Virus record (IMG/VR): IMGVR_UViG_3300006802_000086
Coordinates: 1-64,000 of that record
Source: a virus
DNA: 64,000 nt
Strand: one strand, 5' to 3'
The position numbers were made by a program, and so were the translations under genes. Below are positions 1-64,000 of the stretch, piece by piece; positions within the stretch are counted from its first letter, which is position 1, and the number at the start of each line of letters is the position of its first letter. A model generated the notes under the pieces. It was not told where the DNA came from and made no database searches. It was given only the letters and a program-made list of their open reading frames with translations.

Positions 1-1
1 T

Positions 2-601
2 GATGTTGTTATGAATGATAATATTAATAGAACTAGTCAAACAGTTCCTTCTTCAATTGCAGCATTAAAAGCTCTAGGATATAATGATTCAATTGCATAT
101 CCTTGGTTTGCACCTGCAGGATTTAATAGGGGTGCGTTAAATGATGTTATTAATTCAAAAGTAAGGCTAAACGCCGAAGATAGAAATATTCTTTATGAAT
201 CTAGAATTAATCCTATCGCAAACTTTCCAGACGGCGGTTTTGTTATTTTTGGCCAAAAAACATTGCAACAAGATCGATCATCACTGGACAGAGTTAACGT
301 AAGAAGAATGCTTTTAGAAGTAAAAAGAGTCATATCTGATATTGCTAACAAATTAATTTTTGAAAACAATACGCCGCAAACACGCGCAAGATTTGTTGCT
401 CAAGCAACACCTTTACTAGGCGCAATTCAATCGCAACAAGGTATTGATCAATTTAAAATTGTTATGGATACGTCTAACAATTCTGAGTTGGATATTGAAG
501 AAAACAAGCTTAACGGAAGAATTATTTTAGTCCCTACAAGAGTAGCAGAATTTATCTCTATTGACTTTATAATTACTAACGCAGGTGTTAGCTTTGAATA
601 A
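2..601 (+). CDS. Tail sheath protein paralogue, C-terminal part (truncated by window start)
   Basis: The reading frame is open to the left edge of the window, so this is the end of a longer gene and the ATG at 11 is internal. Residues before that Met read D-V-V and align with P-D-V-I-V just ahead of the same region in the next gene. The remaining ~199 residues align throughout with the C-terminal ~200 residues of that 991-residue protein: shared blocks include the PWFAPAG, INPI..FP and GQKTL motifs, LDR(V/I)NVRR, the PTR segment and an ending in (I/V)TNAG. This is the conserved C-terminal domain of contractile tail sheath proteins (T4 gp18 type), which polymerise around the tail tube. It lies 24 bases upstream of its paralogue in the same operon. 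A structural role is well supported; which paralogue forms the main sheath is not known. Confidence 0.85.
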   Translation, partial: DVVMNDNINRTSQTVPSSIAALKALGYNDSIAYPWFAPAGFNRGALNDVINSKVRLNAEDRNILYESRINPIANFPDGGFVIFGQKTLQQDRSSLDRVNVRRMLLEVKRVISDIANKLIFENNTPQTRARFVAQATPLLGAIQSQQGIDQFKIVMDTSNNSELDIEENKLNGRIILVPTRVAEFISIDFIITNAGVSFE

Positions 602-625
602 CGCATACAAATGGAGTAAACTATT

Positions 626-3601
626 ATGGCAGAATTAACATTTAAATCACCGGGTATCAGTACTAGAGAAATTGATTTATCACAAACAAGATCTTCTAGG
701 CCTGTCGGTATACCAGCTGGAATTATTGGAACTTCTTTAGAAGGTCCAGCTTTTATCCCTTTGACATTTGCAAATTTTAATGATTTTGTAACAACATTTG
801 GGGCATCAGATGGTGAAAAATTCGGGCCAATTGCTGTAAGTCAATGGTTGACAAATGCTCAGTCAGTTACCTATATGAAAGTCCTAGGAATAGGCAACGG
901 AAAACAAAAAAATGCAACAACAGGTAAAGTAACAAATGCAGGTTTTGTTGTGGGTGATAGAATAATTCAAAATAATGGTTATGCAGGTGACAATCCTTAC
1001 GCCAATACAGGAGCCGGCTCTGTTGAAGGTAGAACTTACTTTTTAGGAAGCTTTATGTCAGAATCTGCAGGAAGTACTATTTTTTCTGATCCGGGCATAC
1101 AAACAGGGCCTAATTCAGTTTCTATTCTTAGAGGGGTAATCTTAGCACCTAGTGGCGTAGTTCTTCATTTGTCTGGTAATAATATGGCAGATACATCTGC
1201 ACCAAGTAAGTCGCAAACTGCAACTAACGGAAGCACCCTGGCCGGCCAAAAAGGTTCGCTTACTGGATCGATTAATATAAGCAGCCAAGAATTTGTAATG
1301 ATGATGAATGGTTATTCCAATTCTGATACTGGAAAGACGACAGTATTAACTGCATCTTTAGATATGACAGCACCAAATTATTTTAAAAACGTATTTAACA
1401 CAGATCCGCTTAAGATAGAAGAAGAAGGTCACTATCTTTATGCATCATACGACATATACCCAGATATGGCAACAGTCACAGGAAGTGGAGTTGTTGAAGC
1501 TAGTGGTGTGAGTGGAAACTTAGAAGACGCTATATTTTTATTAACATCGTCAGCAGGAAGAGGATCAGCTAGCTCGAGCACAGAAGTTGACTATGAAGAT
1601 TTTGAATACAGATATACGCATGCATCTTCTCCTTTTGTAATATCTCAAAATTTTGGTAATGCTCCTCATAACTTGTTTAAAATTCATGCGCTGTCAGATG
1701 GCGAAGGTATATCTAATAGATATAAGATATCAATTGAAAATATTAAAAAATCAACATCAACTTCTGACTTGTACGGTACTTTTGATTTAGTTATTAGAGA
1801 CTTTTATGATACAGATCCTTATCCAGTTGTTTTGGAAAGTTTTAGAGGTTTAAGTCTTGACCCCGGGTCTGATCGTTATATTGCCAGGGTTATTGGTGAT
1901 CAAAACATAAGATATAATTTTGATGTTGCCGAAACATCACAAAAAATTATTGTTGAAGGGAATCATCCAGTTAGATCTAGATATATTAGAATCGAAACGA
2001 CCCTAGCACTAGAAGACGCGTCGATTCCTAAAACCTCGTTACCTTTTGGGTTTAGAGGTCCTAATCATTTAGTTACTAGTGGTTCTTTGTTGGCAACAGT
2101 AGACCCGGGTAGTAATTTAAGTAATACAGACATTACTAAAAGAATAATTGAACCGCCGATTCCTTATAGGGAAAGTGTTGCTATTGGTACTGGTTTGCTT
2201 AAAAAGTCTGATTCTAGATATTACTGGGGCGTGCAAACTATGCGTAAAACAAACCCGGCGCAACCTAATTTGACTAGTCTTTTTGACAATAGTTTTGATG
2301 CATTTACTAAGCATTTTCCAAATAATAGAATTAACACGCTTAATTTTTCAGTTGGTAATAATGCAGGTACAGCAAACGTAGCCGGTAGCATTCTAGACAG
2401 TGATTTATTTAATAAAAATAAGTTTTCTTTAGAAAATATACAAGTTCGTACCGGCTCAGATGGCCTCGCGGATCCGGATCAATGGCTAAGTGCTTCTTAT
2501 GTTAGAGATGGCAATATTACACCATCCAGTACAAACAAAACAAGGGCATTTGAAGAAAGCGATTTAGGTAAAGTTGCTAATACTAAGTTTGCTAAATTTA
2601 CCATGATTCTCCAAGGTGGGTTTAACGGTGTTAATATTTTCAATAGAGAAAAGAAAAACCTGACAAATATAGCAGCAAGAAGAGAATATATTGAGTCACA
2701 ATCTACAGCCACTCAACAAAGTACAATTGCGGCATATAGAAAAGCTATCGACTTAATGGCATCAAAAACAGATGTAGATATTCAATTACTAGCATTACCT
2801 GGAATTAGACACCCGTCAATTACTGATTATGCAATTCAAAAAGTAGAAGATAGATTTGATGCTATGTATATTATGGATATCGAAGAAGTAGATCAATTAA
2901 ATAATGTTATAACTTCTTCTGTGCAAAAGCCAAATGTTCAAAATACAGTTGTTAACTTAAGTGGAAGATCCCTTAATTCGTCATTTGCTGCAGCGTATTT
3001 TCCGGATGTTATTGTTACAGATCCAACAACAAAAACATTAGTACAAGTTCCTCCATCAGTTGCAGTGTTAGGTGCATACTCATTTAATGATAAGGTTTCT
3101 CACCCTTGGTTTGCACCGGCAGGTTATGCAAGAGGTGCTTTAAATAGCGTCGAATTACCTTCTGTTAAACTTAATAGAACTAACTTAGATGACTTGTATG
3201 GCGCAGACATCAATCCTATTACAGAATTTCCTAATACCGGTGTGACTATATGGGGACAAAAAACTTTGCTGGCGTCTAATTCAGCATTAGACAGAATTAA
3301 TGTTCGTAGGCTTTTAATTGATGTTCGTAGAAAAGTTAGAAGTGTTGCAAACAGTCTTTTGTTCGAACCTAACAGGGAAGAAACATTAGATAAATTTAAT
3401 TCATTGGTTAACCCTATTTTACAAAGAGTTCAAGAACAAAACGGTGTTGACAGATACAAAGTCATTATTGACACAACGACTACAACTCAAGCAGATGTTG
3501 AAAATAATACAATACGTGGAAAAGTTTATTTGCAGCCTACACGTTCAATTGAGTTTGTTTCACTAGATTTTGTTGTTACAAATGCTGGTGCAAATATTTA
3601 A
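626..3601 (+). CDS. Tail sheath protein, large form (991 aa)
   Basis: Sheath subunit of a contractile tail. The N-terminus (FKSPGISTREIDLS, then GIPAGIIGTSLEGPAFIPLTF) is the typical start of T4-type sheath proteins. The C-terminal ~200 residues carry the conserved sheath domain with PWFAPAG, INPITEFP, GQKTL and LDRINVRR. At 991 residues it is much longer than T4 gp18 (659), and the extra length lies in residues ~90-600, probably surface insertions. The ATG follows a GGAG Shine-Dalgarno. It sits between a second sheath paralogue and the tube gene, the standard sheath-tube order. The family assignment is firm. The role of having two sheath genes is open. Confidence 0.92.
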   Translation: MAELTFKSPGISTREIDLSQTRSSRPVGIPAGIIGTSLEGPAFIPLTFANFNDFVTTFGASDGEKFGPIAVSQWLTNAQSVTYMKVLGIGNGKQKNATTGKVTNAGFVVGDRIIQNNGYAGDNPYANTGAGSVEGRTYFLGSFMSESAGSTIFSDPGIQTGPNSVSILRGVILAPSGVVLHLSGNNMADTSAPSKSQTATNGSTLAGQKGSLTGSINISSQEFVMMMNGYSNSDTGKTTVLTASLDMTAPNYFKNVFNTDPLKIEEEGHYLYASYDIYPDMATVTGSGVVEASGVSGNLEDAIFLLTSSAGRGSASSSTEVDYEDFEYRYTHASSPFVISQNFGNAPHNLFKIHALSDGEGISNRYKISIENIKKSTSTSDLYGTFDLVIRDFYDTDPYPVVLESFRGLSLDPGSDRYIARVIGDQNIRYNFDVAETSQKIIVEGNHPVRSRYIRIETTLALEDASIPKTSLPFGFRGPNHLVTSGSLLATVDPGSNLSNTDITKRIIEPPIPYRESVAIGTGLLKKSDSRYYWGVQTMRKTNPAQPNLTSLFDNSFDAFTKHFPNNRINTLNFSVGNNAGTANVAGSILDSDLFNKNKFSLENIQVRTGSDGLADPDQWLSASYVRDGNITPSSTNKTRAFEESDLGKVANTKFAKFTMILQGGFNGVNIFNREKKNLTNIAARREYIESQSTATQQSTIAAYRKAIDLMASKTDVDIQLLALPGIRHPSITDYAIQKVEDRFDAMYIMDIEEVDQLNNVITSSVQKPNVQNTVVNLSGRSLNSSFAAAYFPDVIVTDPTTKTLVQVPPSVAVLGAYSFNDKVSHPWFAPAGYARGALNSVELPSVKLNRTNLDDLYGADINPITEFPNTGVTIWGQKTLLASNSALDRINVRRLLIDVRRKVRSVANSLLFEPNREETLDKFNSLVNPILQRVQEQNGVDRYKVIIDTTTTTQADVENNTIRGKVYLQPTRSIEFVSLDFVVTNAGANI

Positions 3602-3638
3602 TACCATATATATATTTATATAAAAACAGGAGACTATT

Positions 3639-4130
3639 ATGGCAGAAACACTTTCAGTAACAGACTTACTACCAAATAAGTTTGAACCGAAAAGAGATTA
3701 TAGATGGGTTTTAGCAATTGAAGGTATTGATTCATTTTTAATATCTGATACAAAAAGACCTGACATATCAATTGACAAAGATGAAATCCCTTTTATTAAT
3801 AGCTATAGAGTTGTTTCTAAAGGTAAGGTTAAGTTTGGCGGAATATCAGTTAAGCTTCATGATCCGATTGCACCTTCAGGTGCACAGCAAGTAATGGAAT
3901 GGATCAGAACTCACTATGAGTCTGTTTCAGGAAGAGCCGGATATGCAGATTTTTACAAAAGAGATCTTCAACTTAAGCTTTTAGATCCTATTGGTACAGT
4001 TATTGAATTGTGGGATATTAAAGGCGCAATCATTACGAGCGCTAATTTTGGAACACTTAGTTACGGTAGTGGAAATATGTTATCAATCGATCTATCATTA
4101 GAAGTTGATAATTGTGTATTGCAATTCTAA
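3639..4130 (+). CDS. Tail tube protein (gp19-like)
   Basis: A 163-residue protein directly after the sheath, matching the size of T4 gp19 (163 aa). The N-terminus contains the sequence DYRWVLAIEGIDSFLISDTKRP. The middle has the pattern KVKFGGISVKLHDPIAPSGAQQ followed by WIRTHYE, and the end has LELWDIKGA-like and SLEVDNCVLQF segments seen in T4-type tube proteins. It should form the stacked hexameric rings of the inner tube through which DNA passes. A good Shine-Dalgarno (AGGAG) precedes the ATG. A strong hairpin terminator follows, so sheath and tube can be transcribed at a different level from the next block. Assignment rests on position, size and motif pattern. Confidence 0.85.
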   Translation: MAETLSVTDLLPNKFEPKRDYRWVLAIEGIDSFLISDTKRPDISIDKDEIPFINSYRVVSKGKVKFGGISVKLHDPIAPSGAQQVMEWIRTHYESVSGRAGYADFYKRDLQLKLLDPIGTVIELWDIKGAIITSANFGTLSYGSGNMLSIDLSLEVDNCVLQF

Positions 4131-4165
4131 GCCTTGATTTAAATAAAAATTGTTTACTTTGTTAT

Positions 4166-4196
4166 AAATCCTCTGTATTGTTATAGAGGATTTTTT
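4166..4196 (+). terminator. Rho-independent terminator after the tube gene
   Basis: A 9-bp inverted repeat AAATCCTCT / AGAGGATTT with a 10-base loop is followed by a T run. It lies between the tube gene and the chaperone pair and ends the sheath-tube unit, at least partially. Confidence 0.75.
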
Positions 4197-4215
4197 ATTT
4201 AGGAGAGACATACAT

Positions 4216-5019
4216 ATGCAAAACAAAAACATGCCTACTAGTAATATTTTAAAAGATGATTTTGGTTGGGAGGTACCATTTGAGACAGTACCTTTGCCTT
4301 CTAGAGGCGTTGTATACCACCCGGACAGCAAGTTATATAATAAAGAGTCTATTAGCATAAAAGCAATGACAGCGCTAGAAGAAGACATACTGTCTAGTCA
4401 GGCTTTTATTAAAGAAGGTACATCAGTAGCACGTGCAATTCAGTCTTGTATCGTAGAAGACAATGTTGATGTTGATGAAATGATATCAGGTGATAAAAAT
4501 GCACTTATGATATCGATGAGAATTACAGGTTACGGCTCTAGATACCCTGTTTTGCATTCATGCGCAAACTGTGGAGCTCAAAATGAAGTTGACGTCCAGC
4601 TAAACGAGTTAGCTATTAATCGATTAAAAGAAGAGCCAATCGTCAAAGGAGAAAATAAGTTTAAATTTCTGTTACCTGTCTCAGGAAAAGAAGTTATTTT
4701 TAAATTTTTAACCGGATATGATGAAAAAGAAGAAAAAATTAAAAAGCAAAGAATGAAAAGCATGGGTATTAATTTAGATAATAACGTTACTTCCTTTTTG
4801 GAACAATCAATATTATCAATTGACAATATTACCGATAAAAATAAAATATCGCATTTTATAAAACACATGCCTGCTATGGATTCTAGAAAACTAAGACTTC
4901 ATATAATAAATCAGGAGCCGGGGATAGATATGACTTGGAAATATGTTTGCAATTCTTGCACTCATAATAATGAGTTAGGCATACCAATATCTACAGAGTT
5001 TTTTTGGCCCAGTACATAG
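4216..5019 (+). CDS. Tail/baseplate assembly chaperone-like protein with zinc ribbon (frameshift upstream frame)
   Basis: A 267-residue protein starting WEVPFETVPLPSRGVVY, a pattern seen in T4-type gp26-like baseplate hub assembly proteins. Two CxxC pairs (C-A-N-C near residue 116 and C-N-S-C near 245) probably form a zinc site. A region around residues 50-100 (MTALEEDILSSQAF and GDKNALMISMRITGYG) is also typical of that family. It sits between tube and tape measure, where many tailed phages encode two tail assembly chaperones joined by programmed frameshifting. It ends in T-E-F-F-W-P-S-T. The next frame is open across this end and reads F-F-G-P instead, so a longer fused product is likely. 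ATG has the Shine-Dalgarno AGGAGAG. Confidence 0.7.
   Translation: MQNKNMPTSNILKDDFGWEVPFETVPLPSRGVVYHPDSKLYNKESISIKAMTALEEDILSSQAFIKEGTSVARAIQSCIVEDNVDVDEMISGDKNALMISMRITGYGSRYPVLHSCANCGAQNEVDVQLNELAINRLKEEPIVKGENKFKFLLPVSGKEVIFKFLTGYDEKEEKIKKQRMKSMGINLDNNVTSFLEQSILSIDNITDKNKISHFIKHMPAMDSRKLRLHIINQEPGIDMTWKYVCNSCTHNNELGIPISTEFFWPST
4999..5005 (+). promoter_or_regulatory. Candidate ribosomal frameshift site (T7 run)
   Basis: Seven consecutive T read as GAG TTT TTT TGG in the upstream frame. The downstream frame has its last stop at 4976-4978 and the upstream frame stops at 5017-5019, so any shift must occur in this ~40-base overlap. A Phe-tRNA slip of net +1 (or -2) on TTT TTT T moves decoding into F-F-G-P-V-H-S-W-R-E and on into the next coding region. 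No strong downstream structure is evident by eye. Confidence 0.5.
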
Positions 5020-5059
5020 CTGGCGCGAAAAAATACTAGAAGAATTTTTTCTGCTCCAG

Positions 5060-5263
5060 ATGCACCTCAACATGTCTTATTCAGAGGTCAAAAGATTACC
5101 AATACGATATCGCCATTGGTTTTTAGACAGAGTTGCGAGGCATTTTAAAGAGAAAAATGAAGCAATTGAAAAAAGATATAACAAAGATGCTAGTCACAGT
5201 AACGACAATTTAAATAATTTGGCAATGTTTGAACAACAAATCAATGATAAGTTAAAAAAATAA
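5060..5263 (+). CDS. Frameshift extension of the tail chaperone (T-like domain)
   Basis: The frame is open from 4979, well upstream of the first ATG at 5060. That ATG and the next at 5072 have no Shine-Dalgarno. The open frame reads F-F-G-P-V-H-S-W-R-E-K-I-L-E-E-F-F-L-L-Q before the first Met, a sensible helical protein sequence. The following MHLNMSYSEVKRLPIRYRHW segment has the 'helix, L-P-x-x-x-R-x-W' look of the T domains of tail assembly chaperones, and is followed by a charged C-terminal tail. I infer that it is made mainly or only as a fusion with the upstream protein and acts in assembling the tail around the tape measure encoded next. If initiated at the ATG it would be a 67-residue protein. 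Confidence 0.6.
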   Translation: MHLNMSYSEVKRLPIRYRHWFLDRVARHFKEKNEAIEKRYNKDASHSNDNLNNLAMFEQQINDKLKK

Positions 5264-5302
5264 TTTTGTGCATACTTATTATTATTATCAAAGGAGTGAT
5301 TG

Positions 5303-7222
5303 ATGCCACCAAACACACCAAATAACCAGAATACATCACAGAGTCAAACTTCTCAAAGCGCGCAAGACATTATTAGCGACCAATTAGGTGATTTAAGCAA
5401 TAGTGCAGATGATGCTACAAAAAGCATGTCAAGATTAAGTGATGAGACTGAAAAAGCCGGCGACAGTGCAAAGTATCTTGGAGTTGGAGCAGTAAGTTTG
5501 ATAACAGCGCTTAGTACTGTTGATGGTCAAACGGGACGAATTGCCCGAAGTATTATGAAAGGAGTAACAACACTAGCAGAAGAAACTTACAACAGCCAAG
5601 CAGAAATTGCCAAAAATATGAATCATATGTTGGATCCCTATACTAAACTTAATGAATCAATTGGAGGAATTACAAGAGAAATGTTTATAAGTGGCGAAGA
5701 AATGAATGCATTTTCTGCCACAGCTTTTGAAACAACGCAAGACTTTCAAAAAGCTTTTGCTGGAATTGGCGATTCTGCAATTACTTTTAAGTCTAATAGC
5801 GGTGATATAAAAAACGCATTTAAATCTCTTTTCCCGACAGAAGAAGATATGCGAGATGCTTATGACATGGTAGGTCAGCTCAATAAAGGAATTGCTGAAG
5901 GATTTGCAATAATGAGCGATGAACTAACTAAGACTGAAAGGGTTAGAATGGTCGCACTAGCACGAGCAACAGGTACTGATATAAAAGTACTTAAAGAATT
6001 GACAGAAAAGCAATTTGCATTTACAGGAGAAGCTAGCACAGATGTTATTGAAAAAATAACAGCGACAGCTGATGCGTTGGCAACTGCAACAGGTTTGCCA
6101 CTTCAAACTCTTAAAAATAGTATTATTGAGATAAAACAAGATACAGAACTATTTGGTGATATTGGTGAAGACGCAGCCGGCCGAATTGCTGCTTCTTTAA
6201 GTATGCTAGGCACATCTTTTCAGTCTTTTAAAGCAATGACCGGTCAATTTATGGATTTTGATAGTGCTGCAAAAAAAATGGGTGACTTATCTGCGATGTT
6301 TGGTATTCAAATGGATGCAATGGAAATGACTTATTTGGCAAATGAAGATCAAGAGGAGTTTCTATATAGAATAAGGGAAGATATTCTTGCATCAGGTGTA
6401 GACGTAGAAAACATGTCAAATGCCAGACTAAGAATGCTTAAATCGCAACTTGGTATGAGTTCTGTAGAAGAAGTAAAAATGTTTTTAAAAGAAGACAGTG
6501 CTTTTGACGAAATTGGTCAAGAAGGAATTGCAGCAGCAGCAGCACAGGCTGAAAACTTAGACGGAATGACAGTTGCAATCAAAAAATTTGCTGAAACAGG
6601 TAACGAAGCCCTTAGATCTATTGATACAGAACGCGCTGTTCAAATGGCTGCAGCTTCTTCAGAAATGGTAAGAGAGCTTAGCAATAGCGTAACACTATCA
6701 GGAGAAGTAGCTGCAAATTTTCAAAAAGTCAACCTGGCAGGATCAGAAAATATTGAAGCCTATAAATCAATGCTTTCTGGGTATAATGGTGTTATTGTTG
6801 ATGGTGCTAAAATGTTAGGAAACGCTACATCATCAACAATTCAAGGTATTGCAGACACGTCAGCTAAAGGTGTAAATTTAATAACTAGCGCATTAGGACA
6901 GTCGACGGAAGCTGCTAATTGGTATAGTAATGTGACCACGCCTCCTGCAACTGTTCAATACGAAGTTGACACCACCGCGATTAACGACGCTATTGTTTCT
7001 GGTTTTAATCCTGCGGCAGAATTAATGCGACAAACCAGTCAACAAACCGGTCAATTAACTGTTGGTCTAACCCAGTTAGTAACACAAATGAAACAGCCTA
7101 GTACACAAACTGTTAACGTAAATTTAGACGGTCAGCAACTAGGATCATCAATGCTGAATATTATAACTAGACCTGGAGTAACAAATTCAGCCGGGCAATC
7201 TTTGGTAGTTGCAGGAGGATAA
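5303..7222 (+). CDS. Tape-measure-like tail protein
   Basis: About 639 residues, largely helical and rich in Ala, Ser, Glu and Met. An N-terminal Gln/Ser-rich stretch is followed by long coiled-coil-like segments (D-D-A-T-K-S-M-S-R-L-S-D-E-T-E-K-A). There is an Ala-rich run near residues 410-420 and a C-terminal low-complexity tail with T-V-N-V-N-L-D-G-Q. The position directly after a chaperone pair and before the baseplate genes is the usual site of the tape measure (T4 gp29 is 590 aa), which sets tail length and passes through the tube. The ATG at 5303 follows AAGGAGTGATTG. An in-frame TTG at 5300 is less likely. Assignment depends mainly on context, length and composition. Confidence 0.6.
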   Translation: MPPNTPNNQNTSQSQTSQSAQDIISDQLGDLSNSADDATKSMSRLSDETEKAGDSAKYLGVGAVSLITALSTVDGQTGRIARSIMKGVTTLAEETYNSQAEIAKNMNHMLDPYTKLNESIGGITREMFISGEEMNAFSATAFETTQDFQKAFAGIGDSAITFKSNSGDIKNAFKSLFPTEEDMRDAYDMVGQLNKGIAEGFAIMSDELTKTERVRMVALARATGTDIKVLKELTEKQFAFTGEASTDVIEKITATADALATATGLPLQTLKNSIIEIKQDTELFGDIGEDAAGRIAASLSMLGTSFQSFKAMTGQFMDFDSAAKKMGDLSAMFGIQMDAMEMTYLANEDQEEFLYRIREDILASGVDVENMSNARLRMLKSQLGMSSVEEVKMFLKEDSAFDEIGQEGIAAAAAQAENLDGMTVAIKKFAETGNEALRSIDTERAVQMAAASSEMVRELSNSVTLSGEVAANFQKVNLAGSENIEAYKSMLSGYNGVIVDGAKMLGNATSSTIQGIADTSAKGVNLITSALGQSTEAANWYSNVTTPPATVQYEVDTTAINDAIVSGFNPAAELMRQTSQQTGQLTVGLTQLVTQMKQPSTQTVNVNLDGQQLGSSMLNIITRPGVTNSAGQSLVVAGG

Positions 7223-7225
7223 AAA

Positions 7226-7438
7226 ATGAAAGAAAAAATACTTATTGAGATATGTAAAAAATATAATATTAATAGTTTGGATGTTGAACAAAAAAAAATT
7301 ATTGAAAATAAATTAGAAAATATATTTTCTAGTCTTTCTCTAATTGAAAAGCTTCAAGGTGATATACTCTCTGATGATCAAAAAATTAAAAATTTTGCTA
7401 ATATGATTGAAGACTACTTAAAGGATAAACATGGCTAG
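7226..7438 (+). CDS. Small helical protein of the tail operon, unknown function
   Basis: A 70-residue, Lys/Glu/Ile-rich, probably all-helical protein (KEKILIEICKKYNINSLDVE near the start). It begins three bases after the tape-measure stop behind a GGAGGATAAAA Shine-Dalgarno and overlaps the next gene by eight bases, so translation is coupled. The location between tape measure and baseplate genes suggests a small assembly or accessory factor. No family recognised. Confidence 0.6.
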   Translation: MKEKILIEICKKYNINSLDVEQKKIIENKLENIFSSLSLIEKLQGDILSDDQKIKNFANMIEDYLKDKHG

Positions 7439-10400
7439 AGAAACCCTTAAAGATTTTTTAAACAAGCGAGGATCCACAGCAGATTCTATATCTTACATAA
7501 GAGAAGACAGTAAAAATGGGTTAGGTATAGATCCTAATACGGGTGACGCACTTTTAGATCTTCTAAATGAAAACAGTGGACTTTTAGGTGATTACCTAAG
7601 TTTTCTTACCAAGGAAGAAAACAATTCATTTCAAATTAAACCTGGTAACTCTGAGGGTACTTCTTTAAAAAGAGGGGACAGTCTAGATATAGCTGATAAT
7701 CAAGGTGCAGAAAAAGTATTTATTGAGCAGGGCACAAATCTAAAAAGTCATCTTAATGAATATAGCAACAGTGGATATATAACAAATGCAGGAGGAGATT
7801 TATCTAGAATTGTAGAAAAAACAGGTAGTCCAAACAATCATAATATTCTTAAAGATGTTGAAGGAAAACCTTTAGATAATTCTGGTAAAACTTTATCTGA
7901 CCCAGAAGGCGATGCAAGTAACGTCGTACAAGAAATAAATAAAGTTTTTTTAAAAAACAATAGATTTTCTAATGTAGGTAACAATAGCAAGAATGCTTTT
8001 GCTGAACTACCTGCAAACTCACAAAACTTTGATGATGAGCTAAAACTAAACGTTCAAAATGAATTTGGAAACTATAATAAAGATGAAAATTTAGTAACTT
8101 TTAATGATCTTAAAGAGATAGGAAAGTCTCTTTTGTTAAGCACGTCAGGTTTTAGTGAAGAACTTGAAAAAGGGTCTAGATTGGCATCTGGTAATACAGG
8201 ATTTAACTCACTAGACATAGATGATCTTAGAGCAAAAAATGCAAAAGGATTTCCTAACAAAAACGACATATCGGTTAGGGACGGAAGAGGTGATTACTTT
8301 ATTAAAGATCCCAACGCAAAAAATAGTAAAAGTTACGGGACAACTTATAATACAGAAATGAACTTTCAAGGAAAAGGATCAGATCTTTTAAATATTGAAG
8401 CAGCTGCATCAATGTATGCACTTAAAAAAATAGCATCTGACTTTTTTAATAGTTTTCTAGAAAAACTAAGAATTCAGGACAGAAATAGCTTAGAAGCTGA
8501 AGCTGAAAGTATTATTACAAAAAATGCAAGTGTAGACGTTGGTACTTACATGTTAGGAAAATCAAGATATACATCTTCTGTTAAAATAAGTAATGAAATT
8601 CTATCAAACCTATTAACAAATACAATATACCCATACGGAGATGCTGTTGACAGAGGACTAGAGGTAATATTTTCAAATGAGTTAAATAACTTACCGGTGT
8701 CTCCTCGTGCAGGTTCTTTTAGAACAACTAATAAAGATAAGAACATAGTTCAAAGTTCAGGGTTTTGGCTAGCAGTGTCTAGATCGATTTTAAAATCTTT
8801 TGATCAAATTATATCAAAATACACTGACGAATCTTTTGGGATAAGTGATGAAAATCAGCTATTTTTAATCTATAAAGATATTATTGAATCTAACAAATTT
8901 ATTCAATTTTATAACACCATGGCAGCAATTGGTGACATTAGTTTGTCTGCGACCGATGGGGAAAAAATAGACATTCCGATACCGGGAAGTTCACTAGAAG
9001 GAAATAAAAGGAGTGCAGAAAAACTAGGTGCTGGGAAGGAGTGGGCTGCAGGTATGGGAAGATATCCAAGAGGGGAAGGACGATATGCATCTGAGCTTTC
9101 TTGGAATCAAGATGCATCACCTTCCATGTATATTTTGCCTGCGAATGTTATTAGGGCAGCAACTAAACTAAACAATCTTTATAAAGGAGTAAACCCAGCA
9201 AGAGGAATGTTAGGTAGTTCCCTTGTGGATAAAACATACTTTGGTTTAGATGTTGATGGTAGCTACAATAGGATTCCAAAAGAAGTTGTTAAAAGCTTAG
9301 AAGATGATTTAGAAGCCGAGTATGTTCCTTTCTATATACAGGACTTAAGAACAAATGAAATAATATCATTTAATGCCTTTTTAACAAACTTAACTGATAA
9401 TATTGCATCAAACCACAACGGGGTCTCAGGTTATGGACGTCTAGACGAAGTCAAAATATACAACAATACAAAAAGAACAGTTGCAGTTGGTTTTATTCTT
9501 ATGGCAACAAATAGAGAAGATTTTGACTCGATGTGGTACAAGATTAATAAGTTAACAACAATGTTGTATCCACAATGGACACCCGGATCCATGGTAAGTA
9601 CTGATGGTGTTTCTAAGTTTTATCAGCCGTTTAGTCAAGTCATAGGCGCTTCACCTATTGTTAGAATGAGAGTAGGGGACATTATTAAATCAAACTACTC
9701 TAGGTTTGCTTTGGCCAGGACTTTTGGAATTGGTGACGCAAGTGTTAAGGCAAATCCTAGTTTAGAAAGTGGAGGGTCATCCAGTATTGCTGGTGCTATT
9801 GGTTCAATATCAGACGGTCAAGTAGGAAACGTCTTGAACCTCGTTCAAGACGTTGCATTAAAACTTTGGTTAGCAGTTTTTGGAAGCCCTATGTCAATAG
9901 GTGACCTTATTTTTAATTCTATTCCTATGCCTAAAAGTAATTTTAAGAGAATTGTTAAAAACTTAGGGCGAGATGTAGCGCTCAAAGCACTTTCTGGTTT
10001 TTTAATTAACGGTTTTGCAAATCCACTTGCTGTCGACAATATTATTAGACAACTTAGAGATCCGGATCACAATTGGGAACGTTCTAGCAAGTTAGGTAAA
10101 ACAAGGGAAAAAGCAAATGATGTGATATCAAACATGTCTTCGCTGTTCCCCGATACAGGATTAAGTGATGGTCTAAGTATATTTAGCAACGACGATAATC
10201 AAAGTGCAGGTCTTTTAAAAATGATGATACTAAAACCTAACACTAATAACGGTTATTTTTCTCCTGACACAAAAAAGACATATTTGATAGCTAGAAGATT
10301 GAACGTTCGTGTTGTTGATTCGGGTTTAGGATTAGAAGGAATGCCTGGCGGCAAAAGAGGTTATAAAGTAAAAGTAGTTGATCTTAGTGCACCTCAAGAT

Positions 10401-10970
10401 TTATTTGGAAAACATTTAAACGTAGTTCATCCTGATATTTTACCAGACCCCTCAGCTTTATTTTCTTCAAGTATTATGGGGTTGACACTGTATGCAACAG
10501 ACCCAGTTGGTTCAATAGGCGATGCATTAACATCAGTTTTTGACGATGCTGCTTTGAGCATGGGTTTGCCTTCTGAGTCAATTGATGCGATAAGCACATT
10601 GCTTTATGCTTCTAATACTAGTCTTTTTATGGAGCCTGGAATTAATCCATTTACTAGAGCATATGAAACCACAGCTGGCCGAGGTCTAGCAGGTGTGATC
10701 AATGGAATTAATTTTAATTGGTTGGATTACCCATGGGAGACTGACTTTAATGCACGTGCTCCCATGGGGTGCAAGATCACTTTTAATTTTGATGTTATTC
10801 ACGACATACCTCCAGGTCTAGACCATAGCGGCTACAATAGAGCTCCGCTTTATAATGTAGGAGAAGTAATGAAAAATATATCAGGAGATCCATATAGTGA
10901 TAATGGAAAAGGGGCGGAATTTAGTTTCAAAAAAGGAAAGTCGACAAGGCTTAAAATAAGGAGGTCATAA
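7431..10970 (+). CDS. Large baseplate structural protein
   Basis: A 1179-residue protein in the baseplate block. The first ~480 residues are Asn/Ser/Lys-rich and helical. Residues ~631-720 hold a conserved-looking beta region (V-P-F-Y-I-Q-D-L-R-T-N-E-I-I-S-F-N-A-F-L, then ATNREDFDSMWYKINKL and YPQWTPG) of the kind found in tail-end and baseplate proteins. Further on come hydrophobic Gly/Ala stretches, near 770-810 and 980-1060. It overlaps the genes on both sides (8 bases before, TAATG after), so it is part of a tightly coupled operon with the tape measure and the gp53-like wedge protein. A gp48/gp54-type or hub-associated role is possible but not shown. No enzymatic motif was seen. Confidence 0.65.
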   Translation: MARETLKDFLNKRGSTADSISYIREDSKNGLGIDPNTGDALLDLLNENSGLLGDYLSFLTKEENNSFQIKPGNSEGTSLKRGDSLDIADNQGAEKVFIEQGTNLKSHLNEYSNSGYITNAGGDLSRIVEKTGSPNNHNILKDVEGKPLDNSGKTLSDPEGDASNVVQEINKVFLKNNRFSNVGNNSKNAFAELPANSQNFDDELKLNVQNEFGNYNKDENLVTFNDLKEIGKSLLLSTSGFSEELEKGSRLASGNTGFNSLDIDDLRAKNAKGFPNKNDISVRDGRGDYFIKDPNAKNSKSYGTTYNTEMNFQGKGSDLLNIEAAASMYALKKIASDFFNSFLEKLRIQDRNSLEAEAESIITKNASVDVGTYMLGKSRYTSSVKISNEILSNLLTNTIYPYGDAVDRGLEVIFSNELNNLPVSPRAGSFRTTNKDKNIVQSSGFWLAVSRSILKSFDQIISKYTDESFGISDENQLFLIYKDIIESNKFIQFYNTMAAIGDISLSATDGEKIDIPIPGSSLEGNKRSAEKLGAGKEWAAGMGRYPRGEGRYASELSWNQDASPSMYILPANVIRAATKLNNLYKGVNPARGMLGSSLVDKTYFGLDVDGSYNRIPKEVVKSLEDDLEAEYVPFYIQDLRTNEIISFNAFLTNLTDNIASNHNGVSGYGRLDEVKIYNNTKRTVAVGFILMATNREDFDSMWYKINKLTTMLYPQWTPGSMVSTDGVSKFYQPFSQVIGASPIVRMRVGDIIKSNYSRFALARTFGIGDASVKANPSLESGGSSSIAGAIGSISDGQVGNVLNLVQDVALKLWLAVFGSPMSIGDLIFNSIPMPKSNFKRIVKNLGRDVALKALSGFLINGFANPLAVDNIIRQLRDPDHNWERSSKLGKTREKANDVISNMSSLFPDTGLSDGLSIFSNDDNQSAGLLKMMILKPNTNNGYFSPDTKKTYLIARRLNVRVVDSGLGLEGMPGGKRGYKVKVVDLSAPQDLFGKHLNVVHPDILPDPSALFSSSIMGLTLYATDPVGSIGDALTSVFDDAALSMGLPSESIDAISTLLYASNTSLFMEPGINPFTRAYETTAGRGLAGVINGINFNWLDYPWETDFNARAPMGCKITFNFDVIHDIPPGLDHSGYNRAPLYNVGEVMKNISGDPYSDNGKGAEFSFKKGKSTRLKIRRS

Positions 10971-11275
10971 TGTCATTTTCAAGATATAGTTTTTCAAATA
11001 GGAACAAAGACTTACTAGGCCGGTCTTACATAACAAATTCAAAAGCTTCTTATAAGATATTTAAGGCTGTCGAAAATGGATTAATAGACTATAGTACTAA
11101 AACTTTAGAAGTAGGTGAAAGATTAGATCAGCTTGCTGGTGTTTATTATCAGGATTCTTCATACTGGTGGGTAATTGCTGCAGCCAGTGGAATTGGTTAT
11201 GCTTTGCAAGTACCACCGGGTACAATTTTAAGAATTCCTAATAATTTATCGTCAATATTTGGAGTAATAGTTTGA
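10970..11275 (+). CDS. Baseplate wedge protein with LysM-like fold (gp53-like)
   Basis: A 101-residue protein. The pattern L-E-V-G-E-R-L-D-Q-L-A-G-V-Y-Y followed by DSSYWWVIAAASGI and PPGTILRIPN is the LysM-like motif of T4 gp53 (x-G-E-x-L-D-x-I-A-x-x-Y-Y, SYWW.IA..N, PGT.L.IP). In T4 gp53 clamps wedge units together. The start ATG overlaps the upstream stop (TAATG), and the stop overlaps the next start. A strong call for a small protein. Confidence 0.8.
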   Translation: MSFSRYSFSNRNKDLLGRSYITNSKASYKIFKAVENGLIDYSTKTLEVGERLDQLAGVYYQDSSYWWVIAAASGIGYALQVPPGTILRIPNNLSSIFGVIV

Positions 11276-14200
11276 GCAAATATGATAAAATATCCAATTA
11301 TAATGTTGTTAATGAAAATTTTAACAATATCGTTAGAGAATTTGAAGGTTATCTTTTAGGCCTTTCTAAGAATGACTTTTTACTTTTTAATGACAATCTT
11401 AACGTAGCAGAGCAACTAGAATATCTTGCAGAAGCCGCTAGTGTTGCAGGTCAATACGACAATGATCAAATATTTAAAAAAGAAATAGCTCCTAAAATAT
11501 TTGACAGGACAACAGGTGGTTATTTTATACAAGACTATACTAGGTCTTCTCAGCTAAATAGTACAGAAAAAATTGACAATATGGGTGAATATCTTCATTT
11601 AATTTTTGGTGAAGGGAAAGGGTTTTCAACAGATTCTTTTGATATCAGTAATAATGTAGAAAGATTTTCAGACTGTGTTGTTGAAGTTGCTCAAAGCGGA
11701 AGTGAAGGAAGCGCACCATATGCTATATCTAAAATATTACCCTATGTCAATATTTTAAAAATAAACAGACAAAATAAAAAAGATAATCAAGGTAATGATA
11801 TAAAAGATGCAAACGGGGAAATAGTAAAAGAAATATCACACACTGGTTTGAATGTAGAGGAAGACGACGGAGGAGTAATTTACCCAGGATTAGGAGTTGA
11901 CCCGGGTAATCCAGGGCCTACTGTCCCAAATAGGCTTACCACACCTTCTTTGACAGCGCAAACAATACGCATAGATGGAGTGGGCATCAACGGCCGTCAA
12001 GGGTCACATTTGCCTATATTTTTTGGTGGTATTCCACCTATTGAAATGTCTAGATGTGTTCCTTATTTAGATGTAAAAATTATTAGCACAGACTTTGGAG
12101 AAATTGATAGATTAAATCAGGTTTCTTTTATGAGGTTTGTTAAAAATGGCCCTAATGGTGAATATACAACATATGATGGAATTGGAGCACTAAACAATAC
12201 AGCTGATATTATAGGCGAACAAACTTCTAAATCAGGTACAAAAAATAAAGTATCTAATATGAATATTTTTACTAGCCCGCAAACAATGGCTAATGCAAAT
12301 ATTAATAGGATGAACGGAGAAGGTACTTTTGACCAGACAATTGAAACTAGTCTTTTTGGTGCAAAAAATCAAAACAATCCTGTATACGAACCCATCTCAC
12401 CTTTTTTGACTCTCAAATCTTTTGATGTTAGTATTACAGGAGCAGGAGCAGGACTTTTTGCTTCAAAGTCAGGAAGTCTTAAATTAATACTTCATGATCG
12501 ATCTAGAATGAAGGATCTAGCACCTCTTTTAGCAACAGATAGATTTGCAACAACTAAGATACAGATAGAATTTGGCTGGAACCATCCTGACGGTACAGTA
12601 GGTGGTGAAAATATTATAGGACAATATCTCGACGGGCTTAAAGACATACACATTTACCAGGTTGTTGGATCTGATTATAGCTTTGGGGATGGAGGTGCAG
12701 TTGATATAACTGTTAAACTTGTTGCTTACGGCTTTAGAGAGAATAAAAAAGTTCATTGCGGTGCCGGACCGTTTGTACCAATTAATAGTTTGACTGATTT
12801 AATTGAAACTGCTGTTTTTCAACTTAACTCAAAAATTAATCAAGACAAAGATTACCCTCCTGAGGTTAGGCAAAAATTAAAATTAAACGCAAGAAGTGCT
12901 AGAAGTTTAAATTCAATTGTCACTTGGGAAGAATGGAAGTTTATAAGTGAGTATTTAGGAAAAGATAAGTCAAAAGATGAACTTTTAAATATTATTAAGG
13001 CTGTTTTATCTCCGGAAGTAGATGATGACAATAGTAATCTAGCTGCTGAAAATGCCCTAAGAACTGTATTGAATAAAGATGAAAATAAAGAAACTTTAAT
13101 TAGATCGATGTTTGGAAAAATTTTTGGACTTAGAAGAGACTATAGTACTCCTTTTGTGTATTCTTTTCATAAAAACTTAAATACAGATGTAATAGGTCTT
13201 ATTGATTATAAGTCTGCCAATCGATCTTCTATTGTAGATAAATACAGAATATTTAGAAACAGTAATAAAAAGTACACAAATTTAAAAGACGATAAACCTG
13301 TGACTCTAGGAAAACTTTTAATGTCATTTGTAGGTTGGCCTTTAGCTTCGACATGCGCATACGATGAAGTACAAATGATATTTTATCCTTTAAATCACCA
13401 TGCGGGTCTAGCCAGAGGTCATACTACAGCTAGTTTACCAATACCACTTAATCGTGTAGAGGAAATGTTAATTGATCAAATTAATAAAAATTCTCACATA
13501 ACAGTTGAAACGTTTGTAAACCTCTTAGAAAGAAAACTAATAAGAGATAGAGCACTTCCTGCTTATGGATTTTCAGAAATAACATCTTTGTCACAGATTG
13601 AAAGACTTAAGGATAACAAGACACCTGATCAAAAGTTCTGGTCTATGATACAAATACTTGTAGACACAAACGGGCAAGGGCTAAATGAGAGTGATGAAAC
13701 AGATAAGCAGATTAAAAGTCTCGTTGACAAAACAATCCGTTCCGGAACTGATTTGACAGCTGGGAATAGCGAGGCATCATTTAATGCCACTCCCGATAAT
13801 ATCAAACCTAGAATAAGAGAACTTTATAACGATCACATAACAAAACTTAAAAACAGTATTGATACGGAGATACGAGCTAAATGTAAATCTTATTATGAAA
13901 AAGATGGACTAGGACTAGCTGAACCAAAATTTGTTCCCCCTAACTTAGCAATGGTGTTTGAAACTGTACCTGCAATTGATATTCAAAATGTTGTAGAGGG
14001 AAGTTTTGTATCTAATTTATGGGAAGGCGTTAAAAACGGAATTGGTCTAGAAAATAATGAGTCAAATGGATTAACTGAAAAAACCATTCTTAGAATTCAT
14101 GTATACGATGAAGAGTCAGTGTCATCACCTGAAGATGCAACTTTATTAAGTGCAATTAATAATAAATCTGCATCTAGTCAAATAATTGGAAAAAACAAAG

Positions 14201-14685
14201 ACGAAGAAAGCATAAGAGAGCTTATTGATAAACTATCTTTTGGAGAAATGAAAGAGTACATAAAAAGAAACGTTCCTACTTTGGTATACGGAGCTAGTAC
14301 ATCAACTGTTAAGTCTTTATCAGTTAGCGCAAATACTTCCGGTGATTTAGCTAACGTTTTAATGATAGAAGCATACGGTGGTTTGCAAAACGGTCAAGTC
14401 GATGGACAAAGCTATGATACTAGTTTTGAAGAAGTTGTAGTATTTCCTAATACAGTATCAGTAGGGATGTTAGGTATGCCTATGATAAGTAGAGGGACAA
14501 CCCTTTTTATTGATTTTGGGACAAATACTAGTTTAGATGGTATATACACAGTTACATCAGTTTCTCATAACATTGGTCCTGGAGAGTTTTCGACAACATT
14601 GCAGCTATCTCCTACCGGTCAAGGTGCTGTTACATCCTTTAAAGATAAGTTAGCTAATGCTATAGCTTTAAATAATTCTCAATAA
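11272..14685 (+). CDS. Baseplate hub-like structural protein
   Basis: A 1137-residue protein starting at TTG (11272), which overlaps the upstream TGA and follows GGAGTAATAG. No ATG lies nearby in frame. Residues ~390-480 (S-F-D-V-S-I-T-G-A-G-A-G-L-F-A-S-K-S-G-S then FGWNHPDG) and the C-terminal ~80 residues are beta-rich. The C-terminal region includes G-T-T-L-F-I-D-F-G-T-N-T-S-L-D-G-I-Y and V-T-S-V-S-H-N-I-G-P-G-E-F-S-T-T-L. The ending 'tVtsVsHxIxPGeFtTtLxL' is characteristic of phage baseplate hub proteins (gp27/gpD type), which form the collar around the tail tip. Its size far exceeds T4 gp27, so it may combine hub and other parts. It is the last gene of the baseplate block, before the mini-polymerase. 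Confidence 0.65.
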   Translation: MSKYDKISNYNVVNENFNNIVREFEGYLLGLSKNDFLLFNDNLNVAEQLEYLAEAASVAGQYDNDQIFKKEIAPKIFDRTTGGYFIQDYTRSSQLNSTEKIDNMGEYLHLIFGEGKGFSTDSFDISNNVERFSDCVVEVAQSGSEGSAPYAISKILPYVNILKINRQNKKDNQGNDIKDANGEIVKEISHTGLNVEEDDGGVIYPGLGVDPGNPGPTVPNRLTTPSLTAQTIRIDGVGINGRQGSHLPIFFGGIPPIEMSRCVPYLDVKIISTDFGEIDRLNQVSFMRFVKNGPNGEYTTYDGIGALNNTADIIGEQTSKSGTKNKVSNMNIFTSPQTMANANINRMNGEGTFDQTIETSLFGAKNQNNPVYEPISPFLTLKSFDVSITGAGAGLFASKSGSLKLILHDRSRMKDLAPLLATDRFATTKIQIEFGWNHPDGTVGGENIIGQYLDGLKDIHIYQVVGSDYSFGDGGAVDITVKLVAYGFRENKKVHCGAGPFVPINSLTDLIETAVFQLNSKINQDKDYPPEVRQKLKLNARSARSLNSIVTWEEWKFISEYLGKDKSKDELLNIIKAVLSPEVDDDNSNLAAENALRTVLNKDENKETLIRSMFGKIFGLRRDYSTPFVYSFHKNLNTDVIGLIDYKSANRSSIVDKYRIFRNSNKKYTNLKDDKPVTLGKLLMSFVGWPLASTCAYDEVQMIFYPLNHHAGLARGHTTASLPIPLNRVEEMLIDQINKNSHITVETFVNLLERKLIRDRALPAYGFSEITSLSQIERLKDNKTPDQKFWSMIQILVDTNGQGLNESDETDKQIKSLVDKTIRSGTDLTAGNSEASFNATPDNIKPRIRELYNDHITKLKNSIDTEIRAKCKSYYEKDGLGLAEPKFVPPNLAMVFETVPAIDIQNVVEGSFVSNLWEGVKNGIGLENNESNGLTEKTILRIHVYDEESVSSPEDATLLSAINNKSASSQIIGKNKDEESIRELIDKLSFGEMKEYIKRNVPTLVYGASTSTVKSLSVSANTSGDLANVLMIEAYGGLQNGQVDGQSYDTSFEEVVVFPNTVSVGMLGMPMISRGTTLFIDFGTNTSLDGIYTVTSVSHNIGPGEFSTTLQLSPTGQGAVTSFKDKLANAIALNNSQ

Positions 14686-14726
14686 TCATATTGTAAATTT
14701 TTACTATTTTGTAGTATATAAACTAT

Positions 14727-15491
14727 ATGACTTATGAAATTAAAAAAGATAAAAGATTCAATATTATTATTTCAGGTGAATATTCACCAACTGGAAATAA
14801 AATAAAAATAGACAATTCGTCAATTGACAATATTGATATTGAAAGTTTGAATAGAATTCGTATACTTTCTAATTTAGAAAAAATTAAAACAATTAAAGAA
14901 TTCTATTCAAACTTTTTTATGTCGCTAAATTGTCAGACAGTTTTAGACTATAAAAGAATGTTAGGGTTCAAAAAAACAAAAGAGTATATTGACTATTTAA
15001 AAGAAGAAATTAATTCATCAGTTTGCATGATAACTAGTTATCATTATGAAATATTTCCTCTGAGAAAAAAATGTTACTTAGACTTAAATGACGTTTTATA
15101 TGAAGGAAATATATTAGAAAAACCAATATATGACCACAGTGGTGTGACCGGTAGAACTAGTATTAAAAAAGGATTTAATTACCTCACACTAAAAAAAGAA
15201 AACAGAAAAAAACTAAAATCTACAAACAAAGAAAATATTTTAGTCGAAGTTGACTTTAAGTCTTGTGAACCGTTCTTTTATTTAAAGTCACAGGGGCATA
15301 AGATTAATCAGAATGATGTTTATTCATGGGTTTGTGATAATTATAATATTAAGATAAAAGATCGATCCAGGGTTAAGCGCGGGATATTAGCTTTAATATA
15401 TGGAGCTAATGAGTATACAATTTCTAAATTAATGGGAGTAAAAGAATCTGTCGCTCTTGATATTAAAAAAGACTTAGGCGTACAGACTTAA
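14727..15491 (+). CDS. Mini family-A DNA polymerase, 5' frame (fingers and palm motifs A, B)
   Basis: A 254-residue product with hallmark family-A polymerase motifs. T-G-R-T-S lies at 141-145 (the TGRLSS motif). Motif A is V-D-F-K-S-C-E with metal-binding Asp at 176. Motif B is R213-x3-K217-x7-Y225-G226, exactly the invariant spacing of Pol I. There is no 3'-5' or 5'-3' exonuclease domain. The frame stops at 15489, just after motif B, but the -1 frame continues with the missing palm end and motif C. The enzyme would thus need a frameshift near an A6 run at 15465-15470. No clear Shine-Dalgarno precedes the ATG. Either this is a programmed frameshift, a broken gene, or a homopolymer sequencing error. 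Total size ~350 aa is far below Pol I (~600 for the Klenow part). Confidence 0.7.
   Translation: MTYEIKKDKRFNIIISGEYSPTGNKIKIDNSSIDNIDIESLNRIRILSNLEKIKTIKEFYSNFFMSLNCQTVLDYKRMLGFKKTKEYIDYLKEEINSSVCMITSYHYEIFPLRKKCYLDLNDVLYEGNILEKPIYDHSGVTGRTSIKKGFNYLTLKKENRKKLKSTNKENILVEVDFKSCEPFFYLKSQGHKINQNDVYSWVCDNYNIKIKDRSRVKRGILALIYGANEYTISKLMGVKESVALDIKKDLGVQT
15465..15470 (+). other. A6 run at the polymerase frame break
   Basis: Six A read ATT AAA AAA GAC in the 5' frame. The only region in which a -1 shift can rescue the polymerase is 15467 to 15488, so this run is the natural slip point or the place where one A was lost. Confidence 0.5.
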
Positions 15492-15787
15492 ATGATCGAT
15501 TAGAAAAAGAGTTTATCGAAAATGGATATGTTTTAAATTACTACGGAAGACCAATAACAAGTAATAACAATTTAGTTAACTACTGGATTCAATCTTCAGC
15601 AGTTGATTTTTGCTCATTAGCTTTTTTACAGTTTTATAATCATCAAAATATTGCACCTAGTTTTTTTATCCACGACAGTATGACTTTTGAAACATCGTTA
15701 AAAAGATTTAATGATATCAAAAATATTGTATCTATAAAAGAAAAACATTCAAACATAGAAATACCAGTGGAATTTAATCTATTATAG
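15467..15787 (+). CDS. Mini family-A DNA polymerase, 3' frame (motif C part)
   Basis: This frame is open from 15467 (previous stop 15464-15466) to the TAG at 15785. It reads N-D-R-L-E-K-E-F-I-E-N-G-Y-V-L-N-Y-Y-G-R, matching the family-A segment after motif B (G-Y-V-x-T-x-x-G-R-R). Then comes W-I-Q-S-S-A-V-D-F (the N-x-x-I-Q-G-x-A-A-D helix), and F-I-H-D-S-M, motif C with catalytic Asp (usually H-D-E). It has no start codon or ribosome site of its own at the right place, so it belongs with the upstream frame through a -1 shift. It ends 14 bases before the next gene. Confidence 0.65.
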   Translation, partial: KRLRRTDLNDRLEKEFIENGYVLNYYGRPITSNNNLVNYWIQSSAVDFCSLAFLQFYNHQNIAPSFFIHDSMTFETSLKRFNDIKNIVSIKEKHSNIEIPVEFNLL

Positions 15788-15801
15788 TAATAATTACTAT
15801 T

Positions 15802-17055
15802 ATGAGAAAAATAAAAGAAATCAAAACCGGAGCTTTTCGTCCTAGTATAGACAGTATAGGTTTAGGTACACATAATAGAACAATGGGAAGGTCTAGTCCG
15901 TCCACCGGTGCAGACTCTTGGTTTAGTAGATATTCCCAGTCTCCGCCTAATATAGTTTTAGATGATGAAGAATACGAAGAAGATGAAGATATGATATTGG
16001 AAAATAGAGTATATAAAAACGGTAAATACTGTCTAATAGAAACTTTAAATAACTTATTAGAACAGCCTGACTATGTTACTCCTTATAGGATTATGGCCGA
16101 TAAGATTAATCAAGCATCCCAAAAAAGAAAAGAAAATGTTAGAAATTTAGATAGTTTAGAAGACATGGTTGAAGATCCAATAGATGAAATGTCTGCCGGT
16201 GGCGTTGCAGGCGTTGCTGTTCCTTTAGGTCATACGAGTAAAGGAAAACCTGAGACTAAGTCACAAAGAAGAAAACGACAAAAGTACAATAGAGAAAAAA
16301 GCTATCCACTTGGTGAAAATTTCCACCAGGATATAATTAAAGAAGGCTGGCGCGAATTGCTTTCAACTATAACAGCAGGAAATATTGATCATAGAAAAAG
16401 GTTAGAAATAGAATACGAGTCGACATTGGATGATATAGCATTATATATTGACTCTAGTAATAAGCATATTAACATATACACCTATATACCAGTAGGTTTT
16501 AACGGAAGCTCCGCTGTAATTGATGTATATAACCCACCTAAGTTGGTAGGTTTTATTAAATCAAGATTGCTTTCTTCTAAATCGAATCCTTGTATACCGA
16601 AAACTTTTCACGTAAAAGTGTCAGCTGTTGCTAAAGATTTTCAAGGAAAAGGTATGGGTAAATTAATTTACAATATCTTAGCAACTGTTGCAAAAAGCAA
16701 AGGTGCAGGAATAACCTCAGATCATAATGTCTCGACCTCTCCATCCGCTACTAGGGTCTGGAATAGTATGGATAGGAACCCAAACTATACTAAAAGAGTT
16801 ACGAAAGCAGGAAATGATAAATTTGATTATAACGGATCAACACCTTTTGATACAGAAGATGATTGCAAGAGACCTGGGATGGGTGAACCTGCTATTGATC
16901 ATAGCCTAGAAATAATTGCTGGTATTGATGATCAAATGGAAGTCATGGAGAGAAGACATAAGAAATACACATCCGATGCAATAAGAATGAACGCATCAGC
17001 CATGAGAAGAAAATTAAAGCATTCCGGTTCTGATACCTTTGACGAAGTTTATTAA
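15802..17055 (+). CDS. GNAT acetyltransferase-like protein (417 aa)
   Basis: The C-terminal half contains a GNAT-type acetyl-CoA loop: V-K-V-S-A-V-A-K-D-F-Q-G-K-G-M-G-K-L-I-Y, i.e. beta-strand, then Q-x-x-G-x-G and a helix. It is followed by SDHNVSTSPSATRVWNSM, similar to GNAT-like phage proteins in which a conserved serine/arginine stretch follows motif A. The N-terminal ~190 residues are polar with acidic and basic clusters and look non-globular. No catalytic claim can be made. It lies between the mini-polymerase and gp32. Similar GNAT-fold domains occur in phage virion proteins, so either host modification or a structural role is possible. Confidence 0.55.
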   Translation: MRKIKEIKTGAFRPSIDSIGLGTHNRTMGRSSPSTGADSWFSRYSQSPPNIVLDDEEYEEDEDMILENRVYKNGKYCLIETLNNLLEQPDYVTPYRIMADKINQASQKRKENVRNLDSLEDMVEDPIDEMSAGGVAGVAVPLGHTSKGKPETKSQRRKRQKYNREKSYPLGENFHQDIIKEGWRELLSTITAGNIDHRKRLEIEYESTLDDIALYIDSSNKHINIYTYIPVGFNGSSAVIDVYNPPKLVGFIKSRLLSSKSNPCIPKTFHVKVSAVAKDFQGKGMGKLIYNILATVAKSKGAGITSDHNVSTSPSATRVWNSMDRNPNYTKRVTKAGNDKFDYNGSTPFDTEDDCKRPGMGEPAIDHSLEIIAGIDDQMEVMERRHKKYTSDAIRMNASAMRRKLKHSGSDTFDEVY

Positions 17056-17163
17056 TAAAAAATTAATTTTTTTAATAAATTTTCTCTTAACACAGTAATA
17101 TATTAAAGTTCAATTAATCATTTAGATTTTGAATATTACAAGTTAGACATTAAAGGAGAAAAT

Positions 17164-17949
17164 ATGGCACTTGATTTTGACGCGATTAAACGCAAATTAG
17201 ACAAACTTAGTGGTAATACTACCAGCAGAAATGTAATGTGGAAACCTGAAGAAGGGCAAGAATATAAGGTAAGACTTCTTTCTTTCCCTAACAACGACGG
17301 TCAACCATTTAAAGAGCTTATGTTCTATTATAACATTCCAGGACAAAGAGGCCTTCTGGCACCAAGTCAATTTGGTAAGCGTGACCCAGTTCAAGAACTT
17401 ATTACAAAGCTTCGTGATGAAGGAACAAAAGAAAGCTATGAAATGGCAAAGAAATTGTATCCTAAAATGCGTGTATATGCTCCTGTCTTAGTTCGAGGAG
17501 AAGAAGGTGAAGGTGTTCGAATTTGGTCATTTGGAAAACTAGTATATCAGTCTTTATTATCTCTTATGATGGATGAAGATTATGGTGATATTACAGATCT
17601 TAAAACAGGAACTGATCTTAAAATTAAGTGCACCAAAGCACCTGGTCAGCAATGGGCAAAGACTGAAGTATTACCTGTTCGAAAGTCATCTGCACTCTCT
17701 AGTGACGCAAAACAAGCTAAACAATGGGTTGATGACATTCCTGATATCGATAGTATTTTTCAAATTAAGTCTTATGATGAGTTATCGAATATCATCAATG
17801 GATGGCTTAACGGTGATGAAGTCGAAACTGAAGGTTCAGAATGGGGAACAAAAGGTAGTTCTACATCAGATACTGACTCTAATAATGGAGAAAATTCAGA
17901 TAGCTCATATTCGAGTTTAGATGATGCCTTTTCTGACTTAATGAGTTAA
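17164..17949 (+). CDS. 32: Single-stranded DNA-binding protein (gp32-like)
   Basis: A 261-residue homologue of T4 gp32 (301 aa). The N-terminus (F-D-A-I-K-R-K-L-D-K-L-S-G) resembles the basic cooperative 'LAST'-containing segment. The core contains NDGQPFKELMFYYNIPG and LYPKMRVYAPVLVRGEE-like segments, typical of the gp32 OB fold. The C-terminal ~50 residues are Asp/Ser/Glu-rich and end in DDAFSDLM, the acidic tail that recruits UvsX, polymerase and helicase loader. The zinc-binding His-Cys3 cluster of T4 gp32 is missing: only one Cys is present. A good Shine-Dalgarno (AAAGGAG) and a downstream terminator indicate a strongly and separately expressed gene. Confidence 0.88.
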   Translation: MALDFDAIKRKLDKLSGNTTSRNVMWKPEEGQEYKVRLLSFPNNDGQPFKELMFYYNIPGQRGLLAPSQFGKRDPVQELITKLRDEGTKESYEMAKKLYPKMRVYAPVLVRGEEGEGVRIWSFGKLVYQSLLSLMMDEDYGDITDLKTGTDLKIKCTKAPGQQWAKTEVLPVRKSSALSSDAKQAKQWVDDIPDIDSIFQIKSYDELSNIINGWLNGDEVETEGSEWGTKGSSTSDTDSNNGENSDSSYSSLDDAFSDLMS

Positions 17950-17985
17950 GTTATATCTAACAAAAATATTAAGTTTTATATTTTT

Positions 17986-18013
17986 AAGCCCGAATTTATT
18001 CGGGCTTTTTTTG
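17986..18013 (+). terminator. Rho-independent terminator after gp32
   Basis: Inverted repeat AAGCCCGAAT / ATTCGGGCTT with a tight loop is followed by a T run. One of the strongest terminators in the window. Confidence 0.9.
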
Positions 18014-18019
18014 TTTTAT

Positions 18020-18028
18020 TGATATAAT
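18020..18028 (+). promoter_or_regulatory. Candidate extended -10 promoter (TGATATAAT)
   Basis: TG-A-TATAAT directly after the gp32 terminator and 42 bases before the ATG of the next gene. No -35 consensus is visible. The same TG-n-TATAAT form recurs at 27359 and 43359. Confidence 0.4.
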
Positions 18029-18069
18029 TACTACTAAAGACAAAATATTTGTAAAAAAGAGGTGTAATA

Positions 18070-20136
18070 ATGGCAATGACAAACTATGCTTATGTTTTAG
18101 TTGAATCAAATAGGCAAAAATCAATACAGAGCAGAAGGTGGTTAAAACATAATCCAGGGTTAATACAAGAAAGCTATGATGCTATAACATTTGAATCGAT
18201 TAATTTTGAAAATTTTTATAAAAGAAATAAGATCATTATTGATGAAGCACACAATCAAATATTAGAACACTACGGTTTTTCAAACAGTGATATTGAATAT
18301 CTTAGAGAAAACTGGCTAAAAGACTTAGCTATTGATATTGGTATTGGTGCAGGTTCTATGATACCTGGTATCGGATCTGCAATTGCTACTGGTGGTGTTT
18401 TTTATTATCTTAATAGAGCATTAAACGCAAATCAAAGAGGAGAAATGTTTACAGCCTTTATGGAAGTATTTAGTGCAATCATGACCAGCGCATCAGTAGT
18501 TCCGGCTATAGGAACAGCTTTGACTGCTATTGGAAAAGGACTAATGGCACCTGTCAAAGGATTTCTAGGTCTATTTAAAGGTGGTGGAAAAATTGCAACT
18601 GCTTTTGCTAAGATATTTTCTTGGTTTGGAAAAGGAGCACCTGCAGCAGAAAAAGCAGTCGCTGAAGAAGCAGCAGTAGTTGTATCATCAGCTGCTAAAG
18701 AAGCATCAGCAATTGGGAAAGGCCTAGAAAAACTAGAAGGCCCGCTTGAAACCCTAGCAAAATCGCTTAAAGATACAAACTCAGTTTGGTATAAAATAGC
18801 AGATAAAATTCCAGGTGGAAAGAAAACACTTGAGTTATTAGCTAAAGGTGTAGAAAGTATTAGAAGTATTGGAAGCTTAATAACAAAACTAGGAAAAGCA
18901 GAAGGAGATGAAGCACTTGCAGCTGTTGCCGGGAGTATTGATGAAGTTGCTGAAGTAGGTGGAGCTATAGGTAATGAAGCACTTAAGGCGGAAGCAACAG
19001 CCTTAAAGGCAGAAAAAGCAGCTTTGCAGCGGGAATTATCAGCAACTGCAAAAGAGGCACGTGCAGCATCTAAGGCAGCAAAAACTAGTAGAGAAGCTGC
19101 TGCAGCAACCGATGCACTTGATGCAGCAGCCGATGCAGCTAGACTAGAATTAAGATCTGGGTTTAAAGAAGTTGAAAGAGCTATGAAAGCAGGAGAATAT
19201 GTAGATCCTAAACTTGTCAATCAAATTTCCGATGCAACTTTGGCCAAAGCTGACGACATTGCAAGAGAAGCCGCTGAAGTACTGCCAGATGCATTTAAAA
19301 ATATGAGTCCCGATGAAATAGCAAACGCATTTTTTAAGGATGGTTCCCAGATAAGCTCATTTAAATCTCAGCTTAAAAAAGCAGGAATGCTTTCTGATGA
19401 CTTAGCAAGACTAACAGGGGATGAATTTGCAATAGAATTTGCAAAACAATTCAAAAACGGCCCAGTGGAAATTGCAGACATTGTAAAGACAGCATCTGGA
19501 GTAGTGTCTGTACACGTAAGAGGCGCTAATGGTGCAATATTAAAAGCAACCCCTATGAATATATTTAACATGTTTGGCCCAGAAGAAGGATTCAAAGCAT
19601 GTATGAAAATATTTGAAGGAGGAATTGAGTCAGCAACAGCTGAAGCTCTAAGAGTTGCAACTAAAGAAATGACAGAAGCAGCAACAGAAGCAGCCGCAAA
19701 AAGAGGCGTTGCAACAAATATTGCTAAGAAAATAAAATTGATAAATTCACAACTTGACGATATCATTCCTAGGATAGTTACAGAAACAATGGAAGAAGTT
19801 GCTGAATCCGGTGCAAGAGAAGTAGGGGAAGAAGTTGCAGAAGAAGCTATAAAAAATACTCCGGGATTGCTTAAGGCAATGCTGAAAGGCGTTCAAAAAA
19901 GAGCATACGATCGTTTGGCTGTTTATTTAATTAAAGCTTTAGAAATGGATGATGTTGAAAAGAGACAGGCGACTTACGGAACAAGAGATGATGGAAGAAT
20001 GACTAGTGACGAAAGAAGTGATGCTCAAGGATTAAATGAATATTTTGAAATGAGACAATTGAATAATTTAATTAGAGAGTCAAGAAGAAGATCTAGAATA
20101 ATTAAGGGTCAAAAATTATCTAGATTGATCCATTAA
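18070..20136 (+). CDS. Large Ala-rich protein with Gly-rich membrane segments, probable virion protein
   Basis: A 688-residue protein. Residues ~86-114 (I-D-I-G-I-G-A-G-S-M-I-P-G-I-G-S-A-I-A-T) and ~131-170 form two hydrophobic Gly/Ala segments interrupted by Pro. This is a hairpin-like arrangement as in membrane-inserting or pore-forming proteins. Residues ~190-370 are an Ala/Lys/Glu-rich coiled coil. The last ~60 residues are basic and include M-R-Q-L-N-N-L-I-R-E-S-R-R-R, which recalls the leader motif found at the N-terminus of other proteins here. It is flanked by gp32 and UvsX and has its own promoter and terminator boundaries. A role as an internal or membrane-penetrating virion protein is inference; no enzyme motif was seen. 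Confidence 0.6.
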   Translation: MAMTNYAYVLVESNRQKSIQSRRWLKHNPGLIQESYDAITFESINFENFYKRNKIIIDEAHNQILEHYGFSNSDIEYLRENWLKDLAIDIGIGAGSMIPGIGSAIATGGVFYYLNRALNANQRGEMFTAFMEVFSAIMTSASVVPAIGTALTAIGKGLMAPVKGFLGLFKGGGKIATAFAKIFSWFGKGAPAAEKAVAEEAAVVVSSAAKEASAIGKGLEKLEGPLETLAKSLKDTNSVWYKIADKIPGGKKTLELLAKGVESIRSIGSLITKLGKAEGDEALAAVAGSIDEVAEVGGAIGNEALKAEATALKAEKAALQRELSATAKEARAASKAAKTSREAAAATDALDAAADAARLELRSGFKEVERAMKAGEYVDPKLVNQISDATLAKADDIAREAAEVLPDAFKNMSPDEIANAFFKDGSQISSFKSQLKKAGMLSDDLARLTGDEFAIEFAKQFKNGPVEIADIVKTASGVVSVHVRGANGAILKATPMNIFNMFGPEEGFKACMKIFEGGIESATAEALRVATKEMTEAATEAAAKRGVATNIAKKIKLINSQLDDIIPRIVTETMEEVAESGAREVGEEVAEEAIKNTPGLLKAMLKGVQKRAYDRLAVYLIKALEMDDVEKRQATYGTRDDGRMTSDERSDAQGLNEYFEMRQLNNLIRESRRRSRIIKGQKLSRLIH

Positions 20137-20157
20137 TTATTGAAAATATCGAACGTT

Positions 20158-20166
20158 TGATATATA
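20158..20166 (+). promoter_or_regulatory. Candidate extended -10 promoter for uvsX (TGATATATA)
   Basis: TG-A-TATATA lies 26 bases before the uvsX start and 20 bases after the previous stop. The -10 match is imperfect. Confidence 0.3.
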
Positions 20167-20192
20167 CTCTTAATAACAAGAAAGGAGTGTAT

Positions 20193-21356
20193 ATGACAAA
20201 TAAAGATGATTTTACTTCACAATTAATTAAGTCTCTAAATAAGGACTATAAAACAAAAGTAGCTTATAATTTGGCTGAAGATGAAAGCCCAACGCAAGTA
20301 AAAAGATGGGTTAGCACAGGTTCTAAACTCTTAGATTATATTTGTGCAAATCAAGAAAACGGAGGGTTTCCTGAGGGTAGAATTGTTGAAATGTTTGGTC
20401 CACCGTCTATTGGTAAGTCACATATCGCAACACAGATTGCAAGAAGTACCCAAAAAATGGGTGGTATTGTTGTATATATTGATACAGAAAACGCAACGAG
20501 TATTGAGAATCTAGGAAATTTAGGTGTAGACGTGTCCCAAAGATTTGTATATGTAGATACACATTGCACTGAAGAAGTTCTAGATCTTGCAGAAAAAACT
20601 ATTCTTAAAGCAAAAGCATTAGATAAAGATGTACCCGTTACGATCATTTGGGATAGTGTGGCAGCATCATCACCAAAAGCCGAGCTCTTAGGAGACTATG
20701 ATAAAGAAAGTATTGGATTGCAAGCACGAGCAATTTCAAAAGGAATGAGAAAAATTACTGGCGTAATTGGACAAACAAATAGTTTACTAGTTTGTTTAAA
20801 TCAAATTAGAACAAAAGTAGGAGTTATGTATGGAGATCCTGATACTACACCCGGAGGTAAGGCAATACCTTTTCACTCATCTATACGAATCAAATTGGGA
20901 GCAGGACAACAAATCAAAGAAGGCGACGATGTTATCGGTATTAATGTCTGGGCTAAGACAGTTAAAAATAAAGTTGCACCGCCATTTAGGAAAGTAGCAT
21001 TTCAAATTCACTTTGGAAAAGGCATTGTTGAGCACGAGGAAACATTTGACTTGTTAAGAAAACACGGCATGGTAAACTGTGGTGATCGATCCTATCAGAT
21101 ATCTGGGACAGGTGGTTGGAAAAATATTGAAATGTTTGACGAAACTGGTACTTTGATTGAGTCCAAAAAGTTTAGAAAAACAGAATTTAATGAAATTATG
21201 ACAGATAATTTTTGGGGCCCTGTTGTTGATATTATTTTAAAAGATGCGATGGTTAAAAAAATGGGAACTAGTGAAGGTGTAGAAATAGACTCTGACTCTT
21301 ATGAAGAAATTAGATCACTTAATGATATGTTAGACTTTGAAGAGAGTGATATTTGA
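20193..21356 (+). CDS. uvsX: UvsX recombinase (RecA-like)
   Basis: A 387-residue RecA/UvsX-family strand-exchange ATPase. Walker A is G-P-P-S-I-G-K-S at residues 69-76, Walker B is in VTIIWDSVAA, and a C-L-N-Q-I-R-T-K motif follows, equivalent to the end of Walker B/loop L1. GDPDTTPGGKAIPFHSS is the L2-type loop. The start ATG at 20193 lies six bases after AAAGGAG. An in-frame TTG 36 bases upstream has no ribosome site. It is followed by the flap nuclease (overlapping TGATG) and helicase, so recombination and replication genes are co-transcribed. Works with gp32 and recombination mediators in homologous repair and recombination-dependent replication. Confidence 0.92.
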   Translation: MTNKDDFTSQLIKSLNKDYKTKVAYNLAEDESPTQVKRWVSTGSKLLDYICANQENGGFPEGRIVEMFGPPSIGKSHIATQIARSTQKMGGIVVYIDTENATSIENLGNLGVDVSQRFVYVDTHCTEEVLDLAEKTILKAKALDKDVPVTIIWDSVAASSPKAELLGDYDKESIGLQARAISKGMRKITGVIGQTNSLLVCLNQIRTKVGVMYGDPDTTPGGKAIPFHSSIRIKLGAGQQIKEGDDVIGINVWAKTVKNKVAPPFRKVAFQIHFGKGIVEHEETFDLLRKHGMVNCGDRSYQISGTGGWKNIEMFDETGTLIESKKFRKTEFNEIMTDNFWGPVVDIILKDAMVKKMGTSEGVEIDSDSYEEIRSLNDMLDFEESDI

Positions 21357-22333
21357 TGGTTAAAGATAGAGTACTTATTTTTGATGCACTTAATGTTTTT
21401 ATGAGACATTATATGGCGCATCCAGCAATGTCAGATAATGGTGAACAAATAGGTGGAATTGTGGGGTTTTATTATAATTTAGTTAATTTAATTGAAAAAT
21501 GTAAACCAGAGTCTGTCATTGTTGTATGGGAGGGCGGAGGATCAAAAAGAAAGCGAGACATATATCCAGACTACAAAAAAGGTAGTAGACCTGCAAAAAT
21601 GAATAGGTACTACGATAATGATGAAATACCTGACAGCATTGCAAATAGAAATTTTCAAATCAAAAATCTAGTAGGAATATTATCTAATCTACCAATTTGT
21701 CAAGTCTATATTGAAGATGCAGAAGCCGATGATGCGATAGGTTATATTTGCAAGTACAAACTATCAAACAAAAATAAAGTAATAGTCTCCGGAGACCATG
21801 ATTTCTATCAACTAGTCGACGATAATTGTATTATCTATTCTCCTAACTCTAAGTCTTTTGTCGATAAAAAGACCGTAATTAAAAAATACGGAATACATCC
21901 GAACAACTTTTGCCTTGCCAAATCAATGGTAGGCGATAAATCAGATAATATACCAGGGGTACCCGGTCTAGGATTTAAAACGCTAGCTAAAGAGTACGGA
22001 TCGATACTTTTAAAGGAAGATTTTGATAATAACACTTTACAACTATTCATTGATAACGACGTTAAACACAGTGATAATCCAAAGAAAAAGCTATATAAAA
22101 CCATTAAAGACAGTGAAAAGTTAATAGAACGTAATGTGAAGTTGGTCAGATTGGATGTAGATAACCTAGTACATATGCAAACTAAAAGAATTGATGAAAG
22201 TATTGAAAATTTTAAGCCGACATGGAATAATATAAACGCAATTAAATACCTTAAAGAGAATAATATAAAAAATATAGACATACTACAACATGGCTATTTA
22301 TTTAAAACTTTAACCCAAGGAAAAATAATATAA
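21356..22333 (+). CDS. rnh: RNase H / 5'-3' flap exonuclease (T4 rnh-like)
   Basis: A 325-residue FEN-family nuclease. Metal-binding Asp residues are visible in RVLIFDALN at the start, in IEDAEADDAIGYI, in V-S-G-D-H-D-F-Y-Q-L and in M-V-G-D-K-S-D-N-I-P-G-V-P-G-L-G. This last stretch is the helix-hairpin-helix signature of the family. T4 RNase H (305 aa) removes RNA primers and flaps from lagging-strand fragments. The ATG at 21356 overlaps the uvsX stop (TGATG); an alternative TTG one codon upstream is less likely. The stop in turn overlaps the helicase ATG. Confidence 0.9.
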   Translation: MVKDRVLIFDALNVFMRHYMAHPAMSDNGEQIGGIVGFYYNLVNLIEKCKPESVIVVWEGGGSKRKRDIYPDYKKGSRPAKMNRYYDNDEIPDSIANRNFQIKNLVGILSNLPICQVYIEDAEADDAIGYICKYKLSNKNKVIVSGDHDFYQLVDDNCIIYSPNSKSFVDKKTVIKKYGIHPNNFCLAKSMVGDKSDNIPGVPGLGFKTLAKEYGSILLKEDFDNNTLQLFIDNDVKHSDNPKKKLYKTIKDSEKLIERNVKLVRLDVDNLVHMQTKRIDESIENFKPTWNNINAIKYLKENNIKNIDILQHGYLFKTLTQGKII

Positions 22334-23715
22334 TGAATGCAATGGCAAACAATAACTACTTTTCTAAATACGGCAAAGATTTTCAAGAAAAGATTTTTCA
22401 AGCGCTACTAGATGATCATATGTGGGCTGCACAGATGATGGAGGTAATGAAGTTTGATTATTTCGAATTAAAATATCTTCAATTTTTATGTGATAGATTT
22501 TTTGGTTTCCACGAAAAGTATAGAAACTTTCCAACTATGCAACTGTTAGTATCTATGATCAAAGATGATTTATCATCAGGCGATGATATCATCTTAAGAG
22601 AACAAGTAATTGAGTATCTTACACGTATTAAGTCTAATCCAAACTTTGGTGATCTTAAGTTTGTCAAAGATAAAACACTAGACTTTTGTAAAAAACAAGC
22701 ACTACAACAAGCACTTGAAGAAAGCGTAAAAGCAATTAAATCAGAAAATTATGAGTCAGTACTCAGCATTATGAAAGATGCTGTCTTTAAAGGTAATTCT
22801 TCAACAATTGGACACGACTTTTTTGAAGATCATGAATCAAGATTTACACTTGTAGATCGTGCAACATGCCCAACAGGTATCACCCATCTAGATAAAAAAG
22901 ATGTGCTTAATGGCGGTTTAGGTAGAGGAGAAATTGGAGTTGTAGTTGCTAATACTGGGGTTGGAAAATCTCACTACTTAGTATCTATGGGTGCTGAAGC
23001 ACTTCGAAGAGGTAAGAATGTTGTGCATTATACGTTTGAGTTAACAGAGACAGCAGTAGGAATTAGATATGATTCAAACTTATGCAATATACCGTCTTCA
23101 AACGTCTATGAAAATAAAGAAAAAATACTCAAAACTTATTCAGAAAGCGACTTTGGTCGCTTAATAATTAAGCAATACCCAACAGGGGCTGCGAGCATTG
23201 TTACAATTAGAAATCACTTGGAAAAATTATCAATGAAAGATTTTAAACCGAGTTTAATTGTAATAGACTATGCAGATATTATGCGATCTACTCGTACTTA
23301 TGACTCACTTAGACACGAACTAAAATTAGTCTATGAGGAACTTAGAAACTTGGCAATGGAAATGAACATACCTATCTGGACAGCATCTCAAGCAAACAGA
23401 GATTCAGCTAAGTCTGAAGTTGTTGGACTGGAAAATATGTCTGAAGCTTACGGAAAAGCTATGGTTGCTGACGTCGTTGTCTCCCTTTCTAGGAAGCCTA
23501 TGGAAAAATCAACAGGTGCAGGTCGACTCTTTGTGGCAAAAAATAGAGCAGGGCGCGACGGTCTTATGTTTCCTATTCGCATCGATACAGCTAGATCTAA
23601 AATAGAAGTTTTAGAAGATGTGGGCGAAATGTCTATTACAGATGCTATCGAGGCTAGTAATGCTGGGACCAAAAATATGCTAAAATCAAAGTGGAAAGAA
23701 ATTACAGGAAAATAA
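22333..23715 (+). CDS. 41: Replicative DNA helicase (gp41/DnaB-like)
   Basis: A 460-residue DnaB-family hexameric helicase. The N-terminal ~150 residues are helical. The RecA-like C-terminal domain begins with GRGEIGVVVANTGVGKS, with Walker A at 206-213. It continues with HYTFELTE, the Walker B strand L-I-V-I-D-Y-A-D, the A-S-Q-A-N-R motif (arginine/sensor Q region) and an R-K-P-M...AKNRAGRDG segment. It unwinds DNA at the fork and would work with a primase not present in this window. It is translationally coupled to the RNase H gene (TAATG) and followed closely by nrdJ. Confidence 0.9.
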   Translation: MNAMANNNYFSKYGKDFQEKIFQALLDDHMWAAQMMEVMKFDYFELKYLQFLCDRFFGFHEKYRNFPTMQLLVSMIKDDLSSGDDIILREQVIEYLTRIKSNPNFGDLKFVKDKTLDFCKKQALQQALEESVKAIKSENYESVLSIMKDAVFKGNSSTIGHDFFEDHESRFTLVDRATCPTGITHLDKKDVLNGGLGRGEIGVVVANTGVGKSHYLVSMGAEALRRGKNVVHYTFELTETAVGIRYDSNLCNIPSSNVYENKEKILKTYSESDFGRLIIKQYPTGAASIVTIRNHLEKLSMKDFKPSLIVIDYADIMRSTRTYDSLRHELKLVYEELRNLAMEMNIPIWTASQANRDSAKSEVVGLENMSEAYGKAMVADVVVSLSRKPMEKSTGAGRLFVAKNRAGRDGLMFPIRIDTARSKIEVLEDVGEMSITDAIEASNAGTKNMLKSKWKEITGK

Positions 23716-23728
23716 ACAAGGAGTAAGA

Positions 23729-26203
23729 ATGTATACACACGAGCAAGTATTTCAAGCTAGTCTTGAGTACTTTAAAGGGGATGAGCTAGCAGCGAGCGTC
23801 TTTACAAATAAATACGCTTTACAAGATGAAAAAGGAAATTATAAAGAATCAACACCAGACGATATGCATAGAAGGCTGGCTAGAGAATTTGCGAGGATTG
23901 AGAGAAAGTATCCTAACAATATGGTTCTTGAAGAAATTTATCAACTATTAAAAGACTTTAAATATGTGGTGCCACAAGGCTCACCAATGAGTGGTATTGG
24001 AAATGAAGCAAAAATTCAATCTTTATCGAACTGCTTTGTCATTGAATCCCCTGCCGATTCTTATGGGGGAATTCTTAAGACGGACCAAGAACAAGTTCAA
24101 ATCATGAAGCGCAGGGGTGGCGTTGGTTTTGATGTGTCAAAAATTAGACCAAAAGGTATGTACACATCTAACGCAGCAAAAACAACAGACGGAATTGAAG
24201 TATTCTTAGATCGTTTCTCTAATTCATGCCGAGAAGTTGCGCAAGGCGGACGACGTGGTGCGTTAATGTTGTCAATTTCTGTTCATCATCCTCAAGTGAT
24301 GGATTTTATTAAAATTAAGCGAGACTTGACACGTGTGACAGGTGCAAATATCTCAGTTCGTGTAACAGATGAGTTTATGAAAGCTGTTAAATCTGGAACG
24401 GAGTATGTCCAACGTTGGCCAGTAGACTCTCAAACCCCAGAGGTTCATGATCACGTCGACGCAAAAGAAGTTTGGGATGCACTAATTGAAGGTGCACATG
24501 CTTCTGCTGAACCCGGGGTTTTATTTTGGGATACAGCTACACGAATGACTCCATCTGATGTATATACAGCTGATGGTTTTGGTTCTGTTTCTACAAACCC
24601 GTGCGGCGAGATTATCTTATCACCTTACGACTCATGCCGTCTAATGCTGGTTAACCTTACTTCTTTTATTAAAAACCCGTGGACAGAAAAAGCAGAGTTT
24701 GATTATGGTCTTTTTAGAGATGTATCAAGAAAAGCACAGCGTTTAATGGATGATATGATTGATTTAGAAATTGAGCAAATTGAAAAAATCCTTGCTAAGA
24801 TTGATTCTGATCCAGAAGAAGAGTCTGTAAAAGTAGCAGAAAGAAACTTATGGCAAACAATTAAAAAAGTCGCTATTGATGGTAGAAGAACTGGTTTAGG
24901 AATTACCGGCTTAGGTGATGCTCTTGCAATGTTAGGTCAAACTTATGGATCTGATGAAAGCATTAAGACGACAGAAGAAATTTATAAATGGTTGTCATTA
25001 GCATCTTACGAAGAGTCAATTCAGCTAGCCAAAGAACGTGGAAGCTTTCCTATCTGGAGCGAAGAAAAAGAGAAAGGGCACCCATTCCTTGACAGAGTCA
25101 TTTCAGAACTTACTCCTGAAGTTCAAGCTGACTATAAAAAATATGGTCGTCGCAATATTGCAAATACAACAACTGCTCCTGCTGGATCCGTTTCTTGCTT
25201 GACACAAACAACAAGTGGTATCGAGCCTGCATTTATGCTATATTATAAGCGTCGCAAGAAAGTTCAAGCTGACGAAGAAGTTATGTTTGTTGATGATTTA
25301 GGTGATGAGTGGACAGAGTTCCTTGTGTATCATCACGGCTTTAAGGAATGGCTAGATTCTCAAGTCGGCCGTGCGTGGGTCGAACCAGAGCATGCTGTTG
25401 CGGAGAGTCCTTATGCTGGTGCAACTGCAAATGAAATTAATTGGCGTGCAAAAGTAGAACTCCAGTCAGTTGCACAAAAGTGGATCTGCCATGCTATCTC
25501 GAATACTACGAACTTGCCAAATGATATCGATGTAGAAACTGTGAAAGACATCTATATGATGGGCTGGGAACTAGGATGTAAGGGTGTGACTGTATACCGT
25601 GACGGTTCTCGTTCAGGTGTTCTCGTATCTACTGATGAAAAGAAGACAGAGGCAGGTATTGTCGAAAGAGACGCGCCAAAAAGACCTGAAGAGCTGGAAT
25701 GCGATATCTACCATACCTCAGTAAAAGGCCAAAAATGGGTTGTTCTTATTGGCCTACTTGACGGTAAGCCGTATGAGGTCATTGGAGGCTCTGCGGATCA
25801 AATAGAGATCCCTTCTAGATTTAGAAATGGTAAACTATATAAACGAGTCTTCAAGACAAAGAACAGTAAATACGACCTTACCATTGGTGAAGATGACAAC
25901 AAGCTTGTCGTAAAAGATGTAGTATCAGTATTTGATAATCCTAATCATGCTGGCTATACAAGAGTTATTTCAACATCTCTTCGTCATGGCGTGCCAGTTC
26001 AGTATCTTGTAGAACAAATGCAAAAAGATAAAGAAATGGACATGTTTAGTTTTAGCAAGGTTATTTCACGTTGTCTTAAAAACTATATTATTGACGGAAC
26101 TGAAGTCGGAAAAACATGCTCTGAGTGCGGAACTGAAGGGAGTCTAGTATATCAGGAGGGTTGTGTAACGTGCAAAAGTTGTGGAAGTGGAAAATGTGGT
26201 TAA
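23729..26203 (+). CDS. nrdJ: Adenosylcobalamin-dependent ribonucleotide reductase (class II)
   Basis: An 824-residue class II reductase that makes deoxyribonucleotides using coenzyme B12. The redox cysteine pair is C102 (S-N-C-F-V) and C303. The radical site is N-P-C-G-E at 290-294 with thiyl Cys292. The spacing of 11 residues between C292 and C303 is that of class II enzymes such as the Thermotoga one. A-P-A-G-S-V-S follows near 480. The C-terminal zinc-ribbon-like segment has C-S-E-C-G...C-V-T-C-K-S-C-G...C-G, typical of NrdJ. A host supplying B12 is implied. Codon use is richer in CGT/CGA and C-ending codons than in the tail genes. Shine-Dalgarno AAGGAG. A 17-residue Cys-rich frame overlaps the stop. 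Confidence 0.93.
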   Translation: MYTHEQVFQASLEYFKGDELAASVFTNKYALQDEKGNYKESTPDDMHRRLAREFARIERKYPNNMVLEEIYQLLKDFKYVVPQGSPMSGIGNEAKIQSLSNCFVIESPADSYGGILKTDQEQVQIMKRRGGVGFDVSKIRPKGMYTSNAAKTTDGIEVFLDRFSNSCREVAQGGRRGALMLSISVHHPQVMDFIKIKRDLTRVTGANISVRVTDEFMKAVKSGTEYVQRWPVDSQTPEVHDHVDAKEVWDALIEGAHASAEPGVLFWDTATRMTPSDVYTADGFGSVSTNPCGEIILSPYDSCRLMLVNLTSFIKNPWTEKAEFDYGLFRDVSRKAQRLMDDMIDLEIEQIEKILAKIDSDPEEESVKVAERNLWQTIKKVAIDGRRTGLGITGLGDALAMLGQTYGSDESIKTTEEIYKWLSLASYEESIQLAKERGSFPIWSEEKEKGHPFLDRVISELTPEVQADYKKYGRRNIANTTTAPAGSVSCLTQTTSGIEPAFMLYYKRRKKVQADEEVMFVDDLGDEWTEFLVYHHGFKEWLDSQVGRAWVEPEHAVAESPYAGATANEINWRAKVELQSVAQKWICHAISNTTNLPNDIDVETVKDIYMMGWELGCKGVTVYRDGSRSGVLVSTDEKKTEAGIVERDAPKRPEELECDIYHTSVKGQKWVVLIGLLDGKPYEVIGGSADQIEIPSRFRNGKLYKRVFKTKNSKYDLTIGEDDNKLVVKDVVSVFDNPNHAGYTRVISTSLRHGVPVQYLVEQMQKDKEMDMFSFSKVISRCLKNYIIDGTEVGKTCSECGTEGSLVYQEGCVTCKSCGSGKCG

Positions 26204-26247
26204 AATGTCCATGTTGCGAATGTGATTCTTGCGATTGTCATAAATAA
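26194..26247 (+). CDS. Possible 17-residue Cys-rich micropeptide overlapping nrdJ end
   Basis: ATG at 26194 opens a short frame that overlaps the nrdJ stop. It reads MWLKCPCCECDSCDCHK: seven Cys in 17 residues, arranged C-x-C-C-x-C-x-x-C-x-C. The frame is also open upstream within nrdJ, so a frameshift at the end of nrdJ could instead append this tail. The ribosome site is weak (GGAAGTGG). It may be a metal-binding or redox peptide, or chance. Confidence 0.3.
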   Translation: MWLKCPCCECDSCDCHK

Positions 26248-26322
26248 AATTAATTAAAACTTTTAAGACATATATAGATAATTAATTAATAATTAATATT
26301 TGTATGATAGGAGAAAATTATA

Positions 26323-27291
26323 ATGAAAATAACAAAAAAGCAACTAAATGCTCTAATTGAAAGTTTTTTATTGAATGAGGATAGCGAGGTTGATTACGAA
26401 TCTGAAGTGGGCGAAGAAGAAAATGAAACATCCGACAAAAAATCTTCTAGAGGCTACACTAAAGTTAAATATGCATCTCCATACTTAGGTAATACACTTT
26501 CTGAATTCCAGAACTGGGCGAGTAAAAATGGAATGCCTGGAGAGTTTATGAATTATCTAGATCATCTAGAAAATATTACAAATCGATCGAAAGAGCTTGG
26601 TAACTTAACAGACTTAACAAGCGCCGGAGGTGTCGGTGCAATAGGCGGACAATTGTCAACTGAACAGGGAAGAAAAGCTTATCAACAGGAACAAACTGAC
26701 GGTATAGCACTTTTTAGAAAATTTATGACTAATGCAAATGGGCCATATACGCAACAAGCATTTAGTGCCATTACCGACAAAGCCAAATCAATTATTGAAT
26801 ATATTTATTCTAACGGAGGTGCACCAGTCGGACCGGGAACTGAATGGTCACCATCTGCACTTATTGACAAAGTTAGAGGTTCACTCGCGTCAGTGTTTGG
26901 TGACACATCCCCTAGGTTTATGTGCTCTGACTCCGGTGCCATGATTGCATTAGTTCCAATGACTGTTGACTATCAAAAAAATAAGTATGTACCTGCTTTA
27001 GAGAAAGATATGCCTCACCCTGTCGACGTCGAGCTTAAAAAGATCAGGTCTACATTATCTAAGCCACCAGGATATCAGTCTGATATTGATATTAAAATAC
27101 CTGGTAGCGATAATTATCTTGAGCCGGCATATATCGTTCCTATTCGATCTATAAACGACATAGCTACAAGCCTATCTCTTGTGGATAAATTTAATGAAAA
27201 AAATCAACTTACTAAAAGTGATATCGATCAACAAATTAGAGATAGAGGTCAAGACTTAGTAACAGTTGTAATTGCATTCACGAAGGTATAG
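26323..27291 (+). CDS. Leader-tagged protein of unknown function (322 aa)
   Basis: Starts with the shared leader M-K-I-T-K-K-Q-L-N-A-L-I-E-S-F-L-L-N-E-D, followed by ~25 acidic and polar residues. The remaining protein has no recognised domain. It contains a Gly-rich section (S-A-G-G-V-G-A-I-G-G-Q) near residues 100-110 and an alpha/beta C-terminal half with several 'V-P-M' and 'Y-I-V-P-I-R-S-I' strands. An L-I-E|S site resembles T4 prohead protease cleavage sites (L/I-x-E|A/G/S). Clear Shine-Dalgarno (AGGAG) and a strong terminator downstream make it a short unit after nrdJ. Gene reality is well supported; function is not known. Confidence 0.65.
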   Translation: MKITKKQLNALIESFLLNEDSEVDYESEVGEEENETSDKKSSRGYTKVKYASPYLGNTLSEFQNWASKNGMPGEFMNYLDHLENITNRSKELGNLTDLTSAGGVGAIGGQLSTEQGRKAYQQEQTDGIALFRKFMTNANGPYTQQAFSAITDKAKSIIEYIYSNGGAPVGPGTEWSPSALIDKVRGSLASVFGDTSPRFMCSDSGAMIALVPMTVDYQKNKYVPALEKDMPHPVDVELKKIRSTLSKPPGYQSDIDIKIPGSDNYLEPAYIVPIRSINDIATSLSLVDKFNEKNQLTKSDIDQQIRDRGQDLVTVVIAFTKV

Positions 27292-27328
27292 CTTAAGCCT
27301 AACTATAGTAATAGTAGTTACAAAACTT

Positions 27329-27359
27329 AAAAGAGCAATGTACATTGCTCTTTTTTTTT
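27329..27359 (+). terminator. Rho-independent terminator
   Basis: A perfect palindrome AAAGAGCAATGT / ACATTGCTCTTT followed by a run of T. Ends the unit containing the leader-tagged 322-residue protein. Confidence 0.9.
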
Positions 27360-27367
27360 GTTATAAT
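27359..27367 (+). promoter_or_regulatory. Candidate extended -10 promoter (TGTTATAAT)
   Basis: TG-T-TATAAT directly after the terminator T run and 38 bases before the ClpP-like start codon. No -35 element is evident. Confidence 0.45.
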
Positions 27368-27404
27368 AAACTATAATTAAAATTGATAAATAAAAGGAGA
27401 ATCA

Positions 27405-28007
27405 ATGCTTTGGAAATATAATACGTCACCCCTCATTAAAGAGTACGAACTTCACATGCAACCCGTTATTGTAACAGTCAATAAGTTTGATGAAGAGTCT
27501 GCAAAAGAGTTTCGAAACAAAGTAGCATTAGCTCACAACACTGGCCAAAAAATCATTCCAGTTGTTATTGACTCTTACGGAGGACAAGTATATTCCCTAA
27601 TGTCAATGATATCGACAATCAAAGGGTCAGAGTTGCCTATCGCAACAATCGTCCAAGGTAAGGCTATGAGCTGTGGTGCTATTCTTTTCTCATTTGGAAA
27701 GGAAGGATATCGTTTCATTGATAGAAATGCAACAGTTATGATTCATGATGTTTCTTCAGGACAACTAGGCAAAGTTGATGAAGTTGTTGCATCAGCGAAA
27801 GAAACTGAAAGATTAAATGAAATTGTTTATAAAATGATGGCGCAGAATTGTGGTAAAAAAGACGATTACTTTTTAAAACTAGTAGACAAGAAAAAACACG
27901 CTGACTGGTTTTTGGATGCTGAAGAATGTATAAAACATGATCTGGCAAATCATATTAGAATACCAAAAATTAACGTCAATGTGGATGTTAACATTGATTT
28001 TGAATAG
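27405..28007 (+). CDS. ClpP-like serine protease
   Basis: A 200-residue protein of the ClpP/crotonase fold. I-D-S-Y-G-G-Q-V-Y-S at ~56-64 matches the oxyanion-forming I-N-S-P-G-G-x-V. The nucleophile is Ser89 in G-K-A-M-S-C-G-A-I, and the catalytic His is H114 in V-M-I-H-D-V-S (usually M-I-H-Q-P). An Asp in the KKHADWFLDAEEC region completes the triad. The length matches ClpP (~195-207). In other phages ClpP/SppA-like enzymes act in head maturation or host protein degradation. No portal or major capsid gene is nearby, so its substrate is unclear. It may be the processing enzyme for the leader-bearing proteins, but this is inference. It begins an operon with the Dps-like and amidase genes. Confidence 0.8.
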   Translation: MLWKYNTSPLIKEYELHMQPVIVTVNKFDEESAKEFRNKVALAHNTGQKIIPVVIDSYGGQVYSLMSMISTIKGSELPIATIVQGKAMSCGAILFSFGKEGYRFIDRNATVMIHDVSSGQLGKVDEVVASAKETERLNEIVYKMMAQNCGKKDDYFLKLVDKKKHADWFLDAEECIKHDLANHIRIPKINVNVDVNIDFE

Positions 28008-28035
28008 TTATCATTATTAACAGTGGGAGAGTCGA

Positions 28036-28500
28036 ATGGTAAATGAGTTAGCCCAGTATATTGGATGTACTAAAGCACTAGCGACATGGGTGCATGCTGC
28101 ACATCACGTTGCAAAAGGAAAAGGATTTATTGGTGATCATGAAAGTCTTTATGGAAAAATGTATGAGGAAATAATCGATGACTTTGATAAGCTAATCGAA
28201 AAATCTATTGTTATTACAGACTCAGAAGAGATAGCATGTCCTGTTACAATTACGAAAAATTCATTGCCGTTTGTGTCTAAATTTCAGTCACCTGCAAATC
28301 TAGATTCTGACATAATTGCTGTAACTGCATTAGACTTTATGCGTCACCATGTTGATCATTTAACCTCAGTGTATCACATACTAGATAGAGCCGGTGCACT
28401 AACGCTTGGTATGGACGATTATTTGGCTGCTGCAGCAAATCAATATGAAGAATATATATATCTGCTAGGACAACGTGTTAAGAGCGGGAGGGCATATTAA
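28036..28500 (+). CDS. Dps/ferritin-like helical protein
   Basis: A 154-residue helical protein. The stretch T-W-V-H-A-A-H-H-V-A-K-G-K-G-F-I-G-D-H-E followed by LYGKMYEEIIDDFDKLIEKS matches the Dps pattern A-H-W-x-V-K-G-x-x-F-x-x-L-H then Y-x-E-(I/L)-x-x-x-x-D-x-(I/L)-A-E. It therefore carries the His and Asp/Glu residues that form the Dps ferroxidase site. The second half (A-L-D-F-M-R-H-H-V-D-H-L, YLAAAANQYEEYIYLLGQRV) fits the later helices. It may protect DNA or bind iron; a purely structural four-helix role is also possible. It shares a stop/start overlap (TAATGG) with the amidase gene. Confidence 0.5.
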   Translation: MVNELAQYIGCTKALATWVHAAHHVAKGKGFIGDHESLYGKMYEEIIDDFDKLIEKSIVITDSEEIACPVTITKNSLPFVSKFQSPANLDSDIIAVTALDFMRHHVDHLTSVYHILDRAGALTLGMDDYLAAAANQYEEYIYLLGQRVKSGRAY

Positions 28501-29393
28501 TGGATAAGGTTTTTTATAATGAAAGTTCTGCAGCGAATCTAGGTTGGAAACCAGACTGGTTCAGTTGCACTGATTTTGACGATGATTTGGTAGAAGCAAT
28601 TTCAGCATGGCAAAAGAAAAATGGTCTCAAACCAGATGGTTTATGTGGTCCAGGAACTTTTAGAAGAATTTACACAGAAAGACAAAGCGAAATTGACGAT
28701 TATATACCTGATCTGATTCCGGACAAAGACGAATCCTTTATTGTACACCAAGGAAATTTTTTTCCTATTGACTGGCCAAAAGTTGTGCTTTGGTCAGAAG
28801 AAAAAGGTTATAAAGCACGCAATGGTTTTACTTCTTATTTCGAACCTCGTGATATTAAAATGTTTGTTAATCATTGGGATGTATGCTTAAACAGTAAGAC
28901 ATGTTATAAAGTTTTAGCAAAAAGAGGATTAGCCGTTCATTTTCTTATTGATAATGATGGAACAATTTATCAGTTATTAGATATGAATCATGCTGCTTAT
29001 CATGCAGGAAGCAAGAAACACAATCATAGTTCAATCGGTGTCGAGATATCAAATGCATATGACCCCAAATATCAAAGCTGGTATCAGAAAAACGGCTATG
29101 GTGAAAGACCAATACTCACAGAAGAGACTGTCCATGGCAAAAGCTTAGGTGATTTTACAGGTTTTTATGATGTACAACTTAATGCGCTTAAAGCGCTTTG
29201 GAAGGCTGTTCACGAAGCAACAGGAATTCCTCTTAAGTGTCCTACCGATAAAGAGGGCAACACACTTAAAAAAGTATCAACATCAGCTGCAGCAAACAAT
29301 TTCAAAGGTTTTGTTAGTCATTATCACTTGACAAATAGAAAAATTGATTGTGCAGGCTTAGATATAAATGCAATGCTAAAAGATATTAAATAA
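28500..29393 (+). CDS. Endolysin: N-acetylmuramoyl-L-alanine amidase with peptidoglycan-binding domain
   Basis: A 297-residue zinc amidase. Residues ~25-60 (ISAWQKKNGLKPDGLCGPGTFRRIY) form an N-terminal peptidoglycan-binding motif. Residues ~115-285 are an Amidase_2 domain with N-H-W-D (H125), A-Y-H-A-G (H168), G-V-E-I-S (E182) and an S-H-Y-H...K-I-D-C-A-G ending with the last zinc ligand at Cys (C284). The reaction cleaves the bond between muramic acid and L-Ala. There is no signal peptide or transmembrane segment, so a holin elsewhere is needed for export at lysis. Starts at the stop of the Dps-like gene, so coupled translation. Confidence 0.88.
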   Translation: MDKVFYNESSAANLGWKPDWFSCTDFDDDLVEAISAWQKKNGLKPDGLCGPGTFRRIYTERQSEIDDYIPDLIPDKDESFIVHQGNFFPIDWPKVVLWSEEKGYKARNGFTSYFEPRDIKMFVNHWDVCLNSKTCYKVLAKRGLAVHFLIDNDGTIYQLLDMNHAAYHAGSKKHNHSSIGVEISNAYDPKYQSWYQKNGYGERPILTEETVHGKSLGDFTGFYDVQLNALKALWKAVHEATGIPLKCPTDKEGNTLKKVSTSAAANNFKGFVSHYHLTNRKIDCAGLDINAMLKDIK

Positions 29394-29460
29394 AATATTT
29401 TTACACTTTTAATGGCAATTATATAATTAATTGTTATTAGGATTACTTCTGTATTCCAAG

Positions 29461-29475
29461 TTTAGTTTAGTTTAG
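29461..29475 (+). repeat. Short tandem repeat (TTTAG)x3
   Basis: Three TTTAG units, then TTTTT, lie in the 102-base gap between endolysin and the first fibre gene, 20 bases before its ATG. The gap has no good hairpin terminator and the start has only a weak ribosome site (GAG). Confidence 0.6.
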
Positions 29476-29495
29476 TTTTTGTTTGAGTATAGTTA

Positions 29496-32400
29496 ATGAC
29501 TGCGATAAGAGTAAATGAGTCGTCGGGATCCATTGGGTCTCTACAAATTGCTGATGGATATGGAGGGTTTTTATCCGGAAGTATCATTGCAGGTTCAAAT
29601 GTAACTGTACAAGATGACGGAAGCGGAAACTTTACTATAGCTAGTACCGGAGGCGGTGGAAGTATAACAGTTAACTCAGGTTCTGTTAATGTTTCCACCG
29701 TTTCTACTATTGCAGCATCAGACGGGTTTATCGTTAATGATGAAGGTAGCGGAAGGGCAGCCTTAACAGCATCAATCGGTGTATCTGAAGACGGAACATA
29801 TACAGACGGTTTATTTAAAGACTTTACACCACAAACACGGTTAGGAGTCGCAATCGATCGGTTTAATGAGATTCTTTCTCTTTTAGCACCTGCTCCAGCA
29901 CCCGACCTAGACGATATAGATGTAGATGTTGACGGAACTGATGTTGAATTATCATTTGGCGCTTCTAATGACTTAGAAGGAGAAGTTACACCTTATTTTA
30001 GCGTAGGTACTGCTGCCGGTTTTTCTGCACTCGATGTTAACGATACATACTCGACAGCAGTTAGCGGAAACAATCTAAGGGCATCAGTTTTTACAGGCAC
30101 AACGCCAATAGTAGGCGATTTAAACGAAGATGTAATACAAGATCCGTCCGGGACAGGCAATAACTATCCAAACAAATCTTTTGGGAATGCTGATCAAGGA
30201 ACACTAAAATTAGAAATAAATGGATCTGTAATTCATACAGTCGATTTAACTAGTTTCACAGGCACAGGTAACCCAGGTAGCGGCACCGGTATCACGAATT
30301 CATCCGGATCCTGTTTTACAAACTTTTCAATCGCTGGTCCTGGAACATTAGATAATGGAACTGAATTTCCTAACTTTAAGCACAGGACAGGAAAGTTTAA
30401 AGTAATTACATCTGATCAACGTCAAGGTTGGAACTATGCTAGAGTCTTGCACGAATACGGAACTACAAATCTAACAACAAACTATGTTGAGTGGGTCAAC
30501 GATTCGAATGCAGACGCATTGACTGCAACAGGAAATGAAATTGACTTTACAGGCACAGGAACTGTCCACCTATCAGGCGTCGAGTATTTTACAGGTGGGT
30601 CAGTTGAATATCGCGTAAGAGGTAACAATGTTTATAGAAATGTTTACGATACTAACAATATAACATTTACTACTTCTAATGCAGGATCATTAAGTAGCGG
30701 TGTATCATTTTCTATATCAGGTCAGTCTAAACCTACTATCGATACAGTCTCAGGTGAAGATCATACAAAAGTATTACATTTAACCGGTTCAGGTAATGTT
30801 ACAGCAAATTACATGATTAACGGTTCTGTAACAGCCGGCGTTAATATTACGCATCCTTTAAAATCAAATCTTTCAAATGCCGGCCAGACAACTGCGTCTG
30901 GGATTCTTGCTTATAATTTGTCGAATAATTCTACAAATTTAGTTGAAACTTTTAGAAGAGAAAATTTTAGAATCGTATCCGGTTCATATAATAACCAGGC
31001 GTCACTAACAGACTCAGGAAATGTTTGGGACAGCACTGTCCATATGACAGCATCTAATGGTGCACACACAAATGGCCTACAATTTTATAATCAAAGATTA
31101 TATTCACCAACAAACACACTTAACTCTGGTGATTTTAGAGATACTGACGATGGTGGTTCATTAGATAATGCACCCAGAGAAAACCCTGATTATTCTGGAG
31201 AATCTGGCCAACGAACTTTTTATAGATGGTTTAGAAATGAAACAGGCACCACGCAATATGATTTCACAATTAATATTCAAGGAAGCGGTACAACCATAGT
31301 TCCAGCTGCAACAGGATTAGATAGTGGCAAAATAAGAGTTTTTGTTAAGTTTCCAAATAACGGAAGTAGAGAAACTGGTTGGCTAGATTTGGCAAATGAA
31401 TTTGTTTTAGACAACTATAATGACAATGACGGAGCACATACAGCAAACGGATCTCTTTCTTTTGACAACACACTAAATGCATTAAATTACGTAACCTTAG
31501 GGACAGTCGGTGTATTAGATGATGAATATATAGGATTACGAATTGAAGCTGATTCTAGTTGGACAGGTTATATTAGCCAAATAACTGTATCTTTCGGAGC
31601 GGGAACAGGTACAATAACACCCATTCCAGATTTAGATGACATTGACTGTAGTAACTCAGGAACAACAGCTTTGTTATCATTTGGTGCTACAAAATCTATA
31701 ACAGGATATGAAAATGTGGGCACAACTGCTGGGTTTAGCGCTGTAGGTTTAAATGGCTTATATAATCAAACGTCAAGTGGCAATAATTTAAGAAGAGCAG
31801 TTTTTGACAAAACAACTACTATAGAGGGTGTCTTGAACCAAGACGTGAGCTTTGTTTCTCCTGACTACGTAGCAAATTCTTTTTCGGATGCCAATAGTGG
31901 ATCTTTGGTTTTAGAAGTAAATGGAAGTGATTTACACTCAGTCGATTTAACCGGGGCATATAATAATGTAGGTTCTGGTGAGCCGGGTATTAATGATGGC
32001 ACCGGTGGAACATCTTTTACGGGTAATAGCGGGTTTTGGGACTTAAGTGTTTGGCGTCCTGCTGAATATGACAACGATGTTCCTTATTACTTAGAAATAC
32101 AAAGAACAGGTAAATACAGAGTTCATACAGACGATCAAAGGGACGGTTGGAATTATGCCAAGGTTAAACATATTGGTAGCTGGGGAACAAGAACTACCAA
32201 CTATGTTGAATGGGTAAACGATAGTGAAAGCCAAAATAACAATATTACAGATGCAGGAACTGGGATAACGCAATTTGGCGATGATGATATATTCCATTTG
32301 AGCGGTGTAAAATATTTTGTCAATCCGACAGGCAGTATCGAAACACGAATTAGCAATATCTATAAAAATGTCTATTCAAACGCTAGTGACGCAATATCTT

Positions 32401-33404
32401 TAACATCTTTGACAAATGCAAATGCAATATCAATTGTTCAAAGAGGCAGTGGTTTAACTTCGGACAGGACAGAAAATGACGGTTTTGCTCCACTACAATC
32501 GTTAAATACAAATTCAGATTCTCAAAATGAAGTAACTCACATAACTGCATCAATACAGTTTAGTCAATCAACTTCTTTAAGCGGAGCTTTTACTTCTGAC
32601 ACCGGTTCACAACTTTTAAATTGTGGTGGATCATTAACTTTTAAGCATCCGCTTAAAAATGATCTTACAACGTCTACACAGACTGCAACTAATCTTTTGG
32701 TATACTCAGCAAGTGACAACTCTACTCACAACAACGAGTATTTTAATGGAGAGCAGTATAGAATACAAAGTGGTAGTTACACAACACAAGGCAGTATTAC
32801 CAACGTTAGTAACGAATGGGATTCAACAACATCAATTAATGACGCAGCAGAAACAGGATTTGTTAAAGGGTTGATGGTTTACGATGGTATATTAATATCG
32901 CCTATAAAGGGCGGTAATTCTGGCGACTTTACCAATCACGTTGAAGGCGGGGTTTTTGAAGGCCCAGACAATAATGTCGATTATAGTAGCTTGACAGAAA
33001 CTAATAGAGAATATTTTAGATACTTTGAAAATACATCTAATAATGATCTTGCAAGATTTGGTATAACATTATATGGAGATGCAACTATTGTTTCCGGGTC
33101 TCATACAAAAGGTGCAGATAAAAATTGTACAATTGAATTAAAGTGCCCGGGAAAAAATCAATTTGTTGACTTAGCTAAACCCTTTTCAGTAGGGGCTGGT
33201 TCTTCTAATGAAGGTGACGGTTGTTTGTCAGGAACACTTGATGCAGCAATCGATGGAAGCGGTGCAGCAAATGAAGTTAACTTTGGTATTTATAATGTAC
33301 AAGGTCAATCATCAGGAGCTGAGTCTATTGTTTTAAGGGTTACTAGTCACAAAGATTGGACGGGTTATATTAGTCAGATTAATATCAGATGGAGTGTTCC
33401 CTAA
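29496..33404 (+). CDS. Tail fibre-like protein with two homologous halves (1302 aa)
   Basis: A beta-rich, Gly/Ser/Thr/Asn-rich protein with the composition of phage fibres. After an N-terminal ~135 residues (with GSGNFTIASTGGGGSITV) two similar units follow, starting at ~137 and ~712 with D-L-D-D-I-D. Each unit contains S-F-G-A, G-T-x-A-G-F-S-A, S-G-N-N-L-R, TDDQR/TSDQR-x-G-W-N-Y-A, T-N-Y-V-E-W-V-N-D and F-H-L-S-G-V. Each ends in W-T-G-Y-I-S-Q-I. The units are ~575 residues long, an obvious internal duplication. It probably forms receptor-binding fibres. It follows the lysis gene and is coupled to the second fibre gene (TAATG). Confidence 0.75.
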   Translation: MTAIRVNESSGSIGSLQIADGYGGFLSGSIIAGSNVTVQDDGSGNFTIASTGGGGSITVNSGSVNVSTVSTIAASDGFIVNDEGSGRAALTASIGVSEDGTYTDGLFKDFTPQTRLGVAIDRFNEILSLLAPAPAPDLDDIDVDVDGTDVELSFGASNDLEGEVTPYFSVGTAAGFSALDVNDTYSTAVSGNNLRASVFTGTTPIVGDLNEDVIQDPSGTGNNYPNKSFGNADQGTLKLEINGSVIHTVDLTSFTGTGNPGSGTGITNSSGSCFTNFSIAGPGTLDNGTEFPNFKHRTGKFKVITSDQRQGWNYARVLHEYGTTNLTTNYVEWVNDSNADALTATGNEIDFTGTGTVHLSGVEYFTGGSVEYRVRGNNVYRNVYDTNNITFTTSNAGSLSSGVSFSISGQSKPTIDTVSGEDHTKVLHLTGSGNVTANYMINGSVTAGVNITHPLKSNLSNAGQTTASGILAYNLSNNSTNLVETFRRENFRIVSGSYNNQASLTDSGNVWDSTVHMTASNGAHTNGLQFYNQRLYSPTNTLNSGDFRDTDDGGSLDNAPRENPDYSGESGQRTFYRWFRNETGTTQYDFTINIQGSGTTIVPAATGLDSGKIRVFVKFPNNGSRETGWLDLANEFVLDNYNDNDGAHTANGSLSFDNTLNALNYVTLGTVGVLDDEYIGLRIEADSSWTGYISQITVSFGAGTGTITPIPDLDDIDCSNSGTTALLSFGATKSITGYENVGTTAGFSAVGLNGLYNQTSSGNNLRRAVFDKTTTIEGVLNQDVSFVSPDYVANSFSDANSGSLVLEVNGSDLHSVDLTGAYNNVGSGEPGINDGTGGTSFTGNSGFWDLSVWRPAEYDNDVPYYLEIQRTGKYRVHTDDQRDGWNYAKVKHIGSWGTRTTNYVEWVNDSESQNNNITDAGTGITQFGDDDIFHLSGVKYFVNPTGSIETRISNIYKNVYSNASDAISLTSLTNANAISIVQRGSGLTSDRTENDGFAPLQSLNTNSDSQNEVTHITASIQFSQSTSLSGAFTSDTGSQLLNCGGSLTFKHPLKNDLTTSTQTATNLLVYSASDNSTHNNEYFNGEQYRIQSGSYTTQGSITNVSNEWDSTTSINDAAETGFVKGLMVYDGILISPIKGGNSGDFTNHVEGGVFEGPDNNVDYSSLTETNREYFRYFENTSNNDLARFGITLYGDATIVSGSHTKGADKNCTIELKCPGKNQFVDLAKPFSVGAGSSNEGDGCLSGTLDAAIDGSGAANEVNFGIYNVQGQSSGAESIVLRVTSHKDWTGYISQINIRWSVP

Positions 33405-34768
33405 TGGCATTAAAGACTAACGAAACAGCAACACTTTTTTCTCAAAAGAAATTACTGGGTAAAGCACACACATCTAACTTAAACTTAGATGTAAACGAGT
33501 CTATTGGGTCAACAATACAATCCTCAGCTGGTTTATTGTTTGGTGAAGCTATTCCAACAAATCCAAGTTTAACCTTAAATACAGTTCAAAGTAATACTGT
33601 TGAATATGTAGAATTTGTCTTAGAAACGATTGCAGGTTCAACTTACGATGCAAATGATCAAGGAGGTGGCGCAGGTAGTGACAGTGGTGAGTCTTCACAA
33701 GTGTCAGGTCCGCACGCTTATGCTTTTAAATTTAAATCAGATTACGAAACTGATACTGATAATTCAAGAGCTAATGATGGAAACTTTGACAATGATAAAA
33801 TTGTACATGAAACGTTAGGGAAAGTTCAGCTAATACCACCCTTTTATTCAAGAGAGTTAGTTAATCCGTATATCATTAAAATTTATAAAGACGATGGCGC
33901 AGGTGGTATTGGGGACGAAATACCCCTATTAGATGATATTGACTGGCAAGTTGATACATACAACGGTGTACTTTTCGTTCAAGATTATAATGCTTCAAAA
34001 ATACCTGCTTTTGCTCGAGCATTTATTTATGTTGGTAAGATGCTTGACGAAGTTGTCTCTGATGCTGCAGCTTCAGGAGGTTCAGGTGGATCCGGCGGAG
34101 GTAGCAGAGAAAAAAGAGATTACGAAATATCATCAACAATCAGCTCTGGTTCAGCATTTACAGCAACAGATTCGAGCTTTACTGATTCCGAAAACGACAT
34201 AACGCTAATTGATGTTTTTTATAACGGTCAATTAATGCTGTCAGGAACTAACTCTGAAGTAGGTGCTTTAGACGCAGACTATTTCACACTATCAACAAAC
34301 CAGATAAAGTTTGGATTTGACCTATTGCCAGACGATACAGTTAGCGTGATAACATATTCATCAGGTAGCGCATCGTCGGGAGGAGACGCAGACACAGGAG
34401 CTGAATATCTAGTTTTAAGTGCAACCGGTTCTTTAAGTAATGAAAGAGTTCTGACAGCTGGAACCGGTTTACAGTCAACAGATGCTGGAGCCGGCGGCGC
34501 CTTTACAATAAAAGTTGAAAAAGAAATGGTGTTTAACGAAAAACTAGGCGGCACAGTTGACGGAACTAATACACTATTTACACTCGCTAATACACCTTTT
34601 GCAACTAATGAGATAAGTATATTTGTGAATGGTCAACTCCAGACGCCACCTGATTTAACAACTTGGCAAGACTATTCAGTAACCGGTTCTAACGTCTATT
34701 TTACAACCGGATCAACTCCAGAAATAGGATCTCTAATTTTAGCAATGTATAATAAGGTGGTGTCATGA
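33404..34768 (+). CDS. Second fibre or adhesin protein (454 aa)
   Basis: The start is ATG at 33404, overlapping the previous stop. An in-frame ATG 15 bases upstream is less likely. The N-terminal ~200 residues are a globular-looking structural domain (KVQLIPPFYSRELVNPYIIKIY, then DIDWQVDTYNGVLFVQDYN). A Gly/Ser-rich linker follows at ~215-240. The C-terminal part has two domains of the form 'xxxVFYNGQLMLSGT' and 'ISIFVNGQLQTPP', which occur again at the end of the 35104 gene. Such domains occur at the ends of phage fibres. Most likely a fibre or fibre-attachment protein of the tail. Confidence 0.65.
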   Translation: MALKTNETATLFSQKKLLGKAHTSNLNLDVNESIGSTIQSSAGLLFGEAIPTNPSLTLNTVQSNTVEYVEFVLETIAGSTYDANDQGGGAGSDSGESSQVSGPHAYAFKFKSDYETDTDNSRANDGNFDNDKIVHETLGKVQLIPPFYSRELVNPYIIKIYKDDGAGGIGDEIPLLDDIDWQVDTYNGVLFVQDYNASKIPAFARAFIYVGKMLDEVVSDAAASGGSGGSGGGSREKRDYEISSTISSGSAFTATDSSFTDSENDITLIDVFYNGQLMLSGTNSEVGALDADYFTLSTNQIKFGFDLLPDDTVSVITYSSGSASSGGDADTGAEYLVLSATGSLSNERVLTAGTGLQSTDAGAGGAFTIKVEKEMVFNEKLGGTVDGTNTLFTLANTPFATNEISIFVNGQLQTPPDLTTWQDYSVTGSNVYFTTGSTPEIGSLILAMYNKVVS

Positions 34769-34989
34769 ATAATAATTATATAACTAGTGATATTGCTATT
34801 GCTTCGTATCTTATGATGAAAGGGATGCAATTAGTTGATGCCAGAAAAGAAAGAAATGGAAGATTTCGTTTTGAATTTGCAGACCCACAAGGTTTAGCTC
34901 AAAAATATGTCGTAGAATATGTTAATTCAGAATCTGCAAAATTTGACGCACATATGAAAAATCTCAAAAATATTATTTTTAAAAATTGA
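34765..34989 (+). CDS. Small DUF5659-like protein (74 aa)
   Basis: The pattern S-D-I-A-I-A-S-Y-L-M-M-K-G-M-Q-L-V-D then R-F-R-F-E-F-A-D-P-Q matches the short 'sSDlALaAyLxxxG... FxFxD' proteins often found in fibre cassettes (DUF5659). It overlaps the preceding gene by ATGA. Function unknown; context suggests a fibre-associated or assembly-related role. The 114-base gap after it is AT-rich, with no clear hairpin, and holds the AAGGAG ribosome site of the next gene. Confidence 0.55.
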   Translation: MNNNYITSDIAIASYLMMKGMQLVDARKERNGRFRFEFADPQGLAQKYVVEYVNSESAKFDAHMKNLKNIIFKN

Positions 34990-35103
34990 TAACTTAAGAT
35001 AATTTCTCGCATATATATTAATAGATTTAAAAAATCAAAATTAGAAGTTGAGTTTGGGTTATAAGAAATAGAAGTATATTAACAATAACACAAGGAGATA
35101 TAT

Positions 35104-36981
35104 ATGGCTTCAAAAACACAATTAAGACTGGGTCAAATTACTGGCTCATTTGACAATGTTGAAGGCGGCATTGTAGATAACAGGGCAGCTCAAGCAGGTG
35201 CAGCAAATATTAATGCATTGACATTAAGTTCAGGCTCTCTAGTAGGCGTTTTTTCAGAACTTGCTTCTGCTGTTAAAAGAGTTCACGGTGGTGATACTTT
35301 TGCCGGTGCTCTTGCTGGTGAGTTTTTGCAAGGAATTACAGTAGCAGATGCAGGTGGTTTAACAATTGGTGCCGGTGGAAATGAATTCAGTATTACTGAG
35401 TCTAGTGATGACGTTACTCTTAAAACTTTAATATCTGACAAGGATATGATTTTTAATGTGAACGACGACGGAACTGACACAGAGGTATTTAGGTTAGACG
35501 GAGACGTATCAGCGCTTAAGATGGCGTCTGGAAAGCAAATCCAATTCGGTGACGCTGGAGAAAACATTAGTGGTGATGGTACTGATCTTGCAGTTAATTC
35601 GAGCAATAACATCGATATTGTTGCGGCTAATCTTTTGACAATTGATGCACAAGGTACTGATTCTGGAGACGGTGTAAAAATTACATTAGGGTCAGATACA
35701 GCTGATACAGTATTTAAAGTGGTTAACAACAGTGATTCAGACGCTTTTACTATTAATGGTGCAAAGAATGCTACTGTCGGCGGTAATTTAACAGTTACGG
35801 GTGATTTAACTGTAAATGGTACAACCACAACTATTAATACTGACAGCTTGGTTGTTGAAGATGCAGTTATTGCTTTAGCATCAGGATCAGCAGCAACTGC
35901 AGACGTTAACTCAGCTTTGGTTTTCCAAAGAGCAACTGCAGATTTAGGTGGCAACACTGATATGCAAAACGGTGCATTGATGTTCTTGCAAGGAACAGGG
36001 TTTAAATTAGGCTATACAAATGACAACGCTGAAACTGCACAAGGTTCCCTTGCAATTGCTAATGATGATTTAGCATCAGTTTGGGTTGACAGGTTAAATA
36101 TTGCCGGAGACACTCACTATTTTAATGTAGCTGGTAGTACACTTTCAGCAATCGCCAATTCAGAATTTGAAGTTCAATCAGGCGGTGATATCGTTCTTGA
36201 TGCAGACAGTGCAAAAGTTATTTTGAAAGATGCTGGAACTGAAATAGGTAGGTTAACGCATGACTCAGGAAACGCTACGTTTATTCTTTCATCGTCGGGT
36301 ACCGACAGCATTTCTTTAGAATCTAGATCAGGTGAGGTATTCTTTAACGACCAAGATTTAACTGTAACAGCCGGTCTTAACGTTCAAACTGCTAATCAAA
36401 TTAAATTCGGTCACGTGTCAGGCGGTTCGCATACCGTAGGCTTCTTAAATCTTAAAGATAATGCAGTCTCAATACTTTCCGCTTCAAGTGGTTTACAAAT
36501 TGATGCAGGTGCAGATGCAGCGAATTTACAGTTGAAATCAGACAATGCTAACACATTTGCTTTTAAGGCGCCTGGTGCATTAGGCGGTAGCTATACAGTT
36601 CAAATGCCTGGAAATGGTAATATCGCAATAGGTAAAGTTCTTAAAGTAAACAATAACATAGGCGGTGGAGAATGGGGATTAGACTGGGCATCTGAGACAG
36701 CTGCATCTTATGAGAAAGCTGCAAAAATTATCACTGGTGGGACTGTAAATGCTGGGACAGGTGTCGACATGTCATCAGTTAATCATGGGACTGCTCCTGC
36801 TTCATTACAAGTTGCTTATGCTAATGCTGACGTTTTTGTTAACGGTCAGTTATTGCTTTCAGGAACTGAAGCTAATAGATCTGGTGGTAATGTAGACTAT
36901 ACTGTATCTGGTGGACAAGAATTGACATTCGCTTTTAATCTTGAAGATGACGATATCATATCAGTGTTTGTAAGAGGCTAA
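35104..36981 (+). CDS. Tail fibre / structural protein with repeated beta motifs (625 aa)
   Basis: A Gly/Asp/Ala/Thr-rich beta protein. A short N-terminal segment (T-Q-L-R-L-G-Q-I-T-G-S-F-D-N-V) is followed by beta stretches of the form G-N-L-T-V-T-G-D-L-T-V-N-G-T-T-T-T-I-N-T around residues 225-250. This is a well-known phage fibre motif. The C-terminal ~60 residues contain V-F-V-N-G-Q-L-L-L-S-G-T, also present in the 454-residue fibre protein. An AAGGAG site precedes the ATG, and a strong terminator follows. It probably assembles as a trimer, by analogy with other fibres. Confidence 0.75.
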   Translation: MASKTQLRLGQITGSFDNVEGGIVDNRAAQAGAANINALTLSSGSLVGVFSELASAVKRVHGGDTFAGALAGEFLQGITVADAGGLTIGAGGNEFSITESSDDVTLKTLISDKDMIFNVNDDGTDTEVFRLDGDVSALKMASGKQIQFGDAGENISGDGTDLAVNSSNNIDIVAANLLTIDAQGTDSGDGVKITLGSDTADTVFKVVNNSDSDAFTINGAKNATVGGNLTVTGDLTVNGTTTTINTDSLVVEDAVIALASGSAATADVNSALVFQRATADLGGNTDMQNGALMFLQGTGFKLGYTNDNAETAQGSLAIANDDLASVWVDRLNIAGDTHYFNVAGSTLSAIANSEFEVQSGGDIVLDADSAKVILKDAGTEIGRLTHDSGNATFILSSSGTDSISLESRSGEVFFNDQDLTVTAGLNVQTANQIKFGHVSGGSHTVGFLNLKDNAVSILSASSGLQIDAGADAANLQLKSDNANTFAFKAPGALGGSYTVQMPGNGNIAIGKVLKVNNNIGGGEWGLDWASETAASYEKAAKIITGGTVNAGTGVDMSSVNHGTAPASLQVAYANADVFVNGQLLLSGTEANRSGGNVDYTVSGGQELTFAFNLEDDDIISVFVRG

Positions 36982-37002
36982 TTTTTTAGTTATTCTTAAT
37001 AC

Positions 37003-37037
37003 GAAGAAGGGGTATTTACTATCCCTTCTTTTTTTTT
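37003..37037 (+). terminator. Rho-independent terminator after the fibre cassette
   Basis: Inverted repeat AAGAAGGG / CCCTTCTT with an 11-base spacer that can pair further, followed by nine T. The sequence TATAAT at 37037-37042 follows at once and could start the next unit. Confidence 0.85.
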
Positions 37038-37065
37038 ATAATAATTAGAGTTAAAGGAGACAACA

Positions 37066-37407
37066 ATGAAAAAAGAAATTTTTAAAGATTTAATCAAACC
37101 GAAGCTGGTAGATCAAACAATTTATCAGCTATCACAAGTCAAAGGATTTGTCGACGTGTCTTTACGTGAGGTTGCTACTAAAAATTTTGAAAGTGATGAA
37201 GCAAAAATTAAATATTTACTTGATACACTTTATAGCGTTCGTGATTTTGTCATGGCTCAAACAACAGACAACTCCATGCGTCAAACACTTATCAAACAAT
37301 TTGAATTAATTGAAAAAGAAGTAGAAACGGGAAACGATTTAAAAGAGCAAAAAGAAAGTCGATCAAAGACGCTAGACGAACTATTGGCGTCAGACCCGTC
37401 AAATTAA
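37066..37407 (+). CDS. Small helical protein, unknown function (113 aa)
   Basis: A charged helical protein beginning MKKEIFKDLIKPKLVDQT, with a long predicted helix to its end. AAAGGAG precedes the ATG. First of five closely spaced small genes (37066-38925) after the fibre terminator. No family recognised. The setting suggests small virion or assembly proteins. Confidence 0.6.
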   Translation: MKKEIFKDLIKPKLVDQTIYQLSQVKGFVDVSLREVATKNFESDEAKIKYLLDTLYSVRDFVMAQTTDNSMRQTLIKQFELIEKEVETGNDLKEQKESRSKTLDELLASDPSN

Positions 37408-37423
37408 GAGACAGGAGAAATAA

Positions 37424-37843
37424 TTGAAAGTTTTGCAAACTGCTAATTTAGGAAAAGGATATGCTGATAGAACATCTGATATTAGGTATTCTATTTATGA
37501 TACATTAGGTTCGGAGACAACATCTGCAACTAACTCGGGTATTTATCAGTTGGGAACGAGCACCGGATTGTATGGTGTAGAGTTAAATCTCAATAATCGC
37601 TTTAGTGGGTCAATTGTTTGGTCAGTTGATGGTAATACAAATGTATACGCAACAGAAGAGATAAAAATGGATCAAAAAATGGCACGATTTATTCATACCG
37701 GCAGATGGATTATCGATGAAAATACAAATCAAATGGTATTCTATGAAGATGATAATGTGACAGAGATCGCCAGATATGATCTTAAAGATCGCGACGGTAA
37801 TGCATCAATAACCGAAATATTTGAAAGATCTAGGATTAGTTAG
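37424..37843 (+). CDS. Small beta-rich protein, probably structural (139 aa)
   Basis: The frame starts with TTG at 37424, behind AGGAGAAATAA; the next ATG lies ~80 codons in. Composition is beta-rich: T-S-D-I-R-Y-S-I-Y-D, then a G-V-E-L-N-L-N-N-R-F-S-G-S-I-V-W strand and IARYDLKDRDGNASITEIFERS. Similar 'RYDLxDxxGxxs' segments occur in small tail-associated proteins. It shares its stop with the GTG start of the next gene. Confidence 0.5.
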   Translation: MKVLQTANLGKGYADRTSDIRYSIYDTLGSETTSATNSGIYQLGTSTGLYGVELNLNNRFSGSIVWSVDGNTNVYATEEIKMDQKMARFIHTGRWIIDENTNQMVFYEDDNVTEIARYDLKDRDGNASITEIFERSRIS

Positions 37844-38214
37844 TGGCATTAATTCAACGTCCCGGAGGTTTACTAGTAACAAGAGGATTAGGAGGACCGA
37901 CCACGCAGATTATCGCGAGAGGATTCCTACCTATACTGGTAGATGAGATAGTTGAAGTTGCTCGCGGAGCACGTGTATTAGGTAGTAGATCTAAGCAAAA
38001 AATAGAAGATCTGATAGACGAGTTAAAAATCACCGCAGCTTTAATTGCAATTAATGGAAAAGACCTTGTCAAACCGATAATTAATACTATAAACAGAACT
38101 TACGAGGATAAACCTGCACCAAAAATTGAGGTTACTCCTACTAAATTATCCGTAAGACAACCTGATATAAAAGTATCAGTTAAGAAAGTGAGGAATAAAA
38201 ATGTCGACGATTGA
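37843..38214 (+). CDS. Small protein of unknown function (123 aa, GTG start)
   Basis: Starts at GTG overlapping the previous TAG. The N-terminus is rich in Gly, Arg and hydrophobic residues (P-G-G-L-L-V-T-R-G-L-G-G), then basic/acidic helical, with a C-terminal strand-rich tail (KLSVRQPDIKVSVKKV). Overlaps the next gene by 14 bases. No family recognised. Confidence 0.5.
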   Translation: MALIQRPGGLLVTRGLGGPTTQIIARGFLPILVDEIVEVARGARVLGSRSKQKIEDLIDELKITAALIAINGKDLVKPIINTINRTYEDKPAPKIEVTPTKLSVRQPDIKVSVKKVRNKNVDD

Positions 38215-38701
38215 TCTAATGATTGATGAGGAAAATGAATTAACATTTCAAGTACACATTGAAGGTACTAGACCGGGATCAGCAAAATGTCGGCTTATGC
38301 TCGAGTCAAAAGATATGGCATTGGCGTTTGAAGGTCAGTCAACAGGAGATGAAGTGACAGTTGTTTTACCTCCATTAGATCACGTAATCAAGGAAGGAAT
38401 GTACGATATGACTTTAGAAGTCGTCGTCGATGATCGATTTTTTGAGCCTCTTAAATTGCAAGGTGCATTTGAAAAGAGGCTCAAGGTGACAGCAGAGGCA
38501 GTCACTGTTCGAACAAAGCCAAAAGTGAAAACATCAGCTTCACTTGTTGAAGTTAAAAAGAGTAACAAACCTGCACAAGTAAGCGTTTCAAATAGCACCA
38601 GTCAAAAACAAAAAAGAAAAAATATTCAAGAAACAAAAACATATACTGATAAAGATATCATGGATTTAATAAAATCGTTATCTAAAAGAGGAAAAAGATG
38701 A
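38201..38701 (+). CDS. Small protein with beta N-domain and basic tail (166 aa)
   Basis: Residues ~1-95 look like a beta-sandwich (D-E-E-N-E-L-T-F-Q-V-H-I-E-G-T-R-P-G-S-A-K-C). The tail (~96-166) is Lys/Ser/Thr-rich and basic. The layout (folded domain plus charged tail) resembles small capsid or core proteins, but no family could be assigned. GAGG ribosome site; ends by ATGA overlap with the next gene. Confidence 0.5.
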   Translation: MSTIDLMIDEENELTFQVHIEGTRPGSAKCRLMLESKDMALAFEGQSTGDEVTVVLPPLDHVIKEGMYDMTLEVVVDDRFFEPLKLQGAFEKRLKVTAEAVTVRTKPKVKTSASLVEVKKSNKPAQVSVSNSTSQKQKRKNIQETKTYTDKDIMDLIKSLSKRGKR

Positions 38702-38925
38702 TTTTTATCTTGTTTTATTTAGCAATTGCATTTTCAATTTACTACAGTCTTAAAACACATCTAAGCACGATTGAACTTCTTTATGCAAAATTAGATGTTA
38801 AATCTAGGCAAAGACTAGACAATAGACGCTTCAAAGTAAACAAAAAATTAAAATGGGTTTTGTTATGGCCTGTTCTATTAGCACAAGAAATATATGCAGA
38901 GTATAAAAAGAAAAAACAAGATTAA
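38698..38925 (+). CDS. Small membrane protein, single transmembrane helix (75 aa)
   Basis: The N-terminus I-F-I-L-F-Y-L-A-I-A-F-S-I-Y-Y-S is one hydrophobic helix, followed by a basic helical tail with a second moderately hydrophobic stretch (W-V-L-L-W-P-V-L-L). An inner-membrane position with a cytoplasmic basic tail is likely. Could be a spanin, holin or host-takeover protein; nothing specific supports any of these. Overlaps its neighbours on both sides. Confidence 0.5.
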   Translation: MIFILFYLAIAFSIYYSLKTHLSTIELLYAKLDVKSRQRLDNRRFKVNKKLKWVLLWPVLLAQEIYAEYKKKKQD

Positions 38926-39619
38926 ACTATTAGAATATAAGCTAGCTTTTGAAGAGGCTGTACAAGTTAAAAAAGAATACGAAGAAGGCGCTAATGACTT
39001 AAATTATCGCCTTTCTTTTTTTCGAAAAAGACTAGTCAAAACGCAATGCTCAAATCCTGAAGTTTTTGACGCTGCTTTTATGCGGGACAGTAAAGAATAT
39101 AATAAAACAAAAGACATAGAGATACCCAGAGTTAAAAAAGAGACACTTTTACCAAAAAACAATATAAAACCATGGGCTAAAAAATTATATAGAAAAATAG
39201 CTATATCATGTCATCCTGATAAAATCTCTAATATATCATCTAAAGAATTAAAAGAAAAGTTGACTTCTAATTATCTCATTGCGACTAAGTCATATGAAGA
39301 AGCAGAATATAGCGACTTACTTATGATAGCAGCTGACCTAAATATCGAGTTTTCAGAAGAAAAGATTCAAGAACATGTTGTACCTGATTTAATAAAAAAG
39401 ACTAATATTATAAATAGCACTAAGAAAAAAATAGAATGGCAATGGCACCACGTCCCGCATGCGATGAGAAATGATGAGCTTAAAAAAATATTAACAGCTA
39501 TGGGATTTGAGTTTACTGAAGAGCTAGTTGAAGAAGTTAATAAAAGAAAAAAGCCTAGATCTAGAAAAGCCGGGGTAAAACCAACTAACAAAATACAAAG
39601 AAGAAAAAGGCTAAGCTAG
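38894..39619 (+). CDS. J-domain (DnaJ-like) protein
   Basis: A 241-residue protein. W-A-K-K-L-Y-R-K-I-A-I-S-C-H-P-D-K at ~94-110 is a J-domain helix II with the diagnostic H-P-D tripeptide at 107-109. It is followed by K-E-L-K-E-K-L and A-T-K-S-Y-E-E-A, equivalent to helix III. The N-terminal ~85 residues are a coiled coil, and the C-terminus is basic. It should stimulate the ATPase of a host DnaK (Hsp70) and could direct it to a phage substrate. It overlaps the membrane-protein gene by 32 bases, so expression is coupled. A weak ribosome site precedes the ATG. Confidence 0.75.
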   Translation: MQSIKRKNKIKLLEYKLAFEEAVQVKKEYEEGANDLNYRLSFFRKRLVKTQCSNPEVFDAAFMRDSKEYNKTKDIEIPRVKKETLLPKNNIKPWAKKLYRKIAISCHPDKISNISSKELKEKLTSNYLIATKSYEEAEYSDLLMIAADLNIEFSEEKIQEHVVPDLIKKTNIINSTKKKIEWQWHHVPHAMRNDELKKILTAMGFEFTEELVEEVNKRKKPRSRKAGVKPTNKIQRRKRLS

Positions 39620-39691
39620 GATTGTAAATCCCCGACAATACTCTTTAAATTTAATAGTTAACAAATTTAAATTTAAAAGAAGGAGTATTTT

Positions 39692-40507
39692 ATGCCTGAA
39701 GGACCAGAAGTAAAAATAACAACAGATTTTTTAAACATGCTTGTAGGAAAATCATTCCACAGTTTTGCAATCTTGTCAGGAAGATATACAAAAACAGACG
39801 GGATTCCAAACACAGAGATTGCAGGTTTACCGGCAAAGATATCATCGGTCAACTGTAAAGGAAAGTTTATATACTTTACGCTCACTGATGAAATACTTAA
39901 CAAAAAATACTATCTTTTTAATACACTGGGTATGACTGGGATGTGGTCAGAAAAAGAATCAAAACATTCGAGATTTGTAATTTATTTTGATGATGATACT
40001 CGACTATTTTACAATGATATTAGAAATTTTGGTACACTTAAATTTGTCCACACTAAAAAAGAACTAGACAAAAAACTTGACTCACTAGGTCCTGATATTT
40101 TAAAGACTGATATCGACTGGCTGGGATATAGAAATCGTTTTCTTAAGAAACCTAATAAAACAATTGCAGAGTGTCTTATGAATCAATCTGTGATCTCTGG
40201 CGTAGGTAATTATTTAAAAGCAGAGATATTATATGCAACAAAAATATCACCAAAAAGATTAATCAAAGATATTGTAAACGATGAATGGCATAAACTTTAC
40301 TTTGAAACAATCACAATTGCACAAAGATCGTATAAGTTGGGCGGTGCAACTATTGAAAGTTATAGACAACCTAATGGCGAAAAAGGTTTGTACAGTCGAC
40401 GTTTTGCAGTGTATAATCAAAAGTCAGATCCTTTAGGAAATGAAGTAATTAAAGAAACAACAGCAGATAAGCGTACCACACATTGGGTACCATCAATTCA
40501 AAAGTAA
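39692..40507 (+). CDS. Formamidopyrimidine-DNA glycosylase / endonuclease VIII-like protein
   Basis: A 271-residue Fpg/Nei-family base-excision enzyme. It begins M-P-E-G-P-E-V, so after Met removal Pro2 is the Schiff-base nucleophile and Glu3 the acid. C-K-G-K-F-I-Y-F is the Lys-containing beta-strand segment. N-Q-S-V-I-S-G-V-G-N-Y-L-K-A-E is the conserved helix-two-turn-helix. The C-terminal zinc finger (normally four Cys) is replaced by V-Y-N-Q-K-S-D-P-L-G-N-E-V and T-T-H-W-V-P-S-I-Q, with no cysteine: a 'zincless finger' like NEIL1. Good Shine-Dalgarno (AAGGAG). First gene of a run with several pyrimidine nucleotide enzymes. Confidence 0.88.
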   Translation: MPEGPEVKITTDFLNMLVGKSFHSFAILSGRYTKTDGIPNTEIAGLPAKISSVNCKGKFIYFTLTDEILNKKYYLFNTLGMTGMWSEKESKHSRFVIYFDDDTRLFYNDIRNFGTLKFVHTKKELDKKLDSLGPDILKTDIDWLGYRNRFLKKPNKTIAECLMNQSVISGVGNYLKAEILYATKISPKRLIKDIVNDEWHKLYFETITIAQRSYKLGGATIESYRQPNGEKGLYSRRFAVYNQKSDPLGNEVIKETTADKRTTHWVPSIQK

Positions 40508-40516
40508 GGAGAAAAA

Positions 40517-40753
40517 ATGAAAGAAACTGTTACTCTAAATGATAGTGTTATTGCACATTTGGTAAAATTAATCCAAGTAGGTTTTTTAACAGGAACCGAC
40601 ATTGTTGATCATTTTAGAATGATCAAAATGACAATTGAAGACGGTGAACTTTTTCTAGACACAGACTATGAAAAAAATCATGAAGTCAATGTGCAAAAAA
40701 TGCTAGATGAAGCCCAAGAATTAGAAAATAAAGTAGAAGACACAGAGGGGTAA
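40517..40753 (+). CDS. Small acidic protein of unknown function (78 aa)
   Basis: The N-terminal half may be a small helix-turn-helix-like helical fold (DSVIAHLVKLIQVGFLTGTD), the C-terminal half is acidic. AAGGAG ribosome site nine bases after the Fpg-like gene; one base gap to the next gene. No family recognised. Confidence 0.55.
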   Translation: MKETVTLNDSVIAHLVKLIQVGFLTGTDIVDHFRMIKMTIEDGELFLDTDYEKNHEVNVQKMLDEAQELENKVEDTEG

Positions 40754-40754
40754 A

Positions 40755-41132
40755 ATGAACTGCAAGCTTGAAGAAATGTTTAAGTTAAGGCTATCATTCA
40801 TGAATATGATGAAGGAACACATTCCCGAGTCTTATCCTGAATTTCCAGTTGATATTACTGAAAAGTCATCTCAGCAAGTTTGCAGAGATTTAGCTCTCAA
40901 AGGTGTTGAAGAAATGTTTGAAGCTCTGCAACATCTCAAAAACTGGAAACCACATCGTAAGACTGAAATTAATGACGCCTTAAATAAGGAAGAGTTTTTA
41001 GAAGAAGTCGTAGATGCACTAAATTATTTTTTTGCGATGCTTATTGTCACAGGTTTTGATGACAAAGAGCTGTTTGAAGCCTATTTAAAAAAGGACAAGA
41101 AAATTAGAGAGAGGCTATTAGATGGATACTAA
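40755..41132 (+). CDS. All-alpha NTP pyrophosphatase, dimeric dUTPase-like
   Basis: A 125-residue helical protein. K-G-V-E-E-M-F-E-A-L-Q-H-L-K-N-W then E-F-L-E-E-V-V-D-A-L-N-Y-F-F-A-M-L shows the E-x-x-E...E-x-x-D metal-binding pattern of the all-alpha NTP-PPase (MazG/dimeric dUTPase) superfamily. Likely hydrolyses dUTP or another non-canonical nucleotide to monophosphate. Clustered with a Fpg-like glycosylase, a second copy of the fold fused to a HAD domain (41354), and a trimeric dUTPase further along. Confidence 0.75.
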   Translation: MNCKLEEMFKLRLSFMNMMKEHIPESYPEFPVDITEKSSQQVCRDLALKGVEEMFEALQHLKNWKPHRKTEINDALNKEEFLEEVVDALNYFFAMLIVTGFDDKELFEAYLKKDKKIRERLLDGY

Positions 41133-41379
41133 AATTGTTTTTAACGGAAGACAATTTACAAATACTGTAGATCTAACAAAAGAAATAAAACAATTAAAAC
41201 CTGAAGAACTTAAGTTTTCAGGTTCTTTAGTGTACGATTCAGGGTTAAGTATGTTTTTGTTTAATTCTGTAAATTATGAAAAGATTGAGTATTATATGAA
41301 GGAAATTAACAATATTAACAAAACTAGTGAGGTGGAATTTGAATTTCAAACAGATGATGAAAAAGCAGGAAGCTTATAA
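41122..41379 (+). CDS. Small protein of unknown function (85 aa)
   Basis: Overlaps the NTP-PPase gene by 11 bases and the following gene. N-terminal strand-rich (K-I-V-F-N-G-R-Q-F-T), with an acidic C-terminus. Two overlaps suggest translational coupling rather than a separate unit. No family recognised. Confidence 0.5.
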   Translation: MDTKIVFNGRQFTNTVDLTKEIKQLKPEELKFSGSLVYDSGLSMFLFNSVNYEKIEYYMKEINNINKTSEVEFEFQTDDEKAGSL

Positions 41380-42289
41380 TAGAAAAATCGTTGGAAGATC
41401 CGATCAATTATCACAAGAATTAAAAGAAAAAATAACACAAGAAAATGTTTTATGCGCTCATTCAGAATTAAGTGCTTTAGTTAACGCTACACACTATAAA
41501 AATCATCACACTCATTCAGAGCCTGTAGCAAATAGGTCGACTGTTCTTTATGAAACAGTTGATGTAATTCGCTATATGATTGCAACTTTAAATACGTGGG
41601 GTATTACGTCAGGAGAATTTGAAAAAGCCTTTGATAAAAAAGATGTATATCTCAATAAGCATCACGAGATGCAACAAAAAAAATGGGATGGTGTACAACC
41701 TGTAGCAATTGTTGACATTGATGATGTATTAGCAAATTTTAGAGAAGGATTTTCTAATTGGCTGAAGAAAGAGTACGGAGTAGAGCCTGATGTTAATTCT
41801 AAAGAATACTACTTTATTACAGCACTATCAAAAATCAATATGAACTCAGAAACTGTCTTTAAGAGGTATTTAGATAGTGGAGGATTTGCAGATCTTACTA
41901 TAGATACAGACAATTTAGAACTTTTACATCAACTTAAACACCAAGGATATTGGATACATCTTCTCACAGCAAGGCCTGAGGAAGAATTGCAATGTCTATA
42001 TGATACTTACTACTGGATTTGGCTGCAAAATATTCCTTGCGATGCAATTTCATTTTCACCTGAAAAATTTAGATGGTGTGCCAAGTCAAAATATTATGAT
42101 GCAGGTGCTATTAAATTTGCAATTGATGACGCACCTAAACACGCACAAGACTATGCTAAGCATGGAATAAAATGCTTCGTTCCTAAAAAGTCATACAATG
42201 AGCATCTTCACGATAAAAATATTTTTCTTTATAAAAATTATAGTCACATTACTAATTTATTAATGATGCAAGGTTTGTTAAGGGAATGA
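41354..42289 (+). CDS. Fusion: all-alpha NTP-PPase-like domain plus HAD-family 5'(3')-deoxyribonucleotidase
   Basis: Residues ~20-110 (S-E-L-S-A-L-V-N-A-T-H-Y-K-N-H-H and Y-E-T-V-D-V-I-R-Y-M) fit the helical NTP-PPase fold. The remainder is a HAD phosphatase: I-V-D-I-D-D-V-L-A-N-F is motif I (nucleophile Asp and +2 Asp), H-L-L-T-A-R-P is motif II, and K-F-A-I-D-D-A-P-K-H is motif IV. Such enzymes dephosphorylate nucleoside monophosphates. Together the two domains could turn an NTP into a nucleoside. Start is uncertain: ATG at 41354 is used here. TTG at 41339 and GTG at 41327 are also in frame, and GAGGTGG at 41329 sits closest to the TTG. Confidence 0.75.
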   Translation: MMKKQEAYNRKIVGRSDQLSQELKEKITQENVLCAHSELSALVNATHYKNHHTHSEPVANRSTVLYETVDVIRYMIATLNTWGITSGEFEKAFDKKDVYLNKHHEMQQKKWDGVQPVAIVDIDDVLANFREGFSNWLKKEYGVEPDVNSKEYYFITALSKINMNSETVFKRYLDSGGFADLTIDTDNLELLHQLKHQGYWIHLLTARPEEELQCLYDTYYWIWLQNIPCDAISFSPEKFRWCAKSKYYDAGAIKFAIDDAPKHAQDYAKHGIKCFVPKKSYNEHLHDKNIFLYKNYSHITNLLMMQGLLRE

Positions 42290-42344
42290 TGATATAACTG
42301 GCTCTAACCTCATATATATGATTATATAGACAAAGGGTAAAGAT

Positions 42345-43352
42345 ATGCATGTCAAAATGTCAGATTTAAAATTAATTGTAGAAAGATTCTTAAAAGAACA
42401 AGAAGGCGACTGGCTAGGTGATGAAGAAGATAATCTAGGTAATTTAGGCGTAAACAGACTTGATCAAAAATTAAAAAATTTAAAAAATTTGTGTATTGAT
42501 CAGATTATTGATGAATTATCAAGCTCAAACTTTAGAGATCAAAACATTTCAGAACAGATGTTAAAAGTAGTAGAGCGAAACTTAAAAAATGTAAGTGTTG
42601 TTGTGTCAAAAGTCACAGCTAGTAAAGAAATTAATCTTTCTTCAATGGCTATTTGTTTTACACCTAACATTACACATACCAAAGAAGAAAATAATATGGT
42701 TTTACAGACACCTAAAATACCTAGCGACATCAATGATATTTCTAAAGATGTGCTTAGTAGATATAATTCTTCTCCTGGAAAATACCCAATCATACTTTTT
42801 CTAGAAAAAAATATATCCAGTGACATAGATGATCAGAAACTCAAAGATATTTTACTTCACGAATTAGGTCATGTTAAAAACAACACAATAAAGGCACTAT
42901 CATTAACAGCATCAGATCAGTCTGGAGAAAATATAGGAAACATTCAGCTTAATCGAGATGAGATAAAGTCAATTTTAAGAAAAGACTTTAAAGAAAAGTC
43001 TGTTAATGAAATAATATTCATATTAACTTCTGAAGGCTGGTTAGACAAAGAACAAAAAGATGAAAATCAAGAGTTAGTAAGTGAGCTTAAAGAATATTAT
43101 GATGGTGTTGAAGACTCAAGCAACATGAAAGCAGTTGAAGAGTTAGCTGTCAGAGTATCTGCGCTAAAAAGAAATAGTGAAGCTTTTACAAGATTTGTTG
43201 TCAATAAAGAAATAGATCGCTATACCAACATATCAAAAGATTATAATCTAGACATTGCTGACATAGTTTTACTTATAAGTAAAAATGCAAATACTAATGA
43301 TATAAATAAAATTGTCAAAAATAAGCAGTCAAGAAAAAATGTAACTGTATAA
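42345..43352 (+). CDS. Leader-tagged zinc metalloprotease-like protein
   Basis: A 335-residue protein. The N-terminus M-H-V-K-M-S-D-L-K-L-I-V-E-R-F-L-K-E-Q-E matches the shared leader. L-L-H-E-L-G-H at residues 171-176 is an H-E-x-x-H zincin motif with catalytic Glu173. The following helical region holds further acidic residues that could supply the third ligand. Unlike other zincins, no signal peptide is seen. It could be a protease packaged in the virion or acting in the cytoplasm after infection. Located between a HAD fusion and ThyX. The shared leader is described under the findings. Confidence 0.65.
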   Translation: MHVKMSDLKLIVERFLKEQEGDWLGDEEDNLGNLGVNRLDQKLKNLKNLCIDQIIDELSSSNFRDQNISEQMLKVVERNLKNVSVVVSKVTASKEINLSSMAICFTPNITHTKEENNMVLQTPKIPSDINDISKDVLSRYNSSPGKYPIILFLEKNISSDIDDQKLKDILLHELGHVKNNTIKALSLTASDQSGENIGNIQLNRDEIKSILRKDFKEKSVNEIIFILTSEGWLDKEQKDENQELVSELKEYYDGVEDSSNMKAVEELAVRVSALKRNSEAFTRFVVNKEIDRYTNISKDYNLDIADIVLLISKNANTNDINKIVKNKQSRKNVTV

Positions 43353-43358
43353 AATATT

Positions 43359-43367
43359 TGATATAAT
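43359..43367 (+). promoter_or_regulatory. Candidate extended -10 promoter (TGATATAAT)
   Basis: TG-A-TATAAT lies 32 bases before the ATG of the small signal-peptide protein and seven bases after the protease stop. Confidence 0.45.
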
Positions 43368-43398
43368 AAAAAATATAAAACATACTAAAGGAGAAAAT

Positions 43399-43626
43399 AT
43401 GATTTTATTACTAGCAACACTATTTACAGCACAAGCAGAAGAAAACATGATCAGATATCAAAATAAAACAGAGATTGACTTTGACGCATTAGAACTTACG
43501 GGCGAAATGGTAAAACCGCAAGGATCACTAATCATTGAGAGAAGTAACGTTCGATTCAATCCGCTTATTGAACTTCGCAAAGACTTTAATCCGGAAATGG
43601 CAAAATCAGTTAACTTAATTAAGTAG
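43399..43626 (+). CDS. Small exported protein with short signal peptide (75 aa)
   Basis: Starts M-I-L-L-L-A-T-L-F-T-A-Q-A-E-E, a short hydrophobic stretch with an A-x-A site (after A-Q-A), so signal peptidase cleavage near residue 14 is plausible, although the positively charged n-region is missing. The mature part reads I-D-F-D-A-L-E-L-T-G-E-M-V-K-P-Q-G and ends N-P-L-I-E-L-R-K-D-F-N-P-E-M-A-K-S-V. I have a vague recollection of similar 'I.F.....G....P...... R..F..EM' segments in short bacterial proteins of predatory or gliding bacteria, but cannot confirm it. Own promoter-like element and strong terminator: expressed as a single gene. Likely periplasmic, function unknown. Confidence 0.55.
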   Translation: MILLLATLFTAQAEENMIRYQNKTEIDFDALELTGEMVKPQGSLIIERSNVRFNPLIELRKDFNPEMAKSVNLIK

Positions 43627-43641
43627 TTTTCCTGACCAATA

Positions 43642-43655
43642 AAACTAATTAGTTT
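43642..43655. repeat. Perfect 14-base palindrome AAACTAATTAGTTT
   Basis: Lies between the small exported protein and its terminator. AT-rich palindromes of this kind can be operator sites, but no regulator is known here. Confidence 0.3.
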
Positions 43656-43666
43656 AGTAATTTTTT

Positions 43667-43695
43667 AAGCACTATTTTGTAATAGTGCTTTTTTT
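43667..43695 (+). terminator. Rho-independent terminator before thyX
   Basis: A perfect 10-bp stem AAGCACTATT / AATAGTGCTT with a TTGT loop and a seven-T tail. TATAAT follows at 43700-43705, a possible start point for the thyX transcript. Confidence 0.92.
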
Positions 43696-43740
43696 GTCAT
43701 ATAATGATTATACAAATTAAATATTAAAAAAGGAGAATGG

Positions 43741-44727
43741 ATGCCTCAAAACAGTAACTTAAAACCTATTACGTTGCCGATGCAACTTAAATTTGGTGAA
43801 AAGCCAAAAACAGAATTTTACAACAATTTATCTGCACTTAAAGTTGAACTAGTTGATTCACCTACCAGATCGCAGGCACTCAATGTTGCATGGCAATATG
43901 TCAAAGCAACATGGGCAGATCATCATGATGAGACAAACCCATCTACTACATCTTTGCAAGAATTGTCAGCCAATCTAGAAGACGTGCTTAATTTTCGCGC
44001 ACTTCCAACTCCAATGGAGTGCCTAGGATTTACCTTTAAATTAAGCGGGCTTTCATTCCAAGAAGTAACTCATATCATTCGACATCGAGCTGGATCATTT
44101 GCTGCACAGTGCACAGGTGACCGTGATCTTCGACATGATCCTGCTGTTATTCCAGAAGCTGTACAAAATAGTCCAGAATTTTTAACTCGTTGGAAGAAAT
44201 TAGTAGAAGATAGCAAACAACTTTATGCAGACATGACAGACTCAAAAGATGTGTCTATGATGGACGCACGAATGATCCTTCCAAAAGCAATGACGTCCTT
44301 TTATCTTATGCGCCTCAATCTTAAAGATCTACTAGGTTTTATTGCGCAACGTCAAGATATGCAAATTCAACCTGCTGCTGATAATCTTCTTGCTGTCTAC
44401 ATGGCACGTGAAGTCCTAAAGATTTTACCAGAAGCTAGCACGCGCATTAATTTCGACAAACCAGACATGCATTATGTGAAAACTTTCCGTGTACCTGATG
44501 GTAAAGGTGGTCATACATCTCGAGGTACAAATCTGTACTGGCCAGAACCTAAGAATGATAAGTTTGAGTATCATCCTGATGACAGTATTTACCAGGCACG
44601 CCGCGAAGATATCAACGGGACACACAATCCAGGAGGTGATACTGTATTTACAAAATTGTGGTCAGAAACAATTGAAGAGATCGATGAAATGAAATATGAA
44701 TATAACAAATTTATGGGGAGAGAATAA
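43741..44727 (+). CDS. thyX: Flavin-dependent thymidylate synthase
   Basis: A 328-residue ThyX homologue that makes dTMP from dUMP with FAD, NADPH and methylene-folate. The signature R-H-R-x7-S is present as R-H-R at 114-116, but position 8 after it is Cys (R-H-R-A-G-S-F-A-A-Q-C). The rest of the region carries conserved FAD/dUMP-binding residues: D-R-D-L-R-H-D, then A-R-M-I-L-P-K-A-M-T and L-L-G-F-I-A-Q-R-Q-D-M-Q-I-Q-P. It is longer than typical bacterial ThyX (~220-250), like many phage forms. The AAGGAG ribosome site and preceding terminator mark it as a new unit with the deoxyribosyltransferase-like gene. Confidence 0.85.
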   Translation: MPQNSNLKPITLPMQLKFGEKPKTEFYNNLSALKVELVDSPTRSQALNVAWQYVKATWADHHDETNPSTTSLQELSANLEDVLNFRALPTPMECLGFTFKLSGLSFQEVTHIIRHRAGSFAAQCTGDRDLRHDPAVIPEAVQNSPEFLTRWKKLVEDSKQLYADMTDSKDVSMMDARMILPKAMTSFYLMRLNLKDLLGFIAQRQDMQIQPAADNLLAVYMAREVLKILPEASTRINFDKPDMHYVKTFRVPDGKGGHTSRGTNLYWPEPKNDKFEYHPDDSIYQARREDINGTHNPGGDTVFTKLWSETIEEIDEMKYEYNKFMGRE

Positions 44728-44728
44728 T

Positions 44729-45178
44729 ATGAGTTTAGGAAAAGTTTATTTAGCAAGTGGGTGGTTTTCACCTGAATGGTTGGAAGAAGTAGAAAATATC
44801 AAAGCGGTATTTGAAAAACACGGTGTTAGTTATTTTTCACCAAAAGATGAAAATCTATGTGATAACGACGCAAATGAGTCAATGCAAGATCAGATCTTTA
44901 GTGGTAACATTAAACACTTGCATGAATGCGATTGGATGTTGTGTAACACACGCAACAAAGATATGGGAAGTATTTTTGAGGCAGGTTATATGAACTGTCT
45001 AGAAAAACCAATCGTATATTTCTGCGACGGCCTTCCTCCAGGTGCACAATTTAATCTTATGTTGGCAGCTAGTGGTATTAAGGTTTGTCGATCGTTAGAA
45101 GACCTAGATACATACCTTGCACAATGCAAAACTACAGAAAGACTAGTCGTTGAAAGATATCAAGGAGATATTGAGTAG
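44729..45178 (+). CDS. Nucleoside 2-deoxyribosyltransferase-like protein
   Basis: A 149-residue protein with a Rossmann-type start (V-Y-L-A-S-G-W-F-S-P) and M-G-S-I-F-E-A-G-Y-M, the nucleophilic Glu motif of N-deoxyribosyltransferases (G-T-x-x-E-x-G-x-A). D-G-L-P-P-G-A-Q-F-N-L-M-L-A is the other conserved section. These enzymes transfer or hydrolyse the deoxyribosyl group of nucleosides (base salvage). The ATG at 44729 follows GGGGAGAG; a start 33 bases upstream lies inside thyX and is not used here. Followed by a convergent gene. Confidence 0.7.
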   Translation: MSLGKVYLASGWFSPEWLEEVENIKAVFEKHGVSYFSPKDENLCDNDANESMQDQIFSGNIKHLHECDWMLCNTRNKDMGSIFEAGYMNCLEKPIVYFCDGLPPGAQFNLMLAASGIKVCRSLEDLDTYLAQCKTTERLVVERYQGDIE

Positions 45179-45199
45179 ATTAATCTTTAGTCTTCTTAA

Positions 45200-45235
45200 G
45201 CCTAACAGGATTAAGCTAATGCTTTCTTGTTAGGC
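45200..45235. terminator. Possible bidirectional hairpin between convergent genes
   Basis: Inverted repeat GCCTAACA / TGTTAGGC with a 20-base spacer overlaps the end of the leftward gene. No T run follows on either strand, so termination strength is doubtful. Confidence 0.35.
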
Positions 45236-46764
45236 ACTATTTTAACTAAAATTAAGAAAACTGTATGTGATCTGTTAATTGATATCTTTTTCATAGTTCC
45301 ACCTGTTGTCGATGTGTTGTCTAAATTACCACCAATTAATTTTCCTCCTGAGTAAACGTTCATATGTGCACCTGACTGAGGCTCCGATCCTGCAAATTTT
45401 TTAAAGGTTTTCATACCGCAACCAGAAGGAAGTCCTCTTTTAGAACTATAACCGTTAAGCGAAAAGACGCCGTCTAGAAGGTTTAAGTCAGATCTAGATT
45501 CGACCTCTTCCCTAGTAAAGGGTAGCAAAACTACTTGCCCGATAAAACTTTCAGGATCATTTTCAACTTCTTGTCTTTTTAACATTAATTGTGCCCACGG
45601 GTATGAAATCCCCATTTGCTTTGGCACGCTGTTTACTATATCGTAGGCAGGATGCGAAGGAGTTACCATTGCATTGAAAGTATGTCCACTCCAAGCTACT
45701 CTATTTAAGTACTTCCAACTATCTTTAATATTGACAGGCATGAATGTATCTGGGTGCATCAGCGCTATTTTTCCGTCACCATGATTTGTAATTGCTTGCT
45801 TGACAACAATATCATTTATTTTCTTAAGACCTTCTTCTGACTTTTCGCCAAACCCTGTGATTTGTGAAAGTAATCTCTCACCCTCAGCAGCACCTGCAGA
45901 CATGTCCAGCTGTTCAAACTTAATAGGTAAAGAATCCTCATCTAAAAATGCATGTTCCTTCGGATTAAAATTTTTCTTAGAAGCTTTTGAAGAGTTGTCC
46001 TTGACAGAATTCGAAGACTTCGATACTTGTTTTTCTTTTTCAATAATTTTTTTCTGAAGTTCACTATTTCCTTTAAACGATTTACTTACTGCATCTGGGC
46101 CGCTATAATTACCGTCCTTAATATCTTTGTATACTTTGGCAGGATTAATATAGTTTTCTTTAAATAAATAATTTCTAATTTTACGAACTGATTCATTCAA
46201 AGGTTCAATCTTAAAATTCTTGTCAACACCTCTTTTTGCCTGTCCTATCTGTCCGGACACGGAATCGACAGCAATAACAATGTCATCAATATAGAATTTA
46301 TAATATCTGTTTTTCATACCTCTGCCAGCTGTATATGTTCCAGGCTCACCTTTTTTATCTCCGTAAGCCATTTCCATTTTTCCACCGGTATCTTGATTTT
46401 TCTTTTTATTGAATTCCTGCGTAGCTTTTTTAATAGCTTCCGGGTCTTGTGCGAGTCTTACCATCTCTGCAACGCCTGAAGGATTTTTCTTTTTCGGATC
46501 ATTAAGTACTAAACTAGCCACTTGTGCAGCGTTATTTTTAAATTTAAGAATCGTTTCTTTTTTAACACCCTTGTCAATTGCTGCTTTTATAATCATGTCA
46601 ATATTTTTTTCGATCCAGGCCACCCAAGCTTTGTCTGTGTTAGGCCCCCAATCTCCATCAACTGTAGTACCAATAACACCTTGGACATATTCAACATCTT
46701 TTTTATTATTTTCTATTAAGACACTTTTAATTGCTTTTCTTAAGCTTGCTTCTGTTAAAATCAT
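45211..46764 (-). CDS. Possible internal translation product of the cell-wall enzyme gene (517 aa)
   Basis: Met837 of the 1353-residue protein is preceded on the coding strand by AAGGAAAGGTAAA, a good Shine-Dalgarno with normal spacing. The sequence after it, M-I-L-T-E-A-S-L-R-K-A-I-K-S-V-L-I-E-N-N, looks like the N-terminal leader of other genes here. A second start giving a leader-tagged protein with the peptidoglycan-binding and C-terminal domains, but without lysozyme or esterase, is thus plausible. Alternatively it records fusion of two genes. Confidence 0.4.
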   Translation of the reverse strand: MILTEASLRKAIKSVLIENNKKDVEYVQGVIGTTVDGDWGPNTDKAWVAWIEKNIDMIIKAAIDKGVKKETILKFKNNAAQVASLVLNDPKKKNPSGVAEMVRLAQDPEAIKKATQEFNKKKNQDTGGKMEMAYGDKKGEPGTYTAGRGMKNRYYKFYIDDIVIAVDSVSGQIGQAKRGVDKNFKIEPLNESVRKIRNYLFKENYINPAKVYKDIKDGNYSGPDAVSKSFKGNSELQKKIIEKEKQVSKSSNSVKDNSSKASKKNFNPKEHAFLDEDSLPIKFEQLDMSAGAAEGERLLSQITGFGEKSEEGLKKINDIVVKQAITNHGDGKIALMHPDTFMPVNIKDSWKYLNRVAWSGHTFNAMVTPSHPAYDIVNSVPKQMGISYPWAQLMLKRQEVENDPESFIGQVVLLPFTREEVESRSDLNLLDGVFSLNGYSSKRGLPSGCGMKTFKKFAGSEPQSGAHMNVYSGGKLIGGNLDNTSTTGGTMKKISINRSHTVFLILVKIVPNKKALA

Positions 46765-49272
46765 TTTACCTTTCCTTGTTTTAAAAATATTTTCTGCCAT
46801 GGCTTTTTGCTTAGGCATAATTTCTGATTCAATTGTTGCAACAAATTGCTCACCAGGCTTTTCATCAACATGCACACCATCTCTCGAGCTAGTAACATTT
46901 GACTCAAACCACGGGTAGGGATCGATAACATTAATTCTTCCTGACATTCCTAATTGAGACTCAACAGCATCAATACCTGCAACAATCTCTCTGTTTCTTT
47001 TTGCTCGAGTTGCTTTAAATTTTGAAACTTCTCGCTCAGGTTTTCCAGGGGTGTTGACATATGTTGTTTTCTCTGTAGGTTTAACTGCAGGCGGCGCCAA
47101 GACCCAAGTTATTTGTGCGTCTTCTGGGGCATTTTGTAAAATATCTTTTGCCAAATAACTAGCTCTGCTAGAACCGTTGCCGCCTAGCGTAAGGATAATA
47201 TTGTTTGTTCTGCTGACTGCATCAATAATTTTATCTTCCCCAAACTCACTCATGACGCCTGCTGGTGTAGCTCCGTTCTTCTGAAAAAAGTTCTTTCCCT
47301 TCGTAGCTGTGCCTAGGCGTTTTCTAATTCCTTTTCCTAGACCGCTGTTGCCTTGACTGTCTGCAATGTATACATACGGGAGAGGTTCGTCAGAAGATTC
47401 TCTCTGTTGTTTCTGTTCGCCACTTTCTCCTTCAAATCCTAATAAAAATAATTTAGCTTCTTCGTGCCTTCTCTTTTCTAGGCCCTGCACATATTCACCC
47501 TTGCTAGTTCTAGGTTTTGCATCTATTACATCAGCTGCTTCTTTATAACGACCTTGATTAATTAATTGCGTTATAGACTCGCCTTTATTATTTTTAAATT
47601 TATTTAAAGCACTTGCACCTCCATTAAAGCAATAACTTGCTAATGCAACAAACATGTTATGAGTGATTGGTGCTTTTAATTGTGACTTAAATACTCGTGT
47701 ATGTTTTGCAACGTCGCTTCCAAAGAGTTCTAGAGCTTGTTGTAAATTCATTTCCTTTGATCCACTTCCTAAAAATTCTTTAAATTTTTCTCTTTCGTTT
47801 GATCTAATTAAGTGCCCAATGCCAATTGTTGGATATCCGCTTGACTCTTCATAGCTATTTATTGTTCTCCCGCCTTTGTCATCATAAACTTTTGATCTAA
47901 AACCTTCACCGCCTTTTATAAATACTTGAATTTCTTTAGACACGTCTTCGTATTGACTAGCACTTTTTAATGTTTGATCCGCAGTAAATTTTCCACCACC
48001 AGCCTTGTTAATTTTTGCCTCAAGACCTTTGACAGCTTTGTTAACAATTTTAGCGTCTGAATTTGAATTATTACCTGGCGAAGTAGGAATATTAAGTTTT
48101 GACTTTGATTTCACAGCTTTCTTAAGTGTGTCAGCTTTTTTCTTGATAGTATCCTTAAACTCACTGCTAATTTTCTCTGCACCTTTTATGCTCCCAGATT
48201 CAATTCCTTTTTGGACTTTGTCAATAATTTTGCTTACATCTAATTTTCTCTCTCTTAGAATTTTATATCTATGTCTTTTTAGAATTCTTTGTTCTTTTAA
48301 GTATTCCCCGCCTTTTCCTCTAGGTCTTTGGTAAACTTCACCATCAGTATCAATAGCAACTGCAACATCATCAATCCAAAATTTTAAATAGTCTTTGTCG
48401 ATACCTTTGCCTGTCTCTGCTTTTTTAAACCCCATTAATACTGGCTCGTTATTTGTTCCAAATTTTTTAAGATACTCTTCATACTCTTCTTTAAAAGTTG
48501 TATATGCTAACTTAAAATGGTCATTGTTAAAACTACCTCGCCTTCCTAAGGTTTTGTCATCGCTAGGCAGGTCTTTAAGCGCATTTGCAATTTCTTCTTT
48601 AGATTTATTATCATTAATCCAGTCTCGAAACATATCACCCTTATCTTGGTTTAAATCTTTAGGAATTCTTTTAAGCTGCTCATCTGTAAATTCATATTTT
48701 TTATCTTTTGAAGATTTCGATTGTGATTTTGTTCCACCATATTTTTTATCTAAATTCTCACCACCTTTCTTGTTGATAGGTGTCCAAGGTCCATTATTTT
48801 TACTGTAACTCCACCCAAATTCTGCAGAAGGATCTTTTTTGTATTTGTAAACACCGTCGCCATCATCGTATATTTTTTCTTTAGAAAAATTTTCTATCTT
48901 TCCTATTTGTTCAGCGGCCGGCCCTGAAATAACTTTATATTTGCCATTACCTAAGTCTTCGTAAGTAAAGCCTGATAAGTCTTTGTCAGATTTAATCCCA
49001 AGTTCTTGAGCATTTTTACCTAAAGTTTCTTTTTTGGTAAATTCTTCATAATAAGTTTTAAGCATGTAATAAGCTACTCTTTTCCCATCAGGAACATCTG
49101 CCTTATCTAAAGCTGCCTTTATATTTGGTGCTTTTGTAGATTTAAAACGCAAAGCATTGTCATTAGAGCCAAAACCTGTGTCAAAGCCTATATACTTTTT
49201 TGATTCTTCTTGCTCGCGAAGAAGTCTTTTGAGTGATTTAATTTTAATAAGTTTGTTTAGATTGTTATTCAT
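45211..49272 (-). CDS. Leader-tagged multidomain cell-wall enzyme: lysozyme plus SGNH esterase (1353 aa)
   Basis: The only leftward gene. Domain order: N-terminal leader-like segment (K-S-L-K-R-L-L-R-E-Q-E, ~12-22), polar region, then a module with K-F-W-I-D-D-V-A-V-A-I-D at ~297-308. A T4-type lysozyme (GH24) follows at ~441-610: Glu456 and Asp465 match T4 Glu11/Asp20 spacing, and Thr482 lies in Y-P-T-I-G-I-G-H. A SGNH/GDSL hydrolase follows at ~631-820: I-A-D-S-Q with Ser639, G-G-N with Asn699, D-G-V-H with Asp798/His801. A second leader-like segment begins at Met837. A peptidoglycan-binding-like stretch (T-V-D-G-D-W-G-P-N-T) is at ~870-880. A second module (K-F-Y-I-D-D-I-V-I-A-V-D) is at ~992-1003, and an unknown C-terminal domain completes the protein. 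Probably glycan-cleaving and deacylating. Could be a virion-borne or effector enzyme. Confidence 0.8.
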   Translation of the reverse strand: MNNNLNKLIKIKSLKRLLREQEESKKYIGFDTGFGSNDNALRFKSTKAPNIKAALDKADVPDGKRVAYYMLKTYYEEFTKKETLGKNAQELGIKSDKDLSGFTYEDLGNGKYKVISGPAAEQIGKIENFSKEKIYDDGDGVYKYKKDPSAEFGWSYSKNNGPWTPINKKGGENLDKKYGGTKSQSKSSKDKKYEFTDEQLKRIPKDLNQDKGDMFRDWINDNKSKEEIANALKDLPSDDKTLGRRGSFNNDHFKLAYTTFKEEYEEYLKKFGTNNEPVLMGFKKAETGKGIDKDYLKFWIDDVAVAIDTDGEVYQRPRGKGGEYLKEQRILKRHRYKILRERKLDVSKIIDKVQKGIESGSIKGAEKISSEFKDTIKKKADTLKKAVKSKSKLNIPTSPGNNSNSDAKIVNKAVKGLEAKINKAGGGKFTADQTLKSASQYEDVSKEIQVFIKGGEGFRSKVYDDKGGRTINSYEESSGYPTIGIGHLIRSNEREKFKEFLGSGSKEMNLQQALELFGSDVAKHTRVFKSQLKAPITHNMFVALASYCFNGGASALNKFKNNKGESITQLINQGRYKEAADVIDAKPRTSKGEYVQGLEKRRHEEAKLFLLGFEGESGEQKQQRESSDEPLPYVYIADSQGNSGLGKGIRKRLGTATKGKNFFQKNGATPAGVMSEFGEDKIIDAVSRTNNIILTLGGNGSSRASYLAKDILQNAPEDAQITWVLAPPAVKPTEKTTYVNTPGKPEREVSKFKATRAKRNREIVAGIDAVESQLGMSGRINVIDPYPWFESNVTSSRDGVHVDEKPGEQFVATIESEIMPKQKAMAENIFKTRKGKMILTEASLRKAIKSVLIENNKKDVEYVQGVIGTTVDGDWGPNTDKAWVAWIEKNIDMIIKAAIDKGVKKETILKFKNNAAQVASLVLNDPKKKNPSGVAEMVRLAQDPEAIKKATQEFNKKKNQDTGGKMEMAYGDKKGEPGTYTAGRGMKNRYYKFYIDDIVIAVDSVSGQIGQAKRGVDKNFKIEPLNESVRKIRNYLFKENYINPAKVYKDIKDGNYSGPDAVSKSFKGNSELQKKIIEKEKQVSKSSNSVKDNSSKASKKNFNPKEHAFLDEDSLPIKFEQLDMSAGAAEGERLLSQITGFGEKSEEGLKKINDIVVKQAITNHGDGKIALMHPDTFMPVNIKDSWKYLNRVAWSGHTFNAMVTPSHPAYDIVNSVPKQMGISYPWAQLMLKRQEVENDPESFIGQVVLLPFTREEVESRSDLNLLDGVFSLNGYSSKRGLPSGCGMKTFKKFAGSEPQSGAHMNVYSGGKLIGGNLDNTSTTGGTMKKISINRSHTVFLILVKIVPNKKALA

Positions 49273-49305
49273 ATAACTCTGCCTCTAGAATATTTTGATA
49301 AACAT

Positions 49306-49326
49306 ATTATATATATGTTCTATAAT
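49306..49326. promoter_or_regulatory. Divergent promoter region with inverted TATAAT elements
   Basis: ATTATA...TATAAT forms an inverted pair in the 131-base gap between the leftward enzyme gene and the rightward epimerase gene. The right arm (49321-49326) would be a -10 for the epimerase, the left arm for the cell-wall enzyme. No -35 matches are clear. Confidence 0.4.
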
Positions 49327-49403
49327 TTTAAAATAATAGCAAAGCAATTAATTATGAAAACTTTAAAACTTCTAAGTATTATAAGTTTATTAGAGGAGGT
49401 TTT

Positions 49404-50396
49404 ATGAAAAAAGTATTTATTACCGGTGAAAAAGGTTTTATTGGAACAAATTTGGCCAAACGTGCCAAATTACACGGTTTCGAACATGTCTCTGGTGTGC
49501 ATGCACAAAACGAAGACGCAGTTTTCGTATCACAATATGTCACAGAAAAGGGTGAACCTTGTGTGCATCAAAATAGCGAGGAAGCATGGCAATCTTTCTT
49601 TGAAGTCAACAGCATCGACTATGTAATCCATAATGCAGCAGTTGTAGGTACAGATGTAGTTGCACTCAATGCAAAAGAGTCAACATTAACCAACGTGCAA
49701 GGTACTTTCAACATCTGTCGTGCTGCAAAGAAATGCGGTATTCCAGTCTGTTATATGGGAACCACAGTTATTTATGACACACCTAAGTATCAACAATCAG
49801 CTATTGTCGAAGACTCCGATCGCGGCCCTAGTACATTCTACGGTTGTCAGAAACTCTCAGCTGAGGAAGTTGTCAAGTCTCATAGCAGCAAGTGGATGAT
49901 CGTCCGCCCACTCTTTGCTTATGGCGGTGAAGGTGATATGAATTCTCTTATTGCCAAAACGATCTATGCAAAACTCAACGGTGTAGAAAAGATCCAAATG
50001 TTTCTCGATCCTAGTAAGATTAAAGACTACTTACATGTCAATGACTACTGTGACGGTGTTTTCTCTTGCATGAAAGAAGACAAGTGCTGGAACAATGACT
50101 TTAATATCGCCGCAGAAACACCACTTGTCACCGGTGAAATTATCAAATTAATGGACGAAGTGTGTGGTCAGAGTTTCGCAGATACTGTAGAATGGCTTCC
50201 GCAGACTGAATATATGGGAAATCATATCTTATCAAGTGCAAAAGCAAGAGAGTATACTGGCTGGTCTCCACGTATATCACTGGCTAAAGGTATTCGCATG
50301 TCATACGAAAGTATTCTCAAGTCAGAAGGTTATAATCCTCTGCGTTATCTTGAAGAAGCAGCAGAGCGCAATATTGATTTAACAGAGTATTTTTAG
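49404..50396 (+). CDS. NAD-dependent epimerase/dehydratase (SDR family)
   Basis: A 330-residue extended short-chain dehydrogenase. V-F-I-T-G-E-K-G-F-I-G is the G-x-x-G-x-x-G nucleotide-binding motif. Y-G-C-Q-K is the Y-x-x-x-K catalytic pair, preceded by a Ser/Thr-rich strand (Y-M-G-T-T-V-I-Y). Late segments D-Y-L-H-V-N-D-Y and F-N-I-A-A-E-T-P fit sugar-nucleotide epimerases/dehydratases such as GalE-, RmlB- or GMD-like enzymes. The substrate cannot be told. A role in altering surface polysaccharide or modifying phage glycans is inferred. Its codons (CGT, CGC, GTC, CTC) are more GC-rich than neighbours, suggesting a different origin or strong expression. Ribosome site GAGGAGG. Confidence 0.85.
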   Translation: MKKVFITGEKGFIGTNLAKRAKLHGFEHVSGVHAQNEDAVFVSQYVTEKGEPCVHQNSEEAWQSFFEVNSIDYVIHNAAVVGTDVVALNAKESTLTNVQGTFNICRAAKKCGIPVCYMGTTVIYDTPKYQQSAIVEDSDRGPSTFYGCQKLSAEEVVKSHSSKWMIVRPLFAYGGEGDMNSLIAKTIYAKLNGVEKIQMFLDPSKIKDYLHVNDYCDGVFSCMKEDKCWNNDFNIAAETPLVTGEIIKLMDEVCGQSFADTVEWLPQTEYMGNHILSSAKAREYTGWSPRISLAKGIRMSYESILKSEGYNPLRYLEEAAERNIDLTEYF

Positions 50397-50432
50397 CCAC
50401 CTCTTAATAATTATCTTTAGTGAGGATGACAT

Positions 50433-52589
50433 ATGAGAATTTCAAGGCGACAACTCGGTCTATTGATAGAAAATTATTTACTCCAAGAAACGCGGCAAGC
50501 AAGACAATGGATACAAAATTCAGTCCCAGCTGAAGAACAGCAAGACTATTTAGATGCATACAATAGAGGGGTCACGATTTTATCAGACCTCTCTTGGATT
50601 AAAAAAGTAAGAGGCGGTGAGCCTGTTGCTGATATTGTGGGTGATGTTATAAGCTTTAGGATGGATGACAGTCAAACAAAACTGTTAGCCAACGGTTTTC
50701 CAACTGATCTAACAAAAAGAAACTATCCCACAGTTGGTGAACTGAGAAGAGCTCTAGCAGTTATTAATACAGATTTAGACATGTCAAGAAATCAAGATAT
50801 CTCTATAGAAACATCAAGCCCTAATATCGATGTTATTGGTAATATAGGCCCGTGGACAATTCTCTTGCCTAAGACAAAAGAAGGATCGACAGCTTGTGAC
50901 ATTAGCGGTAAAGATACCACTTGGTGCACTACCAAAACAAGAGGACAAAACTTATTTTATAATTATGCAAAAGATGATTTATTCTTATATTATGTAATGG
51001 ATTACAGTCGCACCCCGGATGACCCATACAAAAGCCAAGACAGAGCATGCGTAGAAAACAACGATAGTCGTCTATCAGTTGGAATTATTAGAGGTGAAAT
51101 AACCTTGGAAGGTGAAGATGGCGGTGTTTCTGTTGACGCTGCGAATAAAGGACTCTATCCCGAAGACTTAGAAAGTGCTCTAGGTCAATATCATGATCAG
51201 GTAATTAATTTAATCAAAACCAACTTTGATTCTCACCAGTCACATCCGGGTAGAGAAAAATTTAGACAAGCAGCACAAAATATTGTTATTATGCGTGATG
51301 CAGTTAGAGACTTGACGCCGCCTGCCAAGGCTGATTTTTTAGGTGAAGTATCCTATTCAACAAGCATGACACCCGAAGTTGTAGTCTATTTATTTAATTT
51401 TGCTAACGAACCAATTAGAACTAAAGACTACAATACGGATGACTGGTTTTTAGAGCATGAAAGTAAAGGCAGGATTATTGAAAATATTTTTCTTAATGAG
51501 CCTAGTGCAAGCATTCCTGTGCGACTAAGAAAGTCTTTAATAGTAGAGCTAACTAAGAAACTAGGTGAAGAAGGCTTATACGCCTACCAAGATGCACGTG
51601 GATGGTACGTCGGAACGGCAGCATCAGAACTACTAAATTCACAAAAAGAAGTTAAATCATATTTAGACCTATTGCTAGAATATTCAAATAGCCGATCTTA
51701 CGATACTACGTTTGGAGATCCTATAGAGCAAATTTTAGAATCCTATTTAAGAAAACTCGACTTAAGTGATCCTGAGGTGTATCAGATAACTTTGAGTTTT
51801 ATTCCTAACGCAAGAAGCACAAATTCAATTGTCCCTATTGTTAAAAATGAAAGTATCGAAGAGAGTGTACTAGAGGACATTCTTATAAATACGCCACTCT
51901 TGCAAAACAAAGACAAAATGAGTCATGTTGCTTACGAATTATTAAATGCTCGCGCGCTCGCCATCCAACAAGTAATGGCCGAAAGAAAATTTGGAAACGG
52001 ATTAAGCGCTGAGTTTTTACAAAAACATGCAAGAAGACTAACTAACGATTTTAAAGATAGAATGAGTTTAACAAAGTTGCTTTTTCAAGAAAATTTGCCT
52101 AAAAGCTTGTTTGACGAAATATTTGATTACGTCGATACCATTGTTAAGACACCGCGGACACCTGAACAGCAAAGAAACTACATTGTAGTACTAAAGGACA
52201 TGTTGAGGCACCCTTTCATGCCTGACGATGTAATAAATGAATATTCTAATGACCCAGAATTTCATGAACCACTATTGTCGAGGGTTTGGAGCACTAACAC
52301 AACTAACCCTGAAGTAGTTGAAAAGATTCTAGAAACTACAAAAGATCCGATCCCTCCATATTTTCATGACATACTAGCTAATAGTAACATGACAAAAAGA
52401 ACTTATGAAATATTAATAAACTTGCTTGATGAAGGGCTAGCTGATATGCAAGAACTAGGCGCAGTTGGAATGTTTGAGTTCAATCTAGATCCACCTCACA
52501 GTGCTGAAGATGTAAGAAGATGCTTTGAGCACGCTTACGCCGCTGGACTAGCTAAATTAAGAGAGAGAAGGGCAGAGTTTGAGATATAA
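50433..52589 (+). CDS. Leader-tagged large helical protein with W-C-T domain (718 aa)
   Basis: Begins M-R-I-S-R-R-Q-L-G-L-L-I-E-N-Y-L-L-Q-E-T, one of the shared leaders. Residues ~135-260 contain the core D-T-T-W-C-T-T-K-T-R-G-Q-N-L-F-Y-N-Y followed by F-L-Y-Y-V-M-D (W-C-T at 164-166). The same core is in the leader-tagged protein at 59228, so the two are paralogues. From ~300 to the end the protein is a chain of helical units reminiscent of HEAT- or LRV-type repeats (L-R-K-S-L-I-V-E-L-T, N-P-E-V-V-E-K-I-L-E). No enzymatic motif known to me fits. Probably a virion-associated or host-interacting scaffold protein. Confidence 0.65.
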   Translation: MRISRRQLGLLIENYLLQETRQARQWIQNSVPAEEQQDYLDAYNRGVTILSDLSWIKKVRGGEPVADIVGDVISFRMDDSQTKLLANGFPTDLTKRNYPTVGELRRALAVINTDLDMSRNQDISIETSSPNIDVIGNIGPWTILLPKTKEGSTACDISGKDTTWCTTKTRGQNLFYNYAKDDLFLYYVMDYSRTPDDPYKSQDRACVENNDSRLSVGIIRGEITLEGEDGGVSVDAANKGLYPEDLESALGQYHDQVINLIKTNFDSHQSHPGREKFRQAAQNIVIMRDAVRDLTPPAKADFLGEVSYSTSMTPEVVVYLFNFANEPIRTKDYNTDDWFLEHESKGRIIENIFLNEPSASIPVRLRKSLIVELTKKLGEEGLYAYQDARGWYVGTAASELLNSQKEVKSYLDLLLEYSNSRSYDTTFGDPIEQILESYLRKLDLSDPEVYQITLSFIPNARSTNSIVPIVKNESIEESVLEDILINTPLLQNKDKMSHVAYELLNARALAIQQVMAERKFGNGLSAEFLQKHARRLTNDFKDRMSLTKLLFQENLPKSLFDEIFDYVDTIVKTPRTPEQQRNYIVVLKDMLRHPFMPDDVINEYSNDPEFHEPLLSRVWSTNTTNPEVVEKILETTKDPIPPYFHDILANSNMTKRTYEILINLLDEGLADMQELGAVGMFEFNLDPPHSAEDVRRCFEHAYAAGLAKLRERRAEFEI

Positions 52590-52668
52590 AGATCACAAGC
52601 TAAAAACAGAATAAAGTGAAAATGTAATAAATACTTTTTTTGTATAGAATATTAAAAAAGAGGTGATC

Positions 52669-53070
52669 ATGAAAAAAGAATTACAAGACAAACTATTCGA
52701 AACTTATCCAAACATTTTTAGACAAAAAGACTTAGACAAAACACAGACAGCAATGTGCTGGGGTATCAGCTGCGGTGACGGTTGGTATACGATCTTAGAC
52801 GAACTATGCGCAAATATCCAAAACAGAATTAGAAATGTAAACAGAAACAAGCCTGAAGAGGAGCACCTTGTTTGTGAAGCAGTCCAAGTCAAAGAAAAGT
52901 TTGGCGGGTTATGCTTTTACACTTACGGTGGTGACGACTATATCGACGGCTTAATAAGCTTGGCTGAGTCAATGTCTTATCGAACATGTTCTGAGTGCGG
53001 CAACCCATCAACACTCAATGAAAAAAATAGAGGTTGGATATATACTCTTTGTGATAATTGCAAAACCTAG
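52669..53070 (+). CDS. Small zinc-ribbon protein (phage-conserved type)
   Basis: A 133-residue protein with a pattern common in phages: C-G-D-G-W-Y-T-I-L-D-E-L-C then Q-V-K-E-K-F-G-G-L-C-F-Y-T-Y and a C-terminal C-x-x-C...C-x-x-C zinc site (C-S-E-C-G and C-D-N-C). Function unknown. The ATG at 52669 lies five bases after AAGAGG; a GTG two codons upstream is less likely. The intergenic region before it (79 bases) holds TGTATAGAAT, a poor -10-like element. Confidence 0.6.
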   Translation: MKKELQDKLFETYPNIFRQKDLDKTQTAMCWGISCGDGWYTILDELCANIQNRIRNVNRNKPEEEHLVCEAVQVKEKFGGLCFYTYGGDDYIDGLISLAESMSYRTCSECGNPSTLNEKNRGWIYTLCDNCKT

Positions 53071-53110
53071 TAATATTTATTTTATAGCCATAGCCAACAA
53101 GGAGCGGGAG

Positions 53111-53164
53111 ATGTACATGAAGCTGTCAAGAATTCAATTACGAAGATTGATTTTTGAAGCTTAA
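53111..53164 (+). CDS. Leader-only micro-ORF (17 aa), possibly an interrupted leader gene
   Basis: The frame MYMKLSRIQLRRLIFEA then stops at TAA, behind an ideal ribosome site (AAGGAGCGGGAG). The peptide matches the leader shared by neighbouring genes and ends exactly with I-F-E-A, an L/I-x-E|A-type prohead protease site. The frame continues after the stop as A-S-V-V-N-E-E-E-V-K-N-A-N, which looks like the rest of a leader, to a second stop at 53204. So it may be the remnant of a leader gene, a free leader peptide, or a translated regulatory peptide for the next gene, which starts inside it at 53196. Confidence 0.45.
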   Translation: MYMKLSRIQLRRLIFEA

Positions 53165-53195
53165 GCTTCAGTAGTCAATGAAGAAGAAGTAAAAA

Positions 53196-54089
53196 ATGCT
53201 AATTAAAAAATCTGAATTAAAAAAATTAATTGAAAGCTTTTTAAACGAAGAAGAGGATACACCTAAAAAACCTACAATCGTTGAAAAACCAAAAACAAAG
53301 GCCTTCAATCCTTCAACAAATCCTCAGCAGAATAAAATGTTTTACCCAGTAATGTCTGGAAATCATGAAGGAGGATTTTTAGCAGAAGTTGAAGGATCTG
53401 GCTTCTATATGTTATTAGATGAAGACGAGGTCTCAAGATGGAATAATCCAGATGCAGTAGTTAAAAAAATCGATGCAGTTAAAAGAGCCATAGAGGCTAA
53501 CGGCTTTTCCATACCTGAAGCAAAGTTAATCAAACATGTTAATGACGGAAGAGTTGTATTTGCAACAAAACTAGTAGAACCGGTATCATCTGACGAAAAA
53601 GTAATTTACAAAATATATGACGCAGTTTACGACACTATTTTAGATAGTTCAGCAACAGCACTCGGCTTTGATATTTTAAGCCCTTCACTTCAACTATTAA
53701 GCAGTGAAATCAATGCAGCGCAAGCAGCAAAAAAAATGTCCCAAGGAAGATTTTTAGATGCCGGAATTGCAGCCATCGCATCATTACCCTATTTTGTACC
53801 CGGAAAGGTATTAACCCCTCTTAAATCACTAAGTGTAACCAATCAATCTCGAGCGATGAACTTGATTTATAGTTCTCCGGCGATCCAACAAGCCTTGTGG
53901 TCAATTGTTCATTGGCTTCAAGAACACGAAATGCAAATTAGGGAAGTGCTTGAAAAGATAGTGTCTGTATGTGAGTTCACATACGGCGAATTTAAAGAAG
54001 GAGCAGGAATGGCCATTGACTATACATGGCGTCTACTTAAGGCATTTTTTAAAAGCTTGACAAATGAAGAATTTAAACTGCCTAGTTAA
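53196..54089 (+). CDS. Leader-tagged helical protein with hydrophobic segment (297 aa)
   Basis: Begins M-L-I-K-K-S-E-L-K-K-L-I-E-S-F-L-N-E-E-E, the shared leader and acidic patch, then a Pro/Lys linker. A beta region spans ~50-125. Around residues 150-210 a helical hydrophobic region (A-A-K-K-M-S-Q-G-R-F-L-D-A-G-I-A-A-I-A-S, then L-P-Y-F-V-P-G-K) is of the type seen ahead of toxin domains in some polymorphic toxins. That likeness is by eye only. The 5' end is nearly identical at nucleotide level to the next gene. No catalytic motif recognised. Confidence 0.6.
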   Translation: MLIKKSELKKLIESFLNEEEDTPKKPTIVEKPKTKAFNPSTNPQQNKMFYPVMSGNHEGGFLAEVEGSGFYMLLDEDEVSRWNNPDAVVKKIDAVKRAIEANGFSIPEAKLIKHVNDGRVVFATKLVEPVSSDEKVIYKIYDAVYDTILDSSATALGFDILSPSLQLLSSEINAAQAAKKMSQGRFLDAGIAAIASLPYFVPGKVLTPLKSLSVTNQSRAMNLIYSSPAIQQALWSIVHWLQEHEMQIREVLEKIVSVCEFTYGEFKEGAGMAIDYTWRLLKAFFKSLTNEEFKLPS

Positions 54090-54106
54090 TTAAACAAGAG
54101 TTAAAA

Positions 54107-55030
54107 ATGCTAATTAAAAAATCTGACTTAAAAAAAATAATTAACGTCTACTTAAGAGAACAAGCTTCTATATCCAAAGTCATGGCAAAGCAAACCACAA
54201 AGAAAAATTTACAATCTGATCTTGACCAAGGAACAGTTGAAAGTGTATTAGGACTTCTTGGTGACGCGTCAGAAGTATATGCGGCAATCACAGATGAAGC
54301 AAAAGCAGTTCAATTTTCTGAAAATTTTATTAATGCACTGTATGTTGCTTCTCCGGAAATTGTTGATTTTTTAAGTAATCCTAAGATTAGGAATGCCGTC
54401 GTCAAATTAAAATCTTTAATAAAATCGTCAACAATTGTTGTAAAGCTTGGTTCACTGACAGTACTGTCTGAAGTATTAGGGTTTTTAATGTTAGTACTTG
54501 CAGTACCTAGAATGGCATATCAAGTTTTAGATAATTTAGCATCTGTTGAAGGTCAATTAGTTAATTTAAAGAAAGCACCTGGCCGGAAAAATGAAGGAAA
54601 GCCTTTAAAACCTGAAGATCTTTCTGATAAATTTACAACAGGAGGCCTAGCAAAACTAGGAATAAAAACCAAAAATGATCTATTTCTTATTTTAGCTGCA
54701 AACATAATATCTGAAAAAGAAGGACAAAACATCGGATTTAAGATGCTCCAAGATGGGATAATTTCAAATGAATTCTGGGGTGAAATATTAAAAGCTAGAA
54801 AAAAAGTCAAAAGCCGGCCAATTGATGATATGAATGAATTGATTGAAAAAGCAGATAAATTACCAAAAGAAATAAAACACAATGCAATTGTGCTAGGTTT
54901 TGTAACAAATGTTTTAGGCGGATTATTTGCAATCCAATCTGAAAATATTCAGCAGACACTCTCTATAAAAGGATTTTCCCCTGATGATATAATTAAGTTT
55001 TCTGCGCAAGCATATGATAGCATTAAATAA
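54107..55030 (+). CDS. Leader-tagged membrane-like protein (307 aa)
   Basis: Begins M-L-I-K-K-S-D-L-K-K-I-I-N-V-Y-L-R-E-Q-A. The first 36 coding bases differ from those of the preceding gene at only two positions, although the rest is unrelated. A hydrophobic helix lies at ~115-138 (L-T-V-L-S-E-V-L-G-F-L-M-L-V-L-A-V-P), and a second weaker one near 265-282. The remainder is charged helix. Possible membrane insertion in host or virion. No family recognised. Confidence 0.6.
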   Translation: MLIKKSDLKKIINVYLREQASISKVMAKQTTKKNLQSDLDQGTVESVLGLLGDASEVYAAITDEAKAVQFSENFINALYVASPEIVDFLSNPKIRNAVVKLKSLIKSSTIVVKLGSLTVLSEVLGFLMLVLAVPRMAYQVLDNLASVEGQLVNLKKAPGRKNEGKPLKPEDLSDKFTTGGLAKLGIKTKNDLFLILAANIISEKEGQNIGFKMLQDGIISNEFWGEILKARKKVKSRPIDDMNELIEKADKLPKEIKHNAIVLGFVTNVLGGLFAIQSENIQQTLSIKGFSPDDIIKFSAQAYDSIK

Positions 55031-55059
55031 AAGTTAATAATGTAATCTTAAACTTCTTG

Positions 55060-55068
55060 TGGTATACT
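55060..55068 (+). promoter_or_regulatory. Candidate extended -10 promoter (TGGTATACT)
   Basis: TG-G-TATACT lies 32 bases before the dnaE-like ATG, in a 69-base gap. No -35 element was seen. Confidence 0.4.
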
Positions 55069-55099
55069 ATAACAAAAATACTACAAGGAGTTTTAACAT

Positions 55100-58000
55100 A
55101 TGGACATTAAATTATTAACACCACCCGATCGATTTGTTGGCTTTCATGGTCATACAGGATTTTCTGTTTTTGACGGTCTAGGTTATCCATCTGATCATAT
55201 CGACTTTGTACTTGAAAACGGTATGGATGCTTGGGCACTAACTGATCACGGAAACGGCAGTGGATTAGCACATGCTTATAAACATGCACAAAAAATCCAA
55301 AAGTCTGGTCGCAAATTCCGTCAAATTTACGGTTGTGAATTCTATTTTGTTCCGTCACTTAAAGACTGGAAATCCGACTACGAACAAGCCAAAGTAGATC
55401 GAGCTGCAGCAAAACAAGCTGCACTTAAAGAAGACGAAGAAGGCGGTCATATTATTGAAAACGAAGATGAGACTAAGACTTTGGATTTAGGTAAAGACGA
55501 ATGGAAACGACGTTATCATCTGGTTGTTACTGCACAAAACCGCGAAGGTTTAGGTAATTTATTTACCCTGATTAAACGTGCCTATACAGACGGCTTTTAT
55601 AGATATCCTCGCATTGACTTTGATCTACTTAAGCAGTATGGAAAGGGTTTGACAGTATCGACAGCTTGCCTAGGTGGCATCTTTTCTAATCGAATTATGC
55701 GTGGTAACGCATTAAACCTCACAGACGAACAAATTCAAAACGAATTATTGTACTTATCTGATCGATTTGTTGATGCTGTGGGCGAAGACAATTTCTATTT
55801 AGAGGTGCAGTTTAATAGACTTAAGCAACAACATCTCGTAAATCATCATTTATTGCGTCATGCTGATAAAACAGGGCTTCAGCTTATTGCGACTCCTGAC
55901 TCTCATTATTACTCACCGGATAAATGGGAGGCAAGAGAGTTATATAAGAAACTAGGGTGGATGGGTAATGATCCATCACCACTTCCTGAATTCGAGGATC
56001 TTAAGTGTGAACTATATCCTAAAAATGCACAACAAATGTGGGATGAGTTTACTCGACACTATGATGAGTACAAAGAAACATATGAAGGTTACGAAGAGGC
56101 AATTAAAAAGTCAATTGAAATTACACATGATATTGCATGGGAAAAGTGTGAAGACTGCTGGATTGATACTTCTGTTAAACTTCCCGATTTCAATCGACCT
56201 GATCAAACAGCTTTCCAACAGCTTGCAGACAAAGTCAAGCATGCAATCGTTAAGGAAGGCCTTCATACAAAAACTGAGTATGTCGAAAGAGCTAAACACG
56301 AATTAGAAGACATTAAATTCTTAGGTTTTGAAAATTATTTTCTAGTGATGAATGAAGTATTTCATAAAGCTGCTGATCATACCTTGTTCGGAGCAGCACG
56401 CGGTTCTGGTGGTGGATCACTTGTAAATTACTTGTTAGGAATCACGCAGGTCGATCCGCTTAAATATGACTTACTTTGGGAACGTTTTCTGGGTAGACAC
56501 AGAACTTCATGGCCAGATATTGACTCCGATGCAGGTGATCGTGATGCACTAATCAATGCAGCGCGTGAGTTATACGGTGATGAGGCTGTTATTCCAGTGT
56601 CTAACTTTAACACACTTAAGCTTAAATCCTTAGTAAAAGACATTGCCAAGTTTTACGGTGTCGATTTTGGTGAAGTCAATAAAATGACAGGACCTCTCCA
56701 AGATGAAGTCATGGCACAAGCACGAGATGAAAACACAGAAAAGTCTGTGTTTGTTCTTAAACACGCAGACTGTATGGAATATTCAAAAGGTTACCGCTCT
56801 TTTATGGAAAAATATCCAAAAGTAAAGGATCATATTGAATCCCTCTTTATGCAAAACAGATCGATTGGTCGACATGCCGGTGGAGTTATTATCGGCCCAC
56901 CAGAAGACTTAGAACAATCAATGCCAATTATTGGTGTTCGCGGTGAACTACAAACACCTTGGACAGAAGGTATGAACTTTCGAAATCTTGAAGACAATGG
57001 GTTTATTAAGTTTGACTTTCTTGGACTTACACTTCTAAAAGATGTTGAAAACTGCATCCGACGAATTCTTACACGTGAGCGAGGCGAAGAACCTACGTTT
57101 CTAGAAATCCGCGATTGGTTTGACAAACATCTGAACTGTCGATATGTTGATCAGGACGACGATGCAGTTTGGAAACATGTCTATCATCAACGTCGAAAGG
57201 TAGGTGTATTTCAGTTCACTGCTGAAGGTGCACGCCGATTTTGTGAAGATGCAAAACCAACAAACATTGAAGAGCTGGCCGCACTAACAGCAATTTATCG
57301 ACCCGGGCCTCTTCGTGCCAACGTTCATAAAAAGTATGTCAAAGATAAGATGAATTCAGATGAAATTCATTATGCACACCCAATCATTCAGGAAATTCTC
57401 GGCCCAACTTTTGGACATGTAACATTCCAAGAGCAGTTCATGCTTCTCGCACAAAAGCTAGGCGGGTTTACACCAGCTGAGTCAGATAAGCTTCGAAAGA
57501 CCCTGGTAAAGAAATCCTTGGATACAATGGGTAAGAAAGGAGATGAACGTGAAGCAGCTAGAGTTAAATTTGTGACCGGTGCGAAAGAAATCAATGGCGT
57601 ACCAGAACATATCTCCCAAGAGCTATGGGAACGGATTGAATTTTTCTCAGTTTACGGCTTTAATAAATCTCACGCTATTGCCTATGCAATTGGGTCTTAT
57701 TATGCAGCGTGGCTTCACACATACTATGAAACTGATTGGTTAGGTACAATTCTTCAGTCTGAAAACAATAACCCAAATGCTTTATCAAAAGCAATTGCCG
57801 AGATTAAAGAAATGGGCTATCGCATTGAACTACCAGATGTTAATGAATCAGGTACGTATTGGCAATGGTCAGATCGAAAGCAAGCATTTATCCCACCTTT
57901 AACATCAATTAAAGGCGTAGGAAAAACTGCAGTTGTTGAAATTATGGAAAATAGACCGTATGAGTCAGTTGACGATATGTTGTTTGATAGGGAAGGGAAG

Positions 58001-58618
58001 TGGCGTCATTCTAAACTTAATAAAACTGGATTTGCATCACTGTGCAAAGTAGAAGCATTTAACGGATTACGTGAAATGTGGGACGGTACAATTGACAACC
58101 ACAATCAACTATATAATATTATTATTGAAAATTATAACACACTAAAGAAAAGTCGATGGGGTATGACAACCAGAAAAGCAAAGAAAGAAAATGCGCCTGA
58201 ATATCTTCCTCTGCTTATCGAACAAACAAAAGACACAGAAGACTGGAGTCGTATTGAAAAGTTAAATGCATATCAAGAGTTATGTTCAGCAACACGTGAT
58301 GATTTGGCATTTCCTGACGATATGATGGAAAAAATTAGAAGTGCCGGTGTAAAGTCTGTTTTAAACATGCTACCTGGAGAGAAATGTGTTGCTTGGTGCT
58401 GCATTGTTGATATGATACAAAAGAAAACTAAAAATCAAAAAGTATTTTATCGACTTAAAATTACAGATTATGAAAATAATACAGGGTGGCTTCGTATGTG
58501 GGGTGACAAACCTGAAGAAATGGAACCTTATTCTATCTGGCTTGTTGAGGCACATAATGACCCTAGTTGGGGTGCTAGCACAAGTGTAAGAAAAATCAGA
58601 CCTTTAGTTGTTGACTAA
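55100..58618 (+). CDS. dnaE: DNA polymerase III alpha subunit-like replicative polymerase (family C, DnaE type)
   Basis: A 1172-residue family-C polymerase, the usual DnaE length. The N-terminal PHP domain shows H-G-H-T, A-L-T-D-H-G-N and T-P-D-S-H-Y. The palm active site W-P-D-I-D-S-D has Asp473 and Asp475, and a third Asp is in I-K-F-D-F-L-G-L (Asp639). The fingers/beta-binding region carries I-Y-R-P-G-P-L, F-Q-E-Q-F-M and V-Y-G-F-N-K-S-H-A. The C-terminal ~80 residues resemble an OB domain. T4 itself uses a family-B polymerase, so this phage seems to have a different replicase. Codon use is rich in CGT/CGA. Good ribosome site (AAGGAG). Confidence 0.92.
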   Translation: MDIKLLTPPDRFVGFHGHTGFSVFDGLGYPSDHIDFVLENGMDAWALTDHGNGSGLAHAYKHAQKIQKSGRKFRQIYGCEFYFVPSLKDWKSDYEQAKVDRAAAKQAALKEDEEGGHIIENEDETKTLDLGKDEWKRRYHLVVTAQNREGLGNLFTLIKRAYTDGFYRYPRIDFDLLKQYGKGLTVSTACLGGIFSNRIMRGNALNLTDEQIQNELLYLSDRFVDAVGEDNFYLEVQFNRLKQQHLVNHHLLRHADKTGLQLIATPDSHYYSPDKWEARELYKKLGWMGNDPSPLPEFEDLKCELYPKNAQQMWDEFTRHYDEYKETYEGYEEAIKKSIEITHDIAWEKCEDCWIDTSVKLPDFNRPDQTAFQQLADKVKHAIVKEGLHTKTEYVERAKHELEDIKFLGFENYFLVMNEVFHKAADHTLFGAARGSGGGSLVNYLLGITQVDPLKYDLLWERFLGRHRTSWPDIDSDAGDRDALINAARELYGDEAVIPVSNFNTLKLKSLVKDIAKFYGVDFGEVNKMTGPLQDEVMAQARDENTEKSVFVLKHADCMEYSKGYRSFMEKYPKVKDHIESLFMQNRSIGRHAGGVIIGPPEDLEQSMPIIGVRGELQTPWTEGMNFRNLEDNGFIKFDFLGLTLLKDVENCIRRILTRERGEEPTFLEIRDWFDKHLNCRYVDQDDDAVWKHVYHQRRKVGVFQFTAEGARRFCEDAKPTNIEELAALTAIYRPGPLRANVHKKYVKDKMNSDEIHYAHPIIQEILGPTFGHVTFQEQFMLLAQKLGGFTPAESDKLRKTLVKKSLDTMGKKGDEREAARVKFVTGAKEINGVPEHISQELWERIEFFSVYGFNKSHAIAYAIGSYYAAWLHTYYETDWLGTILQSENNNPNALSKAIAEIKEMGYRIELPDVNESGTYWQWSDRKQAFIPPLTSIKGVGKTAVVEIMENRPYESVDDMLFDREGKWRHSKLNKTGFASLCKVEAFNGLREMWDGTIDNHNQLYNIIIENYNTLKKSRWGMTTRKAKKENAPEYLPLLIEQTKDTEDWSRIEKLNAYQELCSATRDDLAFPDDMMEKIRSAGVKSVLNMLPGEKCVAWCCIVDMIQKKTKNQKVFYRLKITDYENNTGWLRMWGDKPEEMEPYSIWLVEAHNDPSWGASTSVRKIRPLVVD

Positions 58619-58654
58619 ATACATATATATGCATGCATTACTTATGAGGTGTCT

Positions 58655-59200
58655 ATGAAGATTACAAGAATGGAATTAAGAAGACTAATTCAAGAGTCTT
58701 TAAGCATGAACGAAAGTTTGTCACTAATCATTAGCGGCGTTTTGGCTGCCCCTGTGCTTTTAGAAGGGCTAGCCCACATAATAGAAAAAGCAGGGAAAAA
58801 GTTTGGAAGAGAAAAGGCCGAGCTCAAAGCAGAAAATCTCGAGCACTTTGCTCATAAAGTACACGGTGTGTATGAAGCACCGATTAAATTTTTAATTAAA
58901 AAGTCAGCAAAAGCTGCAAAAAAAGAGATATCAGAAGAAAAAGTACAAAAATATACTGATATTATTTTTGGTATTATTATTGCATGCTTAATGGCTAGCG
59001 CAGGTTTATCAATACTAGAACACGCTAAACACTTAGGACCGCATGCTGAACTAGTAACTACAGGAATGTTAGCTCTAGAATCTGCTGATATTGTTGTCGA
59101 AGGAGTTGAATTATCACAAATTATTTCTCGTCTCAAAAATCCGGCGAGTCATGAAAAATTAGCAGCAGCTATTGAAGAGCATTCAAAATCACATCATTAA
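58655..59200 (+). CDS. Leader-tagged small membrane protein (181 aa)
   Basis: Start ATG at 58655 behind GAGG; a GTG two codons upstream is unlikely. The leader M-K-I-T-R-M-E-L-R-R-L-I-Q-E-S-L ends with I-Q-E|S. Hydrophobic segments lie at ~22-42 (L-I-I-S-G-V-L-A-A-P-V-L-L) and ~101-122 (I-I-F-G-I-I-I-A-C-L-M-A-S-A-G), with a Lys/Glu-rich helix between. Likely two membrane-spanning helices. No family recognised; between the replicative polymerase and the W-C-T paralogue. Confidence 0.6.
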   Translation: MKITRMELRRLIQESLSMNESLSLIISGVLAAPVLLEGLAHIIEKAGKKFGREKAELKAENLEHFAHKVHGVYEAPIKFLIKKSAKAAKKEISEEKVQKYTDIIFGIIIACLMASAGLSILEHAKHLGPHAELVTTGMLALESADIVVEGVELSQIISRLKNPASHEKLAAAIEEHSKSHH

Positions 59201-59227
59201 AGCTTTGAAAGCAATAAGAGACCGGCG

Positions 59228-61573
59228 ATGAAAATAACACGTAGACAGTTAAGTACATTGATAGAAAATTACTTAAAGCAAGATAATATACTTTTTGAAA
59301 TAAAAAAGAAATCATTTAATCAGTTTATAGCAAGAGGTTTAATGACCCAGCAAGAATTTGATATATACGTTTTTCGAAATGACTGGGTTGCGCCTTTTAC
59401 TGATCCTGTAATACGCAAAGTTCTCTTCAATACATTGAACGCTGATGAAGGGCATAGTGTTAGAGAAATTGCTGAGCGTGGTCAAGAGTTTTTGGAAAGA
59501 ATTGTTGATCTTGCCAGAACACCTGACCCGGACAACCCAGGTCAAAATATGCTCAAGTCCACACGCGTAAGAGGTACTTCAGGAGTTAATCCTAATGATA
59601 TCATAGATATAAATAGCAAGATAGATGTTGACAACCCTGACAATACAGCAGCAACTTATAATGATATGTCAAGCTACTTAGAGAACCGATCTGGTATTGC
59701 TAAGAGAGCTGACGTGCTAACAAACGCAATTCAGGCAGGATTTGACGGCACTGATACATCTAATTTTGAAGTAATTTCTGCACCGGGAAGCCCTTATGTT
59801 GTGACTTATCCTAAAACCTATAAAGGATCGATAGCTGTTGCACGTATGGGCCCAGACTTTCAGTATTACGATCCGAACACCTCTGCAGGTCGACAAGTGA
59901 TTGGAAAAATGACATGGTGTACATCAGTTGATAGTGCAGGAAACATGTTCTTAAATTATCACCGCGCACAAAATCTGCACATGTACTACTTAGTCAAAGT
60001 TAAAGACTATAACCCTACTAGCCCAGATAGAAAACTTTGCTTAAGTTTTGCCAAGACAGACTCCGGAGACGTAATATATCGAACCGGGCACTCATCTGTC
60101 GACGGAGATAACAAAGCACTAAGTGAGAAAGACGCAAAAGAATACATTGGCAAGTCATTGTTCGAAACAATTGTCAATGATGTCAAAAGACCAGAAAGAT
60201 TAGTAATCAATCCTGTAAAATACTACAAGTCAATAAATTTAGAGCAATATATTGACATGAGAAACGCACATCAGAATGAACAAGATACAAAGCTTTTTGC
60301 TAAAGAAGCTGAACAAATTGCAAAATATACAGAAAATAATGACATTATAAAAGCAATCCTAGGTGATAACAATCCAATTGTTTCAGGAGTTGCTTATCCT
60401 TATATAAAGGACAGTAAAGTCTTTGACTCAATTATAGAAAAAAGCAATGGAAACATAGATGTTTTTATTAACCTCTTTAAGGCAAAAGCACTACAACCTC
60501 AGCATATCAAGAAAATTTATATGACGTCTAGGCAAGGAGGAAAAGTTGATCCTGACATTATGGTATATGCTACAGAGCACGCATCAACGCCCCTCGATGT
60601 ATTGAATTTAGTTTTTGATGATGCGCTAAATGATCGGTTAATTCCAAAAGAGTCTGGTTTTAAAACGTATAATTCACTCTTTGTAATATGTCAATTAGTT
60701 AGGAGTAAAAATGCTTCATCTGATTTACTTAGAAAAGTGTATGCATATTTAGACAAAAATAGAAATATTGATTATACTAACAGCTATATTCCATTAATCG
60801 CTAGCCATCCAAACACACCTCCTGATTTAATTGCAAAAGAAATCGAAGGTCTAGTAACACCCTCAAGCAATCCTTTGTCAGCACACTCCGGAACATCATC
60901 GTCAGGTCATAGTAGGACAGATGCCGCGATGATGATAAGAAGAATCATCAGTGGTATTAGCAATGAAATGTTTGAAGCAATTGGTGAAAAAACATTTAAA
61001 AATATATTAGACTATTTTGTCATACAAGATTTTGCAAATTATCAACCGTTAGCTATAGCAAATCGATTTACAGAAAACCATAGATTGTCCTTGGAATATG
61101 CGCTAAAAATGTTTGAATATGCAATGTTTAAAGAAAACGAGCCTAAACCTCGAGGCAAAGAAAGTTTAACCTTAAAATGGGCAGATCTAGCAACTGCATT
61201 TGCTGAGAATCTATCAATGTACGTTTATCCTGTAAGCATTTATATTGATGAAAATCCACATTACAATGATTACATGATGGAAGTTGCAATGCCTCTCTCT
61301 GAACAAGACTTAAATGGTACAACAGAGATACATGGTCTTTTAAATGGATTTTATGGACAATCTCATACAATACAGCTCCAAAAGTCAATAGAAGAATATA
61401 TTCAAAAATATAGCGAACAGCCTGAAAACGATAATCCTGACTATAATATCTATGCACAACAGTTGTTGAAAATAGTGAAAGAAATAAATAGAAAAAAGCA
61501 GGAGTATGCTCAATATTCTCGAAGAACAGGGTTCCAATTCCCTAGCAAGTATAGCAATATGTTTGAATATTAA
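59228..61573 (+). CDS. Leader-tagged large protein with W-C-T domain (781 aa)
   Basis: Paralogue of the 718-residue protein at 50433. The leader is M-K-I-T-R-R-Q-L-S-T-L-I-E-N-Y-L. The core is G-K-M-T-W-C-T-S-V-D-S-A-G-N-M-F-L-N-Y then L-H-M-Y-Y-L-V (W-C-T at 230-232). A long helical part follows, with repeat-like segments such as H-P-N-T-P-P-D-L-I-A-K and N-P-I-V-S-G-V-A-Y-P. Weak ribosome site (AGAG). Outside the core and leader the two proteins are only loosely similar. Function unknown; same inferences as for the paralogue. Confidence 0.65.
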   Translation: MKITRRQLSTLIENYLKQDNILFEIKKKSFNQFIARGLMTQQEFDIYVFRNDWVAPFTDPVIRKVLFNTLNADEGHSVREIAERGQEFLERIVDLARTPDPDNPGQNMLKSTRVRGTSGVNPNDIIDINSKIDVDNPDNTAATYNDMSSYLENRSGIAKRADVLTNAIQAGFDGTDTSNFEVISAPGSPYVVTYPKTYKGSIAVARMGPDFQYYDPNTSAGRQVIGKMTWCTSVDSAGNMFLNYHRAQNLHMYYLVKVKDYNPTSPDRKLCLSFAKTDSGDVIYRTGHSSVDGDNKALSEKDAKEYIGKSLFETIVNDVKRPERLVINPVKYYKSINLEQYIDMRNAHQNEQDTKLFAKEAEQIAKYTENNDIIKAILGDNNPIVSGVAYPYIKDSKVFDSIIEKSNGNIDVFINLFKAKALQPQHIKKIYMTSRQGGKVDPDIMVYATEHASTPLDVLNLVFDDALNDRLIPKESGFKTYNSLFVICQLVRSKNASSDLLRKVYAYLDKNRNIDYTNSYIPLIASHPNTPPDLIAKEIEGLVTPSSNPLSAHSGTSSSGHSRTDAAMMIRRIISGISNEMFEAIGEKTFKNILDYFVIQDFANYQPLAIANRFTENHRLSLEYALKMFEYAMFKENEPKPRGKESLTLKWADLATAFAENLSMYVYPVSIYIDENPHYNDYMMEVAMPLSEQDLNGTTEIHGLLNGFYGQSHTIQLQKSIEEYIQKYSEQPENDNPDYNIYAQQLLKIVKEINRKKQEYAQYSRRTGFQFPSKYSNMFEY

Positions 61574-61624
61574 AATGTAATTAGTGCAATAGTTTAATAT
61601 AATATTACCAAAAGAGGTAATACT

Positions 61625-62536
61625 ATGTCATACACTACACCAATAAACTATATTTTTATTGAAGGGCCTGACTGCAGTGGGAAAACAACACTTTATGAAA
61701 TGATCCACAAAGAGTCAGGTTATCAATGGAATATTCAAGATCGATCAGCGTTATCAATGTTAATCCATGCCCGATATTATGGTCGTGATACATTTAATCA
61801 TGTTGAACAGTTAAAAAAAGAGCTATACAACATTAACAATCAGTTGGTTATATGTCTACCGGATTGGAAAGTGATTGTTGAACGATTTCAAAAACGCGGC
61901 GACCCTATTCAAAATATTACTAGCCTTCGCAAAATCTATGAACTGTTTGAAGAGGCAGTACAAGAGTTTCAAAACTATGCAAACGTAACAGTTATTAGAC
62001 ATGAAGTAAATAAGCACACAGTAAAAGATTTAGTTACATGGTTTAAATATTTTGAAAGACGTTCTTTGAGTGAGTTGCAAACTTATGTATTACAAACAGT
62101 TGCAGCAAGTGGTAAAAAAGAAGCTTTAGGTTTTAATTTTGTTCATTATGACACCGGTGATTTTAATGATATTAATAAACAGATGTTATTGTATGATAAA
62201 GAAAAAGATTATTATCAAAAAATTGAGACTGCAGTTTTTGACAAGATTAAATCAGAAATGAAAGGAGAAAACGAATATGAAAGACCGGAAGAATTGGACT
62301 CGAGAAGATTTATTTATACTGATGATTCTTGTATTAGTCTTGCTCATTTTTTAGTTCGTGACGGTTATATGGATGCTAAATTCTTTTTGCGATCATCAAA
62401 TGTTAAAGATACATTGCGATATGATTTAAATTTTGTTAAACACTTGTCAGGCGAGGTTTTTCGTTATTTCAAATGCGATAGACAAGGTGACTATTGCAAA
62501 ATTGAAGTTGTCATTAATTCAGGACATGTAATATAA
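61625..62536 (+). CDS. Fusion: P-loop nucleotide kinase plus thymidylate-synthase-like domain
   Basis: A 303-residue protein. Residues 13-22 G-P-D-C-S-G-K-T-T form a Walker A motif of dNMP/thymidylate kinases, and the next ~140 residues look like this fold. The C-terminal part (~225-303) resembles the ThyA C-terminal half: C236 in S-C-I-S-L-A-H-F-L-V-R-D-G aligns with the ThyA nucleophile region, and R-S-S-N and V-I-N-S-G-H correspond to R-S-x-D and the S-x-H strand. The catalytic cysteine position is thus retained although the domain is short. As ThyX is also present, this ThyA-like part may act on a different pyrimidine or be a relic. TATAAT at 61598-61603 precedes the gene. AGAGG ribosome site. 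Confidence 0.65.
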   Translation: MSYTTPINYIFIEGPDCSGKTTLYEMIHKESGYQWNIQDRSALSMLIHARYYGRDTFNHVEQLKKELYNINNQLVICLPDWKVIVERFQKRGDPIQNITSLRKIYELFEEAVQEFQNYANVTVIRHEVNKHTVKDLVTWFKYFERRSLSELQTYVLQTVAASGKKEALGFNFVHYDTGDFNDINKQMLLYDKEKDYYQKIETAVFDKIKSEMKGENEYERPEELDSRRFIYTDDSCISLAHFLVRDGYMDAKFFLRSSNVKDTLRYDLNFVKHLSGEVFRYFKCDRQGDYCKIEVVINSGHVI

Positions 62537-62548
62537 AAAAGGAGAGAG

Positions 62549-62722
62549 ATGATTAAAACGTTAATGCTAACAGCCATGTTAGCCAATCCACAAGTTGAAG
62601 AAATTCGACCAGACAATGAAAAGAAAATTAAAACAATTGCAATTTCTGCAACTTTTATTATTGTTGTAAACTTACTGGCATATTCACCAATCATTGCAGC
62701 AAACATTAACAAAGGAGAATAA
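62549..62722 (+). CDS. Small membrane protein (57 aa)
   Basis: ATG behind AAGGAGAGAG. Sequence MIKTLMLTAMLANPQVEEIR, then a Lys-rich stretch and one hydrophobic helix (I-A-I-S-A-T-F-I-I-V-V-N-L-L-A-Y). The short hydrophobic N-terminus recalls that of the exported protein at 43399. Probably one or two membrane segments; function unknown. Confidence 0.6.
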   Translation: MIKTLMLTAMLANPQVEEIRPDNEKKIKTIAISATFIIVVNLLAYSPIIAANINKGE

Positions 62723-62725
62723 TAA

Positions 62726-62968
62726 ATGAAAAATGAAGATTTAATACCCGTAACGGATAACACATTGAAAGATTTTGTGAACGCAAGAAAAGAAAACAAA
62801 CCGATTGCGATACAGATGCAAAGATGGATAGAACACAAGAAGAAATATTTCTCAAATTTTCTATCTTATGCATTTGACAAAAAAGGAAATCTATATAGGC
62901 GAGATTTTTTAACAAAAAACGGATGGGTAAAAGTTAACACCCTAGACGAAAACGATCTAAAGAGGTAA
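62726..62968 (+). CDS. Small protein of unknown function (80 aa)
   Basis: A basic/acidic alpha-beta protein (K-D-F-V-N-A-R-K-E-N-K-P near residue 15; a strand-rich end with G-N-L-Y-R-R-D). Starts four bases after the preceding stop, with GGAG just upstream. Followed two bases later by the dUTPase gene. Confidence 0.55.
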   Translation: MKNEDLIPVTDNTLKDFVNARKENKPIAIQMQRWIEHKKKYFSNFLSYAFDKKGNLYRRDFLTKNGWVKVNTLDENDLKR

Positions 62969-62970
62969 TA

Positions 62971-63390
62971 ATGAAAGTTAAAATTAAAAAATTGCACACA
63001 GAGGCAGTAATTCCCCAATATGCAAAACCAGGTGATGCAGGTATGGATTTGACTGCGGTTCACGTTTCAACTGATCAATATGGTTGTTTTACATATCACA
63101 CAGGATTAGCAGTTGAGATACCACCTTGGCACGTTGGTCTCCTGTTTCCAAGATCTTCTATATATAAAACTGGACAAAGACTTACAAATTGTGTAGGCGT
63201 AATTGATAGCGGTTATAGAGGCGAAATCATGATGAAGTTCTCTCTATCAGCTAATCGCAATGAATATCAAATTGGTGATAGAATTGGTCAGCTAATTATT
63301 CTTCCATACCCTCAAATTAAGTTTGAAGAAGTCGACTCACTTGATAGTTCTGAACGCGGCGAAGGTGGTTATGGAAGCACCGGTAAATGA
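62971..63390 (+). CDS. dut: dUTP pyrophosphatase (trimeric dUTPase)
   Basis: A 139-residue dUTPase with all five motifs: G-D-A-G-M-D-L (1), P-R-S-S-I (2), N-C-V-G-V-I-D-S-G-Y-R-G-E-I (3), G-D-R-I-G-Q-L-I-I (4) and the C-terminal R-G-E-G-G-Y-G-S-T-G (5). Converts dUTP to dUMP, feeding ThyX and keeping uracil out of DNA. AAGAGG ribosome site before the ATG. Its end overlaps the next gene. Confidence 0.95.
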   Translation: MKVKIKKLHTEAVIPQYAKPGDAGMDLTAVHVSTDQYGCFTYHTGLAVEIPPWHVGLLFPRSSIYKTGQRLTNCVGVIDSGYRGEIMMKFSLSANRNEYQIGDRIGQLIILPYPQIKFEEVDSLDSSERGEGGYGSTGK

Positions 63391-63631
63391 AAAAAACATA
63401 AAACCTGGCGATTTTATTTTATTAAAAATAATGAACAGGTGGAAGAAGTATGAAGTATCAAGTGTTAAAGATGACTGGATTTATTTTAAAAATCCGGACG
63501 GAAAAGAGTTCGTTCTGAACACAAAAATACACACACATCATATGAAATATCCTAAAACTAAAAAAACAGAAAAAATCAAAGACAAAAAGAAAACAAAGAA
63601 AAAAACAACAAGGAAAAAGAAAAATGGGTGA
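63371..63631 (+). CDS. Small Lys-rich protein (86 aa)
   Basis: Start ATG at 63371 (AAGGTGG just upstream); a TTG at 63323 is possible but lies deep in dut. A small beta-like domain (I-K-P-G-D-F-I-L-L-K-I-M-N-R-W-K-K-Y) reads like a short SH3/KOW-type barrel. A Lys/Thr-rich basic tail follows, maybe nucleic-acid binding. No family recognised. Confidence 0.5.
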   Translation: MEAPVNEKNIKPGDFILLKIMNRWKKYEVSSVKDDWIYFKNPDGKEFVLNTKIHTHHMKYPKTKKTEKIKDKKKTKKKTTRKKKNG

Positions 63632-64000
63632 ATACGATTTTATGATAAAAAGAATACAAAAATTAATTATTGATGTTCCGGACTTTCCAAAACCCGGAAT
63701 TTTGTTTAAAGATATATCGCCTATTTTTAGCGATCAAAGTGAGCTTCGAAATCTCATTACAGCACAAGCTCGCTTTATTAAAAACAACGGCCGAGACTTT
63801 GATAAAATCGTAGCAATAGAGTCACGAGGTTTTCTTTTAGGGACACTTCTTGCTTATGAAACCGGTTTACCCCTGGTGCTTGCTAGAAAAGCAGGAAAAC
63901 TACCTAGAGAAACTGTATCAGCCTCATATGGGTTAGAATACGGAAGTGATAAAATTGAAATTCATACCAGTGACATATTAGAAGACGAACATGTCTTGAT
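63624..64000 (+). CDS. apt: Adenine phosphoribosyltransferase (truncated by window end)
   Basis: The frame runs past the window end without a stop. The first ~125 residues include P-D-F-P-K-P-G-I-L-F-K-D-I-S-P, then I-E-S-R-G-F-L-L-G, L-A-R-K-A-G-K-L-P and Y-G-L-E-Y-G-S-D-K-I-E-I-H. All are typical of bacterial Apt before its PRPP-binding loop, which would follow beyond the edge. Converts adenine plus PRPP to AMP. ATG overlaps the preceding gene by eight bases. Confidence 0.85.
   Translation, partial: MGEYDFMIKRIQKLIIDVPDFPKPGILFKDISPIFSDQSELRNLITAQARFIKNNGRDFDKIVAIESRGFLLGTLLAYETGLPLVLARKAGKLPRETVSASYGLEYGSDKIEIHTSDILEDEHVL

Follow-up and report, generated by a model that had tools for sequence, protein, structure and literature searches.

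The window analysed here, a 64,000-nucleotide stretch covering positions 1 to 64,000 of the IMG/VR virus record IMGVR_UViG_3300006802_000086, carries two overlapping frames between a tail tube gene and a gene in tape-measure position, all on the plus strand. ORF1 (4216..5019) encodes 267 aa of T4 gp26 type (PF12322 / phrog_150) with two CxxC-type pairs, and is the putative short form 'G'. ORF2 lies in the +1 frame relative to ORF1; it opens after a TAG at 4976-4978, spans 4979..5263 with its stop at 5261-5263, reads ...FFGPVHSWREKILEEFF..., and shares 4979-5019 with ORF1. The upstream neighbour (3639..4130) is a tail tube protein (phrog_4542, E 6e-21), and the downstream neighbour (5303..7222, 639 aa) has its own Shine-Dalgarno sequence, AAAGGAG, at 5290-5296. 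Profile searches found no family match for this 639-aa gene, which is a putative tape measure by its position and by the annotation in three relatives (L006, L008 and L009). In addition, a 196-aa ORF at the start of the window (11-601) matches tail sheath proteins over their C-terminal part only (positions 715-913 of 915 in phrog_10581), and a complete 991-aa sheath gene (626-3601) follows it directly; the ORF is possibly a stand-alone sheath domain or a second sheath gene cut at the contig end.

ORF1 ends ...STEFFWPST*, with GAG TTT TTT TGG CCC AGT ACA TAG as its last codons and a run of seven T at 4999-5005. The candidate shift site, TTT TTT TGG (4999..5007), would place one TTT in the E site, the second (5002-5004) in the P site and TGG (5005-5007) in the A site, and re-pairing in the +1 direction would fall on TTT 5003-5005, with GGC (5006-5008) as the next codon. 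CCC_A (5008..5011), two codons 3' of UUU_U, is a candidate second +1 slip codon. From the shift site, ORF2 reads FF-GPVHSWREKILEEFFLLQMHLNMSYSEVKRLPIRYRHWFLDRV...; its coding part after the shift, the 'T' domain, would occupy 5006-5260 (85 aa), and the predicted joined product 'GT' (4216..5263) has 348 aa, with ...ISTEFF meeting GPVHSWREK... at the junction. The first in-frame ATG of ORF2 (5060..5062) was not preceded by a Shine-Dalgarno sequence in GAATTTTTTCTGCTCCAG, and a start there would drop the conserved first 18 residues. The preliminary description of this DNA had noted the two overlapping frames, the first ending F-F-W-P-S-T and the second open from 4979, the ATG at 5060 with no ribosome site and the protein segment it would discard, and the place between tube and tape measure, all of which we recovered.

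ORF1 matched PF12322 ('T4 bacteriophage base plate protein') with E 1e-14, at 55.2 bits against a curated cut-off of 24.5, and phrog_150 ('baseplate hub') with E 1.5e-16. Its AlphaFold model reached a pLDDT of 91, and the viral structures that this model matched were those of baseplate hub proteins of T4 type (lowest E 9e-20). Searches of PDB sequences and folds gave no significant match for ORF1 or ORF2, the HK97 tail assembly chaperone 2ob9 being listed by the fold search as a weak match (E 4.1, probability 0.15), and no homology to lambda gpG was detected. ORF1 and ORF2 were folded as separate proteins rather than joined, with alignment rows from the window and IMG/VR only.

The substitution pattern indicates that ORF2 is a true coding sequence under purifying selection. 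Across 35 independent pairs, the part of ORF2 3' of the ORF1 stop had a pN/pS of 0.24, and differences at the three codon positions numbered 415/269/880. Its conserved pattern, G-L-x5-E/K-x2-LE-x2-F-x-L-x-Y-x2-GF-x-Y-x-E-x-Y-x-LPV-x2-R-x-WF, begins at the first codon past the shift. The AlphaFold model (pLDDT 88) consists of three helices, of which helices 1, 2 and the start of helix 3 are of high confidence. Direct tblastn of ORF2 against phages returned no match, since the sequence is too short and diverged.

Relatives of the locus were gathered from IMG/VR, phage records and MAG contigs. The ORF2 profile matched the +1 frame only in 208 of 214 loci, the -1 frame only in one (L201) and neither frame in five (L065, which is truncated, L173, L174, L223 and L109). 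This tally is partly circular, as the profile was built from +1-frame translations; the -1 translations of the same loci gave no match. Among the other gene ends of these loci, 409 in number, only 6% had a comparably open +1 frame, so the open frame at the end of ORF1 is more than chance. The isolate genomes among the relatives (L005-L009) showed the same arrangement. Rhodothermus phage RM378 has TCC TTT TTT TGG with an open +1 frame, in which the ORF2 profile stays below significance.

The shift site was kept across proteins that are only about 30% identical. TTT TTT TGG occurred in 140 of the 214 loci, and the variants TTT TTT TAC (19 loci), TTY TTT CGN (about 20), TTT CTT TGG (9) and TTC TTT TGG (5) all keep +1 re-pairing. 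Furthermore, of 130 representatives with Phe at the P site, 129 encode it as TTT, where local codon usage predicts 82.7 (the probabilities multiply to about 1e-27 with shared ancestry ignored); TTT also stands there in 9 of 9 loci that have TTC as the commoner Phe codon. This synonymous constraint is not due to dual coding, because the +1 frame 5' of the shift is not translated. The sole P-site TTC belongs to L201 (1501-2247 and beyond), which has TTC TTC TGG and, alone among the loci, ORF2 in -1; either the +1 site was lost naturally there or the assembly is in error. Six related loci (L238, L239, L241, L243, L244 and L248) have ORF2 in +1, yet a good YUU_U is replaced there by TTA/CTA TTT/TTC AAT CCC AGT, and their slip codon may be CCC_A.

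The two frames could be connected through profiles to the T4 proteins gp26 and gp51, a pair that has long been puzzling and that the preliminary description had not named. PF12322 matches both T4 gp26 (E 9e-64) and T4 gp51 (E 4e-52), so the two are paralogues, and gp51 extends beyond gp26 at its C-terminus. In the phages P-SSM2, S-PM2, HTVC008M and KVP40, which have a single PF12322 gene, an ORF2-like domain lies directly behind that gene; it is labelled 'gp51' or 'baseplate hub assembly catalyst' in the P-SSM2, S-PM2 and KVP40 records, and the KVP40 record itself remarks on its likeness to the C-terminus of T4 gp51. The ORF2 profile matched the small gp51 of cyanophages and KVP40 with E about 1e-7 (Z=1000), and a profile of these small gp51 proteins matched the C-terminus of T4-type gp51 with 1.6e-9 for phiAS4 and 2.6e-5 for T4 (Z=1000). 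The ORF2 profile searched directly against T4 gp51 was not significant and direct profile comparison of T4 gp51 or gp26 with A2/A3 was weak, and the two-step chain was used instead. On this chain of profiles, ORF2 is homologous to the C-terminal extension of T4 gp51; therefore the predicted fusion has the domain order of T4 gp51, and ORF1 by itself corresponds to gp26.

More distant relatives arrange the same two domains in other ways. All 80 IMG/VR relatives of the cyanophage-type gp26 (L260-L339) have ORF2 in the -1 frame with T_TTT_TTC present. T_TTT_TTY runs were found in KVP40 (GAT TTT TTC), HTVC008M (AGT TTT TTT), Cr30 (GAT TTT TTT), XacN1 and LR756511. Besides the 80, several other gp26 genes (at L102, L103, L105, L106, L108, L011 and L012) end in T_TTT_TTC/T with a gp51-like ORF in -1; in all of these a classical -1 site lies in a pair that is usually annotated as two genes. 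Two bacterial genomes (L341 and L342, both at 859-1623) contain a single 255-aa ORF that matches PF12322 (E 2.5e-9 and 1.4e-8) and DUF6760 (E 1.5e-6, above the cut-off, and 5.5e-5, below it), with the domains meeting at ...FDMQSFF-M, whose Phe-Phe is that of the shift site. The ORFs 5' of these fusions are putative tube- and sheath-like genes of contractile-injection type. The bacterial loci suggest that DUF6760 is the tail (T) domain of a chaperone, the link between ORF2 and DUF6760 being weak at the sequence level. A DUF6760 profile scan of four host-contig genomes found none, and the domain occurred in 3 of 297 in a wider sample of the phylum. At a third bacterial locus (L340, minus strand), gp26-like and DUF6760 domains are in separate overlapping ORFs.

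Comparison of sequences documents the gene families, a frame and a site that are conserved, an ORF2 that is under selection and homologous to the tail of gp51, and in-frame fusions elsewhere, and from these we infer that a shift occurs in this phage, its rate and direction, and the chaperone function. We consider it very probable that the locus encodes a G/GT-type pair of tail assembly chaperones from the T4 gp26/gp51 family and that programmed +1 ribosomal frameshifting serves in its expression. The majority of ribosomes would terminate at 5019 and yield the short form, ORF1. A minority would slip at UUU_U, where the peptidyl-tRNA-Phe would move from UUU 5002-5004 to UUU 5003-5005 with UGG standing in the A site; GGC would then be read and the +1 frame followed to 5263, giving the 348-aa long form. 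tRNA-Phe on UUU re-pairs perfectly after a +1 step with UUU or UUC. The extra 85-aa helical domain of the long form would be the counterpart of the C-terminal tail of T4 gp51, and, by analogy with lambda, the short form may coat the tape measure while the tail domain recruits the tube protein.

Four other explanations of the overlapping frames, and one for the position of the slip, were weighed against this +1 shift at UUU_U. First, ORF2 could be a separate gene whose translation begins, through re-initiation or coupling, at 5060 or a different codon, with no fusion protein made. The homologue in Kyanoviridae and KVP40 is indeed annotated as a small gene of its own with an ATG at the ORF1 stop, and such an ATG is found in 56 of the 80 cyanophage-type loci; but T_TTT_TTC is present in all 80, some of them lacking a nearby start, and in the window there is no ribosome-binding site and the first start falls 18 residues into the conserved domain. 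Synonymous conservation at the slip site likewise argues against a separate gene, which we regard as improbable. The preliminary description had named relatives with a separate second gene as the finding that would speak against a frameshift. Within the clade this was not borne out, with an SD-like site at the first ORF2 start in 1 of 85 loci, whereas the distant Kyanoviridae and KVP40 do have a separate start in the -1 frame, and these also have a perfect U_UUU_UUC.

Second, the +1 slip could take place at CCC_A (5008-5011) instead of UUU_U, which would give the junction EFFWPVHSW instead of EFFGPVHSW. CCC is a known +1-prone codon, named together with UUU as next most slippery before a stop in the PRFect paper (PMC10885494), and CCC_A occurs in the window, in its nearest group (L014, L016-L018 and L021) and in the L238-L248 clade that has no YUU_U. 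Nearly all other relatives, however, have CCT_G, on which no +1 re-pairing is possible, and TTT_T is invariant there, so that we hold a slip at CCC_A to be unlikely to the same degree as a separate gene.

Third, the T run could give a net shift of -2, the kind proposed for tails of Mu type, with an extra Phe in the product (EFFFGPV). The preliminary description had left +1 and -2 side by side, and TTT TTT TGG itself re-pairs equally well in both directions, as do 128 of the 142 motif-bearing representatives, which permit either. The variants discriminate: nine representatives lose a -2 pair with full +1 re-pairing intact and only one shows the reverse, the TTC TTT sites being among those that lose -2 re-pairing and retain that for +1. 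CUU_U, found in nine loci, is reported as the known +1 slip codon of prfB in the PRFect paper (PMC10885494). The +1 step is thus favoured and is the simpler reading for the clade, a -2 step fits the variants less well, and we judge the latter slightly less credible again than the two preceding explanations. In other respects the proposal of a programmed frameshift between G/GT-type chaperone genes agreed with every computable check, including the conservation of the T run and of both frames.

Fourth, RNA polymerase could omit one U or add two on T7 and so create a single continuous frame. The window and most relatives do have T7, but relatives with T runs of at most three to four (TTTCTTTGG, TTCTTTTGG, TTCTTTCGT and TTTCTATTC) have the same frame relation. 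Seven bases are short for transcriptional slippage, and we give it very little credence. Finally, a single gene split by a sequencing or assembly error in the error-prone homopolymer is a negligible prospect, as more than 200 assemblies and the isolate genomes L005-L009 agree and some variants have no long homopolymer.

Regarding stimulation of the preferred +1 shift at UUU_U, we searched for a Shine-Dalgarno stimulator upstream of the site and saw no peak; the codon-resampling null for this search is biased, and we rely on the missing peak alone. Downstream RNA structure was in slight excess, with a mean z of -0.7 to -1.0 where controls gave -0.2 to -0.45, and UGG, the A-site codon, is as frequent as GGC in the window (1.0%) and so not rare. 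These observations speak against the preferred reading, as does the L238-L248 clade, which keeps ORF2 in +1 while lacking a good YUU_U site. The site may represent a new class of bacterial programmed signal with neither stop codon nor Shine-Dalgarno spacer, within one gene pair that has followed four routes, a view for which we find the arguments evenly balanced. These routes are +1 at YUU_U/UUU_C before a sense codon (the window clade), -1 at U_UUU_UUC (the cyanophage type), duplication (T4) and in-frame fusion (the bacterial loci). On that same evenly balanced view, since stop codon and spacer are both missing, another stimulator would act, such as the nascent peptide PxGxxFF, a downstream element or a property of a host tRNA.

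Several known systems resemble the locus in part. Like lambda G/GT, it lies between the tube and tape-measure genes, would shift near the end of the first gene and would pair a short form with a low-copy, C-terminally extended form; lambda, in contrast, uses -1 on a heptamer whereas the window would use +1 at YUU_U before a sense codon, and the window proteins are of the T4 gp26 family. The gp26/gp51 proteins are reportedly the tail assembly chaperone pair of T4-like phages, as described by Vladimirov, Gautam and Davidson in Virology 566:9-15 (2022). With T4 gp26/gp51 the locus shares the PF12322 family and the match of ORF2 to the gp51 C-tail, but T4 has separate short and long gene copies and no shift, whereas both forms are predicted from one locus in the window. 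In Kyanoviridae and KVP40 the same gene pair is present, with ORF1 ending Phe-Phe and ORF2 as the small 'gp51'; the difference is that ORF2 is in -1, behind U_UUU_UUC in all 80 loci and often with its own ATG. With prfB (release factor 2, CUU_UGA) the locus shares a candidate slip codon YUU_U at the P site, which reads CUU_UGG in nine relatives, while the A-site codon is a sense codon in the window clade (UGG, UAC or CGU) with no Shine-Dalgarno spacer seen, and a stop codon in prfB.

As regards published accounts, the lambda gpG/gpGT frameshift is described as conserved in long-tailed phages 'except T4' in a review (Atkins 2016, PMC5009743, summarising Xu et al. 2004). The same review calls the tail-assembly frameshift of the haloarchaeal myovirus HSTV-2 'very likely +1' (Atkins 2016, PMC5009743), and it is by this description that HSTV-2 is set beside the window. 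According to the PRFect paper (PMC10885494, from Vladimirov et al. 2022), some T4-like phages do not frameshift but have two gene copies, one short and one long, and the Adele paper (PMC12846349) mentions polyT -1 signals in some T4-like phages, attributed to Vladimirov et al. 2022, and -1 at GTTTTT in Vandenendeviridae. In the literature searched, where Vladimirov et al. 2022 is known through citing papers, no +1 version came up for the gp26/gp51 family. A shift in the +1 direction, which is the uncommon one, at a sense codon and with neither stop codon nor Shine-Dalgarno stimulator looks like a new variant of the tail-chaperone frameshift.

With the proposed shift, tail-chaperone frameshifting would reach into the T4 gp26/gp51 family, which the 2016 review singles out as the exception, with the shift direction flipped between homologous genes, and the shift would make hundreds of natural +1-site variants available. 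It would also mean that the second half of a tail gene is routinely missed in annotation; the ORF2 part is unannotated or hypothetical in SP-15, LIS04, GXN1, Mel-JY01 and immuto. Three of the isolate relatives (L007-L009), Streptococcus GXN1, Listeria LIS04 and Bacillus SP-15, are cultured Gram-positive phages and hence accessible systems.
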